From a virus, in IMG/VR virus record IMGVR_UViG_3300003873_000010, positions 1-54,966 of that record: 54,966 nt of DNA. The stretch is one strand, 5' to 3'. Both the position numbers and the translations under genes were made by a program. Each line of letters opens with the position of its first letter. Positions within the stretch are counted from its first letter, which is position 1. Positions 1 through 54,966 of the stretch are shown piece after piece. The notes beneath the pieces are model-generated. The model was not told the DNA's origin. It searched no databases and saw only the letters and a list, made by a program, of their open reading frames with translations.

Positions 1-938
1 CCTTCTGAGGCTTCAATCATACGTCCAGATATCATCGATGCGCAGGCGTACTTCACCGCTACACCCTCTGGCAGCTCAGTAGACCTGCCGGCCTCTATGT
101 CGTCTATGGACGGCAACCCTGCAGCTACCTCCATGTATGATAATAAGTCTACGGCCGCCGCACGGCCAACCGTAGCAAGTGCTAAGGCGTAGCACTCGTC
201 TGCGTCTAGGGCGTCTGCCCCCAAAGATGCAATGGTCTTGCCTAGCGCATCCCAGCTCCGAGGCGTTGGGAATGCGAACATGTCTGCGTCGGTGGCCGCA
301 ACCTCCGACGCATGAAAGTGTTCAGGCTTGTATGCCAAAAACCCCGCCAATAGGGTTTTCACATTTCTCGGCCACGGAGCAATAGGCAGGTATTGCTCGA
401 GCCATGCGTCTGGCGACGCGAAGACCTCTACGTGTGCAAACCGATTACGCAGTGGGGTTGCCATTTGTTGTGTGAGTGCAGCGTCCTGCCTGCGGTTCGT
501 CGCCGCTAGTATGTGTACTGTCTCCGGCAGCTGTTTATCAGCTACACGGCGGTTTTGCACAAGCTCGAATAGCGGGGGTTGTTGTGCTGGGCTTGCCTGC
601 CCTAGCTCATCTACGAATAGTAGAGCGAGACGCTCACCCTTCATATATGGGCCGTTATGGTCTAAAAGGTCGGAAAACGGCGATGCCGGCAGTACGCGCG
701 TCTCGCCAGCGGCAAGGTCAGGCACTGGCAACCCCGACATGGCAATCGGGTCTTTGTGACTCGGCAAGAAGGTTATCAAATCGCAAGGTAGCCCTAGCTG
801 AGCTGATAGCAGCGAGGCGACTTGAGGCGCGACGAGCTGTGTTTTTCCTATCCCCGGCGCACCATGTACAAGTACAGGTGACCCGCTCAAAAGGGTGTGG
901 ATTGTTTTTGATGCACTTCGTATCTCTAGTTTAAGCAT
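1..938 (-). CDS. MoxR-like AAA+ ATPase, 3' end outside the window
   Basis: An open frame of 312 codons runs from an ATG at 938 to the window edge without a stop, so the C-terminus is missing. The translation has a P-loop GAPGIGKT (residues 26-33), a Walker B segment ending in FVDE (D110, E111), a sensor-1 type AATN (N148) and an arginine-finger-like PLRNRF near residue 162. These are the features of MoxR/AAA_5 family ATPases, which remodel partner proteins and often work with a von Willebrand A-domain protein encoded next door; a partner would lie downstream, outside the window. The start is fixed by an AGGAG on the minus strand about 8 nt upstream. The preceding 33-aa gene ends inside that ribosome binding site, so translation is probably coupled. 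Family is confident; the role in the phage is unknown. Confidence 0.8.
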   Translation of the reverse strand, partial: MLKLEIRSASKTIHTLLSGSPVLVHGAPGIGKTQLVAPQVASLLSAQLGLPCDLITFLPSHKDPIAMSGLPVPDLAAGETRVLPASPFSDLLDHNGPYMKGERLALLFVDELGQASPAQQPPLFELVQNRRVADKQLPETVHILAATNRRQDAALTQQMATPLRNRFAHVEVFASPDAWLEQYLPIAPWPRNVKTLLAGFLAYKPEHFHASEVAATDADMFAFPTPRSWDALGKTIASLGADALDADECYALALATVGRAAAVDLLSYMEVAAGLPSIDDIEAGRSTELPEGVAVKYACASMISGRMIEASE

Positions 939-947
939 GGTAGACTC

Positions 948-1049
948 CTATAGGTGGATGATTAAAAATGTTATTGTTAAACCCGTAAAGGTTGCAAGAG
1001 CGAGAAACCGTGCATATAGCTCGGTTGTAACTGTTTTTGATGTAGTCAT
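948..1049 (-). CDS. Small single-pass membrane peptide (33 aa)
   Basis: A short frame starts at an ATG at 1049 behind a good AGGAG and ends with TAG at 948-950. It encodes 33 residues: a polar N-terminus with several Thr and Lys (MTTSKTVTTELYAR) and then one long hydrophobic stretch (residues 15-31, ending TFLIIHL), consistent with a single membrane span with the N-terminus in the cytoplasm. Its stop lies within the ribosome binding region of the MoxR-like gene, and the two genes have nearly identical leaders (a GGAGTCT box directly before the ATG), which supports both being translated. No family recognised; it might tether or regulate the ATPase, but that is only inference from adjacency. 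Confidence 0.55.
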   Translation of the reverse strand: MTTSKTVTTELYARFLALATFTGLTITFLIIHL

Positions 1050-1231
1050 GGCAGACTCCTAGGTTAGAATAAAAAGGCAGACCCTGTTTCGCTAAGGCCT
1101 GCAACGGAAACGCGGTGGAAAACCGCAGGTTAAAAATAAAGGCGTGCAAACAGGCAGATATACGTCCATTTGCACTAAAAATCGATACTGCACAGAAAAT
1201 TTAGATGCACAGCGTTATTCCGTGCAGTGTT

Positions 1232-1346
1232 CTGTGCACTATAAGTGCTTGAAATCGTTGAGGAAACGCGTTATTCCCTCAAAAAACACAACTTCATTTG
1301 CCCACTTAACTGTGCACTATAAGTGCTTGAAATCATTGAGGAAACG
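1232..1346. repeat. 37-bp direct repeat, two copies (1232-1268, 1310-1346)
   Basis: The two 37-base copies start CTGTGCACTATAAGTGCTTG and end GAGGAAACG and differ at a single base (cgttg versus cattg). Each carries one copy of the iteron-like core at its left end. A partial third copy, CTGTGCACTATAAAGCGTTG, is at 1523. A related reverse-oriented fragment, ACTTATAGCGCAC, lies near 1639. Confidence 0.85.
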
Positions 1347-1468
1347 TCGATGCTGCACAGAATTGGGTGATTTTTGGAGAGAGAGTCTATGTAACAATAT
1401 TTATGTACACCCGATTTCGCAGAGAAAAAAGAAAAAGCGAAAAAAAATATGGAGCTCTCTCATTCTCT

Positions 1469-1512
1469 CTCTATATATATATATTTCTTTATTTAATAAT
1501 ATATATATAGAG
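1469..1512. repeat. AT-rich inverted repeat, 14-bp arms
   Basis: CTCTATATATATAT (1469-1482) is perfectly complementary to 1499-1512 around a 16-base AT-only loop. The plus strand then reads GGGATTTTTT. It could be the DNA-unwinding part of an origin, or a weak hairpin terminator on the plus strand. Confidence 0.75.
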
Positions 1513-1704
1513 GGATTTTTTCTGTGCACTATAAAGCGTTGATTTTAAAGGAGTTTCAAATTTTGAAAAAAAAAACGTTCCTGCACGTGAGTAACAAAAA
1601 TTCTGTGCAGCAAAAACAATTTCCTCTGCAAAAACAACGACTTATAGCGCACAACGCTTTGTGCAGTGTCGATTGCTCTGTGCAGTATCGCCATTTCTCT
1701 AAGC

Positions 1705-1789
1705 AAATCAACGACTTACGGCCGAAAGCTCGACGAAATCAAAACGCAAAAAAGATAAATCCCAAAGAAAATCAACAACTTACGGCCGA
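1705..1789. repeat. 21-bp direct repeat, two copies (1705-1725, 1769-1789)
   Basis: AAATCAAC-R-ACTTACGGCCGA occurs twice with one mismatch, 64 bases apart. A shorter related piece, AACAACGACTTA, is near 1633. This second repeat family lies inside the candidate origin region and is distinct from the CTGTGCA motif. Confidence 0.75.
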
Positions 1790-1901
1790 TACCTCTCTGT
1801 GCAGTAAGTCGCACAAACACTGTGCAGGCACTTTTACCCATAGATAATTTTTATGGAAAACGCCTAAACCATAAAAAATTTTTATTGGACATTCGTTTTC
1901 A

Positions 1902-1978
1902 TTTCTGATAAGCTATACGCACCTAGCGTGCTAGGAGCAAGACTGCTCCGATGCGCTAGGTACTTAGCTTATCAGAAA
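1902..1978. repeat. Large imperfect stem-loop (14 + 8 + 6 bp arms)
   Basis: Three nested complementary pairs share nearly one axis: 1902-1915 with 1965-1978 (14 bp, TTTCTGATAAGCTA), 1921-1928 with 1954-1961 (8 bp, ACCTAGCG), and 1934-1939 with 1944-1949 (6 bp, GGAGCA), closing on an AGAC loop. No gene covers it. It could form a cruciform in DNA or a folded RNA from either strand. It does not have tRNA features. Confidence 0.8.
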
Positions 1979-1995
1979 CACTATTTTCATACGAC

Positions 1996-2013
1996 ATATG
2001 ACGCACGTCATAT
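1996..2013. repeat. Perfect 18-bp palindrome, operator-like
   Basis: ATATGACG and CGTCATAT flank a CA spacer; the two arms are exact complements. Size and symmetry fit a site for a dimeric DNA-binding protein. It lies 18 bases to the right of the large stem-loop, in a gene-free segment. Confidence 0.6.
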
Positions 2014-2305
2014 ATCTCATATAATGACATAAAATTCATGTCTAAGTAACCTTAAAGTATTTCTGGTTTTTGTGGGGCTTTTTCTTTTTCTGCGATGCGA
2101 CGCACCAAAAAAACTTTTCGATTTCAGTGCGTCGTAAAAAAATCTTTGCGTCCGCCTCATTTCTCGTCGCTGCCTTCAGGCCGTACGAACCCCTTACGAA
2201 CATACCGCAAAAAAATTTATTTCTCGTTTTCATCCCGCGTCCGCCCCACCTGCTTCATTGCCGTAACAAATCTGCACAGTGCCTTAACACTGCGGGGCGT
2301 TCGCT

Positions 2306-2411
2306 CACTTGTTCACTTGTTCACTTGTTCACTTGTTCACTTGTTCACTTGTTCACTTGTTCACTTGTTCACTTGTTCACTTGTTCACTTGTTCACTTCT
2401 TGTTCACTTGC
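2306..2411. repeat. Tandem octamer array CACTTGTT, about 13 units
   Basis: CACTTGTT repeats head to tail from 2306. The twelfth unit is interrupted by three extra bases, and one further partial unit follows. The period of 8 is not a multiple of 3, so the array would shift reading frame at each unit and cannot be an ordinary coding repeat. The array sits between two copies of a 21-bp direct repeat. Confidence 0.9.
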
Positions 2412-2484
2412 TTCATACCATGTTTCGCTTCATTGCCGTAACAAATCCGCTTCGTCGCCTTAACGACTGGTTTATGCTTTTTAG

Positions 2485-2556
2485 TACTCTTATATATAAG
2501 CGTACTAAGTTAGTACGCTTATATATAAGAGTATGTGCCTAGGCACATACTCTTAT
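2485..2556. repeat. Two overlapping perfect palindromes (49 bp and 32 bp)
   Basis: 2485-2533 is a perfect inverted repeat with 24-bp arms around a single G at 2509. 2525-2556 is a second perfect palindrome with 16-bp arms centred on CCTAGG. They share the segment 2525-2533 (containing AAGAGTA), so the shared strand could pair either way. The second ends five bases from the stop codon of the minus-strand gene 2561-3208, so it may act as its 3' terminator-type hairpin, although no clear U-tract follows. Confidence 0.85.
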
Positions 2557-2560
2557 CGGT

Positions 2561-3208
2561 TTATGCTTTTTCGATTACGCCGTTGAGCTTGAAGCCGTGT
2601 TTTTTCGCTTCTTTCGCTAAGCGTGCTAACTTTTCATTCCAATGGTCGGCCGTAGCTTTTTCTTGTAGTAAAGCCTGTTTCTTTTCCGCTTTGTCAGCTT
2701 CTTTTTTCAAGTCTAACTCTTTCGCTACATCTGCAATCGCTAATGCCATCACGCCCAGTTGGTCACGAAACACCGCAGGTACATTCTTCTTGTACTTGAT
2801 TTGATTTGTAACTTGAATTCCCCGCCATTCCGTCGGGGCTTCAAGTTTTCTTGCAGTGATTACTGCCCCTGCTCCGCAAGCAAGCAACAATTCTTTGCCG
2901 CGTTTTGCTACTGCTTCGACAGATATCAACGCCGACGCTGGGCTGGGATTGTTGCTTGCTAACTGCATAAGTGCGTATTTAGTCAGTGCTTGTATATCTG
3001 CATCTGTTACAGATAGTGTACCCAGCTTTCTAGCGTACGATGCTTCGCTGAACGCTTTGTTAGCTTTGTTAGCTGTGGTAGCTGTGGTAGCTTTGTTAGC
3101 TTTGTTAGCTGTGGTAGCTGTGGTAGCTTTGTTAGCTTTGTTAGCTGCGGTAACTGTGGTAGCTTTGTTAGTATTGTTTTCCATTTTATTTTCCATTTTG
3201 TTTTCCAT
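2561..3208 (-). CDS. Unknown protein with N-terminal Asn/Lys/Ala/Thr repeats (215 aa)
   Basis: The start at 3208 has an AAGGA seven bases upstream; in-frame ATGs at 3196 and 3184 also exist because the N-terminus repeats MENK. Residues about 14-50 consist of 12-residue units (NKANKATTATTA) from a 36-bp DNA repeat. The rest is helical and charged (residues 52-215), with a Lys/Glu/Ala-rich C-terminal segment suggesting a coiled coil (EKKQALLQEKATADHWNEKL). No family recognised. It is the only gene in the 2.7 kb between the MoxR-like operon and the terminase genes, and it has its own perfect sigma70 promoter, so it is probably an early protein. A role in nucleic-acid binding or origin function is speculation from position. 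Confidence 0.75.
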   Translation of the reverse strand: MENKMENKMENNTNKATTVTAANKANKATTATTANKANKATTATTANKANKAFSEASYARKLGTLSVTDADIQALTKYALMQLASNNPSPASALISVEAVAKRGKELLLACGAGAVITARKLEAPTEWRGIQVTNQIKYKKNVPAVFRDQLGVMALAIADVAKELDLKKEADKAEKKQALLQEKATADHWNEKLARLAKEAKKHGFKLNGVIEKA

Positions 3209-3293
3209 TTTGTTTTCCTTTTTGTTTTGTTTTCGTATATCTGTGTTTGCGGATATATGGCCGTTTTTGGCCGTTTTCCTTTGCCACGCCCCT

Positions 3294-3321
3294 ATTATAT
3301 AACATACATTAACCTTGTCAA
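3294..3321 (-). promoter_or_regulatory. Consensus sigma70 promoter, minus strand
   Basis: On the minus strand TTGACA (3316-3321) and TATAAT (3294-3299) are separated by 16 bases, both hexamers matching the consensus exactly. Transcription should start near 3287 and run into the 215-aa gene at 3208, leaving a leader of about 80 bases. Confidence 0.8.
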
Positions 3322-3354
3322 GCTTTTTATGTCATTTATATGTATTATTTTTAG

Positions 3355-3506
3355 CATCTATGTGTCTATGTATCTATGTATCTATGTATCTATGTATCTG
3401 TGTATCTGTGTATCTGTGTATCTATGTATCTGTGTATCTGTGTATCTGTGTATCTGTGTATCTGTGTATCTGTGTATCTGTGTATCTATGTATCTATGTA
3501 TCTATG
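3355..3506. repeat. Tandem octamer array TATCTATG/TATCTGTG, about 19 units
   Basis: Nineteen consecutive 8-base units, nearly all TATCTATG or TATCTGTG, with blocks of the A and G variants interspersed. Open frames across it encode Tyr/Cys/Val/Ser low-complexity peptide and have no ribosome binding site. This is a different octamer from the array at 2306, with the same unit length. Confidence 0.9.
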
Positions 3507-3519
3507 TATCTGGATATGC

Positions 3520-3559
3520 GGGTAGGGTGATGGGAACTTTGGCAGCCGGGGGGCGGGGG
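3520..3559 (+). other. Potential G-quadruplex region
   Basis: The plus strand has GGG runs at 3520-3522, 3525-3527 and 3532-3534, then six and five Gs at 3548-3553 and 3555-3559. The first two loops are 2 and 4 bases and the third is 13. The G run is also complementary to CCCCCCGGC at 3632-3640 (GCCGGGGGG, 3545-3553), so a long-range hairpin is an alternative fold. Confidence 0.45.
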
Positions 3560-3641
3560 TCTCTATACGTATCTACGTTTACCCAACAGCCAAATTTCAA
3601 AAAAACAAAGACCCTACAAAAACTAAGGTTTCCCCCCGGCC

Positions 3642-3673
3642 AACCAAGCAACCAAGCAACCAAGCAACCAAGC
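3642..3673. repeat. Tandem octamer AACCAAGC, four units
   Basis: Four perfect copies, followed by a decayed AACCACAA. This is a third octamer array in the same 1.4 kb, 14 bases upstream of the promoter of the small terminase gene. Confidence 0.85.
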
Positions 3674-3686
3674 AACCACAAACCCC

Positions 3687-3715
3687 TTTCAAACCCCCGC
3701 AGAAACCGCTATACT
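3687..3715 (+). promoter_or_regulatory. Promoter candidate for the terminase genes
   Basis: TTTCAA (3687-3692), a 17-base spacer and TATACT (3710-3715) resemble a sigma70 promoter. The expected start site, about seven bases downstream, falls at the second ATG (3722), and no Shine-Dalgarno sequence precedes either ATG. The message may therefore be leaderless or nearly so. Confidence 0.4.
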
Positions 3716-4225
3716 ATGCGTATGAATTATCCATTTCCCCCCAAAATGCTCGTTGCCATAGCCGCCGGGCTCGAACCACCCGTAGACATAGCGGTCAACC
3801 ACGGGTACACCCCCGAGTCGTACGCGGCCGTGGCGAAAACTAGGGCTTTTCAGCAAGCCCTAGCTGCGGTTGCGCGCAAGATGGAGTCCGAGGGGATTAC
3901 ACCAGACATATTAGAGCTGGCCACACTGCAGGAGATGACGACACGTGTCACTCGGCAGCTATTTACGTCCCTCACTTCGGAGGAGTTAGAGCCGAAGGAA
4001 CGGGTACAGATTGCAAATCTACTATTCAACCGTGAAGATACTCTTACTAAGCGCACTCAGCAACGCGACTCGGAGCACGTTTCGGGGGGCGAGGACGCAT
4101 TTGTCATAAATATCACCCTGCCGTCTTCTGGCACTGCAACTGTTAGTGTTGGAGCCGCGGCAAAGAAAGAACCTATTGATGTAACCCCTGTAGAACCGGA
4201 GGCGATAGAGTATGGCGACGATTAA
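3716..4225 (+). CDS. Small terminase subunit (putative)
   Basis: 169 residues from ATG 3716, or 167 from the in-frame ATG at 3722; neither has a clear ribosome binding site. The frame remains open far upstream, but that part is only octamer repeat. The N-terminal half is helical with a DNA-binding-like segment (IAVNHGYTPESYAAVAKTRA), the middle is a helical region (SEELEPKERVQIANLLFN) and the C-terminus is acidic and Pro-rich. This layout, and a 14-base overlap with the large terminase gene, fit the small subunit, which recognises the packaging site and loads the motor. The assignment rests mainly on position, size and layout; the sequence itself is divergent. Confidence 0.65.
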   Translation: MRMNYPFPPKMLVAIAAGLEPPVDIAVNHGYTPESYAAVAKTRAFQQALAAVARKMESEGITPDILELATLQEMTTRVTRQLFTSLTSEELEPKERVQIANLLFNREDTLTKRTQQRDSEHVSGGEDAFVINITLPSSGTATVSVGAAAKKEPIDVTPVEPEAIEYGDD

Positions 4226-5657
4226 CTACGCCCCGCCTCGTTCCCTAGAGGCATACTTTAGTAGTGAGAAGTTCATATCCCTTGCGATGGGTCCTATTGG
4301 GTCGACCAAAACTACCGCATCCCTATTGAAGATTGCATATCATGCGGCACAAATCGCCCCTTGCGAGGATGGCGTGCGTCGTTCTCGGTGCGTTGTGGTT
4401 CGTAACACGCGTGAGCAGCTGCGCGATACAACTATTCCTGACTTCTTATCGTGGTATCCCGATGGCGTAGCGGGCGAGTATGCCAAAACAACAATGACAT
4501 TTAAGTTGCAGTTCGGCGATGTCGAGTGCGATGTCCTGTTCAGAAGCCTCGATGAGGCGAAAGACGTGCGTAAGTTATTATCTTTGCAGCTGTCTTTCGC
4601 GGCTATTGATGAGTTTCGTGAGCTTCACCCCGATGTGTTCCAGCAGTTGCAGGGGCGGTTGGGGCGTTTTCCTGACAAGCGTATGGTTGAGCCAGACCCA
4701 GAGCGCGGGTTCCCCGGTGGGTGCGTGTATGAGGACGGGACGGATGCGAGACGTTTGTGGGGGGCGTCGAACCCGCCAGATATGGGGACCTTTTGGGAGG
4801 ACTACATAACCCGAGCCCGTGAGGGGGAGTTTAAGAACACACATATAACTGTACAGCCCTCGGCTTTTTCTGAGACCGCAGACTGGCTGCAGTTTCTACC
4901 AGATGATTACTATGATGTACTCGTCGAGGGTAAGCCCGATGAGTGGGTGGACGTGTATGTAAAGTCCCAATTTGGGAAATCACTTGCGGGGCGCCCTGTT
5001 TTCAGCGGGTTCGACACAGATTTTCATGTTGCAGAACACACACTCAAGCCGTTCCCCACCTCGTCTAGTCCGCTCATATTGGGGATGGACTTCGGGTTGA
5101 CCCCTGCGTGTACCATATCGCAGGTTGACCCTCGAGGGAGGATGCTGACCTATGCGTCTCTCACGAGCGAGGGCATGGGGATTGTTAGGTTTATTGATGA
5201 GATGCTCCGTCCGCTGTTGATAAATCGTTTTGCTGGGTTGCGTACGTTAGTGGTTGGTGACCCTGCTGGGTCTCAGCGAGCTCAGACGGATGAGAAAAGT
5301 GTGTTTGATATTTTACGGATGCGAGGGTTCGATGTAATCCCTGCACCGACCAACTCGATAGCTTCGCGACTCGCGGCCGTCGAGTCTTTGTTAGCGCGTC
5401 AGGTGGACGGAAAACCTGCGCATCTTATAGACCCGGGCGCGACGGGGTTGATTGACGCTCTGCGTGGCGGGTATCGATACAGAAAGCGTAAGAATGGAGA
5501 TTATGATGACAAGCCAGAGAAAAATGAGTATTCCCACGTGGCCGATGCCCACCAGTATGCCTGCCTCTACATTGCAGGAGACCAAGTCGGAGCAGGGCCC
5601 CGAGTCAAATCAAAGCGACGAAGCGTTGGCACGGCTAGTGTCACCGCTTGGGTGTGA
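4212..5657 (+). CDS. terL: Large terminase subunit (ATPase and nuclease)
   Basis: 481 residues. It packages DNA into the prohead by ATP hydrolysis and cuts the concatemer. The N-terminal ATPase has a Walker A-like GPIGSTKT (residues 27-34, K33), Walker B with AAIDEF (D133, E134) and a coupling motif GASNPPD near 184-190. The C-terminal RNase H-like nuclease shows GMDFGLTPAC (D293), VVGDPAG (D350) and a late acidic DAHQY (D445). Length is normal for the family. GGAGG at 4198-4202 supports the ATG at 4212, which overlaps the upstream gene. A different-frame gene overlaps the 3' end. Confidence 0.92.
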   Translation: MATINYAPPRSLEAYFSSEKFISLAMGPIGSTKTTASLLKIAYHAAQIAPCEDGVRRSRCVVVRNTREQLRDTTIPDFLSWYPDGVAGEYAKTTMTFKLQFGDVECDVLFRSLDEAKDVRKLLSLQLSFAAIDEFRELHPDVFQQLQGRLGRFPDKRMVEPDPERGFPGGCVYEDGTDARRLWGASNPPDMGTFWEDYITRAREGEFKNTHITVQPSAFSETADWLQFLPDDYYDVLVEGKPDEWVDVYVKSQFGKSLAGRPVFSGFDTDFHVAEHTLKPFPTSSSPLILGMDFGLTPACTISQVDPRGRMLTYASLTSEGMGIVRFIDEMLRPLLINRFAGLRTLVVGDPAGSQRAQTDEKSVFDILRMRGFDVIPAPTNSIASRLAAVESLLARQVDGKPAHLIDPGATGLIDALRGGYRYRKRKNGDYDDKPEKNEYSHVADAHQYACLYIAGDQVGAGPRVKSKRRSVGTASVTAWV

Positions 5658-5811
5658 CGTAGAGGCGATGCGTGAGGTACACGCACAGGCCAAGAGTTTT
5701 GAGGGGGACGTGGCCCACACACGTAAGATTGTGGCCCGTGTTTCATGCGGGTTCAACATAGTCCTTGCCGTATCGATGTTGACGGTTTTGGGAGTTCTTA
5801 TATTCCTGTAG
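5557..5811 (+). CDS. Small C-terminally anchored membrane protein, start uncertain
   Basis: A frame in a different phase from the large terminase gene ends at 5811. The convincing part begins around residue 10 and runs as a polar acidic segment (SEQGPESNQSDEALARLV), a short helix (MREVHAQAKSFEGDVAHTRK) and one C-terminal membrane span (FNIVLAVSMLTVLGVLIFL). Candidate starts are ATG 5557 (overlapping the terminase gene by about 100 bases) and ATG 5668 (47 residues, with AGAGG too close to be ideal). The topology resembles the coiled-coil plus C-terminal TM plan of the 112-aa protein at 10637. It may be a holin-like or membrane-associated lysis factor; no family recognised. Confidence 0.45.
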   Translation: MPASTLQETKSEQGPESNQSDEALARLVSPLGCDVEAMREVHAQAKSFEGDVAHTRKIVARVSCGFNIVLAVSMLTVLGVLIFL

Positions 5812-5839
5812 TTGCGCCCACTTGCGCACAGTGTATAAT
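5812..5839 (+). promoter_or_regulatory. Promoter candidate upstream of the tail-gene block
   Basis: TTGCGC (5812-5817), 16 bases, TATAAT (5834-5839). The -10 is perfect and the -35 weak. It lies in the 58-base gap before the gene at 5870, and the surrounding CAGTGTATAATG resembles CAGTATAATG at 32166, also just upstream of a structural gene. Confidence 0.45.
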
Positions 5840-5869
5840 GGGCTTTATTTATGGTAGGGGAGGTAGTGT

Positions 5870-7426
5870 ATGGGAGCCAACGCGTATTATGATGAGGCGG
5901 AGTTTACGGCTGAGGTGTCTAGGATGCCCGTATTTGACAACGTCGTTAAGGTCCACGCGCCTGTTAGTGGGCACACTGACCCCACATCTAATTTCATTGT
6001 CGGGGCGTACTCTACCTATAAGGTGCCTGATGTTTCCTCGCCTAAAGTTTATGTGACGTCTGCGGGGCTATCGTACCCCGCATCATCCACTTCGGTGATT
6101 GATATTGCCCGGTCAGTGGAGGCTAGTAGTGCCAGCAGTCAATATATTACAGTAACCCCCCAAGATGGCGGGGCTGTTGTCGTGAATAGTATGGCGTTTA
6201 GTACGAGTAACTTGTATCAGTCCGCACTACTGGCAAACTACAAGCCTTATTTAGGGGTTCGGGGGTTGTTGTACCCCCTCTTATTCAAGGACTCCCAGAG
6301 CCAGCCTCTATTTTTGTATGGGGGGCTGTCGCAGGTTAGTCCCGTTGCGGACTCGAACGACGGGTACAACTCAAGCACCCCAGTGTTCGCAGCGACGGAT
6401 AAAGAGCTTGAGTACGCGAAGTATGCTCGTAGCCTTAATGGGGCGCCGGCACAGCCGATAGGCCCGACTGCCAAAACCGCGAGGGTGTCCTCTCGTGCTA
6501 TTAATGCCGCTATGGAGCAGAGTGTGCGAGGGCAACCCAAAGTGGCGGCGCTCCCCGCACACTCAGAGGGGTACGAGCTCGTATCCTCTTGTGAGGTGGG
6601 TGTTGGTGATGGGTATCATGTGGGCCTCTTCACCGGTGGGGTTGCGTATTCAAACCCTATTCCGGAGGGACGGTCACGGATTTTGTACAATGGTGGGGGG
6701 TATAAGCACAGCCCGTTTAACATATACGCAGTACCGCTTGTCAAGCACCTTCGAGTTCGCGCGATTACGAACCCTCAGTTTACAGGTGGGCCAGAGCCTC
6801 TGTATATGCAGATTATGTTCGCCACTAAAGTGGCGGGATATACGAAAACCTCGGGGGTGTTGGACAACGAGTGGCAGTCTGAACTGTCAAAAGTGCAGTA
6901 TAACGTAGACGAGTTCAGTGACCCGTGGTGTACCTCAGGTACGAAGGTCAGCACCTACCTCGCCCAGCACGTGTCTAAGCCTCCTTTGCATGGAGATTAT
7001 TCTGCTTTTCAGGCAGGCTTTTCCATCCCTACCGCGGTCCTGTTTGGGATTGATAATTATTTTGCGGTGACGATAGATGTTCCTGTCTCCGTGAGCGATG
7101 TGAGTCTCGTGTCCGGAGTGTACGTTGATGTTAAGGGGTCGGGGCATTGGACGTCAGCGGTGTTCGTACTCGAGTTTAGCTTGGATGGGACCGATTGGTA
7201 TCCTGTACACGCGATGGACTACGCACAGTTCAATGCGGACATCGCGACGGAGGCCCAGAATAGTTCAAGTAGTTCAAGTAGTTACAGCGACCCCACAACT
7301 ACCACAACCACTACGACCGCCTCTGGGACGACCTATCCGTCGTACTATAATGGTGATGTATGGACGATGACCAAGCAAGATGTCGCGTCCCCTAACCTTT
7401 TGGTGTTTAGAGGAGGCATAGTATGA
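5870..7426 (+). CDS. Putative virion structural protein, unknown (518 aa)
   Basis: Starts with ATG after GGGGAGG at 5858-5864. It is rich in Ser, Thr, Tyr, Val and Gly and poor in charged residues over long stretches, which suggests mostly beta structure, as in phage tail or decoration proteins. Near the C-terminus (about residues 461-487) is a low-complexity run of Ser then Thr (SSSSSSSYSDPTTTTTTTTA) that looks like a flexible linker before a short terminal domain. It is the first gene of a long co-oriented block and overlaps the next gene by an ATGA junction. No family recognised; a role in the tail or receptor-binding apparatus is inferred from composition and position. Confidence 0.6.
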   Translation: MGANAYYDEAEFTAEVSRMPVFDNVVKVHAPVSGHTDPTSNFIVGAYSTYKVPDVSSPKVYVTSAGLSYPASSTSVIDIARSVEASSASSQYITVTPQDGGAVVVNSMAFSTSNLYQSALLANYKPYLGVRGLLYPLLFKDSQSQPLFLYGGLSQVSPVADSNDGYNSSTPVFAATDKELEYAKYARSLNGAPAQPIGPTAKTARVSSRAINAAMEQSVRGQPKVAALPAHSEGYELVSSCEVGVGDGYHVGLFTGGVAYSNPIPEGRSRILYNGGGYKHSPFNIYAVPLVKHLRVRAITNPQFTGGPEPLYMQIMFATKVAGYTKTSGVLDNEWQSELSKVQYNVDEFSDPWCTSGTKVSTYLAQHVSKPPLHGDYSAFQAGFSIPTAVLFGIDNYFAVTIDVPVSVSDVSLVSGVYVDVKGSGHWTSAVFVLEFSLDGTDWYPVHAMDYAQFNADIATEAQNSSSSSSSYSDPTTTTTTTTASGTTYPSYYNGDVWTMTKQDVASPNLLVFRGGIV

Positions 7427-8130
7427 TTACGATAAAGCCCTCGGTTACAGTGACCGTTGATAACACATATGATGTAACTGCATTGCTGGCGGCGGAGAGC
7501 AACGACCAAGCGACCTATGACCTTTTGTATGCCATCACATCCAACAGCGGTGCGGGGTGGTCATTCGCCGAGTCGAGTGGGTATTACACCGACGCCAACG
7601 GTAACTACACCTACACGCTACAGATTACCGCGACGGGCGGGGCCGGGTCTGTAACCGTGCGTCAGGAGCAGGCGGGTACGAGCTACGGCACTCTCACTGG
7701 TACATATAGCAATTTCCTACTTGTGCTCGCTTCTGGCGGGCTCATACCAGCGGGTACGAGCGCTAACACCCCCGCTACGATAACACCGGTCCCGACCCCA
7801 CCAATGACATATACAAGCACAGCGGGTGTCGACGGCAGTACGATGGTGCCGGGGGAGGTGGCCCCCGTCGTCGTACAGGTGAATGCGCGTTTTACAAGTG
7901 GGGGAGTGGACAAGCATGACGATAAGGCGGTACGTGTGTTCGCTAGCATAAACCAGATTTCAGACCTGAGCAGGTATTATTACGCCGTCTGTAAAGTTTC
8001 TCTTGCATCCTCGTCCCCCGTCGACGGGGTTGTGACAGTCCCTATGAGTGCAATGGGGGCGACTGCGTTCATATTTGACGGCATAACAGCATCGGTTATC
8101 TCCACTGCACTAGATGATGCGGTGGTATAG
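7423..8130 (+). CDS. Putative beta-rich structural protein (235 aa)
   Basis: Starts by ATGA overlap with the 518-aa gene, with GAGG upstream. The sequence alternates Val, Thr, Ser and Gly (for example ITIKPSVTVTVDNTYDVTAL) with a Pro/Thr-rich linker near residues 112-130 (TPATITPVPTPPMTYTS), suggesting two beta-sandwich-like domains. No catalytic motif seen. The tight coupling to its neighbours implies the products are made together, probably as parts of one tail appendage. The family is not recognised. Confidence 0.6.
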   Translation: MITIKPSVTVTVDNTYDVTALLAAESNDQATYDLLYAITSNSGAGWSFAESSGYYTDANGNYTYTLQITATGGAGSVTVRQEQAGTSYGTLTGTYSNFLLVLASGGLIPAGTSANTPATITPVPTPPMTYTSTAGVDGSTMVPGEVAPVVVQVNARFTSGGVDKHDDKAVRVFASINQISDLSRYYYAVCKVSLASSSPVDGVVTVPMSAMGATAFIFDGITASVISTALDDAVV

Positions 8131-8133
8131 GAT

Positions 8134-9111
8134 ATGACTACTATTAATACCGTAATGGATGTCACTGCCTTAACAGGTGCGAATGTGACAGTGACTGGTA
8201 ATCACGTAGTGGTGTCAGACGACTTGGTCATTCAGAGCGGGGGTGGCCTTATATGTAAGAACGCATCCCTCGTGGTTCTGGGGGCTAGATTTCAGGTTCA
8301 GACGGGAGGTTTTTTGCAGGTTGGGGAGCTAGTCGGAGGGACCCCTCGGAACGGCGCATATGTATACGCGCCCAATTTGAAACTTGCGTACGGGTTCGGG
8401 TCGGACGCCATTGACGCTGGACACGAGTCTGGTAGTGGCAACCTGTTCGTCTACGGGTCCCGTGTGGATGCGTATTGTTTCTGGGCGTTCTTCAACGCAC
8501 AGTCTACGGTAGATATACGTAACTCATCGATTAACGGGTTTGGGCGTGTAGGGGGTACTACCTCGATACTAAGCGATATATCGTTCGACACGGCCAACGG
8601 TAAGTATGGAGTGCTAGCGCCTAAAGGTACCATAGCTAGGATAGAGGCCCTTCGTGTTTCACAGGCCGTCGCTAACAGCGGGTTCGAATGCGGGATGTAT
8701 GTAAACCCCGCATTCGTGTCGTCTATGGAGGTATCAAACGCCTCTATACAGACCCCCCAGTTCGCCTACATAGAGGCTGGAACTGCGGAGGCGAGGTTTG
8801 TAGACTGCGACATCGCATCGTATGATTGTGTTTTCGCCTCTGGGGCGGATGCGACACTTAAGTTGTACAAGACTGTTATCGTAGTCTCTGATAGGGCGCG
8901 TGTTGTACAGGTCGGGTATTCTGGGGGGATAGCCTCCACAGCGGTCCCTGCTGGCGTATCAAAGATTAGGGCCCAGTACGGAGAGATTACAGCCACGAAG
9001 TCGACGGTCGACTCATATGTTACAGTAGCGGGCAATGCAGTATTGATTTCTGGTACAATGGCTATCGCGGTCGGCGGGAACACTATTAAATCATCCCCAA
9101 CATTTGTATAG
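8134..9111 (+). CDS. Putative beta-helix tail spike or fibre protein (325 aa)
   Basis: Begins three bases after the previous stop, behind GGTGG. The N-terminus (VTALTGANVTVTGNHVVVSD) leads into short repeating strands of the kind seen in right-handed parallel beta-helices: LVIQSGGGLICKNASLVVLG, then recurring segments built round small hydrophobic residues and Asn/Ser turns (STVDIRNSSINGFG, SSMEVSNASIQTP, EARFVDCDIASYDCVF). Such folds are common in tail spikes that bind or cleave surface polysaccharide. No catalytic residues can be identified from the sequence alone, so enzymatic activity is not claimed. Confidence 0.55.
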   Translation: MTTINTVMDVTALTGANVTVTGNHVVVSDDLVIQSGGGLICKNASLVVLGARFQVQTGGFLQVGELVGGTPRNGAYVYAPNLKLAYGFGSDAIDAGHESGSGNLFVYGSRVDAYCFWAFFNAQSTVDIRNSSINGFGRVGGTTSILSDISFDTANGKYGVLAPKGTIARIEALRVSQAVANSGFECGMYVNPAFVSSMEVSNASIQTPQFAYIEAGTAEARFVDCDIASYDCVFASGADATLKLYKTVIVVSDRARVVQVGYSGGIASTAVPAGVSKIRAQYGEITATKSTVDSYVTVAGNAVLISGTMAIAVGGNTIKSSPTFV

Positions 9112-9122
9112 GAGTATATACT

Positions 9123-9701
9123 ATGGCACAAAAAATAACACAAGGTGACGCATACCGCGTGGTATTAGACACCACCCCAAATGATTTGATTGGCATTGCC
9201 AGCACATTGTTTGTTTCAGTAACCCCCCCGGGCAGTGCGGTGGCGACTAAGGACGCGACTTCGTTTTCAGAGATTACAGAAGCCGCCCCCACTGCCGCGT
9301 TGTCAACCGTCACGCCCGGTGCTGCTGCACCTGCAGGGAGCACTGTTATCTCCGTCGATGCCACCCAAACCCTGGACGCTTCTATGGTAGGTTGCTCGTA
9401 CGAGTTCATAACTTCGACTTTGACGTTCTTCGCTCGTATTATAGCAGTTGACCCTGCAGGCTACACGATGACGCTAGCGGCGCCTACACCTGCGGCAATA
9501 GCTACTACAGACAATATCAGCTACTACGGTGGTACTGGAGTGTATTCTGCAGACATCGCGCTTCCAGACTTGGGGACATACGTCCTAACGGCTAGAGCTA
9601 GCGATAACAGCGTTTCAGTCGGCGCCACCTCTGTAGAGGTTGTAGCCCCGACGTCTGGTGCTCTGACTTCTGAGACCGTTTATGCGCGCTTAGTAGGGTA
9701 A
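9123..9701 (+). CDS. Ig-like beta-sandwich structural protein (192 aa)
   Basis: ATG at 9123 follows AGGAG at 9111-9115. The C-terminal part has the pattern of a small beta-sandwich: GVYSADIALPDLGTYVLTAR, then a strand-rich tail (GATSVEVVAP). The same P-x-G-x-Y-x-L signature recurs in the next gene (LPVGVYTLQVIL) and at 10333 (VPPGTYSYVIGL), so the three are probably distant relatives or share a domain. Such proteins decorate tails or baseplates. Exact role unknown. Confidence 0.55.
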   Translation: MAQKITQGDAYRVVLDTTPNDLIGIASTLFVSVTPPGSAVATKDATSFSEITEAAPTAALSTVTPGAAAPAGSTVISVDATQTLDASMVGCSYEFITSTLTFFARIIAVDPAGYTMTLAAPTPAAIATTDNISYYGGTGVYSADIALPDLGTYVLTARASDNSVSVGATSVEVVAPTSGALTSETVYARLVG

Positions 9702-9706
9702 TACCG

Positions 9707-10111
9707 ATGGAGGCTGTTGCAAATACCCCACATCGGGTAGCTGCTGCTGCCTCTTCACAACCCACGCTCACTGTTTTAGATGAGTCGGGGGTTGTGAAGT
9801 CTTCGGAGCTCATGACACCCCTTACGGGGGACTTGTATTTTGTGGATTTGACATTGCCCGTCGGAGTCTACACACTACAGGTTATCCTCAACAGTACCAC
9901 CCATGACGTACAACGTCTCGATGTCCGTGCCCGTACGGTCGACGAGAACGCCGACTTTATACGGCGTTTGTTATCAGGCAATAAGAGTGTAGTGGGCACT
10001 ACACTCATCATATATGATGAGGACGGGGTTACGCCGTTGATTAGCTGGGACTTGTACAACGCGAGCGGGGCCGCAGTGGCAGTCAACCCGGCGGAGGCGC
10101 GCCGTGTTTGA
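9707..10111 (+). CDS. Small beta-rich structural protein (134 aa)
   Basis: ATG 9707 is five bases after the preceding stop; no strong ribosome binding site, so translation may be coupled. It contains an N-terminal sandwich-like half (LTVLDESGVVKSSEL, then DLYFVDLTLPVGVYTLQVIL) and a C-terminal half with another short strand set (TTLIIYDEDGVTPLISWDLY). The latter resembles small carbohydrate- or baseplate-associated modules, but no family is recognised. It overlaps the next gene by eight bases. Confidence 0.55.
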   Translation: MEAVANTPHRVAAAASSQPTLTVLDESGVVKSSELMTPLTGDLYFVDLTLPVGVYTLQVILNSTTHDVQRLDVRARTVDENADFIRRLLSGNKSVVGTTLIIYDEDGVTPLISWDLYNASGAAVAVNPAEARRV

Positions 10112-10355
10112 TATTACTTTTGGTCTGGCGCACTCCTCGGATGTGGTTCAGCGGAGCATCGTGTATACTGCCCTCCCATTGGAGGCTAAGGTCACTTCAA
10201 CCGGTTTGAGTGCTGTGATTACCGATGCTCGTATTGCAACTACCATAAAATATGGTAAGATAGTGGGAGTTTTGGACACCCCTGTTGTACAAGGGCGAGT
10301 CCGCCCACAGGTACTTAGAGCGAGAGTATACAATGAACAGTCTACAACGGTATAA
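10104..10355 (+). CDS. Small structural-type protein (83 aa)
   Basis: GTG start at 10104, set by GGAGG (10093-10097) six bases upstream; the start lies inside the end of the previous gene. The product is short, with beta-prone segments (GLSAVITDARIATTIKYGKI) and no membrane span. It overlaps the next gene (10333) by 23 bases. The dense overlap on both sides suggests stoichiometric co-expression. Function unknown. Confidence 0.5.
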   Translation: MFDITFGLAHSSDVVQRSIVYTALPLEAKVTSTGLSAVITDARIATTIKYGKIVGVLDTPVVQGRVRPQVLRARVYNEQSTTV

Positions 10356-10647
10356 GCACGACACCTACCCTATCGTGGTAGAGGTTGTCGATGGTAGTGG
10401 AGCTCCCGTGTCCTTGGCCGGAGATAGTGTAGAGTTTCGAGTGCTGGACAATACCGGGGCGACGGTGAATGTACTATCCGTGTCTGTGGTGGATGCGTCT
10501 CGTGGGGTGGCGAATGTAGATTTTTCCACGACCGTGGTCCCTCCGGGGACGTATAGTTATGTGATAGGCCTGCAGGACTCCGCGGGGTTTTATCGTGTTA
10601 TCGATATGGGGCAACTTGTCATACTGGAGGATTTCCATGTCGGATAG
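10333..10647 (+). CDS. BppU-like N-terminal domain protein (104 aa)
   Basis: The best start is ATG 10333 (MNSLQRYKHDTYPIVVEVVD); the frame extends upstream, but without a better ribosome binding site. The pattern of a polar N-terminus, then VEFRVLDNTGATVNVLSVSV, ANVDFSTTVVPPGTYSYVIG and a terminal MGQLVILEDF strand resembles the small beta-sandwich at the N-terminus of baseplate upper proteins, which attaches receptor-binding modules. The resemblance is by eye and needs a profile search to confirm. It overlaps the following coiled-coil gene by 11 bases. Confidence 0.5.
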   Translation: MNSLQRYKHDTYPIVVEVVDGSGAPVSLAGDSVEFRVLDNTGATVNVLSVSVVDASRGVANVDFSTTVVPPGTYSYVIGLQDSAGFYRVIDMGQLVILEDFHVG

Positions 10648-10975
10648 CAACCCTTGTAGCAACGTCATGAACGACCTAAAAATATTGTCGACCCGCTTAG
10701 ACTACATGGCGGAGGAGTTTGCTTCATGCAAAACGCGCGTGGATGCGCTGACTACATATATGAACGACAGTCGCGTGACGGACGTCGAGAAAGCGGCCAA
10801 AGTCGACCGAGAGCTTCGCGACTTATCGGTAGTACTCGAGACTGCGACCGCTGATTTCAGAGGGTTTTCCTCTTTCGCGCGTACGATAGTGCTTCGTGTG
10901 GTTGGGACAATAGTAACCGGCGCCCTTGTAGGTGCTATAGTGTTAGCGGTTAAATTTGGAGGGCTCACTGTATGA
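10637..10975 (+). CDS. Coiled-coil protein with C-terminal membrane span (112 aa)
   Basis: ATG 10637 is nine bases after GGAGG (10624-10628). The N-terminal two thirds is helical with heptad-like spacing (ILSTRLDYMAEEFASCKTRV, VDRELRDLSVVLETATADFR), and residues about 85-107 form one hydrophobic span (VVGTIVTGALVGAIVLAVKF). It overlaps the endolysin start by four bases (ATGA). The plan matches XhlA-type haemolysin/holin-accessory proteins, which sit directly upstream of lysins in many phages. A holin or holin-regulating role is a reasonable inference; direct sequence evidence is limited to topology. Confidence 0.55.
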   Translation: MSDSNPCSNVMNDLKILSTRLDYMAEEFASCKTRVDALTTYMNDSRVTDVEKAAKVDRELRDLSVVLETATADFRGFSSFARTIVLRVVGTIVTGALVGAIVLAVKFGGLTV

Positions 10976-11478
10976 CCTTAAATGATGTGATAAACGATAT
11001 TATAGACGCCGAGGGCGGATTTACCGATAACATAAACGATGCGGGGGGGCCTACTAAATATGGGGTGACCCAAGAGACCCTTTCGGCCTACCGCAAGCAA
11101 GTGGTTTCCGTCGACGATGTTCGACGTTTGAGCCGCTCTGAGGCGTTCACCATTCTCAAGTACCGCTATGTTGTCGACCCTCTTATCGACACACTGCCAT
11201 CACCTCTTATACCCGCCGTCGCGGATTTCTCAGTGAATTCTGGGGCGTCCCAAGCAGTTAAGACGCTTCAGCGTTTGGTAGGGGCCGCCGCGGATGGTAT
11301 AATAGGCGTCGAAACACAGAATGCAGTAAGGTCGGCGTTGGACAGAGAGTCTGCGCAGCGGCTGGTTATAGATTATACTGAGGCGCGGTTAGTGTTTTTG
11401 GCGGCGGTAGTGAAACGTCGGCCAGATAACGTAGCCTTTTTAGGGGGGTGGGTCCGTCGTGTCATGCGCTTCCTCTGA
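10972..11478 (+). CDS. Endolysin, GH108 N-acetylmuramidase
   Basis: 168 residues. The N-terminal motif DAEGGFTDNINDAGGPTKYG has the catalytic Glu (E14) and the NDxGGxTKYGVT block that define GH108 muramidases, which cut the glycan strand of peptidoglycan. The C-terminal half (from about residue 85: FSVNSGASQAVKTLQRLVGA, then ADGIIGVETQNAV) is the peptidoglycan-binding_3 domain usual in these enzymes. Length is typical. It has no signal peptide or N-terminal membrane anchor, so it should need a holin for release. It overlaps both neighbours in the lysis cassette. Confidence 0.92.
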   Translation: MTLNDVINDIIDAEGGFTDNINDAGGPTKYGVTQETLSAYRKQVVSVDDVRRLSRSEAFTILKYRYVVDPLIDTLPSPLIPAVADFSVNSGASQAVKTLQRLVGAAADGIIGVETQNAVRSALDRESAQRLVIDYTEARLVFLAAVVKRRPDNVAFLGGWVRRVMRFL

Positions 11479-11689
11479 TATACCGCCTCCATTACGGAAC
11501 ACCCTCATACGCAGCGTGGCGCTGATTGCGTTCGCGGTATCGATGGCGGTATCGATGGCGGCTGCTTTTCATCTGGCTTCAGTACCAGATGGGTTTTATA
11601 GTTTCGCCGGGAGCATAGTGCTCGGGTGGATGTTTGCGAGTAAAGGAGGAGAAGTTGCTACCTACTATCATTCTAAGAATGCTGAGTGA
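11459..11689 (+). CDS. Holin candidate, two membrane spans (76 aa)
   Basis: GTG start at 11459, overlapping the endolysin 3' end by 20 bases; a G-rich GGGGGGTGGG box lies upstream. Two hydrophobic segments are visible: ALIAFAVSMAVSMAAAFHLA (about 21-40) and FYSFAGSIVLGWMFA (about 46-60), followed by a polar C-terminus with charged residues (SKGGEVATYYHSKNAE). A short, two-span protein between the endolysin and the spanins is the expected holin, which permeabilises the inner membrane to time lysis. No family motif recognised, so the call rests on topology and context. Confidence 0.65.
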   Translation: MSCASSDIPPPLRNTLIRSVALIAFAVSMAVSMAAAFHLASVPDGFYSFAGSIVLGWMFASKGGEVATYYHSKNAE

Positions 11690-12155
11690 GATGCTCACAC
11701 CAAGAGTCCTCATAGCGATAGTCGCTGCGATTTCTTTGGGGATGGCGATTAGGTTCGTGTATGGTCGGGGATACGAAGCGGGCTATACAGTAGCCACTAA
11801 CATCGACCGCAAGGCCTTAGACACCGTCAGCCATAATTTAGGCCGTGAGGTCGCGAACAATCGCAGGCTTGTCGCTGCGTCCGTCGCATATCAGAAACAG
11901 TTGCACGACGAGATGAGCACCACAATGGACAAAATAAACACACGATTAGGAGTCGCCGATGAGAGATACGATACGTACATGGGCAAAGTTACCCGCCTTA
12001 CTAATGATATTGAGTTTAAGTGTAATCCTCCCCCTAAGCTCTTGCGCGCGCTCCGACGTGCGAACTCCGTCTTGCGTCCCAGAGGTACACATGGTGCCGG
12101 TTCGTACAGTGATACCAACGCCTCCGCGGCTTCGGTGTCCAGCCCCGCCCCTTGA
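11655..12155 (+). CDS. Inner-membrane spanin (Rz-like)
   Basis: The start is most likely TTG 11655: a strong GGAGG (11645-11649) lies five bases upstream, whereas ATG 11679 and 11691 in the same frame lack a suitably spaced site. The product has an N-terminal membrane anchor (VLIAIVAAISLGMAIRFVYG) and then a helical periplasmic region (NLGREVANNRRLVAASVAYQ, then KQLHDEMSTTMDKINTRLGV) ending in a Pro/Ser-rich tail. This is the i-spanin plan, which pairs with an outer-membrane lipoprotein to fuse membranes in the last step of lysis. The o-spanin gene starts inside this one in another frame. Confidence 0.8.
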   Translation: MLPTIILRMLSEMLTPRVLIAIVAAISLGMAIRFVYGRGYEAGYTVATNIDRKALDTVSHNLGREVANNRRLVAASVAYQKQLHDEMSTTMDKINTRLGVADERYDTYMGKVTRLTNDIEFKCNPPPKLLRALRRANSVLRPRGTHGAGSYSDTNASAASVSSPAP

Positions 12156-12294
12156 GGACCCCGTCGACGGCAAGGCCATAGTCTATAATTACGAGGGGAT
12201 GGCGGGGGCTCTGTACTTGTGTCGAGAGTCCGTGGCGGCGGTAAAGTTATATTTGAAAACGCTGGGGGATAAGCATGGCGAAGCAGACCATTGA
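11959..12294 (+). CDS. Outer-membrane spanin lipoprotein (Rz1-like)
   Basis: ATG 11959 is six bases after AGGAG, within the i-spanin gene in a different frame; about 197 bases overlap. The N-terminus is a lipoprotein signal: positive residues, a hydrophobic core (LPALLMILSLSVILPL) and the lipobox L-S-S-C with Cys29. The mature part is Pro-rich (PEVHMVPVRTVIPTPPRLRC), typical of o-spanins, but it extends past residue 60 to 111, longer than the classical Rz1. It overlaps the next gene by 20 bases. Nesting within the i-spanin gene is the classic Rz/Rz1 arrangement. Confidence 0.85.
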   Translation: MRDTIRTWAKLPALLMILSLSVILPLSSCARSDVRTPSCVPEVHMVPVRTVIPTPPRLRCPAPPLEDPVDGKAIVYNYEGMAGALYLCRESVAAVKLYLKTLGDKHGEADH

Positions 12295-13372
12295 GTTCCT
12301 GCCTCCAGTCGGGGGGGAGAAAGTAGGCTCCCAGACTATAGGGAGTAAGTCTACTAGGGCCTCCGTGGTGGAGGACTTACTATCTCACGGCGATTACGTA
12401 TCCCCTCGTCCCAAAGAGCGTACGCCTTTGTATCAAGGGCTGGATATTACAGGTGTGGTCCCCGCAGGTGATTATATGTTCCTCTGCGATGCCGGAGAAC
12501 TAAAGCGTGTGAGTCTGGCGGGGGAGGTTATTTCCTACGGGTTCATCGGTGTAGGCAGTACGATGGACTACACCAAGCTCAACGACTGGGTATTTTTCAC
12601 AACAGTAAATGGGGTGTTTCGTGTTGGGGCGTCGTTCGTCCCCGAGTCTATCAGCCTGCCGCAGCCCACTGTAACAGTGGGTACAGGGAACTACACCCTT
12701 GCGGTAACAGAGGTTATCGATGGTCTAGAGTCTCCCCCGTTATACATAACAGGTGCAGGTGTTCGAGGTTCTGGGTTTTATAGATTGTTTAAGCGCCATG
12801 CGGACGACGCGGTCTACCGGTTTGTAGGCGCTGGGAGCGACGTGTCAGGCAACGTGGACGACCCTAACGGGGTCATCCTGCAGACAGAAGACGCGGATAC
12901 ACTCCCGGGAGGGCACTTCTTGGAGTATATGGGCGGTAGGCTCGTAGTGGCTGCTGGGGCGATAGTTTATTTGTCGCTCCCATACGCAGTTAATCTTATC
13001 GACGGGGCGTTCGGGGCCATAGAGTTTACAGGACACATTATGTTCATCACACCCCTCGACCCTGCGACCCTTGTAGTAGGGGATAGTCGTGGTGTTTGGA
13101 TACTGCATATCACGGAGGAGTCCCAGTCCCTGCAACAGGTGTCGTATGAGCCCCCACTGTACGGCTCCGCATCCTTGGTGCGAAACACAAAACTGCTGGA
13201 ACACTCCGCCGCCTCTCATGTATGTACATATTTAGACAAGTACGGTAGAATAGTTGTCGATGCGGGAGGGCAAGTAAAGAAAATCCCGCAGAAGATATCA
13301 GGAGCAGGTTTCAGGTCTAGTAATTTTGACTTCGACGGTGTAGAGGGGGTAGTTTCATGGGAGCTCACGTAG
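12275..13372 (+). CDS. Putative tail structural protein, propeller-like (365 aa)
   Basis: Starts at ATG 12275, overlapping the o-spanin. After a polar N-terminus the sequence runs as short blades of beta strands with recurring aromatic and Gly turns, for example DYMFLCDAGELKRVSLAGEV, NDWVFFTTVNGVFRVG, GNYTLAVTEVIDGLESPP, GRLVVAAGAIVYLSLPYA and TLVVGDSRGVWILHI. This type of pattern occurs in beta-propeller or stabilisation proteins of podovirus tails. No enzyme motif seen. The fold is an inference from strand pattern; the family is not recognised. Confidence 0.55.
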   Translation: MAKQTIEFLPPVGGEKVGSQTIGSKSTRASVVEDLLSHGDYVSPRPKERTPLYQGLDITGVVPAGDYMFLCDAGELKRVSLAGEVISYGFIGVGSTMDYTKLNDWVFFTTVNGVFRVGASFVPESISLPQPTVTVGTGNYTLAVTEVIDGLESPPLYITGAGVRGSGFYRLFKRHADDAVYRFVGAGSDVSGNVDDPNGVILQTEDADTLPGGHFLEYMGGRLVVAAGAIVYLSLPYAVNLIDGAFGAIEFTGHIMFITPLDPATLVVGDSRGVWILHITEESQSLQQVSYEPPLYGSASLVRNTKLLEHSAASHVCTYLDKYGRIVVDAGGQVKKIPQKISGAGFRSSNFDFDGVEGVVSWELT

Positions 13373-13887
13373 GTGGACATGGTAGCATAGTGCTGAGTGA
13401 TGGCCGTATCGTGGAGGCCCCTAACTTCCTTCTCGACGCGGACGTGCTGACCGACATTCTGGATGCGGGATATTGGAGTAACCGCACCATACAGGATGCG
13501 GAGATGCGTCTCATACCCATAGTAAACATGGATATGTCCACGTCTTCGTACTTCAGTGTTGACCCGAATGTGATTTCGCAGTTTGGAGGCTCTTTAACCG
13601 CACAGATAGACGTGTCTTCTGGGTATCCAGCTGTGGTCCCCACGGTGTCTGGAGCTACGGTAACGTTCACTCAGAGTTGTGTGTCTTTAGTGGCGCAGTC
13701 AATCGTGGGGCTCATAGTGTCGATGGATACGGCCGCTAGCACTGTTGCGGCCTTAGACACGACGAGTTCGGGGGACGGTGCTGGAGGGAGCCCCGACGTT
13801 TTTGCGTATATTACGTTTGCGACTCCTGTTAGCGTTGCGGTAGGGGATGCGTTTAAACTACAATACAAGGTGACATTCGGTGGTTAA
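13357..13887 (+). CDS. Structural paralogue A of three (176 aa)
   Basis: Overlaps the preceding gene by 16 bases and the next by eight. The N-terminal part has GSIVLSDGRIVEAPNFLLDA then LTDILDAGYW; the C-terminus ends SVAVGDAFKLQYKVTFGG. The next two genes have matching features at the same positions: a lead strand, a loop with Asn, a short helix, and a C-terminal (V)AVGD or SVG followed by a Y-containing strand. They look like tandem, diverged copies of one small beta-rich module, probably a fibre or decoration domain. No known family recognised. Confidence 0.55.
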   Translation: MGAHVGGHGSIVLSDGRIVEAPNFLLDADVLTDILDAGYWSNRTIQDAEMRLIPIVNMDMSTSSYFSVDPNVISQFGGSLTAQIDVSSGYPAVVPTVSGATVTFTQSCVSLVAQSIVGLIVSMDTAASTVAALDTTSSGDGAGGSPDVFAYITFATPVSVAVGDAFKLQYKVTFGG

Positions 13888-14389
13888 GCTAACAGGGACG
13901 TATAAGATTATGCGGGATGGCATAATCCTTCGCGAGGGGAACAACCGGGTGTTCGGAGATAGTATCGCTACTATATTTGGAGCTGCATTCGATGCGAACA
14001 CCCCGGTGGCCTCTACATACACAACGGGGGTTACTTACATGACACTGGTTACGTATAGTGGGTTTTCCCTCCCCCCTACGGGTGCGTTGACCGTCGCAGA
14101 CTTGGCCGGCTTCACTTCGCAGTTTACAGATTTTGATGTCGTGGATGGCTCAGCCCCCAACGGGGAGGAGGAGAGTAGCAGCTCGTCGAGCGTCGCCACC
14201 GGCTCAGTAGACTACTATATGATGCTCGACGCGAGTAACAACACTGCGGACGTGACCGTTGATGGATTTGTTTTATTGCCTGCGACGCTCTCAGATGCTA
14301 AAATCGTGTTGTCTGGTGCAGCCATATCGCCACCACTCACTGTGGCGGTTGGTGATAGGCTGGATTTTTATTACAATATTTCGTTTTAA
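13880..14389 (+). CDS. Structural paralogue B of three (169 aa)
   Basis: GTG start at 13880, inside the end of paralogue A; the stop overlaps an ATG at 14389. Features parallel to A: GIILREGNNRVFGDSIATIF near the start and SPPLTVAVGDRLDFYYNISF at the end. A Glu/Ser run (GEEESSSSSSVATG, about residues 94-107) looks like an inserted flexible loop. The product is otherwise Val/Thr/Gly-rich and without charged clusters. Role inferred as virion decoration or fibre component. Confidence 0.55.
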   Translation: MVKLTGTYKIMRDGIILREGNNRVFGDSIATIFGAAFDANTPVASTYTTGVTYMTLVTYSGFSLPPTGALTVADLAGFTSQFTDFDVVDGSAPNGEEESSSSSSVATGSVDYYMMLDASNNTADVTVDGFVLLPATLSDAKIVLSGAAISPPLTVAVGDRLDFYYNISF

Positions 14390-14406
14390 TGTCATTGGAG
14401 GCATAT

Positions 14407-15003
14407 ATGTTCAGTAAAGATTTATTAAAGCACGCTCGTTGGGTTCGTCGTATGATTGGCAACAACAAGCATGAGGTTTCAGAGGGTGGTATTGTGTTGC
14501 CCGGTGGAGCTACAGTTAAAGGGGCTTATGTTCACAGTGTCAACGGTGAAGACGAGCGATGGGATAGCAACTTAATCACCGACGAAGGTATCAACTATAT
14601 GTTAGATGCGGCGGTGTTGGGTGGGGCTGCCGCTTTGTCTAGCTGGTACATCGCATTGTGGAGCGCCAACGTCGTACCAAGCGCCACGTCGACCGCCGCC
14701 GACTTCACTAGCACATACAGCGAGATTGTTTCCTCTACCGAGGGTTACTCGGAGGCTTCTCGCCTGTCGTTTGCAGGTACTCGTACCGCTGCGGGTGTCG
14801 TGGACAACTTAGCATCACGTGCTGATTTCACCATCGCTACTGCGAGCAGTGTCGTCATCGCAGGTGCCGCAGTTCTTAGTGACGCCGCGAAAGGGGCTAC
14901 TACTGGTTCGTTACTATCAATTGCCCAGTTCTCACAAGCCCGTACGCAGTATGATGGTGACATCTTCAGCGTTGGTTATAAGCTTATGATTGTTCCGGGC
15001 TAA
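14407..15003 (+). CDS. Structural paralogue C of three (198 aa)
   Basis: ATG 14407 is preferred to 14389 because GGAGG (14397-14401) is five bases upstream. The sequence WDSNLITDEGINYMLDAAVL followed by SSWYIALWSANVVPSAT resembles a recurrent phage structural protein with an N-L-(I/V)-x-(D/N)-E-G-(I/L)-N motif often found beside tail genes; the family has no settled function. It ends DIFSVGYKLMIVPG. It is the longest and least loop-rich of the three. The good ribosome binding site suggests strong expression, as expected of a multi-copy virion protein. Confidence 0.6.
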   Translation: MFSKDLLKHARWVRRMIGNNKHEVSEGGIVLPGGATVKGAYVHSVNGEDERWDSNLITDEGINYMLDAAVLGGAAALSSWYIALWSANVVPSATSTAADFTSTYSEIVSSTEGYSEASRLSFAGTRTAAGVVDNLASRADFTIATASSVVIAGAAVLSDAAKGATTGSLLSIAQFSQARTQYDGDIFSVGYKLMIVPG

Positions 15004-15012
15004 GGCGCTCAT

Positions 15013-18000
15013 ATGGATACACGCCCTTATCGTGTCGCGGTTGAGGGGGGTGGCACAATAACGCCCCACCTCAAAACGATAGTGCATAAGGTGCGCAAAC
15101 TTATATCTCGTCACCCACGTCACAACGTATGCGACACGCTACACACTCTCGTAGATGGACACCACGTCACCGTACGTCGTGGGGGGCTCATAGATAACAT
15201 ATACATTCTATACACCTCACATCATACTCACGCAGAAGAAGAGTTCTTGCAGGGGTGGTTTTACGGTGTCTGTACGACAAGTGAAATTCTTGGTGGCTAC
15301 AGGAACGACATCACTTTGCTGGACAACAGCTCCTATTTAAATGCCCACACTGATGCAGCTACGCAGGGGCTTTACGCCACCGCGGTAGCTATTATGTTGG
15401 GCAACTTGCCATACCCTCGGCATAGCATAAACGTCTCAGGCCCAGTTCCAAACTCTACAGTGGTGCGCTGGGGTAGGGGTGGTGTGTTTTCGTTTGTAGC
15501 CCAAGGCTTCGCCTCTCTATGTACAGACGCTAGTTCGCAGGTCGTCGACCGCGCCTTATTTGTGCGGGCGTTTAAGAGTAATGCCGCACACGCGTTCGTG
15601 GGAAATGAAATCCCTCCAAGCCTAACGTCCTACCAGATAGGACTCTTGGAGCAGACCGCATTCGACGCTACTATTGAGTATCTCCGGAAACATAAGCAAG
15701 CCGCCGCGGCCGAGGTGGTTGTGGCATCCCTCACCAACCCAGATGTGCACAGTGTATACGGCTACGCGGGACTTAAAAAAGCGATGCCGAACGTGTGGTA
15801 CGGACTCGAATGCGCGCCAGCCTCGTTGCTCGACGAGAATGGGATGTTTGTGTACATGGATAAGATGCCCGTGTCTATGTACCTCGCAACCTACGCTAAT
15901 GTCATCGGATACACCACCCACGCGGACTCGGTTAAGGTCGGGGCGATGGCGGACCTCGCTAGCCTCAAACCGCAGAGTAACCCCCCAGCGCAGAATGGAC
16001 GCAATTCAGACCCGGGGCTTGCAGTGTACCGAATAGTGAAGCGTGATAAGGTTGGCAAAAGCACCACTGTTCGCGTGGCGGTGTCTTTCGTGCCCGCGTA
16101 TGCGTATGACGCTCACCGCACCCCAGCATATGCGTCTTTACAGACATTGGCGGCTATTGTGGCTATACAGCTCCCGCGATACCTGCTTGAGCTGACGATA
16201 GACCCCATACTACGGCTCAACAAGCAGTATCCCACATCGATTGAGTTTGTGAATACCCATACCGTGAGGGATATGTCTCCCTCTACTACGATTAGCAACC
16301 CGATGATGGCGTTCTACCGCGCTATGGTTGACCATGTTAACGACATGCCGTGGTCCGAATATATAGACCGTAGATACCCACTGCTTCGTTTGGAGTTTAG
16401 TTATGGGGTCGACCCGGATGCGACGGGTCTATACGTCAACTCCTTTTACGGGCTGATACGCGCCTCCTTTACGGCGGATGCGGAATACTATTCACCTCCA
16501 TATCGAGGCGGGTACATTCCGATAGACTACAACGCCCTCGCTGACATCGGGGGGTCGTGGATGGCCCCGGTCGCACGCGGCCCCGAGCCGGATAAGTGGG
16601 CGTCCGCGGATGATGTCCGCGCGACAATGGCGGTCACTAAATGCACACTTGAATATAAGAAGTCCGAGCTTGTAGGTATTAAGGATATTACGCTTTCGTG
16701 CGTTGGGGCTATAGGTTTATTCTCTACGGGGCGCGGGGGGCGGATGATGGACGAGTACAATACTCGGAGCTTAAACACTGATACTTGCGTATCTGCCCTC
16801 ACTCCTTTGTCCGCCACCGAGGGGCAGTCTAACACAAAGGCTACACTCTTAAACGTCTCAGGGAACCTACTGACATTTGACGAGTCCGCCACCCAGACGG
16901 TGCCATACTACAACCGCAGGCTATACCGCAACATACTGACAAACGAAATCGTAGACACCTCTGACACTGCAATACGCAACGCCTCCTCTACCCTGCTTCG
17001 TGTTAAGCACGGTACGGTGCGCTCCGGCCTCGATGCGCAGTACCAATTTCGCCTGAGACACAAAACTCTGCTTGGCTCTGACCCGCGGCTCACTCCGATA
17101 GACCACAGGACACAGCTGACTCTCTCGGGGGAGGATGTATTCAATGCGGACGTTACCCACGAGCTGGGGCAGTTGTCCCTTGCGAGCTCGGAGGACTCCG
17201 TGTTTGTGGCGGAGCTCACGTGCGATGTGTCGTCCGACGGGCTCGCGGTTACAGGTGCAACCATACACCATGCCCCACATCGCCCCCTAACTGCCTCGAT
17301 GCCCGCCTTTGTGGGGGTACGGACTAAGTTAAGCCATACACGAACACGTCGGTCTTCAGACCTCAAGGCGCATCCGACGGCTCGTGACTTCTTCAGGATT
17401 GGGTATAGTTATACATCAGAGGTGAAGCTGTCGAACTCGGTCTCTGGCTCATCCTTACGTGCAGCCCCCGGTGGGTGGACCGCCTCCAACGGTTCCCCGT
17501 ATGTGGCGTTCACCAGTGTATTCTCAGGGTTCGAGCCGTGCAGTACGCCTTCTACGCCCCTCAAGGCGACGCACGTGGGTGATACCCACACCGTGAGCCA
17601 CGTACTGCGCACAGATGCGACACTTAGTATTGAGCTTGGTCCTCCTGATGTCCTACAGCCCGAGGTCACGTCTATTAGTTACAGGGCGGTCGGTAAAGAG
17701 AAGCGGGGTACCGGGCACATCGACGATGCAGGGCCTAGACTCAGTCGCGAAACTGGTGTCAGCGTCATAGATATGCTCTACAGGTTGTCGACCCCCCTTA
17801 TATTTGCGTTGCCGAGCGCCGAAACGGCGTATCTGGATGGGCTTATACTACACGTGGATAGTGCCGACGATGCTGCGAAGCTCACAGAGAGAATGCTTAG
17901 GCGTGTACGTAACCTCGCCACGGACGAACCCCTCTCCTCCAACGATGCCTACATTGTCGCTCATACAAAGCGTGGGTTTGTGGATGGGACCTTCAAACCC

Positions 18001-18459
18001 TACGACATAGTGGACACCCCTCTCATACGCATATTGGCCCCGGTGTTGGACACATACACCAACGGGGGTGGCTACGATGTCAAAATCCGCACGATAGAAG
18101 ACTATAGGCAAATACACACATTCTCTGAGTTCATGCGGTACTACAAAGACCACGCCGCGCCCCCCGACGCTACACCAACGGCCCCTACCGCATCAGACGC
18201 GGTAACATGGGTGACCGGTGGGGCACACCAAACCATCACTCAGGATGACAAGACATACATCAACGGGGGCGACACCCCTGCTAGAATATACGCCGACATA
18301 GCGAAGCCCGGATACTACACAACCTATGAGTTCAGGGTGAATACAGTGTCGGTGAATGGTGGCACATACAGACACTTGTATGTACCACCAGCGCTGAAGC
18401 GCCTAGTTTTCTGCCAGACATACGGGACTTTATATGACCCTTTTAGGACTTTAAAATGA
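15013..18459 (+). CDS. Very large virion-associated protein, unknown (1148 aa)
   Basis: ATG 15013 follows AAGG with a seven-base gap. The product is a mixed alpha/beta protein without low-complexity segments, signal peptide or membrane span. The N-terminal region is His- and Arg-rich (KLISRHPRHNVCDTLHTLVD); the middle has Tyr-rich strands; the last 250 residues include a helix-rich part (AKLTERMLRRVRNLATDEPL). No enzyme motif or known tail family could be identified by eye. Its position between tail-type genes and its size suggest a structural or baseplate-like part. It overlaps the next gene at ATGA. Confidence 0.6.
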   Translation: MDTRPYRVAVEGGGTITPHLKTIVHKVRKLISRHPRHNVCDTLHTLVDGHHVTVRRGGLIDNIYILYTSHHTHAEEEFLQGWFYGVCTTSEILGGYRNDITLLDNSSYLNAHTDAATQGLYATAVAIMLGNLPYPRHSINVSGPVPNSTVVRWGRGGVFSFVAQGFASLCTDASSQVVDRALFVRAFKSNAAHAFVGNEIPPSLTSYQIGLLEQTAFDATIEYLRKHKQAAAAEVVVASLTNPDVHSVYGYAGLKKAMPNVWYGLECAPASLLDENGMFVYMDKMPVSMYLATYANVIGYTTHADSVKVGAMADLASLKPQSNPPAQNGRNSDPGLAVYRIVKRDKVGKSTTVRVAVSFVPAYAYDAHRTPAYASLQTLAAIVAIQLPRYLLELTIDPILRLNKQYPTSIEFVNTHTVRDMSPSTTISNPMMAFYRAMVDHVNDMPWSEYIDRRYPLLRLEFSYGVDPDATGLYVNSFYGLIRASFTADAEYYSPPYRGGYIPIDYNALADIGGSWMAPVARGPEPDKWASADDVRATMAVTKCTLEYKKSELVGIKDITLSCVGAIGLFSTGRGGRMMDEYNTRSLNTDTCVSALTPLSATEGQSNTKATLLNVSGNLLTFDESATQTVPYYNRRLYRNILTNEIVDTSDTAIRNASSTLLRVKHGTVRSGLDAQYQFRLRHKTLLGSDPRLTPIDHRTQLTLSGEDVFNADVTHELGQLSLASSEDSVFVAELTCDVSSDGLAVTGATIHHAPHRPLTASMPAFVGVRTKLSHTRTRRSSDLKAHPTARDFFRIGYSYTSEVKLSNSVSGSSLRAAPGGWTASNGSPYVAFTSVFSGFEPCSTPSTPLKATHVGDTHTVSHVLRTDATLSIELGPPDVLQPEVTSISYRAVGKEKRGTGHIDDAGPRLSRETGVSVIDMLYRLSTPLIFALPSAETAYLDGLILHVDSADDAAKLTERMLRRVRNLATDEPLSSNDAYIVAHTKRGFVDGTFKPYDIVDTPLIRILAPVLDTYTNGGGYDVKIRTIEDYRQIHTFSEFMRYYKDHAAPPDATPTAPTASDAVTWVTGGAHQTITQDDKTYINGGDTPARIYADIAKPGYYTTYEFRVNTVSVNGGTYRHLYVPPALKRLVFCQTYGTLYDPFRTLK

Positions 18460-19367
18460 ACCGATATGCACTGTTTAATATAGGGGTGTTCCTCTCCGAT
18501 ACAGACGTGGACTTGATGGGGCTTACTGACCCTGAGGGCTCTACCAGCAAGCTGTTTGGCGGGCTTGGGATTGACGATGTGTCTAAGGTAGACACATCGA
18601 AGTGGGTTGAAGATGGGACCGGCCGCTCTGGTGGCGACATCCCTACCCCATACGCCACGCTCGCCGGGGCCTCAGCGGGTAGTTTTTTTGTGCCGGGGTC
18701 TGCGGTTCGGGCGACCTACATAGCTGGTGCCGTTGTACAGGACGGGCGTTCTCGCATCGACACGGATTTCCGTGCCACCCACGACTTCGAGGCTCTGGGG
18801 CTCGGCCCGTACGATGCGGTCGAGATGGGCCCCAACACGGACGGCAACCACATGCGTAGTAATGGGTCCGCGACGGCAGAAGGTACATTGTCCTCCACGA
18901 CGTCTGGGGGGCACGAGCGTGTAATCCTAGATGTCACAGCGTTTCAGTGCTCTCTCGGAGGCCAAACTCGAACTATGGTGGTGCGAGGTCGGGCGATTAA
19001 TAATAATATTGACCGTACGGAGGTGGACACGGGGACTGGGCTCTCGCCCTACAAGCACTTTCGTGTGGGGTTGACACTCCAGCTGCAGATGGCCGATGGT
19101 AACGTGACCGTTGATGTTCCTATGTGGGATGTACTCTTAGTCTCGAAACTGCACGCTGACCGGAATAACGTTCCTGTAGAGCGTAGTGATGTTATAATGG
19201 TGGGGGAGGATGAGTACCTAGTGGCGAAAGATAACACGAAGCGTATGATAGACCGTGTTGCTAGCTCGATAGAGGTGCATGCTAGTGCATGGGACTCTCC
19301 AGTGGTCCTCGATGCGTGGCCCATCCATGAGGTATACTCGATTGCAACTTATATAGGATACTTATAA
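18456..19367 (+). CDS. Putative structural protein (303 aa)
   Basis: Starts at the ATGA overlap with the 1148-aa gene, with TTTTAGGA upstream. The sequence is Asp/Gly/Thr-rich, with strands throughout (HFRVGLTLQLQMADGNVTVD, then VPMWDVLLVS) and no hydrophobic span. Its stop overlaps the start of the next gene. Coupled translation on both sides places it in the same structural operon as its neighbours. No family recognised. Confidence 0.55.
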   Translation: MNRYALFNIGVFLSDTDVDLMGLTDPEGSTSKLFGGLGIDDVSKVDTSKWVEDGTGRSGGDIPTPYATLAGASAGSFFVPGSAVRATYIAGAVVQDGRSRIDTDFRATHDFEALGLGPYDAVEMGPNTDGNHMRSNGSATAEGTLSSTTSGGHERVILDVTAFQCSLGGQTRTMVVRGRAINNNIDRTEVDTGTGLSPYKHFRVGLTLQLQMADGNVTVDVPMWDVLLVSKLHADRNNVPVERSDVIMVGEDEYLVAKDNTKRMIDRVASSIEVHASAWDSPVVLDAWPIHEVYSIATYIGYL

Positions 19368-21286
19368 TGTCGAATGATACGCTAACCATAGTAGAGTCCG
19401 GCGGGCTGATACGGACCATACTCGAGGACGTAACAGATAGTGCTACAATGTCCGGCTCCACAGCTGTTTACGCCTCCCAGAGCGTTACCGACACGGCCAC
19501 AATATCGGGGCAGTGGGGCGTTATGGGTGTCGCATACGTAACTGAGACCGCCACCCTCAGCGGGGCACTATCTCTTGGCGCGTTCACGCACAACATCGCG
19601 GACACTGCGAGTATCACCGACAGTTACGTACACACCCAGCAGATACCCGCGCTGGTGGATAATCTCACTGCTTCGGATGTTGTAGGCCCAGCATATTCAG
19701 CCTATGTGGTAGCCACAGTCACTGCGTCGGCCACTACAACGTCTAGTATGTATCTCCTCGCTACAGGGGTGGCGGTTGCGACCTCTACGCTTTCGGTCTC
19801 TCCAGTGCATACCCGCGCAGATGTGAGCAGTGTCTCCACTGCATCGGACGGGGTCGGCGTAAAGAACTTCGGCACTATAAATGACAGTGCATCTATACAG
19901 GCACAGATATATAAGGGCGTCACCATCGACACACAGGAGCAGGCTAGTACCTTTGATGCGGCCTCCATATATCACGTTGCCGATATAACTTCTTCGTCTC
20001 GTTTAGTTTCTGGGTTTGTGTCGGACTCTGTGGCCTTACTGACTTCTTCAGCTACAGTCAGCGACGTGTACAACGGAGGCACGTATGTTACGGAGGTAGA
20101 TTGGTGCCGTCTGGAGGATGTCGTCGAACGTACAGCCGCCGTACATCTTGAGTTAGTGTCCTCTGCAACCGCAGCATCTAGCACCTATAGGTATAGGGGT
20201 GTTCTGGTAACTGATGTGGCTCACATGTCGAGCATCGGGTACAGTGTTTGGAACGCCGTCGAGGACCTCAGCTCTACGGCCAGCAGCTTCGCATCCTCAG
20301 GTACGATATCACACAGTAAGATGGTCGCTACATCGGTGTCAACCGCGAAGGGCGAAGCTACAGGCGACGGGTATTACAAGCTTGTTTCGACAGCAACCGC
20401 CGCCGCAACCGCCCTCGCCGCCCCCGCAGTATCTTGCATAGACCGACTATACGGACGAAGTGGCGTCTATGGCGGAGTGTCACTCGCAGTCGCTAACGCA
20501 GCCGTGGCCAGAGACAGTTTGAGTACAGGGTCATACAGCGTCATGTCCGATATGGCGCACATGAGCGATAATACTGCGGTGCATAGCCGTACGACTTCAG
20601 ACTTTGCAGACGTACTCGGACTTAGCGTGCACGCTATCGGAGTCGCCTCGAGCAGGGCCACTGTTTTAGATACGTTGCGCATGCAGTCCGCCTATGGTGT
20701 AGGGTCCCTCGTGCTCAGGGACGCACAGTCGACAGCCACTGCGAATTCCGAGTGTGTGTCCAACATGTATGCAGAGCTGTTATCTAAGGCCCTCGCGAGC
20801 ACTACAACACAGACGAATACGAGTACTACTCCAACCACCACCAGTCGTGCGAGCGCATACACCACCATGCGGATTACAATCCCAGTGCAGGTACAATCCA
20901 GCATGATGCACACCGATACGGTGGGGTGTCGCGCCCACGTACCGACATTGCACATCGACACCTGCGACATTACAGACACAAGTGCTACATCTGCGCGCTC
21001 GCATATCACAGTAGGGGACAGCTGGAGGGTTACCGCACAGGTCCACAGCATGAGCAGCGTAGTCCTCAGTGATAGTGCAACAGCATCCACAGGTTTATAC
21101 ATGTCGTCCGCACTTACCGTCAACGATGTCGGACACATGCAGGGGGTGGGAACTCTGAAGGCGACCAGCTTCGCCACAGGATACAGTCAGGCGTCCGCCT
21201 TAGACATGGCGAAAGGCGTCGAAACAGTAGTGGTCAATTCAAGCTGCTACGTAACAGAACGTGTAGCGTTAGGAGTTAGCACATGA
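19367..21286 (+). CDS. Repetitive Ser/Thr/Ala-rich fibre-like protein (639 aa)
   Basis: From ATG 19367 (TAGGA upstream) the whole sequence is a series of short units with a D-x-A-x-(M/I)-S core spaced by roughly 20-30 residues, for example VTDSATMSGSTAVYASQSVT, DTATISGQWGVMG, ETATLSGALSLG, DTASITDSYV and MSDMAHMSDNTAVHS. Ala, Ser, Thr and Val dominate and charged residues are few, which fits a beta-repeat fibre. Codon-level repeats are diverged, so the array is old. The next gene overlaps by four bases. A tail or capsid fibre role is inferred. Confidence 0.55.
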   Translation: MSNDTLTIVESGGLIRTILEDVTDSATMSGSTAVYASQSVTDTATISGQWGVMGVAYVTETATLSGALSLGAFTHNIADTASITDSYVHTQQIPALVDNLTASDVVGPAYSAYVVATVTASATTTSSMYLLATGVAVATSTLSVSPVHTRADVSSVSTASDGVGVKNFGTINDSASIQAQIYKGVTIDTQEQASTFDAASIYHVADITSSSRLVSGFVSDSVALLTSSATVSDVYNGGTYVTEVDWCRLEDVVERTAAVHLELVSSATAASSTYRYRGVLVTDVAHMSSIGYSVWNAVEDLSSTASSFASSGTISHSKMVATSVSTAKGEATGDGYYKLVSTATAAATALAAPAVSCIDRLYGRSGVYGGVSLAVANAAVARDSLSTGSYSVMSDMAHMSDNTAVHSRTTSDFADVLGLSVHAIGVASSRATVLDTLRMQSAYGVGSLVLRDAQSTATANSECVSNMYAELLSKALASTTTQTNTSTTPTTTSRASAYTTMRITIPVQVQSSMMHTDTVGCRAHVPTLHIDTCDITDTSATSARSHITVGDSWRVTAQVHSMSSVVLSDSATASTGLYMSSALTVNDVGHMQGVGTLKATSFATGYSQASALDMAKGVETVVVNSSCYVTERVALGVST

Positions 21287-21849
21287 TTGCAGATACTTTA
21301 CATGCATCCGCAACGGTCGAGGCTACAACCCGAGCCGTGCAGGATGTAACAGGACAAGGTGTTCCTACGGGTGAAGCCTCTAACAACGTGAAAGCGAGTA
21401 TGCTTGCGCGGTCCTCCCGCGTTGGTATTGGGTATACAGCCTCCGCCAACCACTCCGTGGCCAACACCGGATATGTATTACAGCCTAACGGTGCAGTATC
21501 TCGCTTCGCAGGAGGCGCGGTGTTCCAGTTTGTACCCCTGCGAAGCGGTACCATAGCCGTTTCCCCGTCTACTATTATGTCGATGGATGGCCGCGCCTAC
21601 GGCAGGATAGAGTATGACCTGAACTCCGCAGGTATGCGGTTCACCCCACAGAAACTCATGCTGCACACAGACGCACGCGTGCGTCTCCAAGTGTCGGGGG
21701 TGGCCTACAGTGGTCGTCGTGTTGTACAAATAGGGCGCGGGGTAGTGTTCGCCACGGGTACTTTTGTGGTAGAATTCAGGTCAACAAGTGAATATTACGG
21801 GTGTACCCTATTCGTTAGCGGTACACAAAGAGGGTGGAGACGGCGATGA
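21283..21849 (+). CDS. Putative structural protein continuing the repeat pattern (188 aa)
   Basis: ATGA overlaps at both ends (start 21283, stop 21849). The first 30 residues (MIADTLHASATVEATTRAVQ) continue the D-x-x-x-A-x-x pattern of the preceding 639-aa protein, and the rest is a compact beta-rich domain (AVFQFVPLRSGTIAVSPSTI, VGVVFATGTFVVEF-type strands) with Arg-rich end (GTQRGWRRR). It may be the terminal or cap domain paired with the repetitive fibre. The link is from shared pattern and adjacency. Confidence 0.55.
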   Translation: MIADTLHASATVEATTRAVQDVTGQGVPTGEASNNVKASMLARSSRVGIGYTASANHSVANTGYVLQPNGAVSRFAGGAVFQFVPLRSGTIAVSPSTIMSMDGRAYGRIEYDLNSAGMRFTPQKLMLHTDARVRLQVSGVAYSGRRVVQIGRGVVFATGTFVVEFRSTSEYYGCTLFVSGTQRGWRRR

Positions 21850-24800
21850 GTAGTTCGGTACGTAGTAAATATAATGACGATAAACAGTGGGTCACAAGTA
21901 GACTATCAGACGCACAGAAGTCTTTAGATGGGTTGCTTGGCTCGTTCTCAAAGTCTATAAATGACCTATCCCGTCAGTATGGCGGGGTGTCTAATTCGGT
22001 CGCATCCGCGCTTAACAACATGGCCAAATCAGTCCAGTCGACTGTAGGGAACCTCGGGAGGGGCACATCTTCCGCCGTCAAACCCCCAGCGCCCACTCTG
22101 CACGCCCCCTTGCAACCGCCAACTGTACGCGCATATCAGTATACTGCGCAGTCTATCTCTCCGTTGGACGCCAGTCGTGTAGGCACACACATACGCAATG
22201 TGGGGCCGTTCGATACGCCCGCCCCTACGATGGGCTCTATACCTGCGGTTGATAGTAATATACCTAGCATCCAGTTCGGCACTACACCCTCAGCGAAGCC
22301 TTTACAGACGTCCGCATACACTCCGGGCACATTGGACTATAAGGCTCCTAACGCTCCGTCGTTCGGACCCACCCCCAGCGCGCAGTTAGATGGCGACGTC
22401 ACAAAAGGGATGGACTCTGTTGGAGTCCCGACACTTGCCGACTATACCACAGAGGTGCCAGCGGCTGCCCCGGGGCCGTTGGTCGGTAGCACCGCGATAC
22501 AGGTTGACTCCTTGGCGACACTAAACGCTCCGTCGTTCGGGCAAGCTCCCGCGAAGCACGCCACGACTGCTCCCGGCTTCTTGGCGGTGCCTGATGTCGC
22601 TATCAGCGATGTGCCCCAGTCGTTACTGGACACCTCTGGCACGAACAACCTACTTAGTACGGCCCAGACAATAGCAGGTAAAGTGAAGACAGATTTTGGT
22701 GCTGCACCTACCGCGGGTACGGTCTCTGAGACTCTACAGACTGCGACTGCGCTTGACACGACTGCGTTGGATAACATCTCCGCCAAAGTAGACGACTTAT
22801 TGAAACTCACGAACGCCCCGCCGACCGTAGGGTCTGCGTATGTTACAGCAGGCGCGGCACCTGTTGCGAGCGCGACCGGTATGGCCGCTGGAACTGCCCC
22901 GGCAGTAGATGCGACCACACCTACAGTTGACACTGCACCGACAGCGACGGCACAAGGGGCAACACTTGGGGATGCGCCTACGCTCAGCGCTACTGCACCT
23001 ACTATTAGCAGTTCGCCAACCGTGACCACCCCCGACCTGACTGTACCCGAGGCCCCCGCGCTATCAACTGGGACCTTGACACTGGACAGCGTCCCCACAA
23101 TCGCGGACCGTGCATTGCCCACGGCGCCTACTCTCGCAAACCTCGTCAGCCCTACAATAAACGCGCCTAGCACGCCTACATCACCTACCCTGACGCAGTA
23201 TGCTGCGCCATCCGCTCCGACCTTAGATTGGGGCGTTACGGTGGCCGCGGCTCCGGCTGTATCTCTGCCCACATTCCCACAGTTACAAGATGTAACTATG
23301 CCACAACCCCTGCAGGTGAACATAGACACGATGACCGAGGTGTTTGATTGGCAGGATATCTCCCTAACAGCCCCCGCATACACGTTCGCACCAGAGAAGT
23401 ACATATCGAGTTTAGACGCCGTGATGAAAGGGACAGCGGACGAGATACAAACCTTTGAGGAGGTGTCTGCCAAAGTGCGTGGGGTTCTGTATAAATTCCC
23501 AACGGTCGCAATCGACAACGATACCGCTGAGGCCGTCAACACTGCCCGGGCCGACTACTCGTTTGGTGGGTTCACACGGCCTACGTCCCTGATGGACGCC
23601 CGCATTGCGAAGATACGACGCGACGGTGACAAGCGCAAAGCAGAAGTGTACGCGAAACTCTCAGAGAGCATCGTGCAGCACACACTGCAGTACCGCTCTG
23701 AGGTGCGGGCTTCGTACCAGAAACTACAAGAATTAAGTTACCAATCGTTCAAAGACTACCACGTCATGCTGAAAGAAATCGCAGACACTACCTACGCTAC
23801 GGCGGTGGACCTCCTTAAGGTGCAGGTTGAAGTCGTGAAAGCGAAAGCTGCGTGGTTCAACGCCCACGTAGAGAAGTATAGAATATCTATGACCAGAGCA
23901 GCGGTAGAGGTGGATGCGTACAAGGCGCGTGTCACAGGCCTGCAGGTCGTAGGAGCGCTGAACGAGACCAAAGCTCGTATATACGAGGCCCAGCTCAAAG
24001 GCAGTCTAGCCGTGCTCGACCAGTACAAGCAACAGTTGGAGGCGGACAAACTCAAAATAGAGTTGAACAGTGCGCAAGTAAAAGCCTACGGGGAACAGGT
24101 GTCCGCTTACGGTGAACTCAACCGTGCCGAGGGTGTGAAAGCCCAGATTTACGAAGCCCAGATTAAGGCCTATATCGGAGCGTGGGACGGAGAGCGTGCC
24201 AAGTTGGATGTGTACAAGTCCCAGATGGCTGCTGAGAAGTTGAAAGCGGATGTGTATGAGAGTGGTGTCCGAGCCGTCTCTACCGCCGTTACCGCAGATG
24301 TGGAGAAAGTCAAGGCCGTTGTGAGCCACAACCAAGGACTCATCGACGCGTTCAAGGCCCACATAGCGGAGGACAGTGCGAAGCTGAAAGCATACGAGGT
24401 GACAACGCAGGGTACAATCGACGCATACAAAGCCCGTCTATCCGGAGATGATATGCGTATCAAGGCCTACGACGCCGAGGTGCGTGGCAAATCTGAGATT
24501 TACAAAGCCACCATCTCAGGGTACGAAGCGGCCATGCGAGGGTATGAGGCCTACACTCATGCGCAGGCAGAGGGCGTCAAGTCTAGCATCGCCATTGACG
24601 ACTTGGGGTTACGTCGATACGAAGCGATTAACACCGCAAAACTTAATGCAGCGAAGTTCGACCTTGCGAGAGCGGAGGCGAAACTACACGCATACGAAGT
24701 CCAACAGCACGCTTCGTACGAAGTGTTCAAGTCCAAGCTTGACGTCGACGACCTCAAGATGCGTCTGTACCGCACCACCGTGGAGGCCAAGGTGGACGCG

Positions 24801-26444
24801 TTCAAAACGCGCCAAGCGGTAGACGAGATGAACGTCAAGCTATACGACGCGCAGTCTACGGTCGTCGCCCGTGGTATTGACAGTGCGAGTCGTGGTGCAG
24901 CCGTTGCGGTTGACATCGCACGTGTGAACGAGAGCGCAGTTACAGGCCACAACCAGTTCGTTATCGACAGATACAAAACAAACACAGAACAGTTCCAAGC
25001 CGATATCGAGGCGTACAAAGCCTCTATCGCGGTAGCAAGTCAGCTGGCAAGTGCCGCGGGGTCGATTGGCTCTGCAGCCGGCTCTGTTGCTAGCTCACAG
25101 GCGGACGCCATCCGAGGGTTCGTCGCTTCACAAGGGGCAAAAGTTGACAAAGTAAAAGCCATCGCAGAGGTGAACCGAGCGAAAGCCGAAGTATATCGCG
25201 CGGATGTGCAAGCTTACACGGCAGAAGTGGATGCGTATCGTGCTACGGTGGGCGGGGAGCAGAGCAAGATGACTGCATGGGCAGCATATTACAATGCCGC
25301 ATCAAGCCGGGCCACCGCGCAAGCTACAGGAGCGACAGCAGCCTCGGACGCATATCGGGCACATGCCAACTCCTACATCGCGCAGGCCTCGGCTTACTCC
25401 GCTCAGAACTCCGCCGCTGCATCTCGTTATGACACGATGCGAGCCTTGGAGAGCGTTAAGTCTGCAACCATAGACGCTAAAGCGAGAGTAGCTACCGCGA
25501 ACGCGCAGGTGCAAGCGGCGTTCGCAGATGTGCAGAAGTCTAAGGCGTACGTGGAGCAGGCAAAAGCAGATGTGTATACAAACAATGTGAAAGCGTCTCA
25601 AGCATATGTGGCGGCCCAGAGTACCGTAGAGCAGGCACGGGCTGATGTCGCTATTGACAACGCCAAAATCATACAGATTGAGGGCGAGATAAACAAAGCC
25701 CAGTTCCAGTCGTACGCCGCATCGGTCGACGCCCAAGCTCGCAAAGTCGCAGCGTACGGCGAAGTAGCACGTGCACAAGCCACCGCTGCGCAAGCGGCCA
25801 GTGAAGCGAACAAAGCGAAGTCTGTAGCGTTCAGTGCGCAGGCGGACGCATACAGGGCCAAAGTCCAAGCGGCTATGGCGGCAGAGCAGGGAGAAGCTGC
25901 GTATGTCAGCGCCCAAGGCGATAGAGCGCGGGCCCAGATGGCCAGCGTCGAGGCCGAGGGACAGCGACTCCGTGCACAAGGGCAGGCGGACGCAGCCCAC
26001 GCATCGAGTATTGGCGCGTACAACCAAGCGATTGGCCAGCAGAACGCCACAGAGGCCGACAAGCTCCGTGCATGGGCCTCGTATAACCAAGCCCTCGGAG
26101 CGTACGATACCGCGAAAGGTAAGATAGAAGCCTACCAAGCTCAAGCTGCGGTGGAGGCTGCGCGAGCAGGGATGGATAAAGCCCTCGTCGCTGCGCAGAG
26201 TACCCTTGGAAACATCGATAAGCAGATGAACTGGGTGTCCACTTCGGTCTCGGCGAGAGCCAGAGCGCAAGAAAGTATTATCGCTGGTATATCGTCCGCG
26301 GTTAATTTCTCGACAAGTTTATCGTATAATGAGTCCATGTCTGAGCAGTACCAGAAGTCAATCGGTCAAACTCAGTCAATTTACTCGCAGGCCGAAGGCG
26401 CGGGGTACGCCCCCAACGCGTCTTGGAACGCCGTTTTACCGTAG
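21846..26444 (+). CDS. Giant helical, Ala-rich protein (1532 aa), tail or ejection component
   Basis: Start ATG 21846 by ATGA overlap, with GGTGGAG upstream; a GTG at 21834 is less likely. Residues about 80-480 are Pro/Ala/Thr-rich with a repeated APT-type motif; residues about 500-1450 are almost entirely helical, built of short repeats around K-A-x-(V/I)-Y-(E/R/D)-A-x-(V/L)-(K/Q)-A-Y (for example KAQIYEAQIKAYIGAW). A short Ser/Gly-rich tail follows. No membrane span or enzyme motif. The composition suggests a long coiled-coil rod: tape-measure-like, tail-shaft or ejected internal protein. It lies immediately upstream of the portal gene, on the side of the connector. Confidence 0.6.
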   Translation: MSSSVRSKYNDDKQWVTSRLSDAQKSLDGLLGSFSKSINDLSRQYGGVSNSVASALNNMAKSVQSTVGNLGRGTSSAVKPPAPTLHAPLQPPTVRAYQYTAQSISPLDASRVGTHIRNVGPFDTPAPTMGSIPAVDSNIPSIQFGTTPSAKPLQTSAYTPGTLDYKAPNAPSFGPTPSAQLDGDVTKGMDSVGVPTLADYTTEVPAAAPGPLVGSTAIQVDSLATLNAPSFGQAPAKHATTAPGFLAVPDVAISDVPQSLLDTSGTNNLLSTAQTIAGKVKTDFGAAPTAGTVSETLQTATALDTTALDNISAKVDDLLKLTNAPPTVGSAYVTAGAAPVASATGMAAGTAPAVDATTPTVDTAPTATAQGATLGDAPTLSATAPTISSSPTVTTPDLTVPEAPALSTGTLTLDSVPTIADRALPTAPTLANLVSPTINAPSTPTSPTLTQYAAPSAPTLDWGVTVAAAPAVSLPTFPQLQDVTMPQPLQVNIDTMTEVFDWQDISLTAPAYTFAPEKYISSLDAVMKGTADEIQTFEEVSAKVRGVLYKFPTVAIDNDTAEAVNTARADYSFGGFTRPTSLMDARIAKIRRDGDKRKAEVYAKLSESIVQHTLQYRSEVRASYQKLQELSYQSFKDYHVMLKEIADTTYATAVDLLKVQVEVVKAKAAWFNAHVEKYRISMTRAAVEVDAYKARVTGLQVVGALNETKARIYEAQLKGSLAVLDQYKQQLEADKLKIELNSAQVKAYGEQVSAYGELNRAEGVKAQIYEAQIKAYIGAWDGERAKLDVYKSQMAAEKLKADVYESGVRAVSTAVTADVEKVKAVVSHNQGLIDAFKAHIAEDSAKLKAYEVTTQGTIDAYKARLSGDDMRIKAYDAEVRGKSEIYKATISGYEAAMRGYEAYTHAQAEGVKSSIAIDDLGLRRYEAINTAKLNAAKFDLARAEAKLHAYEVQQHASYEVFKSKLDVDDLKMRLYRTTVEAKVDAFKTRQAVDEMNVKLYDAQSTVVARGIDSASRGAAVAVDIARVNESAVTGHNQFVIDRYKTNTEQFQADIEAYKASIAVASQLASAAGSIGSAAGSVASSQADAIRGFVASQGAKVDKVKAIAEVNRAKAEVYRADVQAYTAEVDAYRATVGGEQSKMTAWAAYYNAASSRATAQATGATAASDAYRAHANSYIAQASAYSAQNSAAASRYDTMRALESVKSATIDAKARVATANAQVQAAFADVQKSKAYVEQAKADVYTNNVKASQAYVAAQSTVEQARADVAIDNAKIIQIEGEINKAQFQSYAASVDAQARKVAAYGEVARAQATAAQAASEANKAKSVAFSAQADAYRAKVQAAMAAEQGEAAYVSAQGDRARAQMASVEAEGQRLRAQGQADAAHASSIGAYNQAIGQQNATEADKLRAWASYNQALGAYDTAKGKIEAYQAQAAVEAARAGMDKALVAAQSTLGNIDKQMNWVSTSVSARARAQESIIAGISSAVNFSTSLSYNESMSEQYQKSIGQTQSIYSQAEGAGYAPNASWNAVLP

Positions 26445-26452
26445 GATGAGAT

Positions 26453-28504
26453 ATGAACGAACAAGCCATACCAATTAGTGCCTCCACAAATGCAGGTTCC
26501 ACAGATGAAACCCCGTCGACGAATAAGTTAGTACGTGCGGTCTCAGCGCACGATGTGGTGAACGAGACACGCACCGTAGAGGATATACCTGTTCGCTACC
26601 GCGACGAGGTTGCCCATCTAGTAGAGGACGCGTTTTCCGCTGCAAAAACATACAGACGTGCGGCTGCAATAGACCAACGCATAAACGACGCACGTAGAGC
26701 TCGCGACGGGGAGTATAACCCTGCGAAATTGGCTGCGATTAGGGCTGCCGGGGTTTCGACGGAGTACGCCCGCATCGTGGCCAACAAGGGGCGGGTCGTG
26801 TCCGCGTGGCTCGCGGATGTGTACACAAACATTAGTGAACCGCCGTGGCGCGTCGCTCCCCCTGCAGACATAGAAATTCCTGATAGCACGAAGCAACACA
26901 TCCGCCAGCAGGTTGGGCAGTACTTTATGCAGCTGGCACAGAGCGGTGTTCCTGTTGACCCGCAGGTGATGACGGCACTGATAGAGCAGGAGGAGTCGCA
27001 GGTACGGTCTAAGCTTAGGCAGCAAGCCATTACGGAGGCGGAGACTATAACAAACGAACTGAAGACTACACTGCGCCAAAGCAAGTTCGACAGTGTAGTT
27101 AGTGAGTTCTTACATGACTTCGCTTTCTTCCCTACGGCCATCATCAAAGGCCCTATTATGCGCAACCGTACCACCTACGACTTTAAGACTATGGAGCCGG
27201 GGGACGAGCTGGTTTATGCGTTTGAGCGCGTCGACCCTGAGAACTTCTACCCTGCCCCCGAGGCCACCACAATCGAAGAGGGGTACGTAATTGAAGTCAC
27301 CCGCATCACGTACAAAGATTTGCTCGATATGAAGCATGACCTAGGGTTTGACAGCAAGGCAGTGTCTGAGACATTGCGTAAGGCCCGTAATGGAGAGCTA
27401 GATAACTGGCTCGATTATATCGACAACCCTCTGCGTGAGGGTCTGATAATGAATATGCGCAACCCTGGCGAACTGCTTGGGTATACGATTGACTGCATCG
27501 AGTATCACGGGGCTATGTACGGCGACACCCTACGAGATTTTGGACTTATAAGCGTCGAGGACGAAGATGTCTATGAGGCTTCTATCCTAGTCGTTGACGG
27601 GTGCACACTGCGAGTAGAGATAAACGCAGACCCCCTCAAACGCAGACCCTATTTCTCTGCGTCCTATGAGCCAGTACCCGGCAGTTTCTGGGGTCACGGG
27701 CTCCCTGATGTGTTACAGGACGTGCAGAACGTCGCGAACGCAGCGACTCGAGCCCTAGTGAACAACATGGGTATGGCCTCAGGGCCTCAAGTCGTAGTCG
27801 ACGTAGACAACCTCGCCGACGGAGAAGAGATTACGAACATAACACCGTGGCGTGTGTGGCAGGTGTCATCCGCGTATAACCAAGGGTCAGAACCCGTCCG
27901 TTTCCACCAGCCCACATCCAATGTCGGAGAGCTCTTATCCGTGTTTGACCGGATGTACGAGCTGGCAGATGAGCTTAGTATGACCCCTCGCCTGCTCACA
28001 TCCGGGCAAGCGGGCACGCTAGGCAGGACTGCGAGCGGGCTCTCAATGCTCATGAACTCCGCATCAAAAGGCCTACGCCGTGCCGTGCACACTATCGACA
28101 CGAGGGTTCTAACGCCCGCCATCGAGCGACTGTACCACACACTCTTGCGATACGACGACATAGACACCCCCATATTCGGAGGCGACTTGCGGGTCTCTGG
28201 TGCGAGCAGTGTATTACACGAAGACACTTTACAGGTGCGCCGTAACGAGTTCTTGCAGATGACGGCCAATCCGATTGACTCTCAGTTGATGGGGCCAGAG
28301 GGTAGACTTGCGGTACTTCGAGAGGTTGCAAAAAGTCTTGACATGGATGTTGACCTCGTGATGCCCACACAACAGGAGCTCGAGGCGCGTATGCAACAAG
28401 GGCAGCAACAAGGGCAGCAACAAGGGCAGCAACAAGGGCAAGTGGGCAGTGGGCAGCAGCTACAATCAGGTGCAGAAGTAACTAATAACGTACAACCATC
28501 ATAA
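26453..28504 (+). CDS. Portal protein
   Basis: 683 residues, in the size range of podovirus portals. The dodecameric portal forms the DNA-entry vertex and docks the terminase and connector. Recognised from the overall pattern: an acidic N-terminal helical part (DEVAHLVEDAFSAAKTYRRA), a long helix-rich stem (IAEAETITNELKTTLRQS-type), the wing region with FERVDPENFYPAPEATTIEE, and a conserved late segment (NVANAATRALVNNMGMASGP, then VFDRMYELADELSMTPRLL). It ends in a Gln/Gly repeat (residues 648-662) from a 12-bp DNA repeat. Gene order with scaffold and coat downstream supports the call. Confidence 0.85.
   Translation: MNEQAIPISASTNAGSTDETPSTNKLVRAVSAHDVVNETRTVEDIPVRYRDEVAHLVEDAFSAAKTYRRAAAIDQRINDARRARDGEYNPAKLAAIRAAGVSTEYARIVANKGRVVSAWLADVYTNISEPPWRVAPPADIEIPDSTKQHIRQQVGQYFMQLAQSGVPVDPQVMTALIEQEESQVRSKLRQQAITEAETITNELKTTLRQSKFDSVVSEFLHDFAFFPTAIIKGPIMRNRTTYDFKTMEPGDELVYAFERVDPENFYPAPEATTIEEGYVIEVTRITYKDLLDMKHDLGFDSKAVSETLRKARNGELDNWLDYIDNPLREGLIMNMRNPGELLGYTIDCIEYHGAMYGDTLRDFGLISVEDEDVYEASILVVDGCTLRVEINADPLKRRPYFSASYEPVPGSFWGHGLPDVLQDVQNVANAATRALVNNMGMASGPQVVVDVDNLADGEEITNITPWRVWQVSSAYNQGSEPVRFHQPTSNVGELLSVFDRMYELADELSMTPRLLTSGQAGTLGRTASGLSMLMNSASKGLRRAVHTIDTRVLTPAIERLYHTLLRYDDIDTPIFGGDLRVSGASSVLHEDTLQVRRNEFLQMTANPIDSQLMGPEGRLAVLREVAKSLDMDVDLVMPTQQELEARMQQGQQQGQQQGQQQGQVGSGQQLQSGAEVTNNVQPS
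28394..28440 (+). repeat. 12-bp coding repeat at the portal C-terminus
   Basis: CAACAAGGGCAG repeats about four times (the last unit incomplete), encoding QQGQ units. The length is a multiple of three, so copy-number changes keep the frame. Confidence 0.85.
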
Positions 28505-28529
28505 TATACTTGATTTTTAGGGCGAAAAC

Positions 28530-28724
28530 ATGGAACATACTACACAGAACACAAAACTTCGTCGGGCCTCTATGGACTCGGACTTACTGTCATATATCGA
28601 AACGCTAATAGACTCACGCAAAACGAGTCTTGTAAGCGCCGATACTGTAGAAGAAGTCCGCCGTTTACAGGGAGGCATCACGGAGCTAGTGCTATTACTT
28701 AAAACCATCAAGAGGTCCAACTAA
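28530..28724 (+). CDS. Small helical protein between portal and scaffold (64 aa)
   Basis: ATG 28530 has only a weak GGGCG upstream, and the stop overlaps the next start (TAATG). The product is a charged helical peptide (ASMDSDLLSYIETLIDSRKT, then TVEEVRRLQGGITELVLLLK) ending in basic residues. It resembles in position the small proteins that sit between portal and scaffold in several podoviruses, but the family is not recognised. A role in head assembly is inferred from position only. Confidence 0.6.
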   Translation: MEHTTQNTKLRRASMDSDLLSYIETLIDSRKTSLVSADTVEEVRRLQGGITELVLLLKTIKRSN

Positions 28725-29611
28725 TGCCTACAGAAAATAACTACGATACCGTACCCGAAGGTGCAGCCCCATCTACGTCCGCCACGTCTGAAACGAACGA
28801 CAACGTGAGCAACGATTTGGGTGTAGCACCTGAGGCCGTCGTCGATGAAACCCCTGCAGAAACCGAAGCGCCAGCGCCAGCTGACACGCAAGCACAACTA
28901 GACAAGATGGAACAGCGTTACCGTTCCCTAGCCGGTGTGCTTCGCAGTAAAGATGAGCAACTGCAACAGATGCAACAGCTTATGCAAGACATGAGCAAAC
29001 AGCAGAAGGCGCAGAGTGCTCCGCCAGAGGACCCCCTAGTTACCGACGCGGACCGTTCCGTAGTAGGTGACGAGGTCGCGGCCTTTGTGCAACGTGTAGT
29101 AGATACCGCAGTTAAGCGTACCACTCGTACCTTAGAGGAAAGGCTAGACCAGCTAGAAGCCTCTCTCGGGCAGACGCAACAAACCGCGGGTGTGTCAGCA
29201 CAGCACAGCTTTATTGAGCGCTTGGCGAAAGCGGTTCCAGATTGGGAGGCTCTCAACACGGACCCTATGTTCTTGTCGTGGTTGGATGTGTCCCCCACGC
29301 GTAAAGGGCAGTTTGAGGCTGCTGCATCTCAGTTCGATGCCGATGCGGTAGCTGTCTATTTCACTGCATACAAAGCAGAAAACGGGGTGCAAGCCCCAAC
29401 AAGCAAACCAAAACCACAGAAACGCGCCCAAGGCACTCGTTCCGCACCCGCACAAAAATCGATGGACCCTAGCAAGGGCAAGAAGACATGGACTCGACCT
29501 GAGATTATAGACTTCTATGCCACTGGTAGAGCGCGATTAAGTGCGGACGAATATACACGCACCGAGCGTGACATATTCGATGCGCAACGAGAGGGGCGAG
29601 TGCAGTTATAG
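28724..29611 (+). CDS. Capsid scaffolding protein
   Basis: 295 residues, ATG 28724 behind AGAGG. The N-terminus is acidic and Pro/Ala/Glu/Thr-rich; the centre is a coiled coil (QLDKMEQRYRSLAGVLRSKD, EQLQQMQQLMQDMSKQQ); the C-terminal part is basic and helical (KSMDPSKGKKTWTRPEIIDF). Acidic start, helical core and basic end directly before the coat gene are the typical scaffold features; scaffold guides coat assembly and is lost from the mature head. No protease motif seen in the window that would degrade it. Confidence 0.75.
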   Translation: MPTENNYDTVPEGAAPSTSATSETNDNVSNDLGVAPEAVVDETPAETEAPAPADTQAQLDKMEQRYRSLAGVLRSKDEQLQQMQQLMQDMSKQQKAQSAPPEDPLVTDADRSVVGDEVAAFVQRVVDTAVKRTTRTLEERLDQLEASLGQTQQTAGVSAQHSFIERLAKAVPDWEALNTDPMFLSWLDVSPTRKGQFEAAASQFDADAVAVYFTAYKAENGVQAPTSKPKPQKRAQGTRSAPAQKSMDPSKGKKTWTRPEIIDFYATGRARLSADEYTRTERDIFDAQREGRVQL

Positions 29612-29621
29612 GAGATAACAT

Positions 29622-30542
29622 ATGCCATATCCAGTCACAACAGGCGTGACCAGCCAGTCAGGAATTTTCATTCCAGAAATTTGGTCGGGGAAATTAGTAG
29701 AACGTTACTATGCTAATACAGTATTGTCGCAGATTGCGAACACCAACTATGAGGGTGAAATCAAAGGTCAGGGCGATAAAGTAATTATCCGTACTACCCC
29801 CACAATCACAATCAACGATTACAAAATCGGGCAGACTTTAAACAACGAGCGCCCAATTGGTAATGTTATTGATTTGAACATCGACAAAGGTAAGTACTGG
29901 TCCGCAGTAATTGACGATGTTAACCGCGTGCAGTCAGACATCAAGCAGATGTCTTTGTGGGCCGACGACGCGTCTGAGCGTTTAAAGCTCGCGGTCGATA
30001 GTGAAGTACTAGCCGGCTTAGCCGTCGATGTATCAGCCGACAACAAGGGTGCGCAGGCAGGGGTCATCAGCGGGAACTTGAACTTAGGTAAGACTGGAGC
30101 ACCAGTCGCCCTGACTCCAGCTAACATCTTGCAGCACATACTTGATTTAGGGCAAGCGTTAGATGAGCAGAACGTACCTGAAGAGGGACGATACTTAATC
30201 CTGCCATTCTGGGCTACTAACCTGCTGAAACAATCTGACATCAAGGCCGCGTACTTGACTGGGGATACAATCTCTCCACTGCGCAACGGGCTAGTTGGAA
30301 TGGTTGACCGCTTCAAAGTGTTCAACTCCAACCTACTACCGGTCATGACAGACGGCACTGCGAAGACTACATACATCTATGCAGGTATCGATTATGGGTT
30401 GACCTATGCAGCACAGTTGACTAAGACTGAAACCTTGCGCGCACAGACCACCTTCGGTGAAATCATGCGTGGGCTATTCGTTTATGGCCACAAGGTAGTC
30501 AAACCAGAAGCCCTTGCAGCGTTATACTGCACTAAAGGCTAA
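29622..30542 (+). CDS. Major capsid protein, HK97-like coat
   Basis: 306 residues, ATG 29622 after TAGGAG; codon use favours GGT/CGT/AAC-type codons, as in highly expressed genes. The N-terminus IFIPEIWSGKLVERYYANTV is typical of podovirus coats that lack a cleaved delta domain, and is followed by the HK97-type strands and the spine-helix region (DASERLKLAVDSEVLAGLAV), a P-domain-like stretch (YLILPFWATNLLKQSDIKAA) and an A-domain-like end (DYGLTYAAQLTKTETLRAQT). It is followed by a hairpin terminator. Portal, scaffold and coat order supports the call. Confidence 0.85.
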   Translation: MPYPVTTGVTSQSGIFIPEIWSGKLVERYYANTVLSQIANTNYEGEIKGQGDKVIIRTTPTITINDYKIGQTLNNERPIGNVIDLNIDKGKYWSAVIDDVNRVQSDIKQMSLWADDASERLKLAVDSEVLAGLAVDVSADNKGAQAGVISGNLNLGKTGAPVALTPANILQHILDLGQALDEQNVPEEGRYLILPFWATNLLKQSDIKAAYLTGDTISPLRNGLVGMVDRFKVFNSNLLPVMTDGTAKTTYIYAGIDYGLTYAAQLTKTETLRAQTTFGEIMRGLFVYGHKVVKPEALAALYCTKG

Positions 30543-30550
30543 ACGTTAAA

Positions 30551-30576
30551 GCCCTCCTAGAGGGGGGCGTTTTCTT
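30551..30576 (+). terminator. Rho-independent terminator after the coat gene
   Basis: GCCCTCC (30551-30557) pairs with GGGGGGC (30562-30568), with one G-T pair, and is followed by GTTTTCTT. It would reduce transcription past the coat gene, fitting high coat expression with lower downstream expression. Confidence 0.8.
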
Positions 30577-30590
30577 AGAGGATTTATACA

Positions 30591-30806
30591 ATGAGTACAC
30601 AAACACCTCCATATCTATTGCATACGGAAACTGACACCGTATACCCATACAACGAATTAATGGCGCGGCACGAGGGGATGGAACCCTGTAGCGTGGCCAA
30701 GAAAGCTGCTATCACGAAGAAGCTAGCAGCAGAAGCTGAGAAGCCCGAAGCTGAGAAGCCCGAAGCTGAGAAGCCAGCTGCACCCGTAGGCGCAGGAGCT
30801 AAGTAA
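30591..30806 (+). CDS. Small head-proximal protein with EKPEA repeats (71 aa)
   Basis: ATG 30591 follows AGAGGA. The N-terminal half has TPPYLLHTETDTVYPYNELM and a Cys (CSVAKKAAIT), and the end is three copies of AEKPE from a 15-bp DNA repeat (30732-30776) plus a Pro/Ala/Gly tail. Small proteins of this kind often sit between coat and connector genes; function unknown. The repeat is probably a flexible, rapidly evolving tail. Confidence 0.6.
   Translation: MSTQTPPYLLHTETDTVYPYNELMARHEGMEPCSVAKKAAITKKLAAEAEKPEAEKPEAEKPAAPVGAGAK
30732..30776 (+). repeat. 15-bp coding repeat, three units
   Basis: GAAGCTGAGAAGCCC occurs three times in tandem (the last with a final A), encoding EAEKP units. The period is a multiple of three. 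Confidence 0.85.
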
Positions 30807-30808
30807 CC

Positions 30809-31381
30809 ATGAACTGGTACGAGCTGCGTGGGTTACTACGGGGGTTGTTGCGAGATGAGGTCGAGCCGTTTTTATGGTCTGATGCAATCTTACAATCGCT
30901 AGTCAATCAAGCGTACGTAGACGTCGTGCAGACTGTAGGACAGCCTCGCATGCGTACCCCGTTTCACTTAGCCGCAGGTGACGACACAATTACAATCGCC
31001 GAGAAAGTACTATCCCCTACCGTAGGGGTGCATATCGACAACCGCATAGTCGCGGGGGCATTCGACCTTGTCAACAGTGCATACGTGCTCGCCGACCCCG
31101 TGCCCAAACCTACGAACGGGGTCTACACTTATGTACCACTGCCCCCGCCACTTGTGGGCTCTACGGACGTGCCAAGTCTTGTACCGCCCGAGTGGCACCA
31201 CACGCTTGCCTACTGGGCTGCGTACTCAGCGTTGTTGATTGATGACGCAGAGGGACGCAACGACAATTTGGCGGCGACATATTACAAGCGATACCGCGCG
31301 GACATAGCACGGTATCGCACTACGTTAGACAGACAAGGTCGCCTGCAGCTGACTGCACGCCCCCAAGCTGCATATATATAG
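30809..31381 (+). CDS. Head-tail connector protein (adaptor)
   Basis: 190 residues. The start at 30809 is preceded by AGGAG at a long spacing (10 bases). An N-terminal helical part (MNWYELRGLLRGLLRDEVEP, then FLWSDAILQSLVNQAYVDVV) is followed by strands and a C-terminal helix set (TLAYWAAYSALLIDDAEGRN, then LAATYYKRYRADIARY). This resembles the phage adaptor/head-completion proteins annotated as DUF6682, which join the portal to the tail. Position directly after the coat and linker genes agrees. Confidence 0.7.
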   Translation: MNWYELRGLLRGLLRDEVEPFLWSDAILQSLVNQAYVDVVQTVGQPRMRTPFHLAAGDDTITIAEKVLSPTVGVHIDNRIVAGAFDLVNSAYVLADPVPKPTNGVYTYVPLPPPLVGSTDVPSLVPPEWHHTLAYWAAYSALLIDDAEGRNDNLAATYYKRYRADIARYRTTLDRQGRLQLTARPQAAYI

Positions 31382-31390
31382 GAGGTCCAC

Positions 31391-32161
31391 ATGGGACTAC
31401 TAAGCTCTATTTTGAACTTGGGCATGGCCGCACTGAAGAAAGGTGGAGGTCTTGCGATGAAGCACCCGAAGACTACCGCCGCTTTGGCAGCCATCCCCGC
31501 GGTGGGTGCGGCCTTATCTCCGGGCACTCCCCCTGCCAACGCGCACTTAAAGTCTACTGTACCTCCGGGGAGCTTTATAGGAGCGAACCAGCGCGATGCA
31601 CTGAGTAGGTTTCTTGACCCCGCGATGAACGCCCACGCGTATGACGCGCTCCAACAGGCCCAAGGTATCCTAGGCCAATACCACAATGCCATAGGGATTG
31701 GGACTCAAGCCCAGCAGATGGCTCTGGAGGCTTTCAAGCAGGATAGAGCCAACGCGGCGTCTGCTCGTAATGCGGGGCAGTTGTACCTTATGGCCCCGGG
31801 GAAATGGCAGGCGGACCTTGCCGGTGCGGAGAACCCGTTCCTTAAAGCCCTAACTGCGCTACCGAGTGCGTCTAAGTCCGTGACGCAGGCTGCTATCGCC
31901 CCTACGGCGGCGAACACTGACCATATGAACGCCCTTTCTCGTATGCTCCAAGCTACGGGGAACATGATACCGGGCAGTGGTAGTGAGGGGGTGAACTACG
32001 CCGTTAACAGCTATATGCCCCCTGCGAACGCGCATCCGCTGTTTGCAGGTGCGATGCCGCAGTATTCGCAGTACGCCATGCCACATCCTGCGCAGCAGTA
32101 CGCCATGCCACATCCTGCGCAGCAGTACGCAATACCTAACCCGAATAGCGCTGGGTACTAA
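31391..32161 (+). CDS. Putative internal virion or ejection protein (256 aa)
   Basis: ATG 31391 follows AGGAGG. The N-terminus is hydrophobic and Gly/Leu-rich (MGLLSSILNLGMAALKKGGG), possibly a membrane-active segment, the centre is Ala-rich helix, and the end carries three copies of a nine-residue unit YAMPHPAQQ-type from a 27-bp DNA repeat. Its position next to the giant ejection-type gene suggests co-packaging in the head and release with the DNA. No family recognised. Confidence 0.6.
   Translation: MGLLSSILNLGMAALKKGGGLAMKHPKTTAALAAIPAVGAALSPGTPPANAHLKSTVPPGSFIGANQRDALSRFLDPAMNAHAYDALQQAQGILGQYHNAIGIGTQAQQMALEAFKQDRANAASARNAGQLYLMAPGKWQADLAGAENPFLKALTALPSASKSVTQAAIAPTAANTDHMNALSRMLQATGNMIPGSGSEGVNYAVNSYMPPANAHPLFAGAMPQYSQYAMPHPAQQYAMPHPAQQYAIPNPNSAGY
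32071..32124 (+). repeat. 27-bp coding repeat, two full units
   Basis: Two perfect 27-base units and a degenerate third encode QYAMPHPAQ. The units are identical at DNA level, indicating recent duplication. Confidence 0.85.
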
Positions 32162-32173
32162 CATACAGTATAA

Positions 32174-32203
32174 TGAACTCTGACACTATAGTATCGGAGT
32201 TCA
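32174..32203 (+). promoter_or_regulatory. Palindrome containing the ribosome binding site of the giant gene
   Basis: TGAACTC (32174-32180) pairs with GAGTTCA (32197-32203), and with GA/TC and ACTA/TAGT inside gives a 30-base imperfect palindrome with two mismatched pairs. The right arm contains CGGAG, the ribosome binding site for ATG 32207. A TATAAT (32169-32174) overlaps the left arm. Either a protein operator over a promoter, or an RNA hairpin hiding the ribosome binding site, would fit. Confidence 0.5.
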
Positions 32204-32206
32204 ATC

Positions 32207-35200
32207 ATGCCTAAGCAAGCCATCCCACAAGTAGACCAAAACACCTCCGCCCTCGGCGATTTAATTACCAGTGGACAAATAGGACTTGAAAGTGTACCGG
32301 GGGCCTTAACAGGTTTACTGGATACATATGCAGGGCTATTTGGGGAGAACCACCCGTACGGACGGGCCGCGGATGCGCTTGGGCGTGCCACAGGCTTTCA
32401 ACCCCACGAGTGGATTAAGCAGAACCAAGCCGAATACACCCCCGAATACCAGCAGGTGCAGCAAGATTTCCACAACGCCGACGGTTTTCTACCCTCTGCC
32501 CTTACATTGCTTGAACACCCCACATTAGCACTTAACACAGCGGTGCAATCCGTTCCGTCGATGATGGCGGGGGGGTTGGCAGGTAGAGCTCTTCGCGCTG
32601 TAGCCCCGGGGATGGAAGCAACCACCGCCGCAGGTGCAGGTGAGGGTGTCGTGATGGCGGGGTCGCAGATGGACAGTCTGCAACACACAGGACTCAACCC
32701 CTTTACGGACGCGCTCGCATCGGTCGCGACTGGGGCGCTAGGTGGTCTAATTGGAGCCAAGGGCGCGAAGACGGCCGAGGCCCACGGGGCGCGGGATATA
32801 AACGTGATGCTCTCAGGGGGGAGTGGTATGAAGGGTGCGAGTATCCGGCAGGGTATCGCACACGAAGCCGCGCAAGAAGCCTTACAGAGCACGGGTGAAA
32901 CTGTGCTCGGTAACGTAGCTCAAGGCATTGACCCGTTTAACCAGCTCGCGCAGAATGTGGTGCTGGGTGCAGCTGCGGGGGGTATGATGGGTGGTGGTGC
33001 GAACGCATACGCAAAACTCCGCAACCACCAAGCGGCCCAAGCGAACGAGCCTCCAATGGGGGTGCCCATACTGCACCCTGAGACCGGGGCTATTACAGAC
33101 TCCAACACAGGCGCAGTACTGATGCCCAAGGAAGAAGTGGCGCAATACGTCACTCCAGAGGACGCCGCGCTAACTACTCCAGAGGGCATACCTGCTACTC
33201 CAGAGGGCATACCTGCTACTCCAGATGGCATACCTGCTACTCCAGATGGCATACCTGCTACTCCAGATGGCATACCTGCTACTCCTGCTACTCCAGATGG
33301 CATACCTGCTACTCCTGCACCGCAAGTGGAACCTACAATTACTGTCCCTGCGGACACCAAGCCCCCCCGCACCTTAATCCCGAACGAAGCCGTGCATGAA
33401 AAAATAGCAAAGGCTCTGACGCGTCGCAATGTAGTAAGTGTCGACGCTGCAGATGTACACCACGCGGACCTCGGGAGCGTGCATATAATCGGGGACCACT
33501 TTGCGAAAGTAACAAACGTATCTGATAAAGGGAAAGTACTTCTAGCACGCACGAAGCCAGAGGACGTTATTAATGGCATAATAAAATCTCTTAACACGGA
33601 GGGCAATGCATCGCCTTTCGTCCCCAACCCCAAAGACTCCCACACCCCCGATACAGGCGCCCCGCACCTTGCGATGTCACCGGCGCAGTTCGTGCAGGCA
33701 GTCGCACGCACCACCAGTACACGCAAGGTGAAGAACATTATCCAGCCCACAGTAGAGGCGAAAACGCCCGAAGCCGCCGCCATACACCAAGCCGTGTATG
33801 TGGCTAGCAATGTTAGTAAGCACAACCTGCCATCGAACGTAACAGATGTAGCGGCCAAATTCGCTGATAGCGCAGTCACGAACAAAGACCCCGCGGCGTC
33901 TTTGGCCCTAAGAGCTATGACGGTAGGAGTAGAACACGTGCATAGAAGCGCCCAGTCTCCTGTAGTCCGCGTGAAACCCACCCCAGAGGCATATGGAAAG
34001 GTGGTGTCCGCCATCGGGACTGAACTCACAAGCGATTTGACCCCTGCAATTGCCGGGCACTCTATGGCTTCGGACTTCTTCGGGGTAGGTACACATAACG
34101 CGTCGGTCCCAGACCCAATACTCCCAAGCGCGGTACCCGTTGCAGTTGATAACCTGCACGCGCAGGGGCACTCTAACGCAGCTAAGGTTGTCAGCGATGC
34201 ATATCTAAGCACAGACACCCCCATCGTTACGCAATCTGACTTGACGGCTGCAGTTGTGGCCAACGATAGCCTCTCTACTGATGAGAAAAGTGCAGCGGTG
34301 TATGCACTGATGGATGCGACCTTGTCGGGCAGTGTGGACACCACCTCGTCAGCGGAGCGTTTACAAGAGAAAAGCAGTGTGCCCCCTCCAGAGTATGTGC
34401 CCTACGCGCCTAGCGTCAAACAACCAAAGGGTAAGAGCAAGCCAGTCTCCACCCTCGAAGCCCACCTACCCCCTGAGGCCTTAGACTCTCTGAGCAAACT
34501 AGGCTCTCATGTAGTAAACACTGCGGACTCGTTACTGCGCAGAACACAACCGCAGACGGAGAAGCCCGCAGGGCAGACGGCCACGAGGGACCTCGTACGT
34601 GATGTCAAAGGCGACCCCCTCTTAAAGAACACGATAGATTACATCTCGAAACGCCAAGGGTCCGGAGACCACACCCTGCCTACCGCCCTCATAGATGCTA
34701 GAACGCCGGCCACGAAGGATGCAGGGATAGCGTCGGTGCACGGCCTAGTAACCAGTGCGCTGACCAAAGCGGGGGTAAACCCCGTGATAACTTCGCAAAT
34801 AGCGGACCGTCTAGTCCACGGCAAACTTGCAGGCTACTTGAAGAGCGGGGATGGGGCACAAGGGTTCACGGCCCCTCTGAAGCACATGATGGCTAACATC
34901 GCAACTGACGCCGCCACTACAGTAGGCGAACAAGACAGCAGTGTCGATGTGGCCTCAGAACTGAATAAGATAAAGGACGTACACCTGCCAAACGTTGTGT
35001 CCGTGCTAAACCCAGACGACCCCACTCTGAAGTCCACCGTGTACCACGAGCTGATGCACTCGGGCATGTCCCCAGCAGGGCGTAAAGCTGCGTTACAGTA
35101 TATGCACCGAGCCGCGAAATCAACGAACCCAGAGATACGCAAGTTGTTCGCCAATGCGGTTACCCGTGCATCAATGTCCGGCACAGGTGCGCCAGTTTCC

Positions 35201-38200
35201 AATGGGAAAGTTGAGGAGGCCGTGGCCTACATGCTCTCGTCGGCCGCCGACAAAGCTACCTCGCAGGGAGTTACGCTCGACCACTATCTTAACAAGGGGG
35301 CGGGCAAAAGCATCAAGCACTTCATCTCACACATCATCTTGCCTAAAGTTAGAGCCTACGGCCTGCGTAAGAACATGAAACTTAAAACAAGTGCGGGGTT
35401 GAACCTACAGACTTTTGCAGAGCTCGCCCGCTATGCAGGTGTGGATGGGGCGAAGAACACCACGACGCAAGAAGCTACTCCACCTGAGCAAGCTCCACCT
35501 GAGCAAATGTCCAACGCATCCGACGGCATCATGCCCTCAATGCCGACTCCAACGGACGCTGGTAGTGGTGGTGTTAATGAACCCCCCGTGAATGACGCAG
35601 GCGCAGCGCCAGATGGAGGGTTCCGTAGCCCAGAAGCGGAGTCACGGCAACAGGTCGTGGGCGCCGCGTACAAAATATACTGGGGGTTAAAGGCCCTAGG
35701 GTCTAAATTAAACCAGCTATTCAACTTTCGCCACCGCCTCGTGCAACAAGCTGACAAATACTTACGAGGCTTGCCAAGCAAGTACTTCGACTTTATGAAG
35801 CGCGTCACGGCAGACGCTCGAAGCGCGAACGCAACACTGCACGATATGCTACAGCAAACAGGGGCGATGTCCGACGAAGACATCAACGGCACGAACGAAT
35901 TACTGGTCAGGATGCAGGAACTCATACAAGTTGCAGAGTCCGAAAAGGACGCCCCCTATCTATGGCCGTTCCACCCTGACTGGCTCGCCGGAGAGAACAA
36001 GGGGCGTCCTGTCGAGGTCGACTACGAGCTCGCGCAGATGTTCGACGCCCTCAGCCCGCAAGCGCAAGAGCTGTTAAAAGGTATGATGCACGAGTCCTAC
36101 CTATCTACGAAGCGTCACATGGACGCTCTCCATGTATTCCAGAATGAGACAATAGCAGAGTTGCTTTCGGAAGGGGTAATCACCGCGGCAGAAGTGGCGG
36201 ACTTGGATGCAGATTTCACTGCCCAGATGGAACAGTTGCAGAAGCGCGCCGCAGCTCCATACGCACCTCTGTCCCGCGACGGGGCGTATGTTGTCGTCGG
36301 GCAGTCGGATGAGTATGCAGAACTCGACGCCGAGATAAGTAAGCGACGAGTTCTCATCAACGAGACCCGTAGCAAACGCAGGAATGCGCTAAAGAATGGG
36401 GACGTCGGGATAGTCGAAGCCCTGACGGAAGTACTGCAGATGCAACTGGATGAGCTGAAACCCCTGACGAAAGATGCAGAGGATATGCGGGGGGACCCAG
36501 AGCACTACTTCTTTAGTATGGCCGATACTCTAGCAGAAGCGAAAGGGTTGGAGCAAACCCTAACTGAATTCCCATCTACTCGCGTGGCGGAACGTAGTGC
36601 CGCGGAAGACATCACGGGGGGCTCGAAAGCTGTTGAGCTGGCACGCCTGCACGCTGAGAGCGCTCTCGGTACTGCGGATGCGGGTGGGGTAGACGCCGTA
36701 CTGTCGTTATACCTCATACAGTTACAACATAATAGCCTAGCGTCGCACTTGAAACACCGTAGGTTAGTGCAAGGGTTCGATGAGAACTTGCTAGCGAGCA
36801 TGGCGCACTCAATTACGGCGCGGAACAACGCGGCTGTCAGTGCAAAGAACTCCGGTACCGCTGTAGATTTACTGCACCAGATGCGTAATGTCGCCCGGGC
36901 CGCCACAGATGAGGACGCCCTCGACGCGTCGAAGTACGCGAACGAAATGATACGAGGGCATCGAGCACTGACCCGCCCCATCAACGGTTCAGAGCATTCA
37001 ATCCGCAAAGCCTCCGCCGCTGTGATGGCGGGCAACGCGTTCTTTAACCTGCTGACGAGCCCTATGTTTTACGCGCAAACGTGGTTGCAGAACTTGCAGA
37101 TGGTATTCCCTCTACTATCAGGGTTCGGAGTGGCAAATGCCGCCAACGCATTGATACAGGCGCACAAGGATATGTTCGCGGCCAGAGAGCGAACCAAGAA
37201 ACGCTACGGGCTGGGGTGGGCAAAGGGTATTTTCTCAGGGGAACTCCTGCTCGACGATGCCATCGAGGACCCAGCTGAGCAAAAAGTGCTTCAGGTCCTA
37301 TGGGACGCGGAGCTTTTAGACTTAGGTCTCAGCTCCGACTTCGGGGACTTATCCGCGATGGGGGACTCAAACCCTATAATGCGCAAGGCTAAGCAGCTTC
37401 ACCTTGCACTATCCCACGCGTCCCGTGTTGCAGAGGTGCACGCTCGCGGCGCTGCGGCGCTGGCGGCATATAGAATGAAGCTCGCGAACGTTACGAAGCT
37501 AGAGATGGCTACGGTTGGACCTCCCCGATATAAAGGGGAAGAGGGCTTAACTCAGAAAGAGCTGGTTGCGTTACGATATGCGAGGGAGACACTTGTCAAA
37601 GGTCACGGGGATTACTCGCACACTGATGCACCTAGGATTATATCGTCTATCCCAGGGGGTATCGGTAACGCCTTGTTCCAATACAAGAAGTTCATGATTA
37701 TTCAGCTACTATACACAAAAGATTTGTTTGTGGATGCTATCAAGTCCGCGCGAACCCCAGACGAAAAGGCCGCGGCTGTCGTCGCTAAGAAACAGTTGGC
37801 CGTTACATTCGCAACTGCACTGGCGACAACAGGCCTGCTTGGCCTGCCGGGGGCCACTATCCTGCTGCACCTCATGGCCTTTGGCGGCGGGGACGACACG
37901 CCAGACGATGACGCTGTCAAACTTAAACTGCGAGAGATGTTCGGCTCGAACGCCGACCTTGCACTGCACGGACTGCCTACACTACTTGGTCTATCACTCA
38001 CGGAGTCCATCGGGTTCGGGAATGTAGGCGTCCCTGTGCCTTACGCCCAGATGGATATGTCTAAGAACGGGTTCAATGGGCTACTCGTCTCATTATTAGG
38101 CCCGACGCCGGGCAACGCCTCCAAGATTTGGACGGGCGCAGGGCGCGTTGCGCAGGGAGACCTCCTCGGAGGCATGCGTGATATGGCTCCTACTGGACTG

Positions 38201-38641
38201 CGAGGGGTGCTTGACTTAGTTAGGTATCATGTAGAGGATGGACTGCGAACTGCGAGCGGTCGCGCTCTCATACAAAAAGATGGGTTAGACGCGTGGCAGC
38301 AGGCGCTGCTTGCTACAAACATGAACCCTATTACAAAGGCACGCAATACAGAAGTCTACTATGGGCTAAAAGCGGTCACGAAATCGCTCGACGGCAAGGA
38401 CGCTAACCTGCGTAGACTAATAGGCGACGGGGTGCGCAAGCATGAGAATGTCGACGGGTATATACATGAGTGGGCCAATGTCCAGCACGTTCGCCGTGCA
38501 TGGGGGCTTCGTTCCGCGAGCGCTTCATCTCTCATGCGCAGCATACACTCGCGCCTGCGTAGTGATGCTATGTTCCTCAACGATATACCGTACGACCAAC
38601 AGAGTGCGGGCGCACTTGCACGTCTTATGAGTATGAACTAG
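32207..38641 (+). CDS. Giant internal virion protein with HExxH motif (2144 aa)
   Basis: ATG 32207, CGGAG seven bases upstream. The N-terminal region has Ala/Gly-rich helices (HPTLALNTAVQSVPSMMAGG), followed by a repeat TPDGIPA (from a 21-bp unit, about residues 324-371), and a long helical part. HELMH (residues 947-951) is a zinc-metallopeptidase motif, set in STVYHELMHSGM. The C-terminal half is helical with a hydrophobic stretch near 1865-1890 (LAVTFATALATTGLLGLPGA). Such very large multi-domain proteins are ejected from podovirus heads with the DNA. Peptidase activity and the exact family (large polyvalent protein type) are inferred from the motif and layout. Confidence 0.75.
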   Translation: MPKQAIPQVDQNTSALGDLITSGQIGLESVPGALTGLLDTYAGLFGENHPYGRAADALGRATGFQPHEWIKQNQAEYTPEYQQVQQDFHNADGFLPSALTLLEHPTLALNTAVQSVPSMMAGGLAGRALRAVAPGMEATTAAGAGEGVVMAGSQMDSLQHTGLNPFTDALASVATGALGGLIGAKGAKTAEAHGARDINVMLSGGSGMKGASIRQGIAHEAAQEALQSTGETVLGNVAQGIDPFNQLAQNVVLGAAAGGMMGGGANAYAKLRNHQAAQANEPPMGVPILHPETGAITDSNTGAVLMPKEEVAQYVTPEDAALTTPEGIPATPEGIPATPDGIPATPDGIPATPDGIPATPATPDGIPATPAPQVEPTITVPADTKPPRTLIPNEAVHEKIAKALTRRNVVSVDAADVHHADLGSVHIIGDHFAKVTNVSDKGKVLLARTKPEDVINGIIKSLNTEGNASPFVPNPKDSHTPDTGAPHLAMSPAQFVQAVARTTSTRKVKNIIQPTVEAKTPEAAAIHQAVYVASNVSKHNLPSNVTDVAAKFADSAVTNKDPAASLALRAMTVGVEHVHRSAQSPVVRVKPTPEAYGKVVSAIGTELTSDLTPAIAGHSMASDFFGVGTHNASVPDPILPSAVPVAVDNLHAQGHSNAAKVVSDAYLSTDTPIVTQSDLTAAVVANDSLSTDEKSAAVYALMDATLSGSVDTTSSAERLQEKSSVPPPEYVPYAPSVKQPKGKSKPVSTLEAHLPPEALDSLSKLGSHVVNTADSLLRRTQPQTEKPAGQTATRDLVRDVKGDPLLKNTIDYISKRQGSGDHTLPTALIDARTPATKDAGIASVHGLVTSALTKAGVNPVITSQIADRLVHGKLAGYLKSGDGAQGFTAPLKHMMANIATDAATTVGEQDSSVDVASELNKIKDVHLPNVVSVLNPDDPTLKSTVYHELMHSGMSPAGRKAALQYMHRAAKSTNPEIRKLFANAVTRASMSGTGAPVSNGKVEEAVAYMLSSAADKATSQGVTLDHYLNKGAGKSIKHFISHIILPKVRAYGLRKNMKLKTSAGLNLQTFAELARYAGVDGAKNTTTQEATPPEQAPPEQMSNASDGIMPSMPTPTDAGSGGVNEPPVNDAGAAPDGGFRSPEAESRQQVVGAAYKIYWGLKALGSKLNQLFNFRHRLVQQADKYLRGLPSKYFDFMKRVTADARSANATLHDMLQQTGAMSDEDINGTNELLVRMQELIQVAESEKDAPYLWPFHPDWLAGENKGRPVEVDYELAQMFDALSPQAQELLKGMMHESYLSTKRHMDALHVFQNETIAELLSEGVITAAEVADLDADFTAQMEQLQKRAAAPYAPLSRDGAYVVVGQSDEYAELDAEISKRRVLINETRSKRRNALKNGDVGIVEALTEVLQMQLDELKPLTKDAEDMRGDPEHYFFSMADTLAEAKGLEQTLTEFPSTRVAERSAAEDITGGSKAVELARLHAESALGTADAGGVDAVLSLYLIQLQHNSLASHLKHRRLVQGFDENLLASMAHSITARNNAAVSAKNSGTAVDLLHQMRNVARAATDEDALDASKYANEMIRGHRALTRPINGSEHSIRKASAAVMAGNAFFNLLTSPMFYAQTWLQNLQMVFPLLSGFGVANAANALIQAHKDMFAARERTKKRYGLGWAKGIFSGELLLDDAIEDPAEQKVLQVLWDAELLDLGLSSDFGDLSAMGDSNPIMRKAKQLHLALSHASRVAEVHARGAAALAAYRMKLANVTKLEMATVGPPRYKGEEGLTQKELVALRYARETLVKGHGDYSHTDAPRIISSIPGGIGNALFQYKKFMIIQLLYTKDLFVDAIKSARTPDEKAAAVVAKKQLAVTFATALATTGLLGLPGATILLHLMAFGGGDDTPDDDAVKLKLREMFGSNADLALHGLPTLLGLSLTESIGFGNVGVPVPYAQMDMSKNGFNGLLVSLLGPTPGNASKIWTGAGRVAQGDLLGGMRDMAPTGLRGVLDLVRYHVEDGLRTASGRALIQKDGLDAWQQALLATNMNPITKARNTEVYYGLKAVTKSLDGKDANLRRLIGDGVRKHENVDGYIHEWANVQHVRRAWGLRSASASSLMRSIHSRLRSDAMFLNDIPYDQQSAGALARLMSMN
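33176..33319 (+). repeat. 21-bp coding repeat, six full units
   Basis: ACTCCAGATGGCATACCTGCT and its variant with AGAGGG repeat from 33176; five units are contiguous, followed by a 9-base spacer and one more unit. They encode TP(D/E)GIPA and form a Pro/Gly linker in the giant virion protein. Confidence 0.85.
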
Positions 38642-38650
38642 GGACAAAAA

Positions 38651-38679
38651 ACCCCCTTTACCTAGAAGACAAAGGGGGT
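38651..38679 (-). terminator. Hairpin terminator at the end of the replication operon
   Basis: ACCCCCTTT (38651-38659) and AAAGGGGGT (38671-38679) form a perfect 9-bp stem with an 11-base loop. On the minus strand it is followed by a run of U (from A at 38646-38650), so it terminates leftward transcription. The stem is also present in the plus-strand message but lacks a U-tract there. Confidence 0.8.
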
Positions 38680-38709
38680 CAATCGCTCGGCAGGAACGAC
38701 TTGTATATT

Positions 38710-41691
38710 CTACATAGATGCGGAGGCCGTGTCAAACTCCTCAAGCTCTAATCCCTGCTCAATCAACACTGTAGCGTCGATACCAACACATCGCGCCCTG
38801 CCTCCTTGCAGGTGTGTGTGTGCCGATAGGGTTACTTGCTCAGACCTGTGCACCGTAGTAACCTCTGCTATGGTATCGAACAGGTCCTCTACGCCAAGTC
38901 TTCGCTGTGCGCACCAGTGTTTTATATACTTGTTAGATATGTATATCCACCCATCGCGCGCGCTCTTCTGGTCTGAGGCCGTCGTGGGTAACGACATGCG
39001 GGCCTCCAAGATATTAACAGGTTCCGTAATGACGGGGACTCGACTGCGCCCTGTTCCGTATCCATTAGTTACCAGCAGTCTGCGTTCCCCTTGTAAGTCA
39101 CGCACCAACTCATCTAGTAATCCGTGCCCGCTTCGAGCGTCGACGGAGTTATCGCGCACCACGGCAACAAGCGTCTCAATATGCGCCGCTGCCCACGCGG
39201 TTACAGCTTTCATGTCAAAAGCTATGAACCCTAGTGAGTGCAGGAACAACCCTGCGGCGATGGTGCACACTGCGTGATATCTGTAGAAGCGGTACTTAGG
39301 TTGGTTGAGAGAGGGGGCACGGCGCACTAGTGCCTTCTCTACCTGCGAGAGGGTCTCATATACCCGCTTCGTGTCCTTTAAGAGTTCTCTGCCAAACGCA
39401 AGGCCTACAACCCCACGAGACTTCAGGGCTTTATCCATGTGCATATCCACCTGAACAGGGTCTAGTTTTGGCACGCCGTATTTCGAGGGGTCTATCTCAA
39501 ACACGCGCACTTGGTTTGCTTCTGTGTCAACCCTCATCGCGGCTAATTTTGTAATTAGGTGCTCGTTCGCTGTGATGTACACACTGCTGTTCCAGCTCTC
39601 TACAGGACGTAACGTCCCATCGGAGGCCAAACGCTGTCTGTCGCGCCCATTAGATACGTTATACAGCAAGTCTGACAACTCGTTGGGGTCGATGTCTGTA
39701 AGCTCGTCGAGCAGTACGGGGAAGTTACCCATAGCAGAAATGGTACTCACTCTGGCCATGCGTGTCGCACCTGCGCTACTAGACAAGAACATCTCACGCC
39801 AGTCCCCGAACGCCGTTAGTGCTAGCTTGGCCACTGTAGTTTTACCAATCCCTGACTCTTGCGAAGTGATGGCACAGGGGACCCCTGCGTAGGCATCTCC
39901 ACTGATGAATGGACCGAGCAAAGACCCGAACCCACTTAGGAGGGCATACTGCATACTTGCGGAGTTAGGCCGGTTATATAAGTACTCAACCGCATCAACC
40001 CATCCGTCACCCCTACCGTCGCCTATCACAAATGCCGGAGCTTTTGAGACTGCGTTCCCCGCTAATGATGCGTGGTGCATTCCGCTAGTATCTACGAGGG
40101 TGTTTCCAAAAACAATCCCGTCTTTAGCAGGTGTCCAACCGAACTGTCGGTATGTTCTGGTGACCTGCACATCTTTGACCAACCCTGTGCAGTAGTCGAT
40201 GGCGTACTGCGTAATGGCCGTACGTATTTTAGCTGTTGCTTTCATATTATAAATCTCCACTTTAGCGAGGCACTCTATCAAAGAGTTCGTCGTCGCGATT
40301 GACTTTGCAGGTATTTCAAACTCTTCAACCGTAGTGCCTTTTATAGCGCGGCACCGATATGAGAATTCACCGGCTTCGTCGCGAACACGTGCGTAAGGGT
40401 ACCACGCGAATGTACTTATCTGCACTACCTCTGTCCCGGTGTCCGTAGCGACTATCCTACCAATCCCCCCATTCTCATATACGTACCCGGGAGGCAGTGA
40501 GAATGTCTCTGTATGCGCGTCCGCTATTGTAGCATCTGCGATTAGGAACCTGTCTACTCCAACCGATACCTCAGTTATAGCAGGACTTTCCTCGGGTGCA
40601 GTCTGCGGCTCGCTTGGGACCACAACATCTCGCACGTTTCCCAGATGTAGGGGCGTAGCGCAGGTGCCTCGATGCTTGCACGCGGCGCACTTATCAGGCT
40701 CATAGTCTGATAGATACGAGCAGGTCGTAGGCCCTGCGCTGTATGTATCGTACTTCTCTTGCGTCTCTGCGTAGGAGTACCCTGCGTGTCCGTTACTCCA
40801 GTCATGTAGGACCGATGCGCCATCAACGCAGTGCTTCAAGATGCCTATACACCCGCGCCATACAGGCTCTAACACGTTACCTCGTGTGTCTCGAACCTCT
40901 CCTATAATCGCGCATTCATTTGCAACGATGGATGCGTAGGTCGGAGGCTGAGTACCCAGCTTGTCAAGCCCTGTTGGAAAGTCAGTAGGCGTCACGCAGG
41001 ATGTTGGGGCGGACGGACTATATTCCACTCCCGGTACTGCATCTAGTAGGCGCTCTAAATCCGCAGGGTTATATTCCCCCGCGTCAATCAGAACCCGTAC
41101 GGGTTGCGCGGGGGTGTACTTATGGTTCAGCCCCCCTACGGGGCGAAGCACCGAGGCCTCATCAAGTGTGCGTGTGGGGTCTGCTCTGAGCCCGCACACT
41201 TGGGTGGCCGCTTTCAAACGACCTGCGATAGGTCTCCAGTCTTGCACGTCAATGGGCGCTACGAACGGCCAGTAGACATGCAGGCCCCCGCCTGAAGATG
41301 TAACTAGAGGGGTAGGCAGCTTAGTAACTTTGAGAAACTCTGCGAGGGCGACCAGCGCCTCACGCTGTGTACCATACCCCTTGGTATCGCCCACATCTAA
41401 GTCGAGCCACAAGGCTTTTAATTGCTTGACTTGTTTCTTGGTGCGTCTGCTATATTTAGGGCGACCTGCGGTATCTAATATGGGGGCGCCTGATGCGTCC
41501 ACCTTTGGTATGGGGTCGCTATATGATGCTAACGCCATAAAGGCGTTCGAGGTCGTCGTATATCTCCGCAGTATCGCTGCCAATGCGGCGATACTCTCTG
41601 CTTTGTAATGTAACATGGACCCGTTTTGTTTCTGTATGACTGCGTACAGATTGGGGGTGTCGGGTATCACCAACTTCAAAAAATTTATCAT
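38710..41691 (-). CDS. Primase-polymerase/helicase fusion
   Basis: 993 residues, likely initiating and unwinding at the fork. The N-terminal archaeo-eukaryotic primase region has WLDLDVGD (D97, D99), SGGGLHVYW (133-141) and a late acidic segment DPTRTLDEASVLRPVGGLNH (D171). Cysteines C324, C335, C338 and C344 form a probable zinc-binding cluster between the domains. The C-terminal ATPase has Walker A SQESGIGKTT (610-619, K617), VLLDELTDID and SSVYITANEHL-type helicase signatures, as in phage DUF927-like primase-helicases. It is the last gene of the minus-strand operon before the terminator. Confidence 0.85.
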   Translation of the reverse strand: MINFLKLVIPDTPNLYAVIQKQNGSMLHYKAESIAALAAILRRYTTTSNAFMALASYSDPIPKVDASGAPILDTAGRPKYSRRTKKQVKQLKALWLDLDVGDTKGYGTQREALVALAEFLKVTKLPTPLVTSSGGGLHVYWPFVAPIDVQDWRPIAGRLKAATQVCGLRADPTRTLDEASVLRPVGGLNHKYTPAQPVRVLIDAGEYNPADLERLLDAVPGVEYSPSAPTSCVTPTDFPTGLDKLGTQPPTYASIVANECAIIGEVRDTRGNVLEPVWRGCIGILKHCVDGASVLHDWSNGHAGYSYAETQEKYDTYSAGPTTCSYLSDYEPDKCAACKHRGTCATPLHLGNVRDVVVPSEPQTAPEESPAITEVSVGVDRFLIADATIADAHTETFSLPPGYVYENGGIGRIVATDTGTEVVQISTFAWYPYARVRDEAGEFSYRCRAIKGTTVEEFEIPAKSIATTNSLIECLAKVEIYNMKATAKIRTAITQYAIDYCTGLVKDVQVTRTYRQFGWTPAKDGIVFGNTLVDTSGMHHASLAGNAVSKAPAFVIGDGRGDGWVDAVEYLYNRPNSASMQYALLSGFGSLLGPFISGDAYAGVPCAITSQESGIGKTTVAKLALTAFGDWREMFLSSSAGATRMARVSTISAMGNFPVLLDELTDIDPNELSDLLYNVSNGRDRQRLASDGTLRPVESWNSSVYITANEHLITKLAAMRVDTEANQVRVFEIDPSKYGVPKLDPVQVDMHMDKALKSRGVVGLAFGRELLKDTKRVYETLSQVEKALVRRAPSLNQPKYRFYRYHAVCTIAAGLFLHSLGFIAFDMKAVTAWAAAHIETLVAVVRDNSVDARSGHGLLDELVRDLQGERRLLVTNGYGTGRSRVPVITEPVNILEARMSLPTTASDQKSARDGWIYISNKYIKHWCAQRRLGVEDLFDTIAEVTTVHRSEQVTLSAHTHLQGGRARCVGIDATVLIEQGLELEEFDTASASM

Positions 41692-41709
41692 CCTGCCGAG
41701 CCTCGATTG

Positions 41710-42027
41710 TTATGTACTTTCTGCTAGTGCCGCCTCGATTAAACAGGCCGACCGTAATTCATCGACCGTATTATATACATGCGCTCGCATTCGCGTCAAT
41801 CGTATCATCCCGTCGTGGAACGAGCGGATGGTACGAATATCCTTGTCAGAGAGCGGAACATGCTCGTGTAATTTACGCGACGCATACGCATGCGACACCC
41901 TCAATAAGACCGCTAAGTCTTTTACAGATACCCCCGACTCACGCAGCTCTAGTAAGAGCTGGTGAGCCGAACGCGGCCGGACGGATGCAGTAAGTGCACC
42001 CCCCAATGTTGGTTTGTTCGACTCCAT
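41710..42027 (-). CDS. Helix-turn-helix DNA-binding protein (105 aa)
   Basis: AGGAGG precedes the ATG at 42027. Residues about 31-52 (SGVSVKDLAVLLRVSHAYAS) have helix-turn-helix spacing with a Gly-Val turn and a recognition helix containing SHAYASRKL. The C-terminal half (LSDKDIRTIRSFHDGMIRLT) is helical. It may act as a regulator, for instance at the palindromic sites in the 1.9-2.6 kb region, or as a small replication accessory protein, given its place between SSB-like and primase genes. No target is demonstrated. Confidence 0.65.
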   Translation of the reverse strand: MESNKPTLGGALTASVRPRSAHQLLLELRESGVSVKDLAVLLRVSHAYASRKLHEHVPLSDKDIRTIRSFHDGMIRLTRMRAHVYNTVDELRSACLIEAALAEST

Positions 42028-42035
42028 AATACCTC

Positions 42036-43064
42036 CTATAAGTCTGCTGCTGCTTGCATCACAGCGTCAATAGCTGCGGCCATGTCGTCTGCCACTTCGA
42101 CTGCGGCTGCTACAGCTTGTACGTTATCATCAGGCGCGCTAGCTGCGACGGGCGCAGGTTGTTGTACCGGTTGGGCCACTGGCTGTTGTACCGGTTGGGC
42201 CATTGGCTGTTGTACCGGTTGGGCTACTGGCTGTTGTACCGGTTGGGCCATTGGCTGTTGTACCGGTTGGGCTACTGGCTGTTGTACCGGTTGGGCCACT
42301 GGCTGTTGTACCGGTTGGGCCATTGGGTCCGCCGCCATATCTACCCCCGCAGACGGTGAGAGGTGCAGTAAATCTTTAACCCCTGCCGACGCACCTACCT
42401 CGTGCGCACGGGCCGACGCGTCTTCGGGTAGCCCGCCCGCAGCTGTGAAGATTAACTTAGGAGCCGACGCCTCGTAGTCAAACGTGATGGCAGTGACTAC
42501 GGATGCGAAATCCGTGATGCCGTATGTACTTAACGTAGTAACGAACTGGCGTAGGTTCTTGAACGACCCCGGAGGCACGTCCAAAATGTACGTGTTCTCG
42601 TCTGTAATATCCTTGTTTAGCAGTGATACTATGAGGCGCTTACGGTCTCCACAGCGTTTGCCCACGCCGTTTGTGCCTGAACCGAATACGTTATGAGGGC
42701 ATGACGCGCAGTTGGCCGCTTGTGGTTGCGCTGCATCTGTAGCGGGAGTAACTGCATCCATAGACCAGCAGGTCGGGGTGTTATCAGTACTGTTAGGGTC
42801 GTAAGCCATAGGGAAATATGTTTTATGCAATGTGTCTGATGCGCGAACAATCACCACGTTTATCTGTGGGTACGGCATACCACGCTCGTCCACAAGTAGC
42901 GTACTCTCGCCACCCTCGGCCACTGCGAACTTACTGTTTTTGATAGAAATACGTCTGATGTCGACGCCCCCGATGCCTGCGGATAACGCTTCAAGTGCGT
43001 TGCCTGCAGTGGGTAGGCCTACTTGCTGTTGTAGTTGTGACAGTGGGATTATTTGTGTACTCAT
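42036..43064 (-). CDS. Putative single-stranded DNA-binding protein with repeat tail (342 aa)
   Basis: ATG 43064 follows AAGGAG. Residues about 30-230 form a beta-rich region with four conserved-looking cysteines (C99, C119, C122, C138; the last near GVGKRCGDRKR), possibly binding zinc. Residues about 247-302 are eight-residue units AQPVQQPV/M from a 24-bp DNA repeat, then an acidic end (DDMAAAIDAVMQAAADL). A folded domain, a flexible linker and an acidic C-terminus are the SSB plan. Position in the replisome operon supports the call; no OB-fold signature is recognisable by eye. Confidence 0.55.
   Translation of the reverse strand: MSTQIIPLSQLQQQVGLPTAGNALEALSAGIGGVDIRRISIKNSKFAVAEGGESTLLVDERGMPYPQINVVIVRASDTLHKTYFPMAYDPNSTDNTPTCWSMDAVTPATDAAQPQAANCASCPHNVFGSGTNGVGKRCGDRKRLIVSLLNKDITDENTYILDVPPGSFKNLRQFVTTLSTYGITDFASVVTAITFDYEASAPKLIFTAAGGLPEDASARAHEVGASAGVKDLLHLSPSAGVDMAADPMAQPVQQPVAQPVQQPVAQPVQQPMAQPVQQPVAQPVQQPMAQPVQQPVAQPVQQPAPVAASAPDDNVQAVAAAVEVADDMAAAIDAVMQAAADL
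42160..42327 (-). repeat. 24-bp coding repeat, seven units, in the SSB-like gene
   Basis: TGTTGTACCGGTTGGGCC on the plus strand begins each 24-base unit; seven consecutive units alternate between 'cact' and 'catt' forms (Val or Met in the product) and one has 'tact'. The near-identity indicates recent expansion. The unit keeps the reading frame. Confidence 0.9.
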
Positions 43065-43074
43065 GGTGTTCTCC

Positions 43075-43476
43075 TTAGTTTGAACGGATGTTTGTTTTTC
43101 TAATTTGGACTTTGTTAAGCCCTGCGGGTACGGCGCCTAGCTCATCTTCGAGCTCTGCGACCGCGGTTTTAGCAACTCTTCTCTGGACCAGGTCCAAGCG
43201 CCCTTGCGTCATTACAAGGTCTGAGAACGCATCCCAGTCTGCGACAGAATACTGTGTGACGGTCGAGGTGTATGCTGTTCCAGCATCTGTCTTGACTGAC
43301 TCCACACCTTGCTCTCGCATGATGGCCGAGATTGAGTCCTCAATCTCTTTTAACTTCACGTCAAAACCCTTAGCCGCAGTCTTATATGCAGTATCAAGGG
43401 CTTTCTTTTTGCCCCTCAATGCCATATAATCTGCCACAAGGCTTTGAACAGTAGTTGTTAGTTTCTCGTCTTTCAT
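43075..43476 (-). CDS. Unknown replication-operon protein (133 aa)
   Basis: ATG 43476 has AAGGAGG upstream. The N-terminal part is helical (MALRGKKKALDTAYKTAAKG, then FDVKLKEIEDSISAIMREQG) and the C-terminal part reads SVADWDAFSDLVMTQGRLDL and VQRRVAKTAVAELEDELG. Proteins with this N-terminal coil and a C-terminal RVAKTAV-type end occur next to phage SSB and recombination genes, where their role is not known. It may work with the SSB-like protein on single strands; this is inference from position. Confidence 0.6.
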   Translation of the reverse strand: MKDEKLTTTVQSLVADYMALRGKKKALDTAYKTAAKGFDVKLKEIEDSISAIMREQGVESVKTDAGTAYTSTVTQYSVADWDAFSDLVMTQGRLDLVQRRVAKTAVAELEDELGAVPAGLNKVQIRKTNIRSN

Positions 43477-43491
43477 TTCGTTTCCTCCTTA

Positions 43492-45072
43492 CTATAAATA
43501 CCTTAACAGGTCGAGTAGTTTGTCTTGCGATTGCCCTTTGTTTCTGAGTAATCGTAAGACTTTTTTCTCTGCAGCTGTCGTTGCAAATATAACAACCGCA
43601 GTCTTCTTCTTTTGTCCCGGTCTTCTAACCCTTGCGTTTGCCTGCTCGAATGTTTCGTAGCTTGTTATAAGTCCGTACCATATAATGGTGGTCGCTTCTG
43701 TCAGTGTCAACCCATGACTCATCGTCGCAGGTTGGGCTAATAGGACTTTAACATCAGGGTCGGTCTTGAACGCATCGAAGCGTTCTCTGCGTTTCCCTCC
43801 ACTTATGCTACCGGTTATAATAACATACCCTATATGTTCCTTGTCAAGCTTTTCTTTCACTTTTTCTATTGCGTTACTAAACGGAACGAACACAAGGACC
43901 TTGCCCTCACTTTCGTTGATAGCTTCTACCGTAGCATCCAAGCGGGCTGTGGGAGATAGGTCCACCACATTGCGGGTCTTGCCCCCGTCGTCGTTCGCGT
44001 ACACTGCGCCGCAGGAAACCTGCAGTAGTTTATTCACAAGCACGGCAGCGTTGACTGCTGTAACTTCTCCGTCCTCCATCTGCACATGCATATCATTGCG
44101 CATCTTGTCGTAGGCTTTTTGTTGCTTCTTAGACAGCTCGGGCTCTTGCTCAAGCACCACCTGCTCTGGCAGTTCAACGACGTCATCGAGTGCGTATCGG
44201 ACTGAGGGGCGCATGACTCGCTTTAAGAACTCCTCTGCATCGGGGCGCGCTAGCCACTTGAATGCGTTTATCTGCGTCATAGTGCGGCTTTTGAACGCTG
44301 TTAGAGAACGAACCCGCTCTCTGTCTAGCATCCCCGGGTTGACTAACTTAACCTGTGCATACGCGTCTGTTGGTGCGTTAGGAGTAGGCGTTCCAGTCAA
44401 ACCCCACACCCGACGCGCCCCGTTAAGTTGCTTGTTGACGATGTAGTTCATGAATTTCCAACGCAACGAGCTTGCGTTCTTGTACACTGAGAGTTCGTCC
44501 AACACTATAAGGTCGATGTCGTCCCGGTCTGCGAGCTCGTCCGCGATTATTTTTGCGCCGTCATGATTGACTATGTATACATCCGCGTCGGATGCGAGTA
44601 GCTCCTTTCTTTTGTCCCTGCTACCGTACACTGTAACGGCTTTGAGGTGCGGGAAATGGTGGAACACTTCCCTTGCCCATGTCATGTTCATCGTCGATAG
44701 TGGGCAGGTGATAAGTACTTTGTGCACCACACCCATACTGCGGAGATAGTCGTAGGCCCACAAGGCTGAGATTGTTTTCCCCGTTCCCATGTCATTCAAA
44801 CAGAACATCCTATCGTGCAGGGTAAAGTACTCCGCGGTAACGCGTTGGGCGTCCCGCGGAGTAAACAGCCCCGACCACTCATAGTCCGTCGAGATGCACG
44901 CAGGTGCAGGTATGTTTGTGTTTCGCAACAACCTTACAACATCGTCGGTGTGCGGGACGGATACGATGCCCGCAGCCTCCCGTACAATCTGCGCTGTGGG
45001 TATTGTCTCGCACAGAAACGTAGGGTCTACCGCTTTGAAAACTAAGCGGTCCTGCACTTTGACAAATTTCAT
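43492..45072 (-). CDS. SNF2/DEAD-like helicase
   Basis: 526 residues of a superfamily 2 helicase. Motif I is GTGKT (96-100), motif II is DELS (192-195) where SNF2-type proteins usually have DEAH, motif III is GLTGTPTPN (224-232) and motif VI is QANARVRRPGQ near residue 480. These are the ATPase and coupling motifs of SNF2-like phage helicases. Start ATG 45072 has AGGAGG upstream and overlaps the VRR-NUC stop at ATGA. Such genes are often paired with VRR-NUC nucleases, as here, and probably act in recombination or fork processing. Confidence 0.9.
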   Translation of the reverse strand: MKFVKVQDRLVFKAVDPTFLCETIPTAQIVREAAGIVSVPHTDDVVRLLRNTNIPAPACISTDYEWSGLFTPRDAQRVTAEYFTLHDRMFCLNDMGTGKTISALWAYDYLRSMGVVHKVLITCPLSTMNMTWAREVFHHFPHLKAVTVYGSRDKRKELLASDADVYIVNHDGAKIIADELADRDDIDLIVLDELSVYKNASSLRWKFMNYIVNKQLNGARRVWGLTGTPTPNAPTDAYAQVKLVNPGMLDRERVRSLTAFKSRTMTQINAFKWLARPDAEEFLKRVMRPSVRYALDDVVELPEQVVLEQEPELSKKQQKAYDKMRNDMHVQMEDGEVTAVNAAVLVNKLLQVSCGAVYANDDGGKTRNVVDLSPTARLDATVEAINESEGKVLVFVPFSNAIEKVKEKLDKEHIGYVIITGSISGGKRRERFDAFKTDPDVKVLLAQPATMSHGLTLTEATTIIWYGLITSYETFEQANARVRRPGQKKKTAVVIFATTAAEKKVLRLLRNKGQSQDKLLDLLRYL

Positions 45073-45365
45073 AGCCCTGCCTCCTGCATAAGGGTCTCAA
45101 GCATTTTTTCTGAGTCGACCACGAATACATGGCCACCTGCACTTTCTATCTCACGCTTGCGTGCTTTTTGATTGGCAGTGAGGTTCTTGAGTTTGCCCGG
45201 GGCTTTTGTTTCCACCCCGACGAACCTCCCGTCTTTACACCCAACGAAGTCTGGTATACCAACCACACCCATCCCATTCTGCACGGGCATGTAGTACCAC
45301 ACACCCCTCGCTTTTAAAAACTTCTTGACTGCGTCTTTGACGCGCCCCTCTGGTGTCTGTGCCAT
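45069..45365 (-). CDS. VRR-NUC domain nuclease
   Basis: 98 residues from ATG 45365 (100 if ATG 45371 is used). Start 45365 is preferred because GGAGG is eight bases upstream, whereas 45371 has only two; 45371 would however give an ATGA overlap. The motifs are those of VRR-NUC nucleases: VGIPDFVGC, FVGVETKAPGKL and the C-terminal VFVVDS. The family cleaves branched or junction DNA, and its partner SNF2 helicase is adjacent. Confidence 0.85.
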   Translation of the reverse strand: MAQTPEGRVKDAVKKFLKARGVWYYMPVQNGMGVVGIPDFVGCKDGRFVGVETKAPGKLKNLTANQKARKREIESAGGHVFVVDSEKMLETLMQEAGL

Positions 45366-45367
45366 TA

Positions 45368-46060
45368 TCATTCCCTCCCAGAATATTCACACTTCGATTT
45401 CGGTACTGGACACCAGCGCTTGCAAAGGCCCGAGGGCTTCGGCGGCCAGTGGTCGACCTTAAACGCGGTATCAAACTGTTCCAGTCGCTTCTGAAAACCC
45501 GCCCAGATTTCTGGGACTTGCGAGCGGGTGTACCCGATAGGGTCTATCTTCCCGTCTTTGAGCCACACGTATGTGGCCACTACGTCCTCGACTTCAGGAA
45601 AGACCGTGAACACTGCGAACGCAAACAAATCCATCTGGTCGACGCTTACTCGTCGCTTGCCTGTCTTCCAATCAAAGACTAAGGCCGTGCTGCCACGAAC
45701 AGAAAGCACGTCCAACTTCGAGCGCAACCAAGCGTCATCATCCCACCAACCCACACGTTCTAGGTCTTTGTTAAGTACTATCTCTACCTCAGCCCTTGTG
45801 TCCCATCCGACCGAAGCAGAGCGGCCTTTTATCCGTTGCACCACTGGCAACCACTGCTCGAACCACGATGGGACTTGAGAGAGGTCCCCGTTTATGTAGT
45901 CCTCAAAGGTTTTGTGTACTGTGTTCCCCCACGTAAGATGTTCGCTTATGGGTTCCACCACGTCTTTTGCGACTGCCTTGTGATAGAACTGTTTAGGGCA
46001 GGTCTCAAAGGCTGTGAGCCTAGAGTATGACCATGATACTGGTTTGTTTTCATGTCTCAT
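45368..46060 (-). CDS. PD-(D/E)XK exonuclease, RecB/Cas4-like
   Basis: 230 residues. The N-terminal motif WSYSRLTAFETCPKQFYHKA, with C21, and LRSKLDVLSV (D117) followed by ALVFDWKTGK (D130, K132) form the PD-(D/E)XK core. Three more cysteines (C213, C217, C224) near the C-terminus, with C21, would match the four-Cys iron-sulphur arrangement of AddB/Cas4-type nucleases. It probably resects DNA ends for recombination. Translation is coupled: GGAGG before ATG 46060 and a four-base overlap with the polymerase stop. Confidence 0.8.
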   Translation of the reverse strand: MRHENKPVSWSYSRLTAFETCPKQFYHKAVAKDVVEPISEHLTWGNTVHKTFEDYINGDLSQVPSWFEQWLPVVQRIKGRSASVGWDTRAEVEIVLNKDLERVGWWDDDAWLRSKLDVLSVRGSTALVFDWKTGKRRVSVDQMDLFAFAVFTVFPEVEDVVATYVWLKDGKIDPIGYTRSQVPEIWAGFQKRLEQFDTAFKVDHWPPKPSGLCKRWCPVPKSKCEYSGRE

Positions 46061-48039
46061 TTCGCCTCCCCGTATCTAACTGCAACGTCGCCGTCTGCGT
46101 CCAAGGGCCAGCCTTGTGCCCACTCAGGGGCTCGGCGCATCTGTTGTATCATATTGTCATACACGACCTGACCTGCCTCTTCAGGCACGACAACAACTAC
46201 CTCGTCGTGCACCGTCAATACAGTTTTAAACCTGCGGTATGGAGTATCCATCTTGCGTAATGCTGCATCGATAGTCTCAATCTGGTCAAAGACTACAATG
46301 CGCGCTAGGGCTTGTACAATGTTCTCCGTGATGACGCCGCCCCATAGAGGCTTGAGCACGCGGGTTCTACCTTTTTTCTGGTAGTACGCGTAGCCGTCTA
46401 GCTCTATGTTGTAGTGTAGACCGTTGTAACGCAGTTGCATGTTATTAGGCAGTATAATGCGAGGGGGTTCGTCTCCCTCTGCAGGTAGGAACTGAAGTGT
46501 ACACCCTGCAACTGGCCCCAACTCGTATGTCGCTCCGTGCATCACTGCATCTAAAGCTTTGTCACATTTACGCCAATAGGCCGTGATGTTACTGTTCGCT
46601 TGTCTGTATATCTTGACTACGCGTTGGGCTTCTTCTTCGTCAATCTCAATGCCTGTGAAGGCTTTAAGAGTGTCACGATACTTCGACGCACCCATTCCGT
46701 ACCCGAGGCCGAGTACCGCAACCTTGCCTACTTGACGTTCTTTCTTGTCGTCCTTTGTGATTTCTCTGCCGTAGATACGACTCGCCATCCAGCAATATAC
46801 ATCGTCGCCACGAGCGAACGCCTCTAGCAACTCCTGTTCACCCGCAACCCACGCTGTCCCACGAGCCTCAATCTGCCCTGAGTCTGCAACGACTAATGTG
46901 TGCTTCTCTGGAGCACGCATGGCCATGCGAAGCGAAGACCCACGAGGCATATTCTGTAAGTTCACTTTGTCACGCCCTGAAGTACGCCCTGTGAATGCGC
47001 CCCAGTAAGTGAGTGGTATGGGGAACGCTCCGCGCTCCCGTATACCGATGAACCGTTCAACCCGTGACTCCATCAATGTCGATTTCACCCGCTGACGAGC
47101 TGCGATTAAAGTCTGCATGCACGCATCGTCTACGGTAGCCTCTTGGAATTCCAAGAACTCAGGGTCTTTCTTCCCAAGCGCGGGAATTTCTTTCCCTGTA
47201 GTCGGGCTTGTTTTGGTAGGACACTCATACCCTAGGGCCCCGATGATATTCTTAAACATCGGGTTAGACGATAGTAGTTTAGTGGCAGCTTCCCCCTTAC
47301 GAGCGAGCTCCATAATCCTATCCGCCACCTTTTTAGACCTCGCACTTGCATCTAACAAGGCTTTACGCAGCAGCTCCAACCTACCGATACGCAGGTTCTC
47401 AAGCTCAGTCTTTAAAAGCTCGACGTCGATGTCCAGCACAGGGTCGTTACCCATGCGTTGGTGCATGTCGATAACAGGCATCTCGCAGGGGTAGTTATTA
47501 AGTATGTGCCAGAATATTCTCGAGCACAACAACACATCGTTACGGCAGTACGCACCGTACTGCTCTAACTCGTTAGGGTGAAAGTCCGATAGGTGTTTAC
47601 CTAGTGCATCCTCCACCTCTGTACCTTTTTCCCCGAACCCGAGGCGGGCCGCGATAGCTTTCAAGCTGCCTCCAACCTCAAGGCCGAACCAAGGGCGGGA
47701 CATGTTTAACGTGCAAGCGTACTGTTGCGGTACGATATCGTATATCTGCGATAAGATAAACCCGTCGAACGCCATGTTATGCGCGACCACACAGGTTTTA
47801 TTCCAGTCGATGGTGGCGAGCATACCTGCCACCGCGTCGCCTATAACCCAGCTGGTGTCGGATATACTGTTACCTGCAAGGTCAAATTGTGTGAGCGACA
47901 CCCCTATTACTTCGAACCTAGGGTCTCTAACATACTCCTCCGTCGTGAGCTTGGATAGTGTGTATGTTTTGCTGTAGTACGTCTCAAAATCAAGAACGAC
48001 TACCGCCTCTACCCCAGGTAGAAACTTAATCTTGTTCAT
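46057..48039 (-). CDS. DNA polymerase, family A with 3'-5' exonuclease
   Basis: 660 residues, replicating the genome. The exonuclease domain has LDFET (D17, E19), HNMAFDGF (D92) and YCRND (Y164, D168). The polymerase domain has motif A VVADSGQIEARG (D386), motif B RQVGKVAVLGLGYG (R435, K439, Y447) and motif C TVHDEVVVV (H611, D612, E613). Residue 443, equivalent to Phe762 of E. coli Pol I in the O-helix, is Leu. No 5'-3' exonuclease domain. AGGAGG precedes the start and there is ATGA overlap with the nuclease below. Confidence 0.93.
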   Translation of the reverse strand: MNKIKFLPGVEAVVVLDFETYYSKTYTLSKLTTEEYVRDPRFEVIGVSLTQFDLAGNSISDTSWVIGDAVAGMLATIDWNKTCVVAHNMAFDGFILSQIYDIVPQQYACTLNMSRPWFGLEVGGSLKAIAARLGFGEKGTEVEDALGKHLSDFHPNELEQYGAYCRNDVLLCSRIFWHILNNYPCEMPVIDMHQRMGNDPVLDIDVELLKTELENLRIGRLELLRKALLDASARSKKVADRIMELARKGEAATKLLSSNPMFKNIIGALGYECPTKTSPTTGKEIPALGKKDPEFLEFQEATVDDACMQTLIAARQRVKSTLMESRVERFIGIRERGAFPIPLTYWGAFTGRTSGRDKVNLQNMPRGSSLRMAMRAPEKHTLVVADSGQIEARGTAWVAGEQELLEAFARGDDVYCWMASRIYGREITKDDKKERQVGKVAVLGLGYGMGASKYRDTLKAFTGIEIDEEEAQRVVKIYRQANSNITAYWRKCDKALDAVMHGATYELGPVAGCTLQFLPAEGDEPPRIILPNNMQLRYNGLHYNIELDGYAYYQKKGRTRVLKPLWGGVITENIVQALARIVVFDQIETIDAALRKMDTPYRRFKTVLTVHDEVVVVVPEEAGQVVYDNMIQQMRRAPEWAQGWPLDADGDVAVRYGEAK

Positions 48040-48047
48040 ACGACCTC

Positions 48048-48740
48048 CTATTTGTCGGTTCTATCCTCTGCTCGGGTCACAATGACGTCTACATCATCTC
48101 CCACTGTAAGTGTGTCGCCATCTGACGCGTCTAGGAGCTCCGTGTTGCGGGCCACCATCATGTTCCCAAAGTTCTGTACCGTTGAACCCTCTGGGAATTC
48201 ACGTGGCACGCCGCCCAGTTCTGCTATACGCTCCTGCACCTCTACAGGCACCTCAGAGGTGAACATCAACACAATGTCTTGTGAGTCGTCTTGCGCTTCA
48301 AGCATAAAAGCGAACTGTACTGGAGCGGCGCCCACTACAAGGCGCGACATCCACATGTGCAGTTGTGTATCTGGAATGAAAGGGGCTACACCGTCCATAT
48401 ACCTCGAGAACAACTCGAACGCTTTGACCTGCCCGTCCTCCCCGGGGGCGAATACCCAGACGTTCTCTTGCACGTTGTGAAACTCTATCTTTGCCCCTGC
48501 GATAAGGGCTTCGGCACGCAACTCTTCTCTAGGGGCGATGAACCCTGTTGGCCCCAGGTCTGGGTGTATTAGCACCCCGTCCGCGACTGTCGTTAGCCCG
48601 AGAGACATCGCGACCTTCGAGATGTTTGCGTACGCGGCGTCTGCCACTGTATTAAACTCGTCTATAATCGAGATAGGTAAACGATACGCCGCGATAATTT
48701 GTTGCGCGTTGATGTGTTCCTGTTCTTGCTTCTGTTCCAT
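48048..48740 (-). CDS. Unknown protein upstream of DNA polymerase (230 aa)
   Basis: ATG 48740 is preferred because AAGGAA lies six bases upstream; the frame extends 44 codons further, but that part overlaps the small membrane gene and looks unnatural. The protein is Gln/Glu-rich at the start (MEQKQEQEHINAQQIIAAYR), then mixed alpha/beta, and ends in an acidic segment (DASDGDTLTVGDDVDVIVTR). Its place in the replication operon suggests an accessory role; no family recognised. Confidence 0.65.
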   Translation of the reverse strand: MEQKQEQEHINAQQIIAAYRLPISIIDEFNTVADAAYANISKVAMSLGLTTVADGVLIHPDLGPTGFIAPREELRAEALIAGAKIEFHNVQENVWVFAPGEDGQVKAFELFSRYMDGVAPFIPDTQLHMWMSRLVVGAAPVQFAFMLEAQDDSQDIVLMFTSEVPVEVQERIAELGGVPREFPEGSTVQNFGNMMVARNTELLDASDGDTLTVGDDVDVIVTRAEDRTDK

Positions 48741-48775
48741 AGTTACTTCCTTTCTTTTTGTTGCCCTTGAATGGG

Positions 48776-48949
48776 CTAGTGATTTGCCACCCACTGCACA
48801 AGATGTACTAGCAGGATGACGCCTATAATGCGCATGTAGTTGTTGCACGTTATAATCATTATTATGAGCCACAGCATAATACCTACGAGGGCTACGCTGC
48901 TTAGTAGTGCGAGCCCCCCCACAAAGAGGGACAAAAACACGCTAGCCAT
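48776..48949 (-). CDS. Small two-span membrane protein (57 aa)
   Basis: ATG 48949 overlaps the kinase stop (TAG 48942-48944) by eight bases, and the frame ends at TAG 48776. Residues 4-33 are strongly hydrophobic (FLSLFVGGLALLSSVALVGI, then MLWLIIMII), a Cys-Asn-Asn turn follows, and residues 39-54 form a second span (RIIGVILLVHLVQWV). It is a compact membrane protein, probably translated by coupling to the kinase. Function unknown. Confidence 0.6.
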   Translation of the reverse strand: MASVFLSLFVGGLALLSSVALVGIMLWLIIMIITCNNYMRIIGVILLVHLVQWVANH

Positions 48950-49520
48950 ATACAATCCCGAGAGCGTCGAGGGCCCGCATTACTTTACGACGTAGTGCTT
49001 TCATGTCCCCGTCGTTTACTATCGTAATGTCAGGCAGCACCTCGTTACCCGCAGGTGAATAATCCTCGACCTCCCACGGCTCGCGGGGGCGTATGACTCT
49101 TATCATAGTCCCATGTAACGTGCGAACCATACGGCTCATGCCCCCTGCCTTAGTACTGATGTCGGGGATTGTGACGTCGCGCCCTTCCATCAATCCGGCT
49201 GTCACACGTTGGGCCGCAAGTCGCGTCCATAAGTTAGGGTTCACGAGCTCCCGCCCCCACTTATCGCTGAGCGTCTGCAGTAGGTATTGCATGGTGTGGT
49301 CGGTGAGGGGTATGTTTTCGTCTGAGTGTTCTAGCTGCGCCACTTTTTCGCTTGAGATGCCTAGCATCGCAGCGACGGCGTGCCGCACAGGGTCGGTGAT
49401 GGCGACAGATAAAACATCGCGCCCTCGTAAGTCCGCGATGATACTGGCGACGGTATTTCTGCCATCGCCAGTACGCCCTGTTATCCCTATTAACACGGGG
49501 GTGTTTCGTTTCTTGTCCAT
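48942..49520 (-). CDS. Deoxynucleoside monophosphate kinase-like protein
   Basis: 192 residues, first gene after the second consensus promoter, with AGGAG before ATG 49520. The P-loop position reads GITGRTGDGRNTVAS, matching the phage dNMP kinase pattern GxxGxxGxGKDT except that Lys is replaced by Arg (R21). The core (LTDHTMQYLLQTLSDKWGRE, then NPNLWTRLAAQR) and the C-terminal IRPREPWEVEDYSPA are otherwise of that family. It would supply dNTPs for replication if active. The Lys-to-Arg change at a catalytic residue makes activity uncertain. Confidence 0.75.
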   Translation of the reverse strand: MDKKRNTPVLIGITGRTGDGRNTVASIIADLRGRDVLSVAITDPVRHAVAAMLGISSEKVAQLEHSDENIPLTDHTMQYLLQTLSDKWGRELVNPNLWTRLAAQRVTAGLMEGRDVTIPDISTKAGGMSRMVRTLHGTMIRVIRPREPWEVEDYSPAGNEVLPDITIVNDGDMKALRRKVMRALDALGIVYG

Positions 49521-49537
49521 TGTTTTCTCCTGCCTTA

Positions 49538-50083
49538 CTAGATTCCCATTATATATAACTCGTGCGCGTTGTCAAGTGCTGAATGTAATAACGGCTCTGA
49601 ACAACCCCACGTCTGCATCACAGCCAGCGCCACCATCTGCGCGTCAGCGTCCACTCCGGCGTCCTCTAAGCGTGCTTGGTATGCCTTTAATTTTTCCGAC
49701 TTCTGAGCCGCATGGCGAGGCCCATTTGCAGCTAATACAGCTATGACGTCCCCATACTGTACGGTGTACTCAGTAACCCCTATGTGGTGGTGCAGTTTGC
49801 CTGTCGTACCTACCTGCACGAAGACGCTATATGGCACGGATGCCACTGTCGCCCACGGAGCCGACAAAGGTAGCACCTCAACGAATGCCGCGTTGCCGGC
49901 CTTAATCTGCACCTTTATATATCCGCCCTCGTTACAAGTACCCTTAAATTTAAGAGCGGTGCTATCCGGCGGGCACACCACGTCGGCGGGGTATACTACC
50001 TCGTTGGCGGAGAGCAGTACCTGCGGGTCGAGCGACACTGATAAAGACGCGGGTAGTATCGGTGAATGTAATATAAACTCCAT
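49538..50083 (-). CDS. Unknown protein, beta-rich with helical end (181 aa)
   Basis: ATG 50083 with GGGAGGGGG upstream; the stop of the preceding gene lies just before it (TAAG-ATG). The N-terminal half is beta-rich (ILPASLSVSLDPQVLLSANE, then GYIKVQIKAGNAAFVEVLPL) and the C-terminal half has a helical part (AAQKSEKLKAYQARLEDAGV). No family recognised. Its 3' end lies under the promoter of the next operon. Confidence 0.6.
   Translation of the reverse strand: MEFILHSPILPASLSVSLDPQVLLSANEVVYPADVVCPPDSTALKFKGTCNEGGYIKVQIKAGNAAFVEVLPLSAPWATVASVPYSVFVQVGTTGKLHHHIGVTEYTVQYGDVIAVLAANGPRHAAQKSEKLKAYQARLEDAGVDADAQMVALAVMQTWGCSEPLLHSALDNAHELYIMGI
49548..49575 (-). promoter_or_regulatory. Consensus sigma70 promoter of the replication operon
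   Basis: On the minus strand TTGACA (49570-49575), 16 bases and TATAAT (49548-49553), both hexamers exact. It lies in the 17-base gap before the dNMP kinase gene and extends into the end of the upstream gene, so the replication genes can be transcribed separately from the genes to their right. Confidence 0.8.
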
Positions 50084-50084
50084 C

Positions 50085-50810
50085 TTAATCCCCCTCCCAG
50101 TCACTCGTATACGGGGGGAGGTCTGTAGCTACAAACTGCGCCCTGTACTCCGCAGGTACACAAGCGAGCATAACTGGCGTGCGAACCTCCAAACCAGCGA
50201 CGATGTCTCTAAACGCGCCTCGCAATGTTTCGGCAATACTGTCCTCGTCCCCCTGACGCATCCGCAGGTTACATAATCTCTGCATGTCCATCTCCTCCGT
50301 CGCGAAGAACTCTAGCCACATCCCTTGCAGTGCACTTTGGACCTCTGGTGCGAGCTCGTCCCACGGGAGGAGCGCCCTCGGGCCGTCGCCGTCTATCTTA
50401 TGTGCGATGGCGAACGCCTCTTGCAAGTCCTCGTTTAGTGCCTCATATGCACTCCTACCAGATGCTGTTGTTTTCGCCCACGGGCAGTAGTGCACTATGT
50501 ACACGTGCACAAGGAACGACTCTGTCGCTAGGTCATCCAAACGGTAGCGCGCTTGAGACACGATGTCGCGAATAAACACCGCCGCCTCTACTGCACTGAG
50601 TTGGAACATAGTTTGCAGGTCCACGGGTGCGCTAAAATGCGTATCTATCCCCGTAGTCACCTCCACCGATGCCGTCGAGATTGCGTCGTCAAATATGGAT
50701 ATAAACATCTCGTCCAATTCTTCCTGCAAGTATCGTATGAGCGGGCATGGACTCGAGTCGAGGTTGTTGTTCGGGGGGGTAGAACCCTTAGTGTTTGTGT
50801 GGTTTTTCAT
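50085..50810 (-). CDS. Unknown acidic protein (241 aa)
   Basis: ATG 50810 has AGGGA upstream at nine bases. A short polar, Asn/Thr-rich N-terminus leads into a helical acidic protein (RYLQEELDEMFISIFDDAIS; AYEALNEDLQEAFAIAHKID; LLPWDELAPEVQSALQGMWL). No membrane span or cofactor motif. It is separated from the fibre-like gene upstream by a terminator (50858-50873). Function unknown. Confidence 0.6.
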   Translation of the reverse strand: MKNHTNTKGSTPPNNNLDSSPCPLIRYLQEELDEMFISIFDDAISTASVEVTTGIDTHFSAPVDLQTMFQLSAVEAAVFIRDIVSQARYRLDDLATESFLVHVYIVHYCPWAKTTASGRSAYEALNEDLQEAFAIAHKIDGDGPRALLPWDELAPEVQSALQGMWLEFFATEEMDMQRLCNLRMRQGDEDSIAETLRGAFRDIVAGLEVRTPVMLACVPAEYRAQFVATDLPPYTSDWEGD

Positions 50811-50857
50811 GTGTATGTGTCCCTTATTTATTGGGTTTTATATTCGTGCGAGATAAA

Positions 50858-50873
50858 GGGGGCTCGCGCCCCC
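50858..50873 (-). terminator. Rho-independent terminator after the fibre-like gene
   Basis: On the minus strand GGGGGC and GCCCCC form a 6-bp stem round a four-base loop, followed by TTTATC. It closes the transcript that includes the 346-aa gene. Confidence 0.75.
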
Positions 50874-50886
50874 CATGTAACTTAGT

Positions 50887-51927
50887 TTATAGACCTGAAG
50901 CAGTAGCAGCTAAAGGTGCTAGTCCCATAACATTACGGAACACGTTGGCAGCCTTGCGACCGTCAAATACACCAGATGGCATACCTGATGCGAACGCTTC
51001 TACGGCCACTACACGAGTGTCCATAGCGGTATTCTTAGCATCTTGGTCTGCTTGGTTCGCGATAAGACCAGCTTCTAAATCAGAAACTTTAGTCTTGACA
51101 CCTTTGACAATGTCGCCGTTGGCGTCAGTAGTGTCGTTTAAAACGTCCTCAACAGTAGCTACACGACCGTCAAGGGCTGTGCCAGCTGCTTCTAACGCAT
51201 CTAAACGTGTGTTCTGAGCCGCGTCAGCAGTTGAAGCCGCGACTGTAATGTTGCTAACAGCCGAGCTGATTTTACTATCAACAGAACCTGCTACAGTACT
51301 GTCTCCGTTTAAAGTATCCACCTGTGCTTGGGTAGCTGCTTGGGCTGCTTGGTTAGCAGCTTCTACAGCTTTGGCACGGGTGGCTTCCGCGTCGATTTGG
51401 TTCGCAATTGAACCTGTTACGGTCTTGTCACCTTTAAGGGTGGTTAAGTCGCCTTCGGTTGCAGTTACACGGTCGCCCATGTCTGAGATAGCGAGGTCAG
51501 TAGCGCTCTTGTTGTCACTAACTGTTACAGCCAAGTTAGTAATGTTAGACGCATTCTGTGCGACGCCGTTACTGTTGGTATCAATAGCACTTTGTAGAGC
51601 TGCTTCGGCCGCAGTGGCACGAGTAGCTTCTGCACTAAGGCCAGAGGCGTTAGTGGCGATACGGTTTAGTAAGTCAGTCGCTAAGGTATTATTAGCAGGG
51701 TCAGTCAGTAGGGCGTTAATCGCCTTTACTTTCTCTGCTAATGTCTCTACACCATCAGTCGCATCGATAACATCAATCGCGTCTAAACGTGAAGTGATAC
51801 CTGCAACAGTGGTGTCGATTTCGCCTTTGGTGTAGAACGCCGCTAGGATTTCCTGCAGGGATACCCCCAAATCGTTCGCTAACTGTTCTAATTGTGCTTG
51901 TAGTTCTGCAGATGTAACTGTAGCCAT
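50887..51927 (-). CDS. Coiled-coil fibre-like protein (346 aa) on the early strand
   Basis: ATG 51927 with GGAG upstream; closed by a terminator. Nearly the whole protein is Ala/Thr/Asp/Asn-rich with heptad-like spacing (ITSRLDAIDVIDATDGVETL, EKVKAINALLTDPANN, ISDMGDRVTATEGDLTTLKG, TRLDALEAAGTALDGRVATV), as in trimeric tail fibres and surface stalks. The C-terminus has a small globular tail (FDGRKAANVFRNVMGLAPLA). It is on the opposite strand to all other structural-type genes. Codon use favours GGT/CGT-type codons, suggesting high expression. Function unknown; fibre role inferred from composition. Confidence 0.6.
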   Translation of the reverse strand: MATVTSAELQAQLEQLANDLGVSLQEILAAFYTKGEIDTTVAGITSRLDAIDVIDATDGVETLAEKVKAINALLTDPANNTLATDLLNRIATNASGLSAEATRATAAEAALQSAIDTNSNGVAQNASNITNLAVTVSDNKSATDLAISDMGDRVTATEGDLTTLKGDKTVTGSIANQIDAEATRAKAVEAANQAAQAATQAQVDTLNGDSTVAGSVDSKISSAVSNITVAASTADAAQNTRLDALEAAGTALDGRVATVEDVLNDTTDANGDIVKGVKTKVSDLEAGLIANQADQDAKNTAMDTRVVAVEAFASGMPSGVFDGRKAANVFRNVMGLAPLAATASGL

Positions 51928-52307
51928 TATTTTTCTCCATTTTTGTTTTTTGGATAACCAATAGTCACATACACTAGCATACCGTGGTTGTGGTATGTTT
52001 TGTATATGTAAGTGTAACGTGCATCCTGCCCTACCTTTACAACCTTCTCACGGGTCATGTCGATTGGGAGTGGGCACGCTGAGGTCACTGTGACCTCAGG
52101 TATAATTTTACCACGAGTTGCCTTCTTATCACACTCTATTCCGTCGTATAGTGGTGCTAGTACGTACGCCACCACTGCCATCTCCACTACGAATAGGAAC
52201 ACGAGGGCTACTAGATACCACCGTAAGCACCGCCGCGCATATTCTTTCGTCCCTCTTCCGACCTCATTGGCAAAGACTTCTATCTCTTTCTGTGCACTGT
52301 TTTCCAT
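51927..52307 (-). CDS. Membrane protein with C-terminal beta-rich domain (126 aa)
   Basis: ATG 52307 after AGGAGG; the stop touches the start of the fibre-like gene. Residues about 30-52 (WYLVALVFLFVVEMAVVAYV) form one membrane span; the N-terminal 29 residues are charged and cytoplasmic, and the rest, with two Cys (C59, C79), is beta-rich (EVTVTSACPLPIDMTREKVV). A 21-bp palindrome lies inside the gene. Function unknown. Confidence 0.65.
   Translation of the reverse strand: MENSAQKEIEVFANEVGRGTKEYARRCLRWYLVALVFLFVVEMAVVAYVLAPLYDGIECDKKATRGKIIPEVTVTSACPLPIDMTREKVVKVGQDARYTYIYKTYHNHGMLVYVTIGYPKNKNGEK
52079..52099. repeat. Perfect 21-bp inverted repeat inside a coding region
   Basis: CTGAGGTCAC and GTGACCTCAG are separated by a single base. 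A TATAAT follows two bases to the right on the plus strand. It is in a coding sequence, so the symmetry may be fortuitous, but its perfection and length resemble an operator. Confidence 0.5.
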
Positions 52308-52316
52308 CTAATCCTC

Positions 52317-52787
52317 CTAACACCGTCTAGGCCTTAACTCGGGTTCGTCCTCAATGAGCATGCCCATGAAGTCATCGAGCACGTCGAGGATAGCGGTGAC
52401 AACATCGGGCGCGTAGCTCGCCACGAGGTTCAAAAGATATCCATCTATCCCGCACATAAAGCGCATCATTATATCGCTCCACATTCTAGTCTGTACAGGT
52501 GTGTCACGCCATACGAACTCGTCCCTTCGAACCCGTCTGTTGTCCATATGCACGAACACGTCACAAACTAGATGGAACATAGTCTCAGGGGTAAGCACTC
52601 CGCCGGCATCCGTGTAGGATGTCACGGCGCCCTCCAACGCCTCGTCTATGTAGATGGCGAACCCGTCTGGCGTGTACTCATCTATATACAGCTCCAGCCC
52701 ACCCCTGCAGCGCATCGCTCGCATCTCTTGCCATATCAAGTCCTCTAGGTCTCCGGCCGTGGGGATAACTATAGTTTCTATTTCCAT
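52317..52787 (-). CDS. Early paralogue 1 of three (156 aa)
   Basis: ATG 52787 with AGGAG upstream. Residues 92-110 read VWRDTPVQTRMWSDIMMRF, matching the two genes to the right, and residues 65-79 (LTPETMFHLVCDVFV) match their LT-x(3)-(L/M)-F-x(2)-(V/F)-x-C-x-V segment. It is the shortest of the three, lacking part of the N-terminal region. The protein is acidic and helical with several Asp, Glu and Met. Function unknown; the set may be regulatory or host-interaction proteins. Confidence 0.65.
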   Translation of the reverse strand: MEIETIVIPTAGDLEDLIWQEMRAMRCRGGLELYIDEYTPDGFAIYIDEALEGAVTSYTDAGGVLTPETMFHLVCDVFVHMDNRRVRRDEFVWRDTPVQTRMWSDIMMRFMCGIDGYLLNLVASYAPDVVTAILDVLDDFMGMLIEDEPELRPRRC

Positions 52788-52796
52788 ATATTTCTC

Positions 52797-53441
52797 CTAT
52801 CTCCCGTACACGAATATATCGTGCAGGGTATCTTCCATATCAAACACTACGTCCACGACGTACTGGCTGAATACACTCTCCAGCTCCTCGCGGAGGCTGT
52901 CTACCGCATACACGGACTCCAATACAGTCGCACCGAGGGTGTACCGCATCAGCACATCACTCCATTGGGCGTTCTGCTCGGGTGTGTCGCTCCACACGAG
53001 GCCAGCTCGCGCCTCACTTCTTGCCTCCATTTTGGCTAACACCCCACAGACCACCTCAAACAGCAGGTTGGGGGTCAGGCTTTCCCCCGCGTCCGTGCAG
53101 GTCTCTACAGCTTCTCTGACAGCGGAGTGCATCACCCCAACAACACTATTGTCCTCTGGGTCTTCCCCCCAATCGTTGCAGATTTCGTCTTTGGTGCTGT
53201 CGATGGCATATTGTATAGTACCATCGACGAAGGAGGCGAGGAAATGGGGCGCTATATTCTCCATATCCTCCATAGTTATGTCAAAAAGCCTCATGTCCCC
53301 CGCCGCCACGTGGAGCTCGTCTGCGTACATGTCGTGTTCCGAGTCCACGCAGCGCTTAGCCTCTGCCTCTACCGCGTCTTTGATATCGTCGAAAGCGACG
53401 TATACTGCGCGCTCTATAGTTGTGTTCACGTCTGTACTCAT
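52797..53441 (-). CDS. Early paralogue 2 of three (214 aa)
   Basis: ATG 53441 with TAGGAG upstream. It has VWSDTPEQNAQWSDVLMRY near residues 149-167 and LTPNLLFEVVCGVLAKM before it. The N-terminal part is acidic and helical (DDIKDAVEAEAKRCVDSEHD). The shared motif VW-[RS]-[DN]-TP-x-Q-x(3)-WSD-[IV]-[LM]-MR-[FY] and the gene adjacency show tandem duplication. No known family recognised. Confidence 0.65.
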   Translation of the reverse strand: MSTDVNTTIERAVYVAFDDIKDAVEAEAKRCVDSEHDMYADELHVAAGDMRLFDITMEDMENIAPHFLASFVDGTIQYAIDSTKDEICNDWGEDPEDNSVVGVMHSAVREAVETCTDAGESLTPNLLFEVVCGVLAKMEARSEARAGLVWSDTPEQNAQWSDVLMRYTLGATVLESVYAVDSLREELESVFSQYVVDVVFDMEDTLHDIFVYGR

Positions 53442-53442
53442 G

Positions 53443-54072
53443 TTAATCTCCTAAATACGCGTTGTATAATTCGTTGTCGTTATCATCGACGATATCCCTA
53501 CAGAGTATAGACATCAGGTCATATACATCCTCTTGCATAGTTTTATCAGACAACACGGCCGTGAGGATATTTTTGCCCATCACGTACCGCATAAGAATAT
53601 CACTCCATTGGTCGTTCTGCTCGGGTGTGTTGCTCCACACAAACAGCTCGCGTGGTGGGTTGTCCTTATCGAGCTTTACCATCACCCCACAGAATACATT
53701 GAACAGCAGCTCGGAGGTGAGCGGTAGCCCAGCATTCTTGCAGTCGGCAACAGCGTCGTCAATTGTGTCATGCAGGTGGGTCGTGAACCCCCCCACGGCC
53801 ACTGACCACGCGGGGTCTTCTAGCCCCGCTAAGATATCTTCGATGCCCGCGTCATAAATATCTCGGGCCGTCTCGCGGAGGTCATGCGGGAGGAGACGGT
53901 CGAGCTCCTCTAGGGTGATAGGCATCGAAATCCGTCCGTCGTCGGATAGTACATGCAGTCCCTGCGACGTAGACTCGTGGGCCGCGGTAACGTAATCAAG
54001 TAGCATGTCCTTCACCACCCCTGGTATATGAGAGGCCGCGGCCTCCACGGCGTTACTTATTATGGTGTCCAT
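53443..54072 (-). CDS. Early paralogue 3 of three (209 aa)
   Basis: ATG 54072 with AGGAG upstream; one base separates its stop from paralogue 2's start. It carries VWSNTPEQNDQWSDILMRY and LTSELLFNVFCGVMVKL. The N-terminal part (TIISNAVEAAASHIPGVVKD, then MLLDYVTAAHESTSQGLHVL) is helical. Like the others it is rich in Asp and Glu. Function unknown. Confidence 0.65.
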   Translation of the reverse strand: MDTIISNAVEAAASHIPGVVKDMLLDYVTAAHESTSQGLHVLSDDGRISMPITLEELDRLLPHDLRETARDIYDAGIEDILAGLEDPAWSVAVGGFTTHLHDTIDDAVADCKNAGLPLTSELLFNVFCGVMVKLDKDNPPRELFVWSNTPEQNDQWSDILMRYVMGKNILTAVLSDKTMQEDVYDLMSILCRDIVDDNDNELYNAYLGD

Positions 54073-54086
54073 ATCATTCTCCTTGT

Positions 54087-54542
54087 TTAATCTAAATCAC
54101 TACACCGCATGGCGTACTTGTAGTAGGTAGTATTGATTGTCTCAATATTAGTTTTACCGTCGGACATACCTAGATACTTATTTTCAGTAGAAGCGACTAC
54201 CAGCCGTTTCACCCGTTTGTTCATCACTTCGACGATATCAAACCCCACATAACACCACTCGGATTGTCCGACCTCTAGTGTTAGAGGTACATAATCGAAT
54301 GTCGGATGTCCGTAGTCCCATTCTGGTATAGCCTCCCACCCAAATCTTAGGGTTGGAGTGCAGTCGGTGTCGTGCAGTCGCCCAGTTGTAGTGTAGGCTA
54401 TATTTTGTGCGTACTCGCCATCTATAAACAGGACGTTGACCGGACATTGCTTAGTGCAGTCTACCGCAGTGATTTTCCCTCTCCCATGTAGAGTGCTATA
54501 TACCTGTTGGCCAATGTGTTTGGTTGTAAAAACATTTTTCAT
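54087..54542 (-). CDS. Early SH3/KOW-like fold protein (151 aa)
   Basis: ATG 54542 with AGGAG six bases upstream. The N-terminal segment HIGQQVYSTLHGRGKITAVD followed by PVNVLFIDGEYAQ resembles the small five-strand barrel seen in G-x-x-V-x(4)-G-x-G-x-V motifs. The remainder is a mixed alpha/beta protein with several Tyr and Cys. The barrel resemblance is by eye. A host- or nucleic-acid-binding role is possible; nothing fixes it. Confidence 0.55.
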   Translation of the reverse strand: MKNVFTTKHIGQQVYSTLHGRGKITAVDCTKQCPVNVLFIDGEYAQNIAYTTTGRLHDTDCTPTLRFGWEAIPEWDYGHPTFDYVPLTLEVGQSEWCYVGFDIVEVMNKRVKRLVVASTENKYLGMSDGKTNIETINTTYYKYAMRCSDLD

Positions 54543-54551
54543 ATCATTCTC

Positions 54552-54944
54552 CTACAAATCTCTTAACTTTTTCCATTGCTTGTATTGCTTTCTGGACACC
54601 GCTCGAGGGTTGTATACTTTGACCCATGAGGTGTCACCCTCTAACTCGGCCATGAGAGGGGCACAGAACCCCTCTGTCGAAAACCCCACCGTTAGGTGCT
54701 CAGCGAGCTCCACCGCACCCTCGTCTACAAGTTCGAGGGCGTCGAACCGCCCCGCATAGTGTGCGACTAGGCGCGCGGAGGTTTCTTTTGTGAAAAAATC
54801 TCGGGTGTACTGTCGTAGCACATCAACAAGTCCTACATCTGCGTTCCCCCACATATACTCCACAAACTCAGAGTAGTGGAACTCATACCCCTCCATAGTC
54901 TCCACTACATCAACTTTCATATATCTTTTATTTTCGTTTTTCAT
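54552..54944 (-). CDS. Unknown early protein (130 aa)
   Basis: ATG 54944 has a strong GGAAGGAG upstream at the window edge. The N-terminus is basic (MKNENKRYMKVDVVETMEGY), the middle is helical (VDVLRQYTRDFFTKETSARL), and the C-terminus is basic again (RKQYKQWKKLRDL). No known family recognised. It is the outermost visible gene of the early block, and further genes may lie beyond the right edge. Confidence 0.6.
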   Translation of the reverse strand: MKNENKRYMKVDVVETMEGYEFHYSEFVEYMWGNADVGLVDVLRQYTRDFFTKETSARLVAHYAGRFDALELVDEGAVELAEHLTVGFSTEGFCAPLMAELEGDTSWVKVYNPRAVSRKQYKQWKKLRDL

Positions 54945-54966
54945 TTTGTTCTCCTTCCGTTTTGTT

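Follow-up and report, generated by a model that had tools for sequence, protein, structure and literature searches.

Two-sided iterons around an AT-rich dyad form a probable replication origin in a 55-kb phage

An AT-rich region near the left end of a 54,966-bp virus record is probably the replication origin of the phage, a reading to which we assign a probability of about 0.8. The record, IMGVR_UViG_3300003873_000010 from IMG/VR, is the window studied here in its full length, and all analysis was computational. The reading is well supported because dispersed repeats accompany the stability minimum of the genome, the same coincidence is found in related phages, and a blind search with a conserved box finds loci that carry repeat clusters. 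An initiator-bound origin had been predicted at this place from the letters of the sequence alone. The origin part of that proposal is strengthened by relatives that have the same architecture in the same place, while the initiators it put forward lack homologues in 15 related records.

The record encodes terminase, head-closure and structural proteins as well as its own DNA polymerase, and no direct DNA similarity between it and known phages was found. Leftward genes occupy 38.7-54.9 kb, and the series resumes at the left end of the record with an AAA ATPase gene. This set includes a PrimPol-helicase, an SNF2 helicase, a VRR nuclease, a RecB-like exonuclease, DNA polymerase A, a dNMP kinase and unknown proteins. 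The first rightward genes, at 3.7-5.7 kb, are putative terS and terL. The DNA from 0.95 to 2.56 kb is AT-rich, has no recognised gene and contains the repeat region (Table 1). Joined end to end (1 and 54966), the record reads open from the AAA ATPase through to the neighbouring gene, with no stop codon between them, and the join may lack some bases.

Table 1. Features of the candidate origin and the genes that bear on it
Feature	Position	Strand	Remark
AAA ATPase gene	3..938	-	Borders the repeat region; cut by the left end of the record
Left iteron block	1189..1360	.	CTGTGCA at 1189-, 1206-, 1232+, 1310+, 1354-; CCGTGCA at 1220+; includes the 37-bp direct repeat
One-mismatch near-match to the IHF consensus	1242..1254	-	In the first 37-bp repeat; second copy at 1320-1332; read from the sequence
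AT dyad	1462..1521	.	Stability minimum of the genome; proposed DNA unwinding element
Right iteron block	1522..1826	+	CTGTGCA at 1522, 1603, 1678, 1797, 1820; one-mismatch sites at 1624, 1659; all +
IHF-consensus site AATCAACGCTTTA	1532..1544	-	Exact consensus match
IHF-consensus site AATCAACGACTTA	1706..1718	+	Within conserved box 1704-1720
IHF-consensus site AATCAACAACTTA	1770..1782	+	Within conserved box 1768-1784; box matched exactly
Three-part hairpin	1902..1978	.	Perfect 14-bp outer arms; z -7.8
Putative small and large terminase genes	3731..5657	+	Right of the region; landmark common to relatives
PrimPol + DUF927 (SaPIbov1 Rep/Cch-type) helicase gene, 993 aa	38710..41691	-	Proposed initiator

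The heptamer CTGTGCA or its complement has 10 exact sites in 1144-1848, and 13 sites if one mismatch is allowed. First-order Markov copies of the region contain 0.12 on average, with a maximum of 3 in 5000 copies. The density of these iterons is far above chance, and the earlier count of about a dozen copies in both orientations agrees with it. The remaining 54 kb has six more exact copies, which are scattered. Five exact sites lie on each side of the dyad, with both orientations represented in the left block and only the plus orientation in the right block. Both direct repeats that had been reported are also present, one of 37 bp (1232-1268 and 1310-1346, 97%) and one of 21 bp (1177-1197 and 1342-1362, 86%).

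Between the iteron blocks is an inverted repeat with arms at 1466-1482 and 1499-1515 (94%). The original prediction described this dyad as consisting only of A and T, which is not strictly the case: there is one C in 1472-1509, and the arms end in CTCTC and GAGGG. Nearest-neighbour energies make 1462-1521 the least stable 60 bp anywhere in the genome, a property that had been missed. Of the dispersed 7-mer clusters with sites in two orientations, that of CTGTGCA is the most significant genome-wide, and its centre is 12 bp from the least stable 60 bp. The three-part hairpin is just past the right block; the related record G002 also has a hairpin at this place, but such a hairpin is not general among relatives.

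Relatives were reached through TerL, DNA polymerase and PrimPol, and include Pseudomonas phage Rollin, Rhizobium phages RHph_TM and many IMG/VR records. Their corresponding regions are AT-rich and mostly non-coding, and separate the early genes from the late operon. Rollin, G001, G002, G019, G022 and others have a two-orientation 7-mer cluster whose sequence is particular to each (AAAAGGT and TTGCATA, GGGTAAT, CGTATAC, CTTAAAT, GGATACC). In 9 of the 17 phage records compared, the top bidirectional cluster is within 303 bp of the least stable 60-mer, a coincidence with a chance of about 1% per record as estimated from region size. Phage KPP25, whose helicase is of a different family, has this coincidence too (TGTTACGA, 8 of 13). 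The corresponding regions are at 0-1 kb in Rollin and at 26.3-26.9 kb in KPP25. Among DUF927 phages the exceptions are G002, G007 and G024, where the stability minimum lies away from the top cluster. G024 is the closest syntenic relative, and the corresponding gap in its sequence holds an AT-rich tract together with a cluster of the CACTNAGTG type, which is weak. IMGVR_UViG_3300003177_000078 encodes TerL and PrimPol proteins identical to those of the record, and was set aside for comparison of the region because it ends about 670 bp short of terL and leaves the region uncovered. What the relatives keep is the architecture and its place, and the repeats are phage-specific. The Rollin record, which is called partial, has a run of N (L011:987-1086) close to its candidate origin.

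A second element in the region, TAAGTNNTTGATTT, fits the IHF consensus and is retained where the repeats change. This consensus, WATCAANNNNTTR, is given in a review and reads TAAnnnnTTGATW on the other strand (PMC10380432). It has three exact sites in the region and four in the genome, which also escaped the original prediction. By their sequence, these would be IHF binding sites. Matching sites are present in the regions of the record, Rollin, a Rhizobium phage, G001, G002 and G022, and none was found in the G024 region. Nine such regions together contain 9 sites where 0.48 are expected, a count that includes some regions picked after the motif was seen. Alignment of the sites reads TAAGTNNTTGATTTT, which is longer than the IHF consensus, and the conservation (TAAGT, TTGATTTT) extends past it.

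The box was also used as a probe. A blind IMG/VR scan with TAAGTNNTTGATTTYNARGG gave, among the matches listed, 93 loci of 6 kb or more, and many matches must be due to chance. Among these listed loci, the box is no more than 600 bp from the top cluster in 35 of 93 (11.3 expected) and no more than 600 bp from the least stable 60-mer in 40 of 93 (11.9 expected). In loci L192 and L281, box and iterons immediately follow the 3' end of a gene for a primase-helicase or Prim-Pol, which is where PICIs have their origin. The box is not exclusive to DUF927 phages: it also occurs in G005, whose primase is of the RepB type, and KPP25, with a DUF5906 protein, retains a degenerate copy. We tentatively suggest, while leaning against a firm generalization, that one origin plan is common to many autonomous phages whose self-loading primase-helicases are unrelated, and that it joins phage-specific two-sided iterons, an AT-rich melting spot and a fixed TAAGTNNTTGATTTT box. 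The box, being longer than IHF needs, would then be a searchable origin mark that may be read by more than IHF, and it could provide a simple predictor of origins in uncultured phages. Locus L250 carries a TnpB/OrfB-like gene (L250:4644-5693; Cas12f1-like TNB domain) about 1.5 kb from its box and iterons.

The initiator had been sought among the early proteins, with a 215-aa protein and a helix-turn-helix (HTH) protein as candidates. Neither suggestion held up. The 215-aa protein has no homologue in the 15 related records or in IMG/VR and no PHROG or Pfam match, and was rejected; the 105-aa HTH protein also has no homologue in the 15 records. No Rep- or O-type initiator was recognised among the proteins scanned with PHROGs and Pfam, where unknown proteins remain. 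A better candidate is the 993-aa protein, in which an N-terminal PrimPol domain is followed by a DUF927 helicase (PF06048, E 5e-15). Its Walker A and B motifs, SGIGKTT and DELTD, are those of a DUF927/MCM-like AAA+ core. DUF927 was found in 24 of 24 members of the family, and a profile of 24 relatives matches the SaPIbov1 replication initiator (8tch, E 2.2e-30) and SCCmec Cch (5dgk, E 3e-25). These two structures are also the top fold matches of an AlphaFold model of the protein (mean pLDDT 77, pTM 0.49), with the S-2L PrimPol domain next. The helicase and the remaining replication module are kept in Rollin, RHph_TM3_14A, G001, G002, G007, G019 and G024. On balance, we favour the 993-aa protein as the iteron binder.

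SaPI Rep recognises iterons through its C-terminal domain, and Cch is a DUF927 relative of SaPIbov1 Rep (PMC7581432). By analogy, the C-terminal domain of the 993-aa protein, about residues 850-993, probably binds the phage iterons. The C-terminus of the model is winged-helix-like by the order of its helices and strands. Much of the C-terminal 150 residues is among the less conserved parts of the protein, as would be expected if the C-terminus follows the changing iterons. Relatives differ in their iterons but retain the place, the melting spot and, for the most part, the box, and thus offer a natural series in which initiator-iteron co-evolution can be tested.

Replication would start at the region when hexamers of the PrimPol-DUF927 helicase bind CTGTGCA iterons on either side of the AT dyad. 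IHF, or a protein reading the TAAGTNNTTGATTT box, would bend the DNA between the iteron blocks. The dyad would then melt, and the helicase would load itself. The fused PrimPol could prime synthesis by the phage DNA polymerase A on both sides, with forks leaving in both directions. Some findings count against the origin reading. The initiator gene is about 15 kb from the region round the circle, G024 combines a weak cluster with the lack of an IHF-consensus site, and the stability minima of G002, G007 and G024 are displaced.

Cumulative GC skew, which had been recommended as a check, has its minimum at 3814 and its maximum at 32999. These positions are what an origin here would lead one to expect, but the minimum falls where gene orientation changes, 4-fold sites show weak skew, and the pattern is inconsistent among relatives. 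GC skew was therefore discarded as proof of an origin and adds little to the case. A DnaA-dependent origin was also rejected: there is no cluster of DnaA boxes, the exact box TTATCCACA is absent from the genome, and TTWTNCACA is matched once within the first 4.3 kb, at position 553.

The region could be an origin whose iterons are bound by some other phage protein that recruits the PrimPol-helicase, for which the recruitment of DnaB by lambda O is a model. The binder might be the 215-aa protein, the 105-aa HTH protein, a conserved 342-aa protein or one not recognised. The relatives that keep the PrimPol-helicase also keep the 342-aa protein and a 133-aa protein, the 105-aa protein has a weak HTH match, and a perfect leftward sigma70 promoter (TTGACA-16-TATAAT, 3294-3321) precedes the 215-aa gene. 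We consider a separate binder rather unlikely in view of the lack of homologues of the 215-aa and 105-aa proteins in the 15 related records and the membership of the 993-aa helicase in a family of self-loading initiators.

Readings that dispense with an origin fare worse against the same evidence. The region divides leftward from rightward genes, and the repeats of many relatives are palindromic (G002 AAACGTATACGYTTT, Rollin AAAAGGTAG..CTACCTTTT), as might be seen if a transcription regulator of the phage used them as operators where early and late genes diverge. However, 900-4300 contains 6 promoter-like sites where shuffles give 6.5, and a single weak one falls within 1144-1848. Operators would leave unexplained the stability minimum, the IHF sites, the two-sided layout and the box-found loci directly 3' of primase-helicase genes, which makes this account improbable. 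It is very improbable that the region is a packaging (pac/cos) site bound by the small terminase, whose putative gene begins with terL 2-2.5 kb rightward. The RHph_TM3_14A and KPP25 regions are several kb and several genes from terL, and AT-rich DNA, box and clusters remain together there. Low-complexity slippage in non-coding DNA could produce functionless clusters, and 8-bp tandem arrays do occur nearby at 2305-2400 and 3356-3516. This explanation is scarcely credible for CTGTGCA sites that are dispersed, irregularly spaced and in both orientations, and for a cluster/stability coincidence that recurs in distant phages with other repeats.

As an origin, the region can be compared with characterised systems. 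P4 ori and crr have short repeats in both orientations and use a fused primase-helicase initiator (alpha), which belongs to a different protein family from the 993-aa protein. In contrast to the region studied here, P4 uses two separated sites, and neither has the IHF box. In a control, the annotated P4 crr repeats are the second cluster of the scan. Plasmid (RepA/RepE) and lambda O origins have iterons that adjoin an AT-rich melting region and often carry IHF or DnaA boxes, and the IHF-consensus sites are a point of likeness. Iterons of the plasmid and lambda type are one-sided and in the same orientation, whereas those of the phage are on both sides and both strands (3 of the 5 exact sites on the left are on the minus strand). 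No Rep or O protein is recognised among the phage proteins scanned.

PICI origins have two iteron sets that flank an AT-rich region (PMC6092414). The phage region has this arrangement too, and its proposed initiator shares the DUF927 family with SaPIbov1 Rep, from which it differs by the fusion of PrimPol to the helicase. The region is best read as an origin that functions in the PICI/SaPI manner, with IHF-type sites in addition. It is not classified as a PICI origin because it is away from the proposed initiator gene and belongs to an element other than a satellite: SaPI and PICI origins lie just 3' of rep, and here an autonomous 55-kb phage takes the place of a satellite island. EcCICFT073 ori has a cluster of the same kind, and in another control the scan places this tested origin, just after its primase gene, as the top cluster. 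Unlike the phage region, it lacks the IHF-type box. SCCmec Cch/Cch2 elements have a helicase of the same family (Cch, DUF927), and Cch2 needs short repeats of the putative SCCmec origin (PMC7581432). They differ in that SCCmec is a chromosomal cassette, the Cch2 origin consists of three 5-nt iterons, and the primase is a separate protein. The PICI/SaPI plan, together with a homologue of the SaPIbov1 initiator in autonomous 55-65-kb phages, ties satellite replication to phage replication.

Other features of the record were observed near the region or genome-wide. Two overlapping perfect hairpins with 24-bp and 16-bp arms are found at 2485-2556, just past the stop of the 215-aa gene, and could form alternative structures. 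An Rfam search gave no match above threshold; those below it were to microRNAs, and most fell on the hairpin at 2485-2533. The 8-bp tandem arrays comprise TTCACTTG x12 at 2305-2400, TCTRTGTA repeated about 20 times at 3356-3516, and CAACCAAG x5 at 3641-3680. GATC does not occur in the 55-kb genome, where about 154 copies are expected, and CCATGG is also absent (7.7 expected). Rollin has 231 GATC sites (238 expected) and the Rhizobium phage has 150 (196 expected). The absence of these sites from the genome suggests escape from a GATC-cutting host enzyme.
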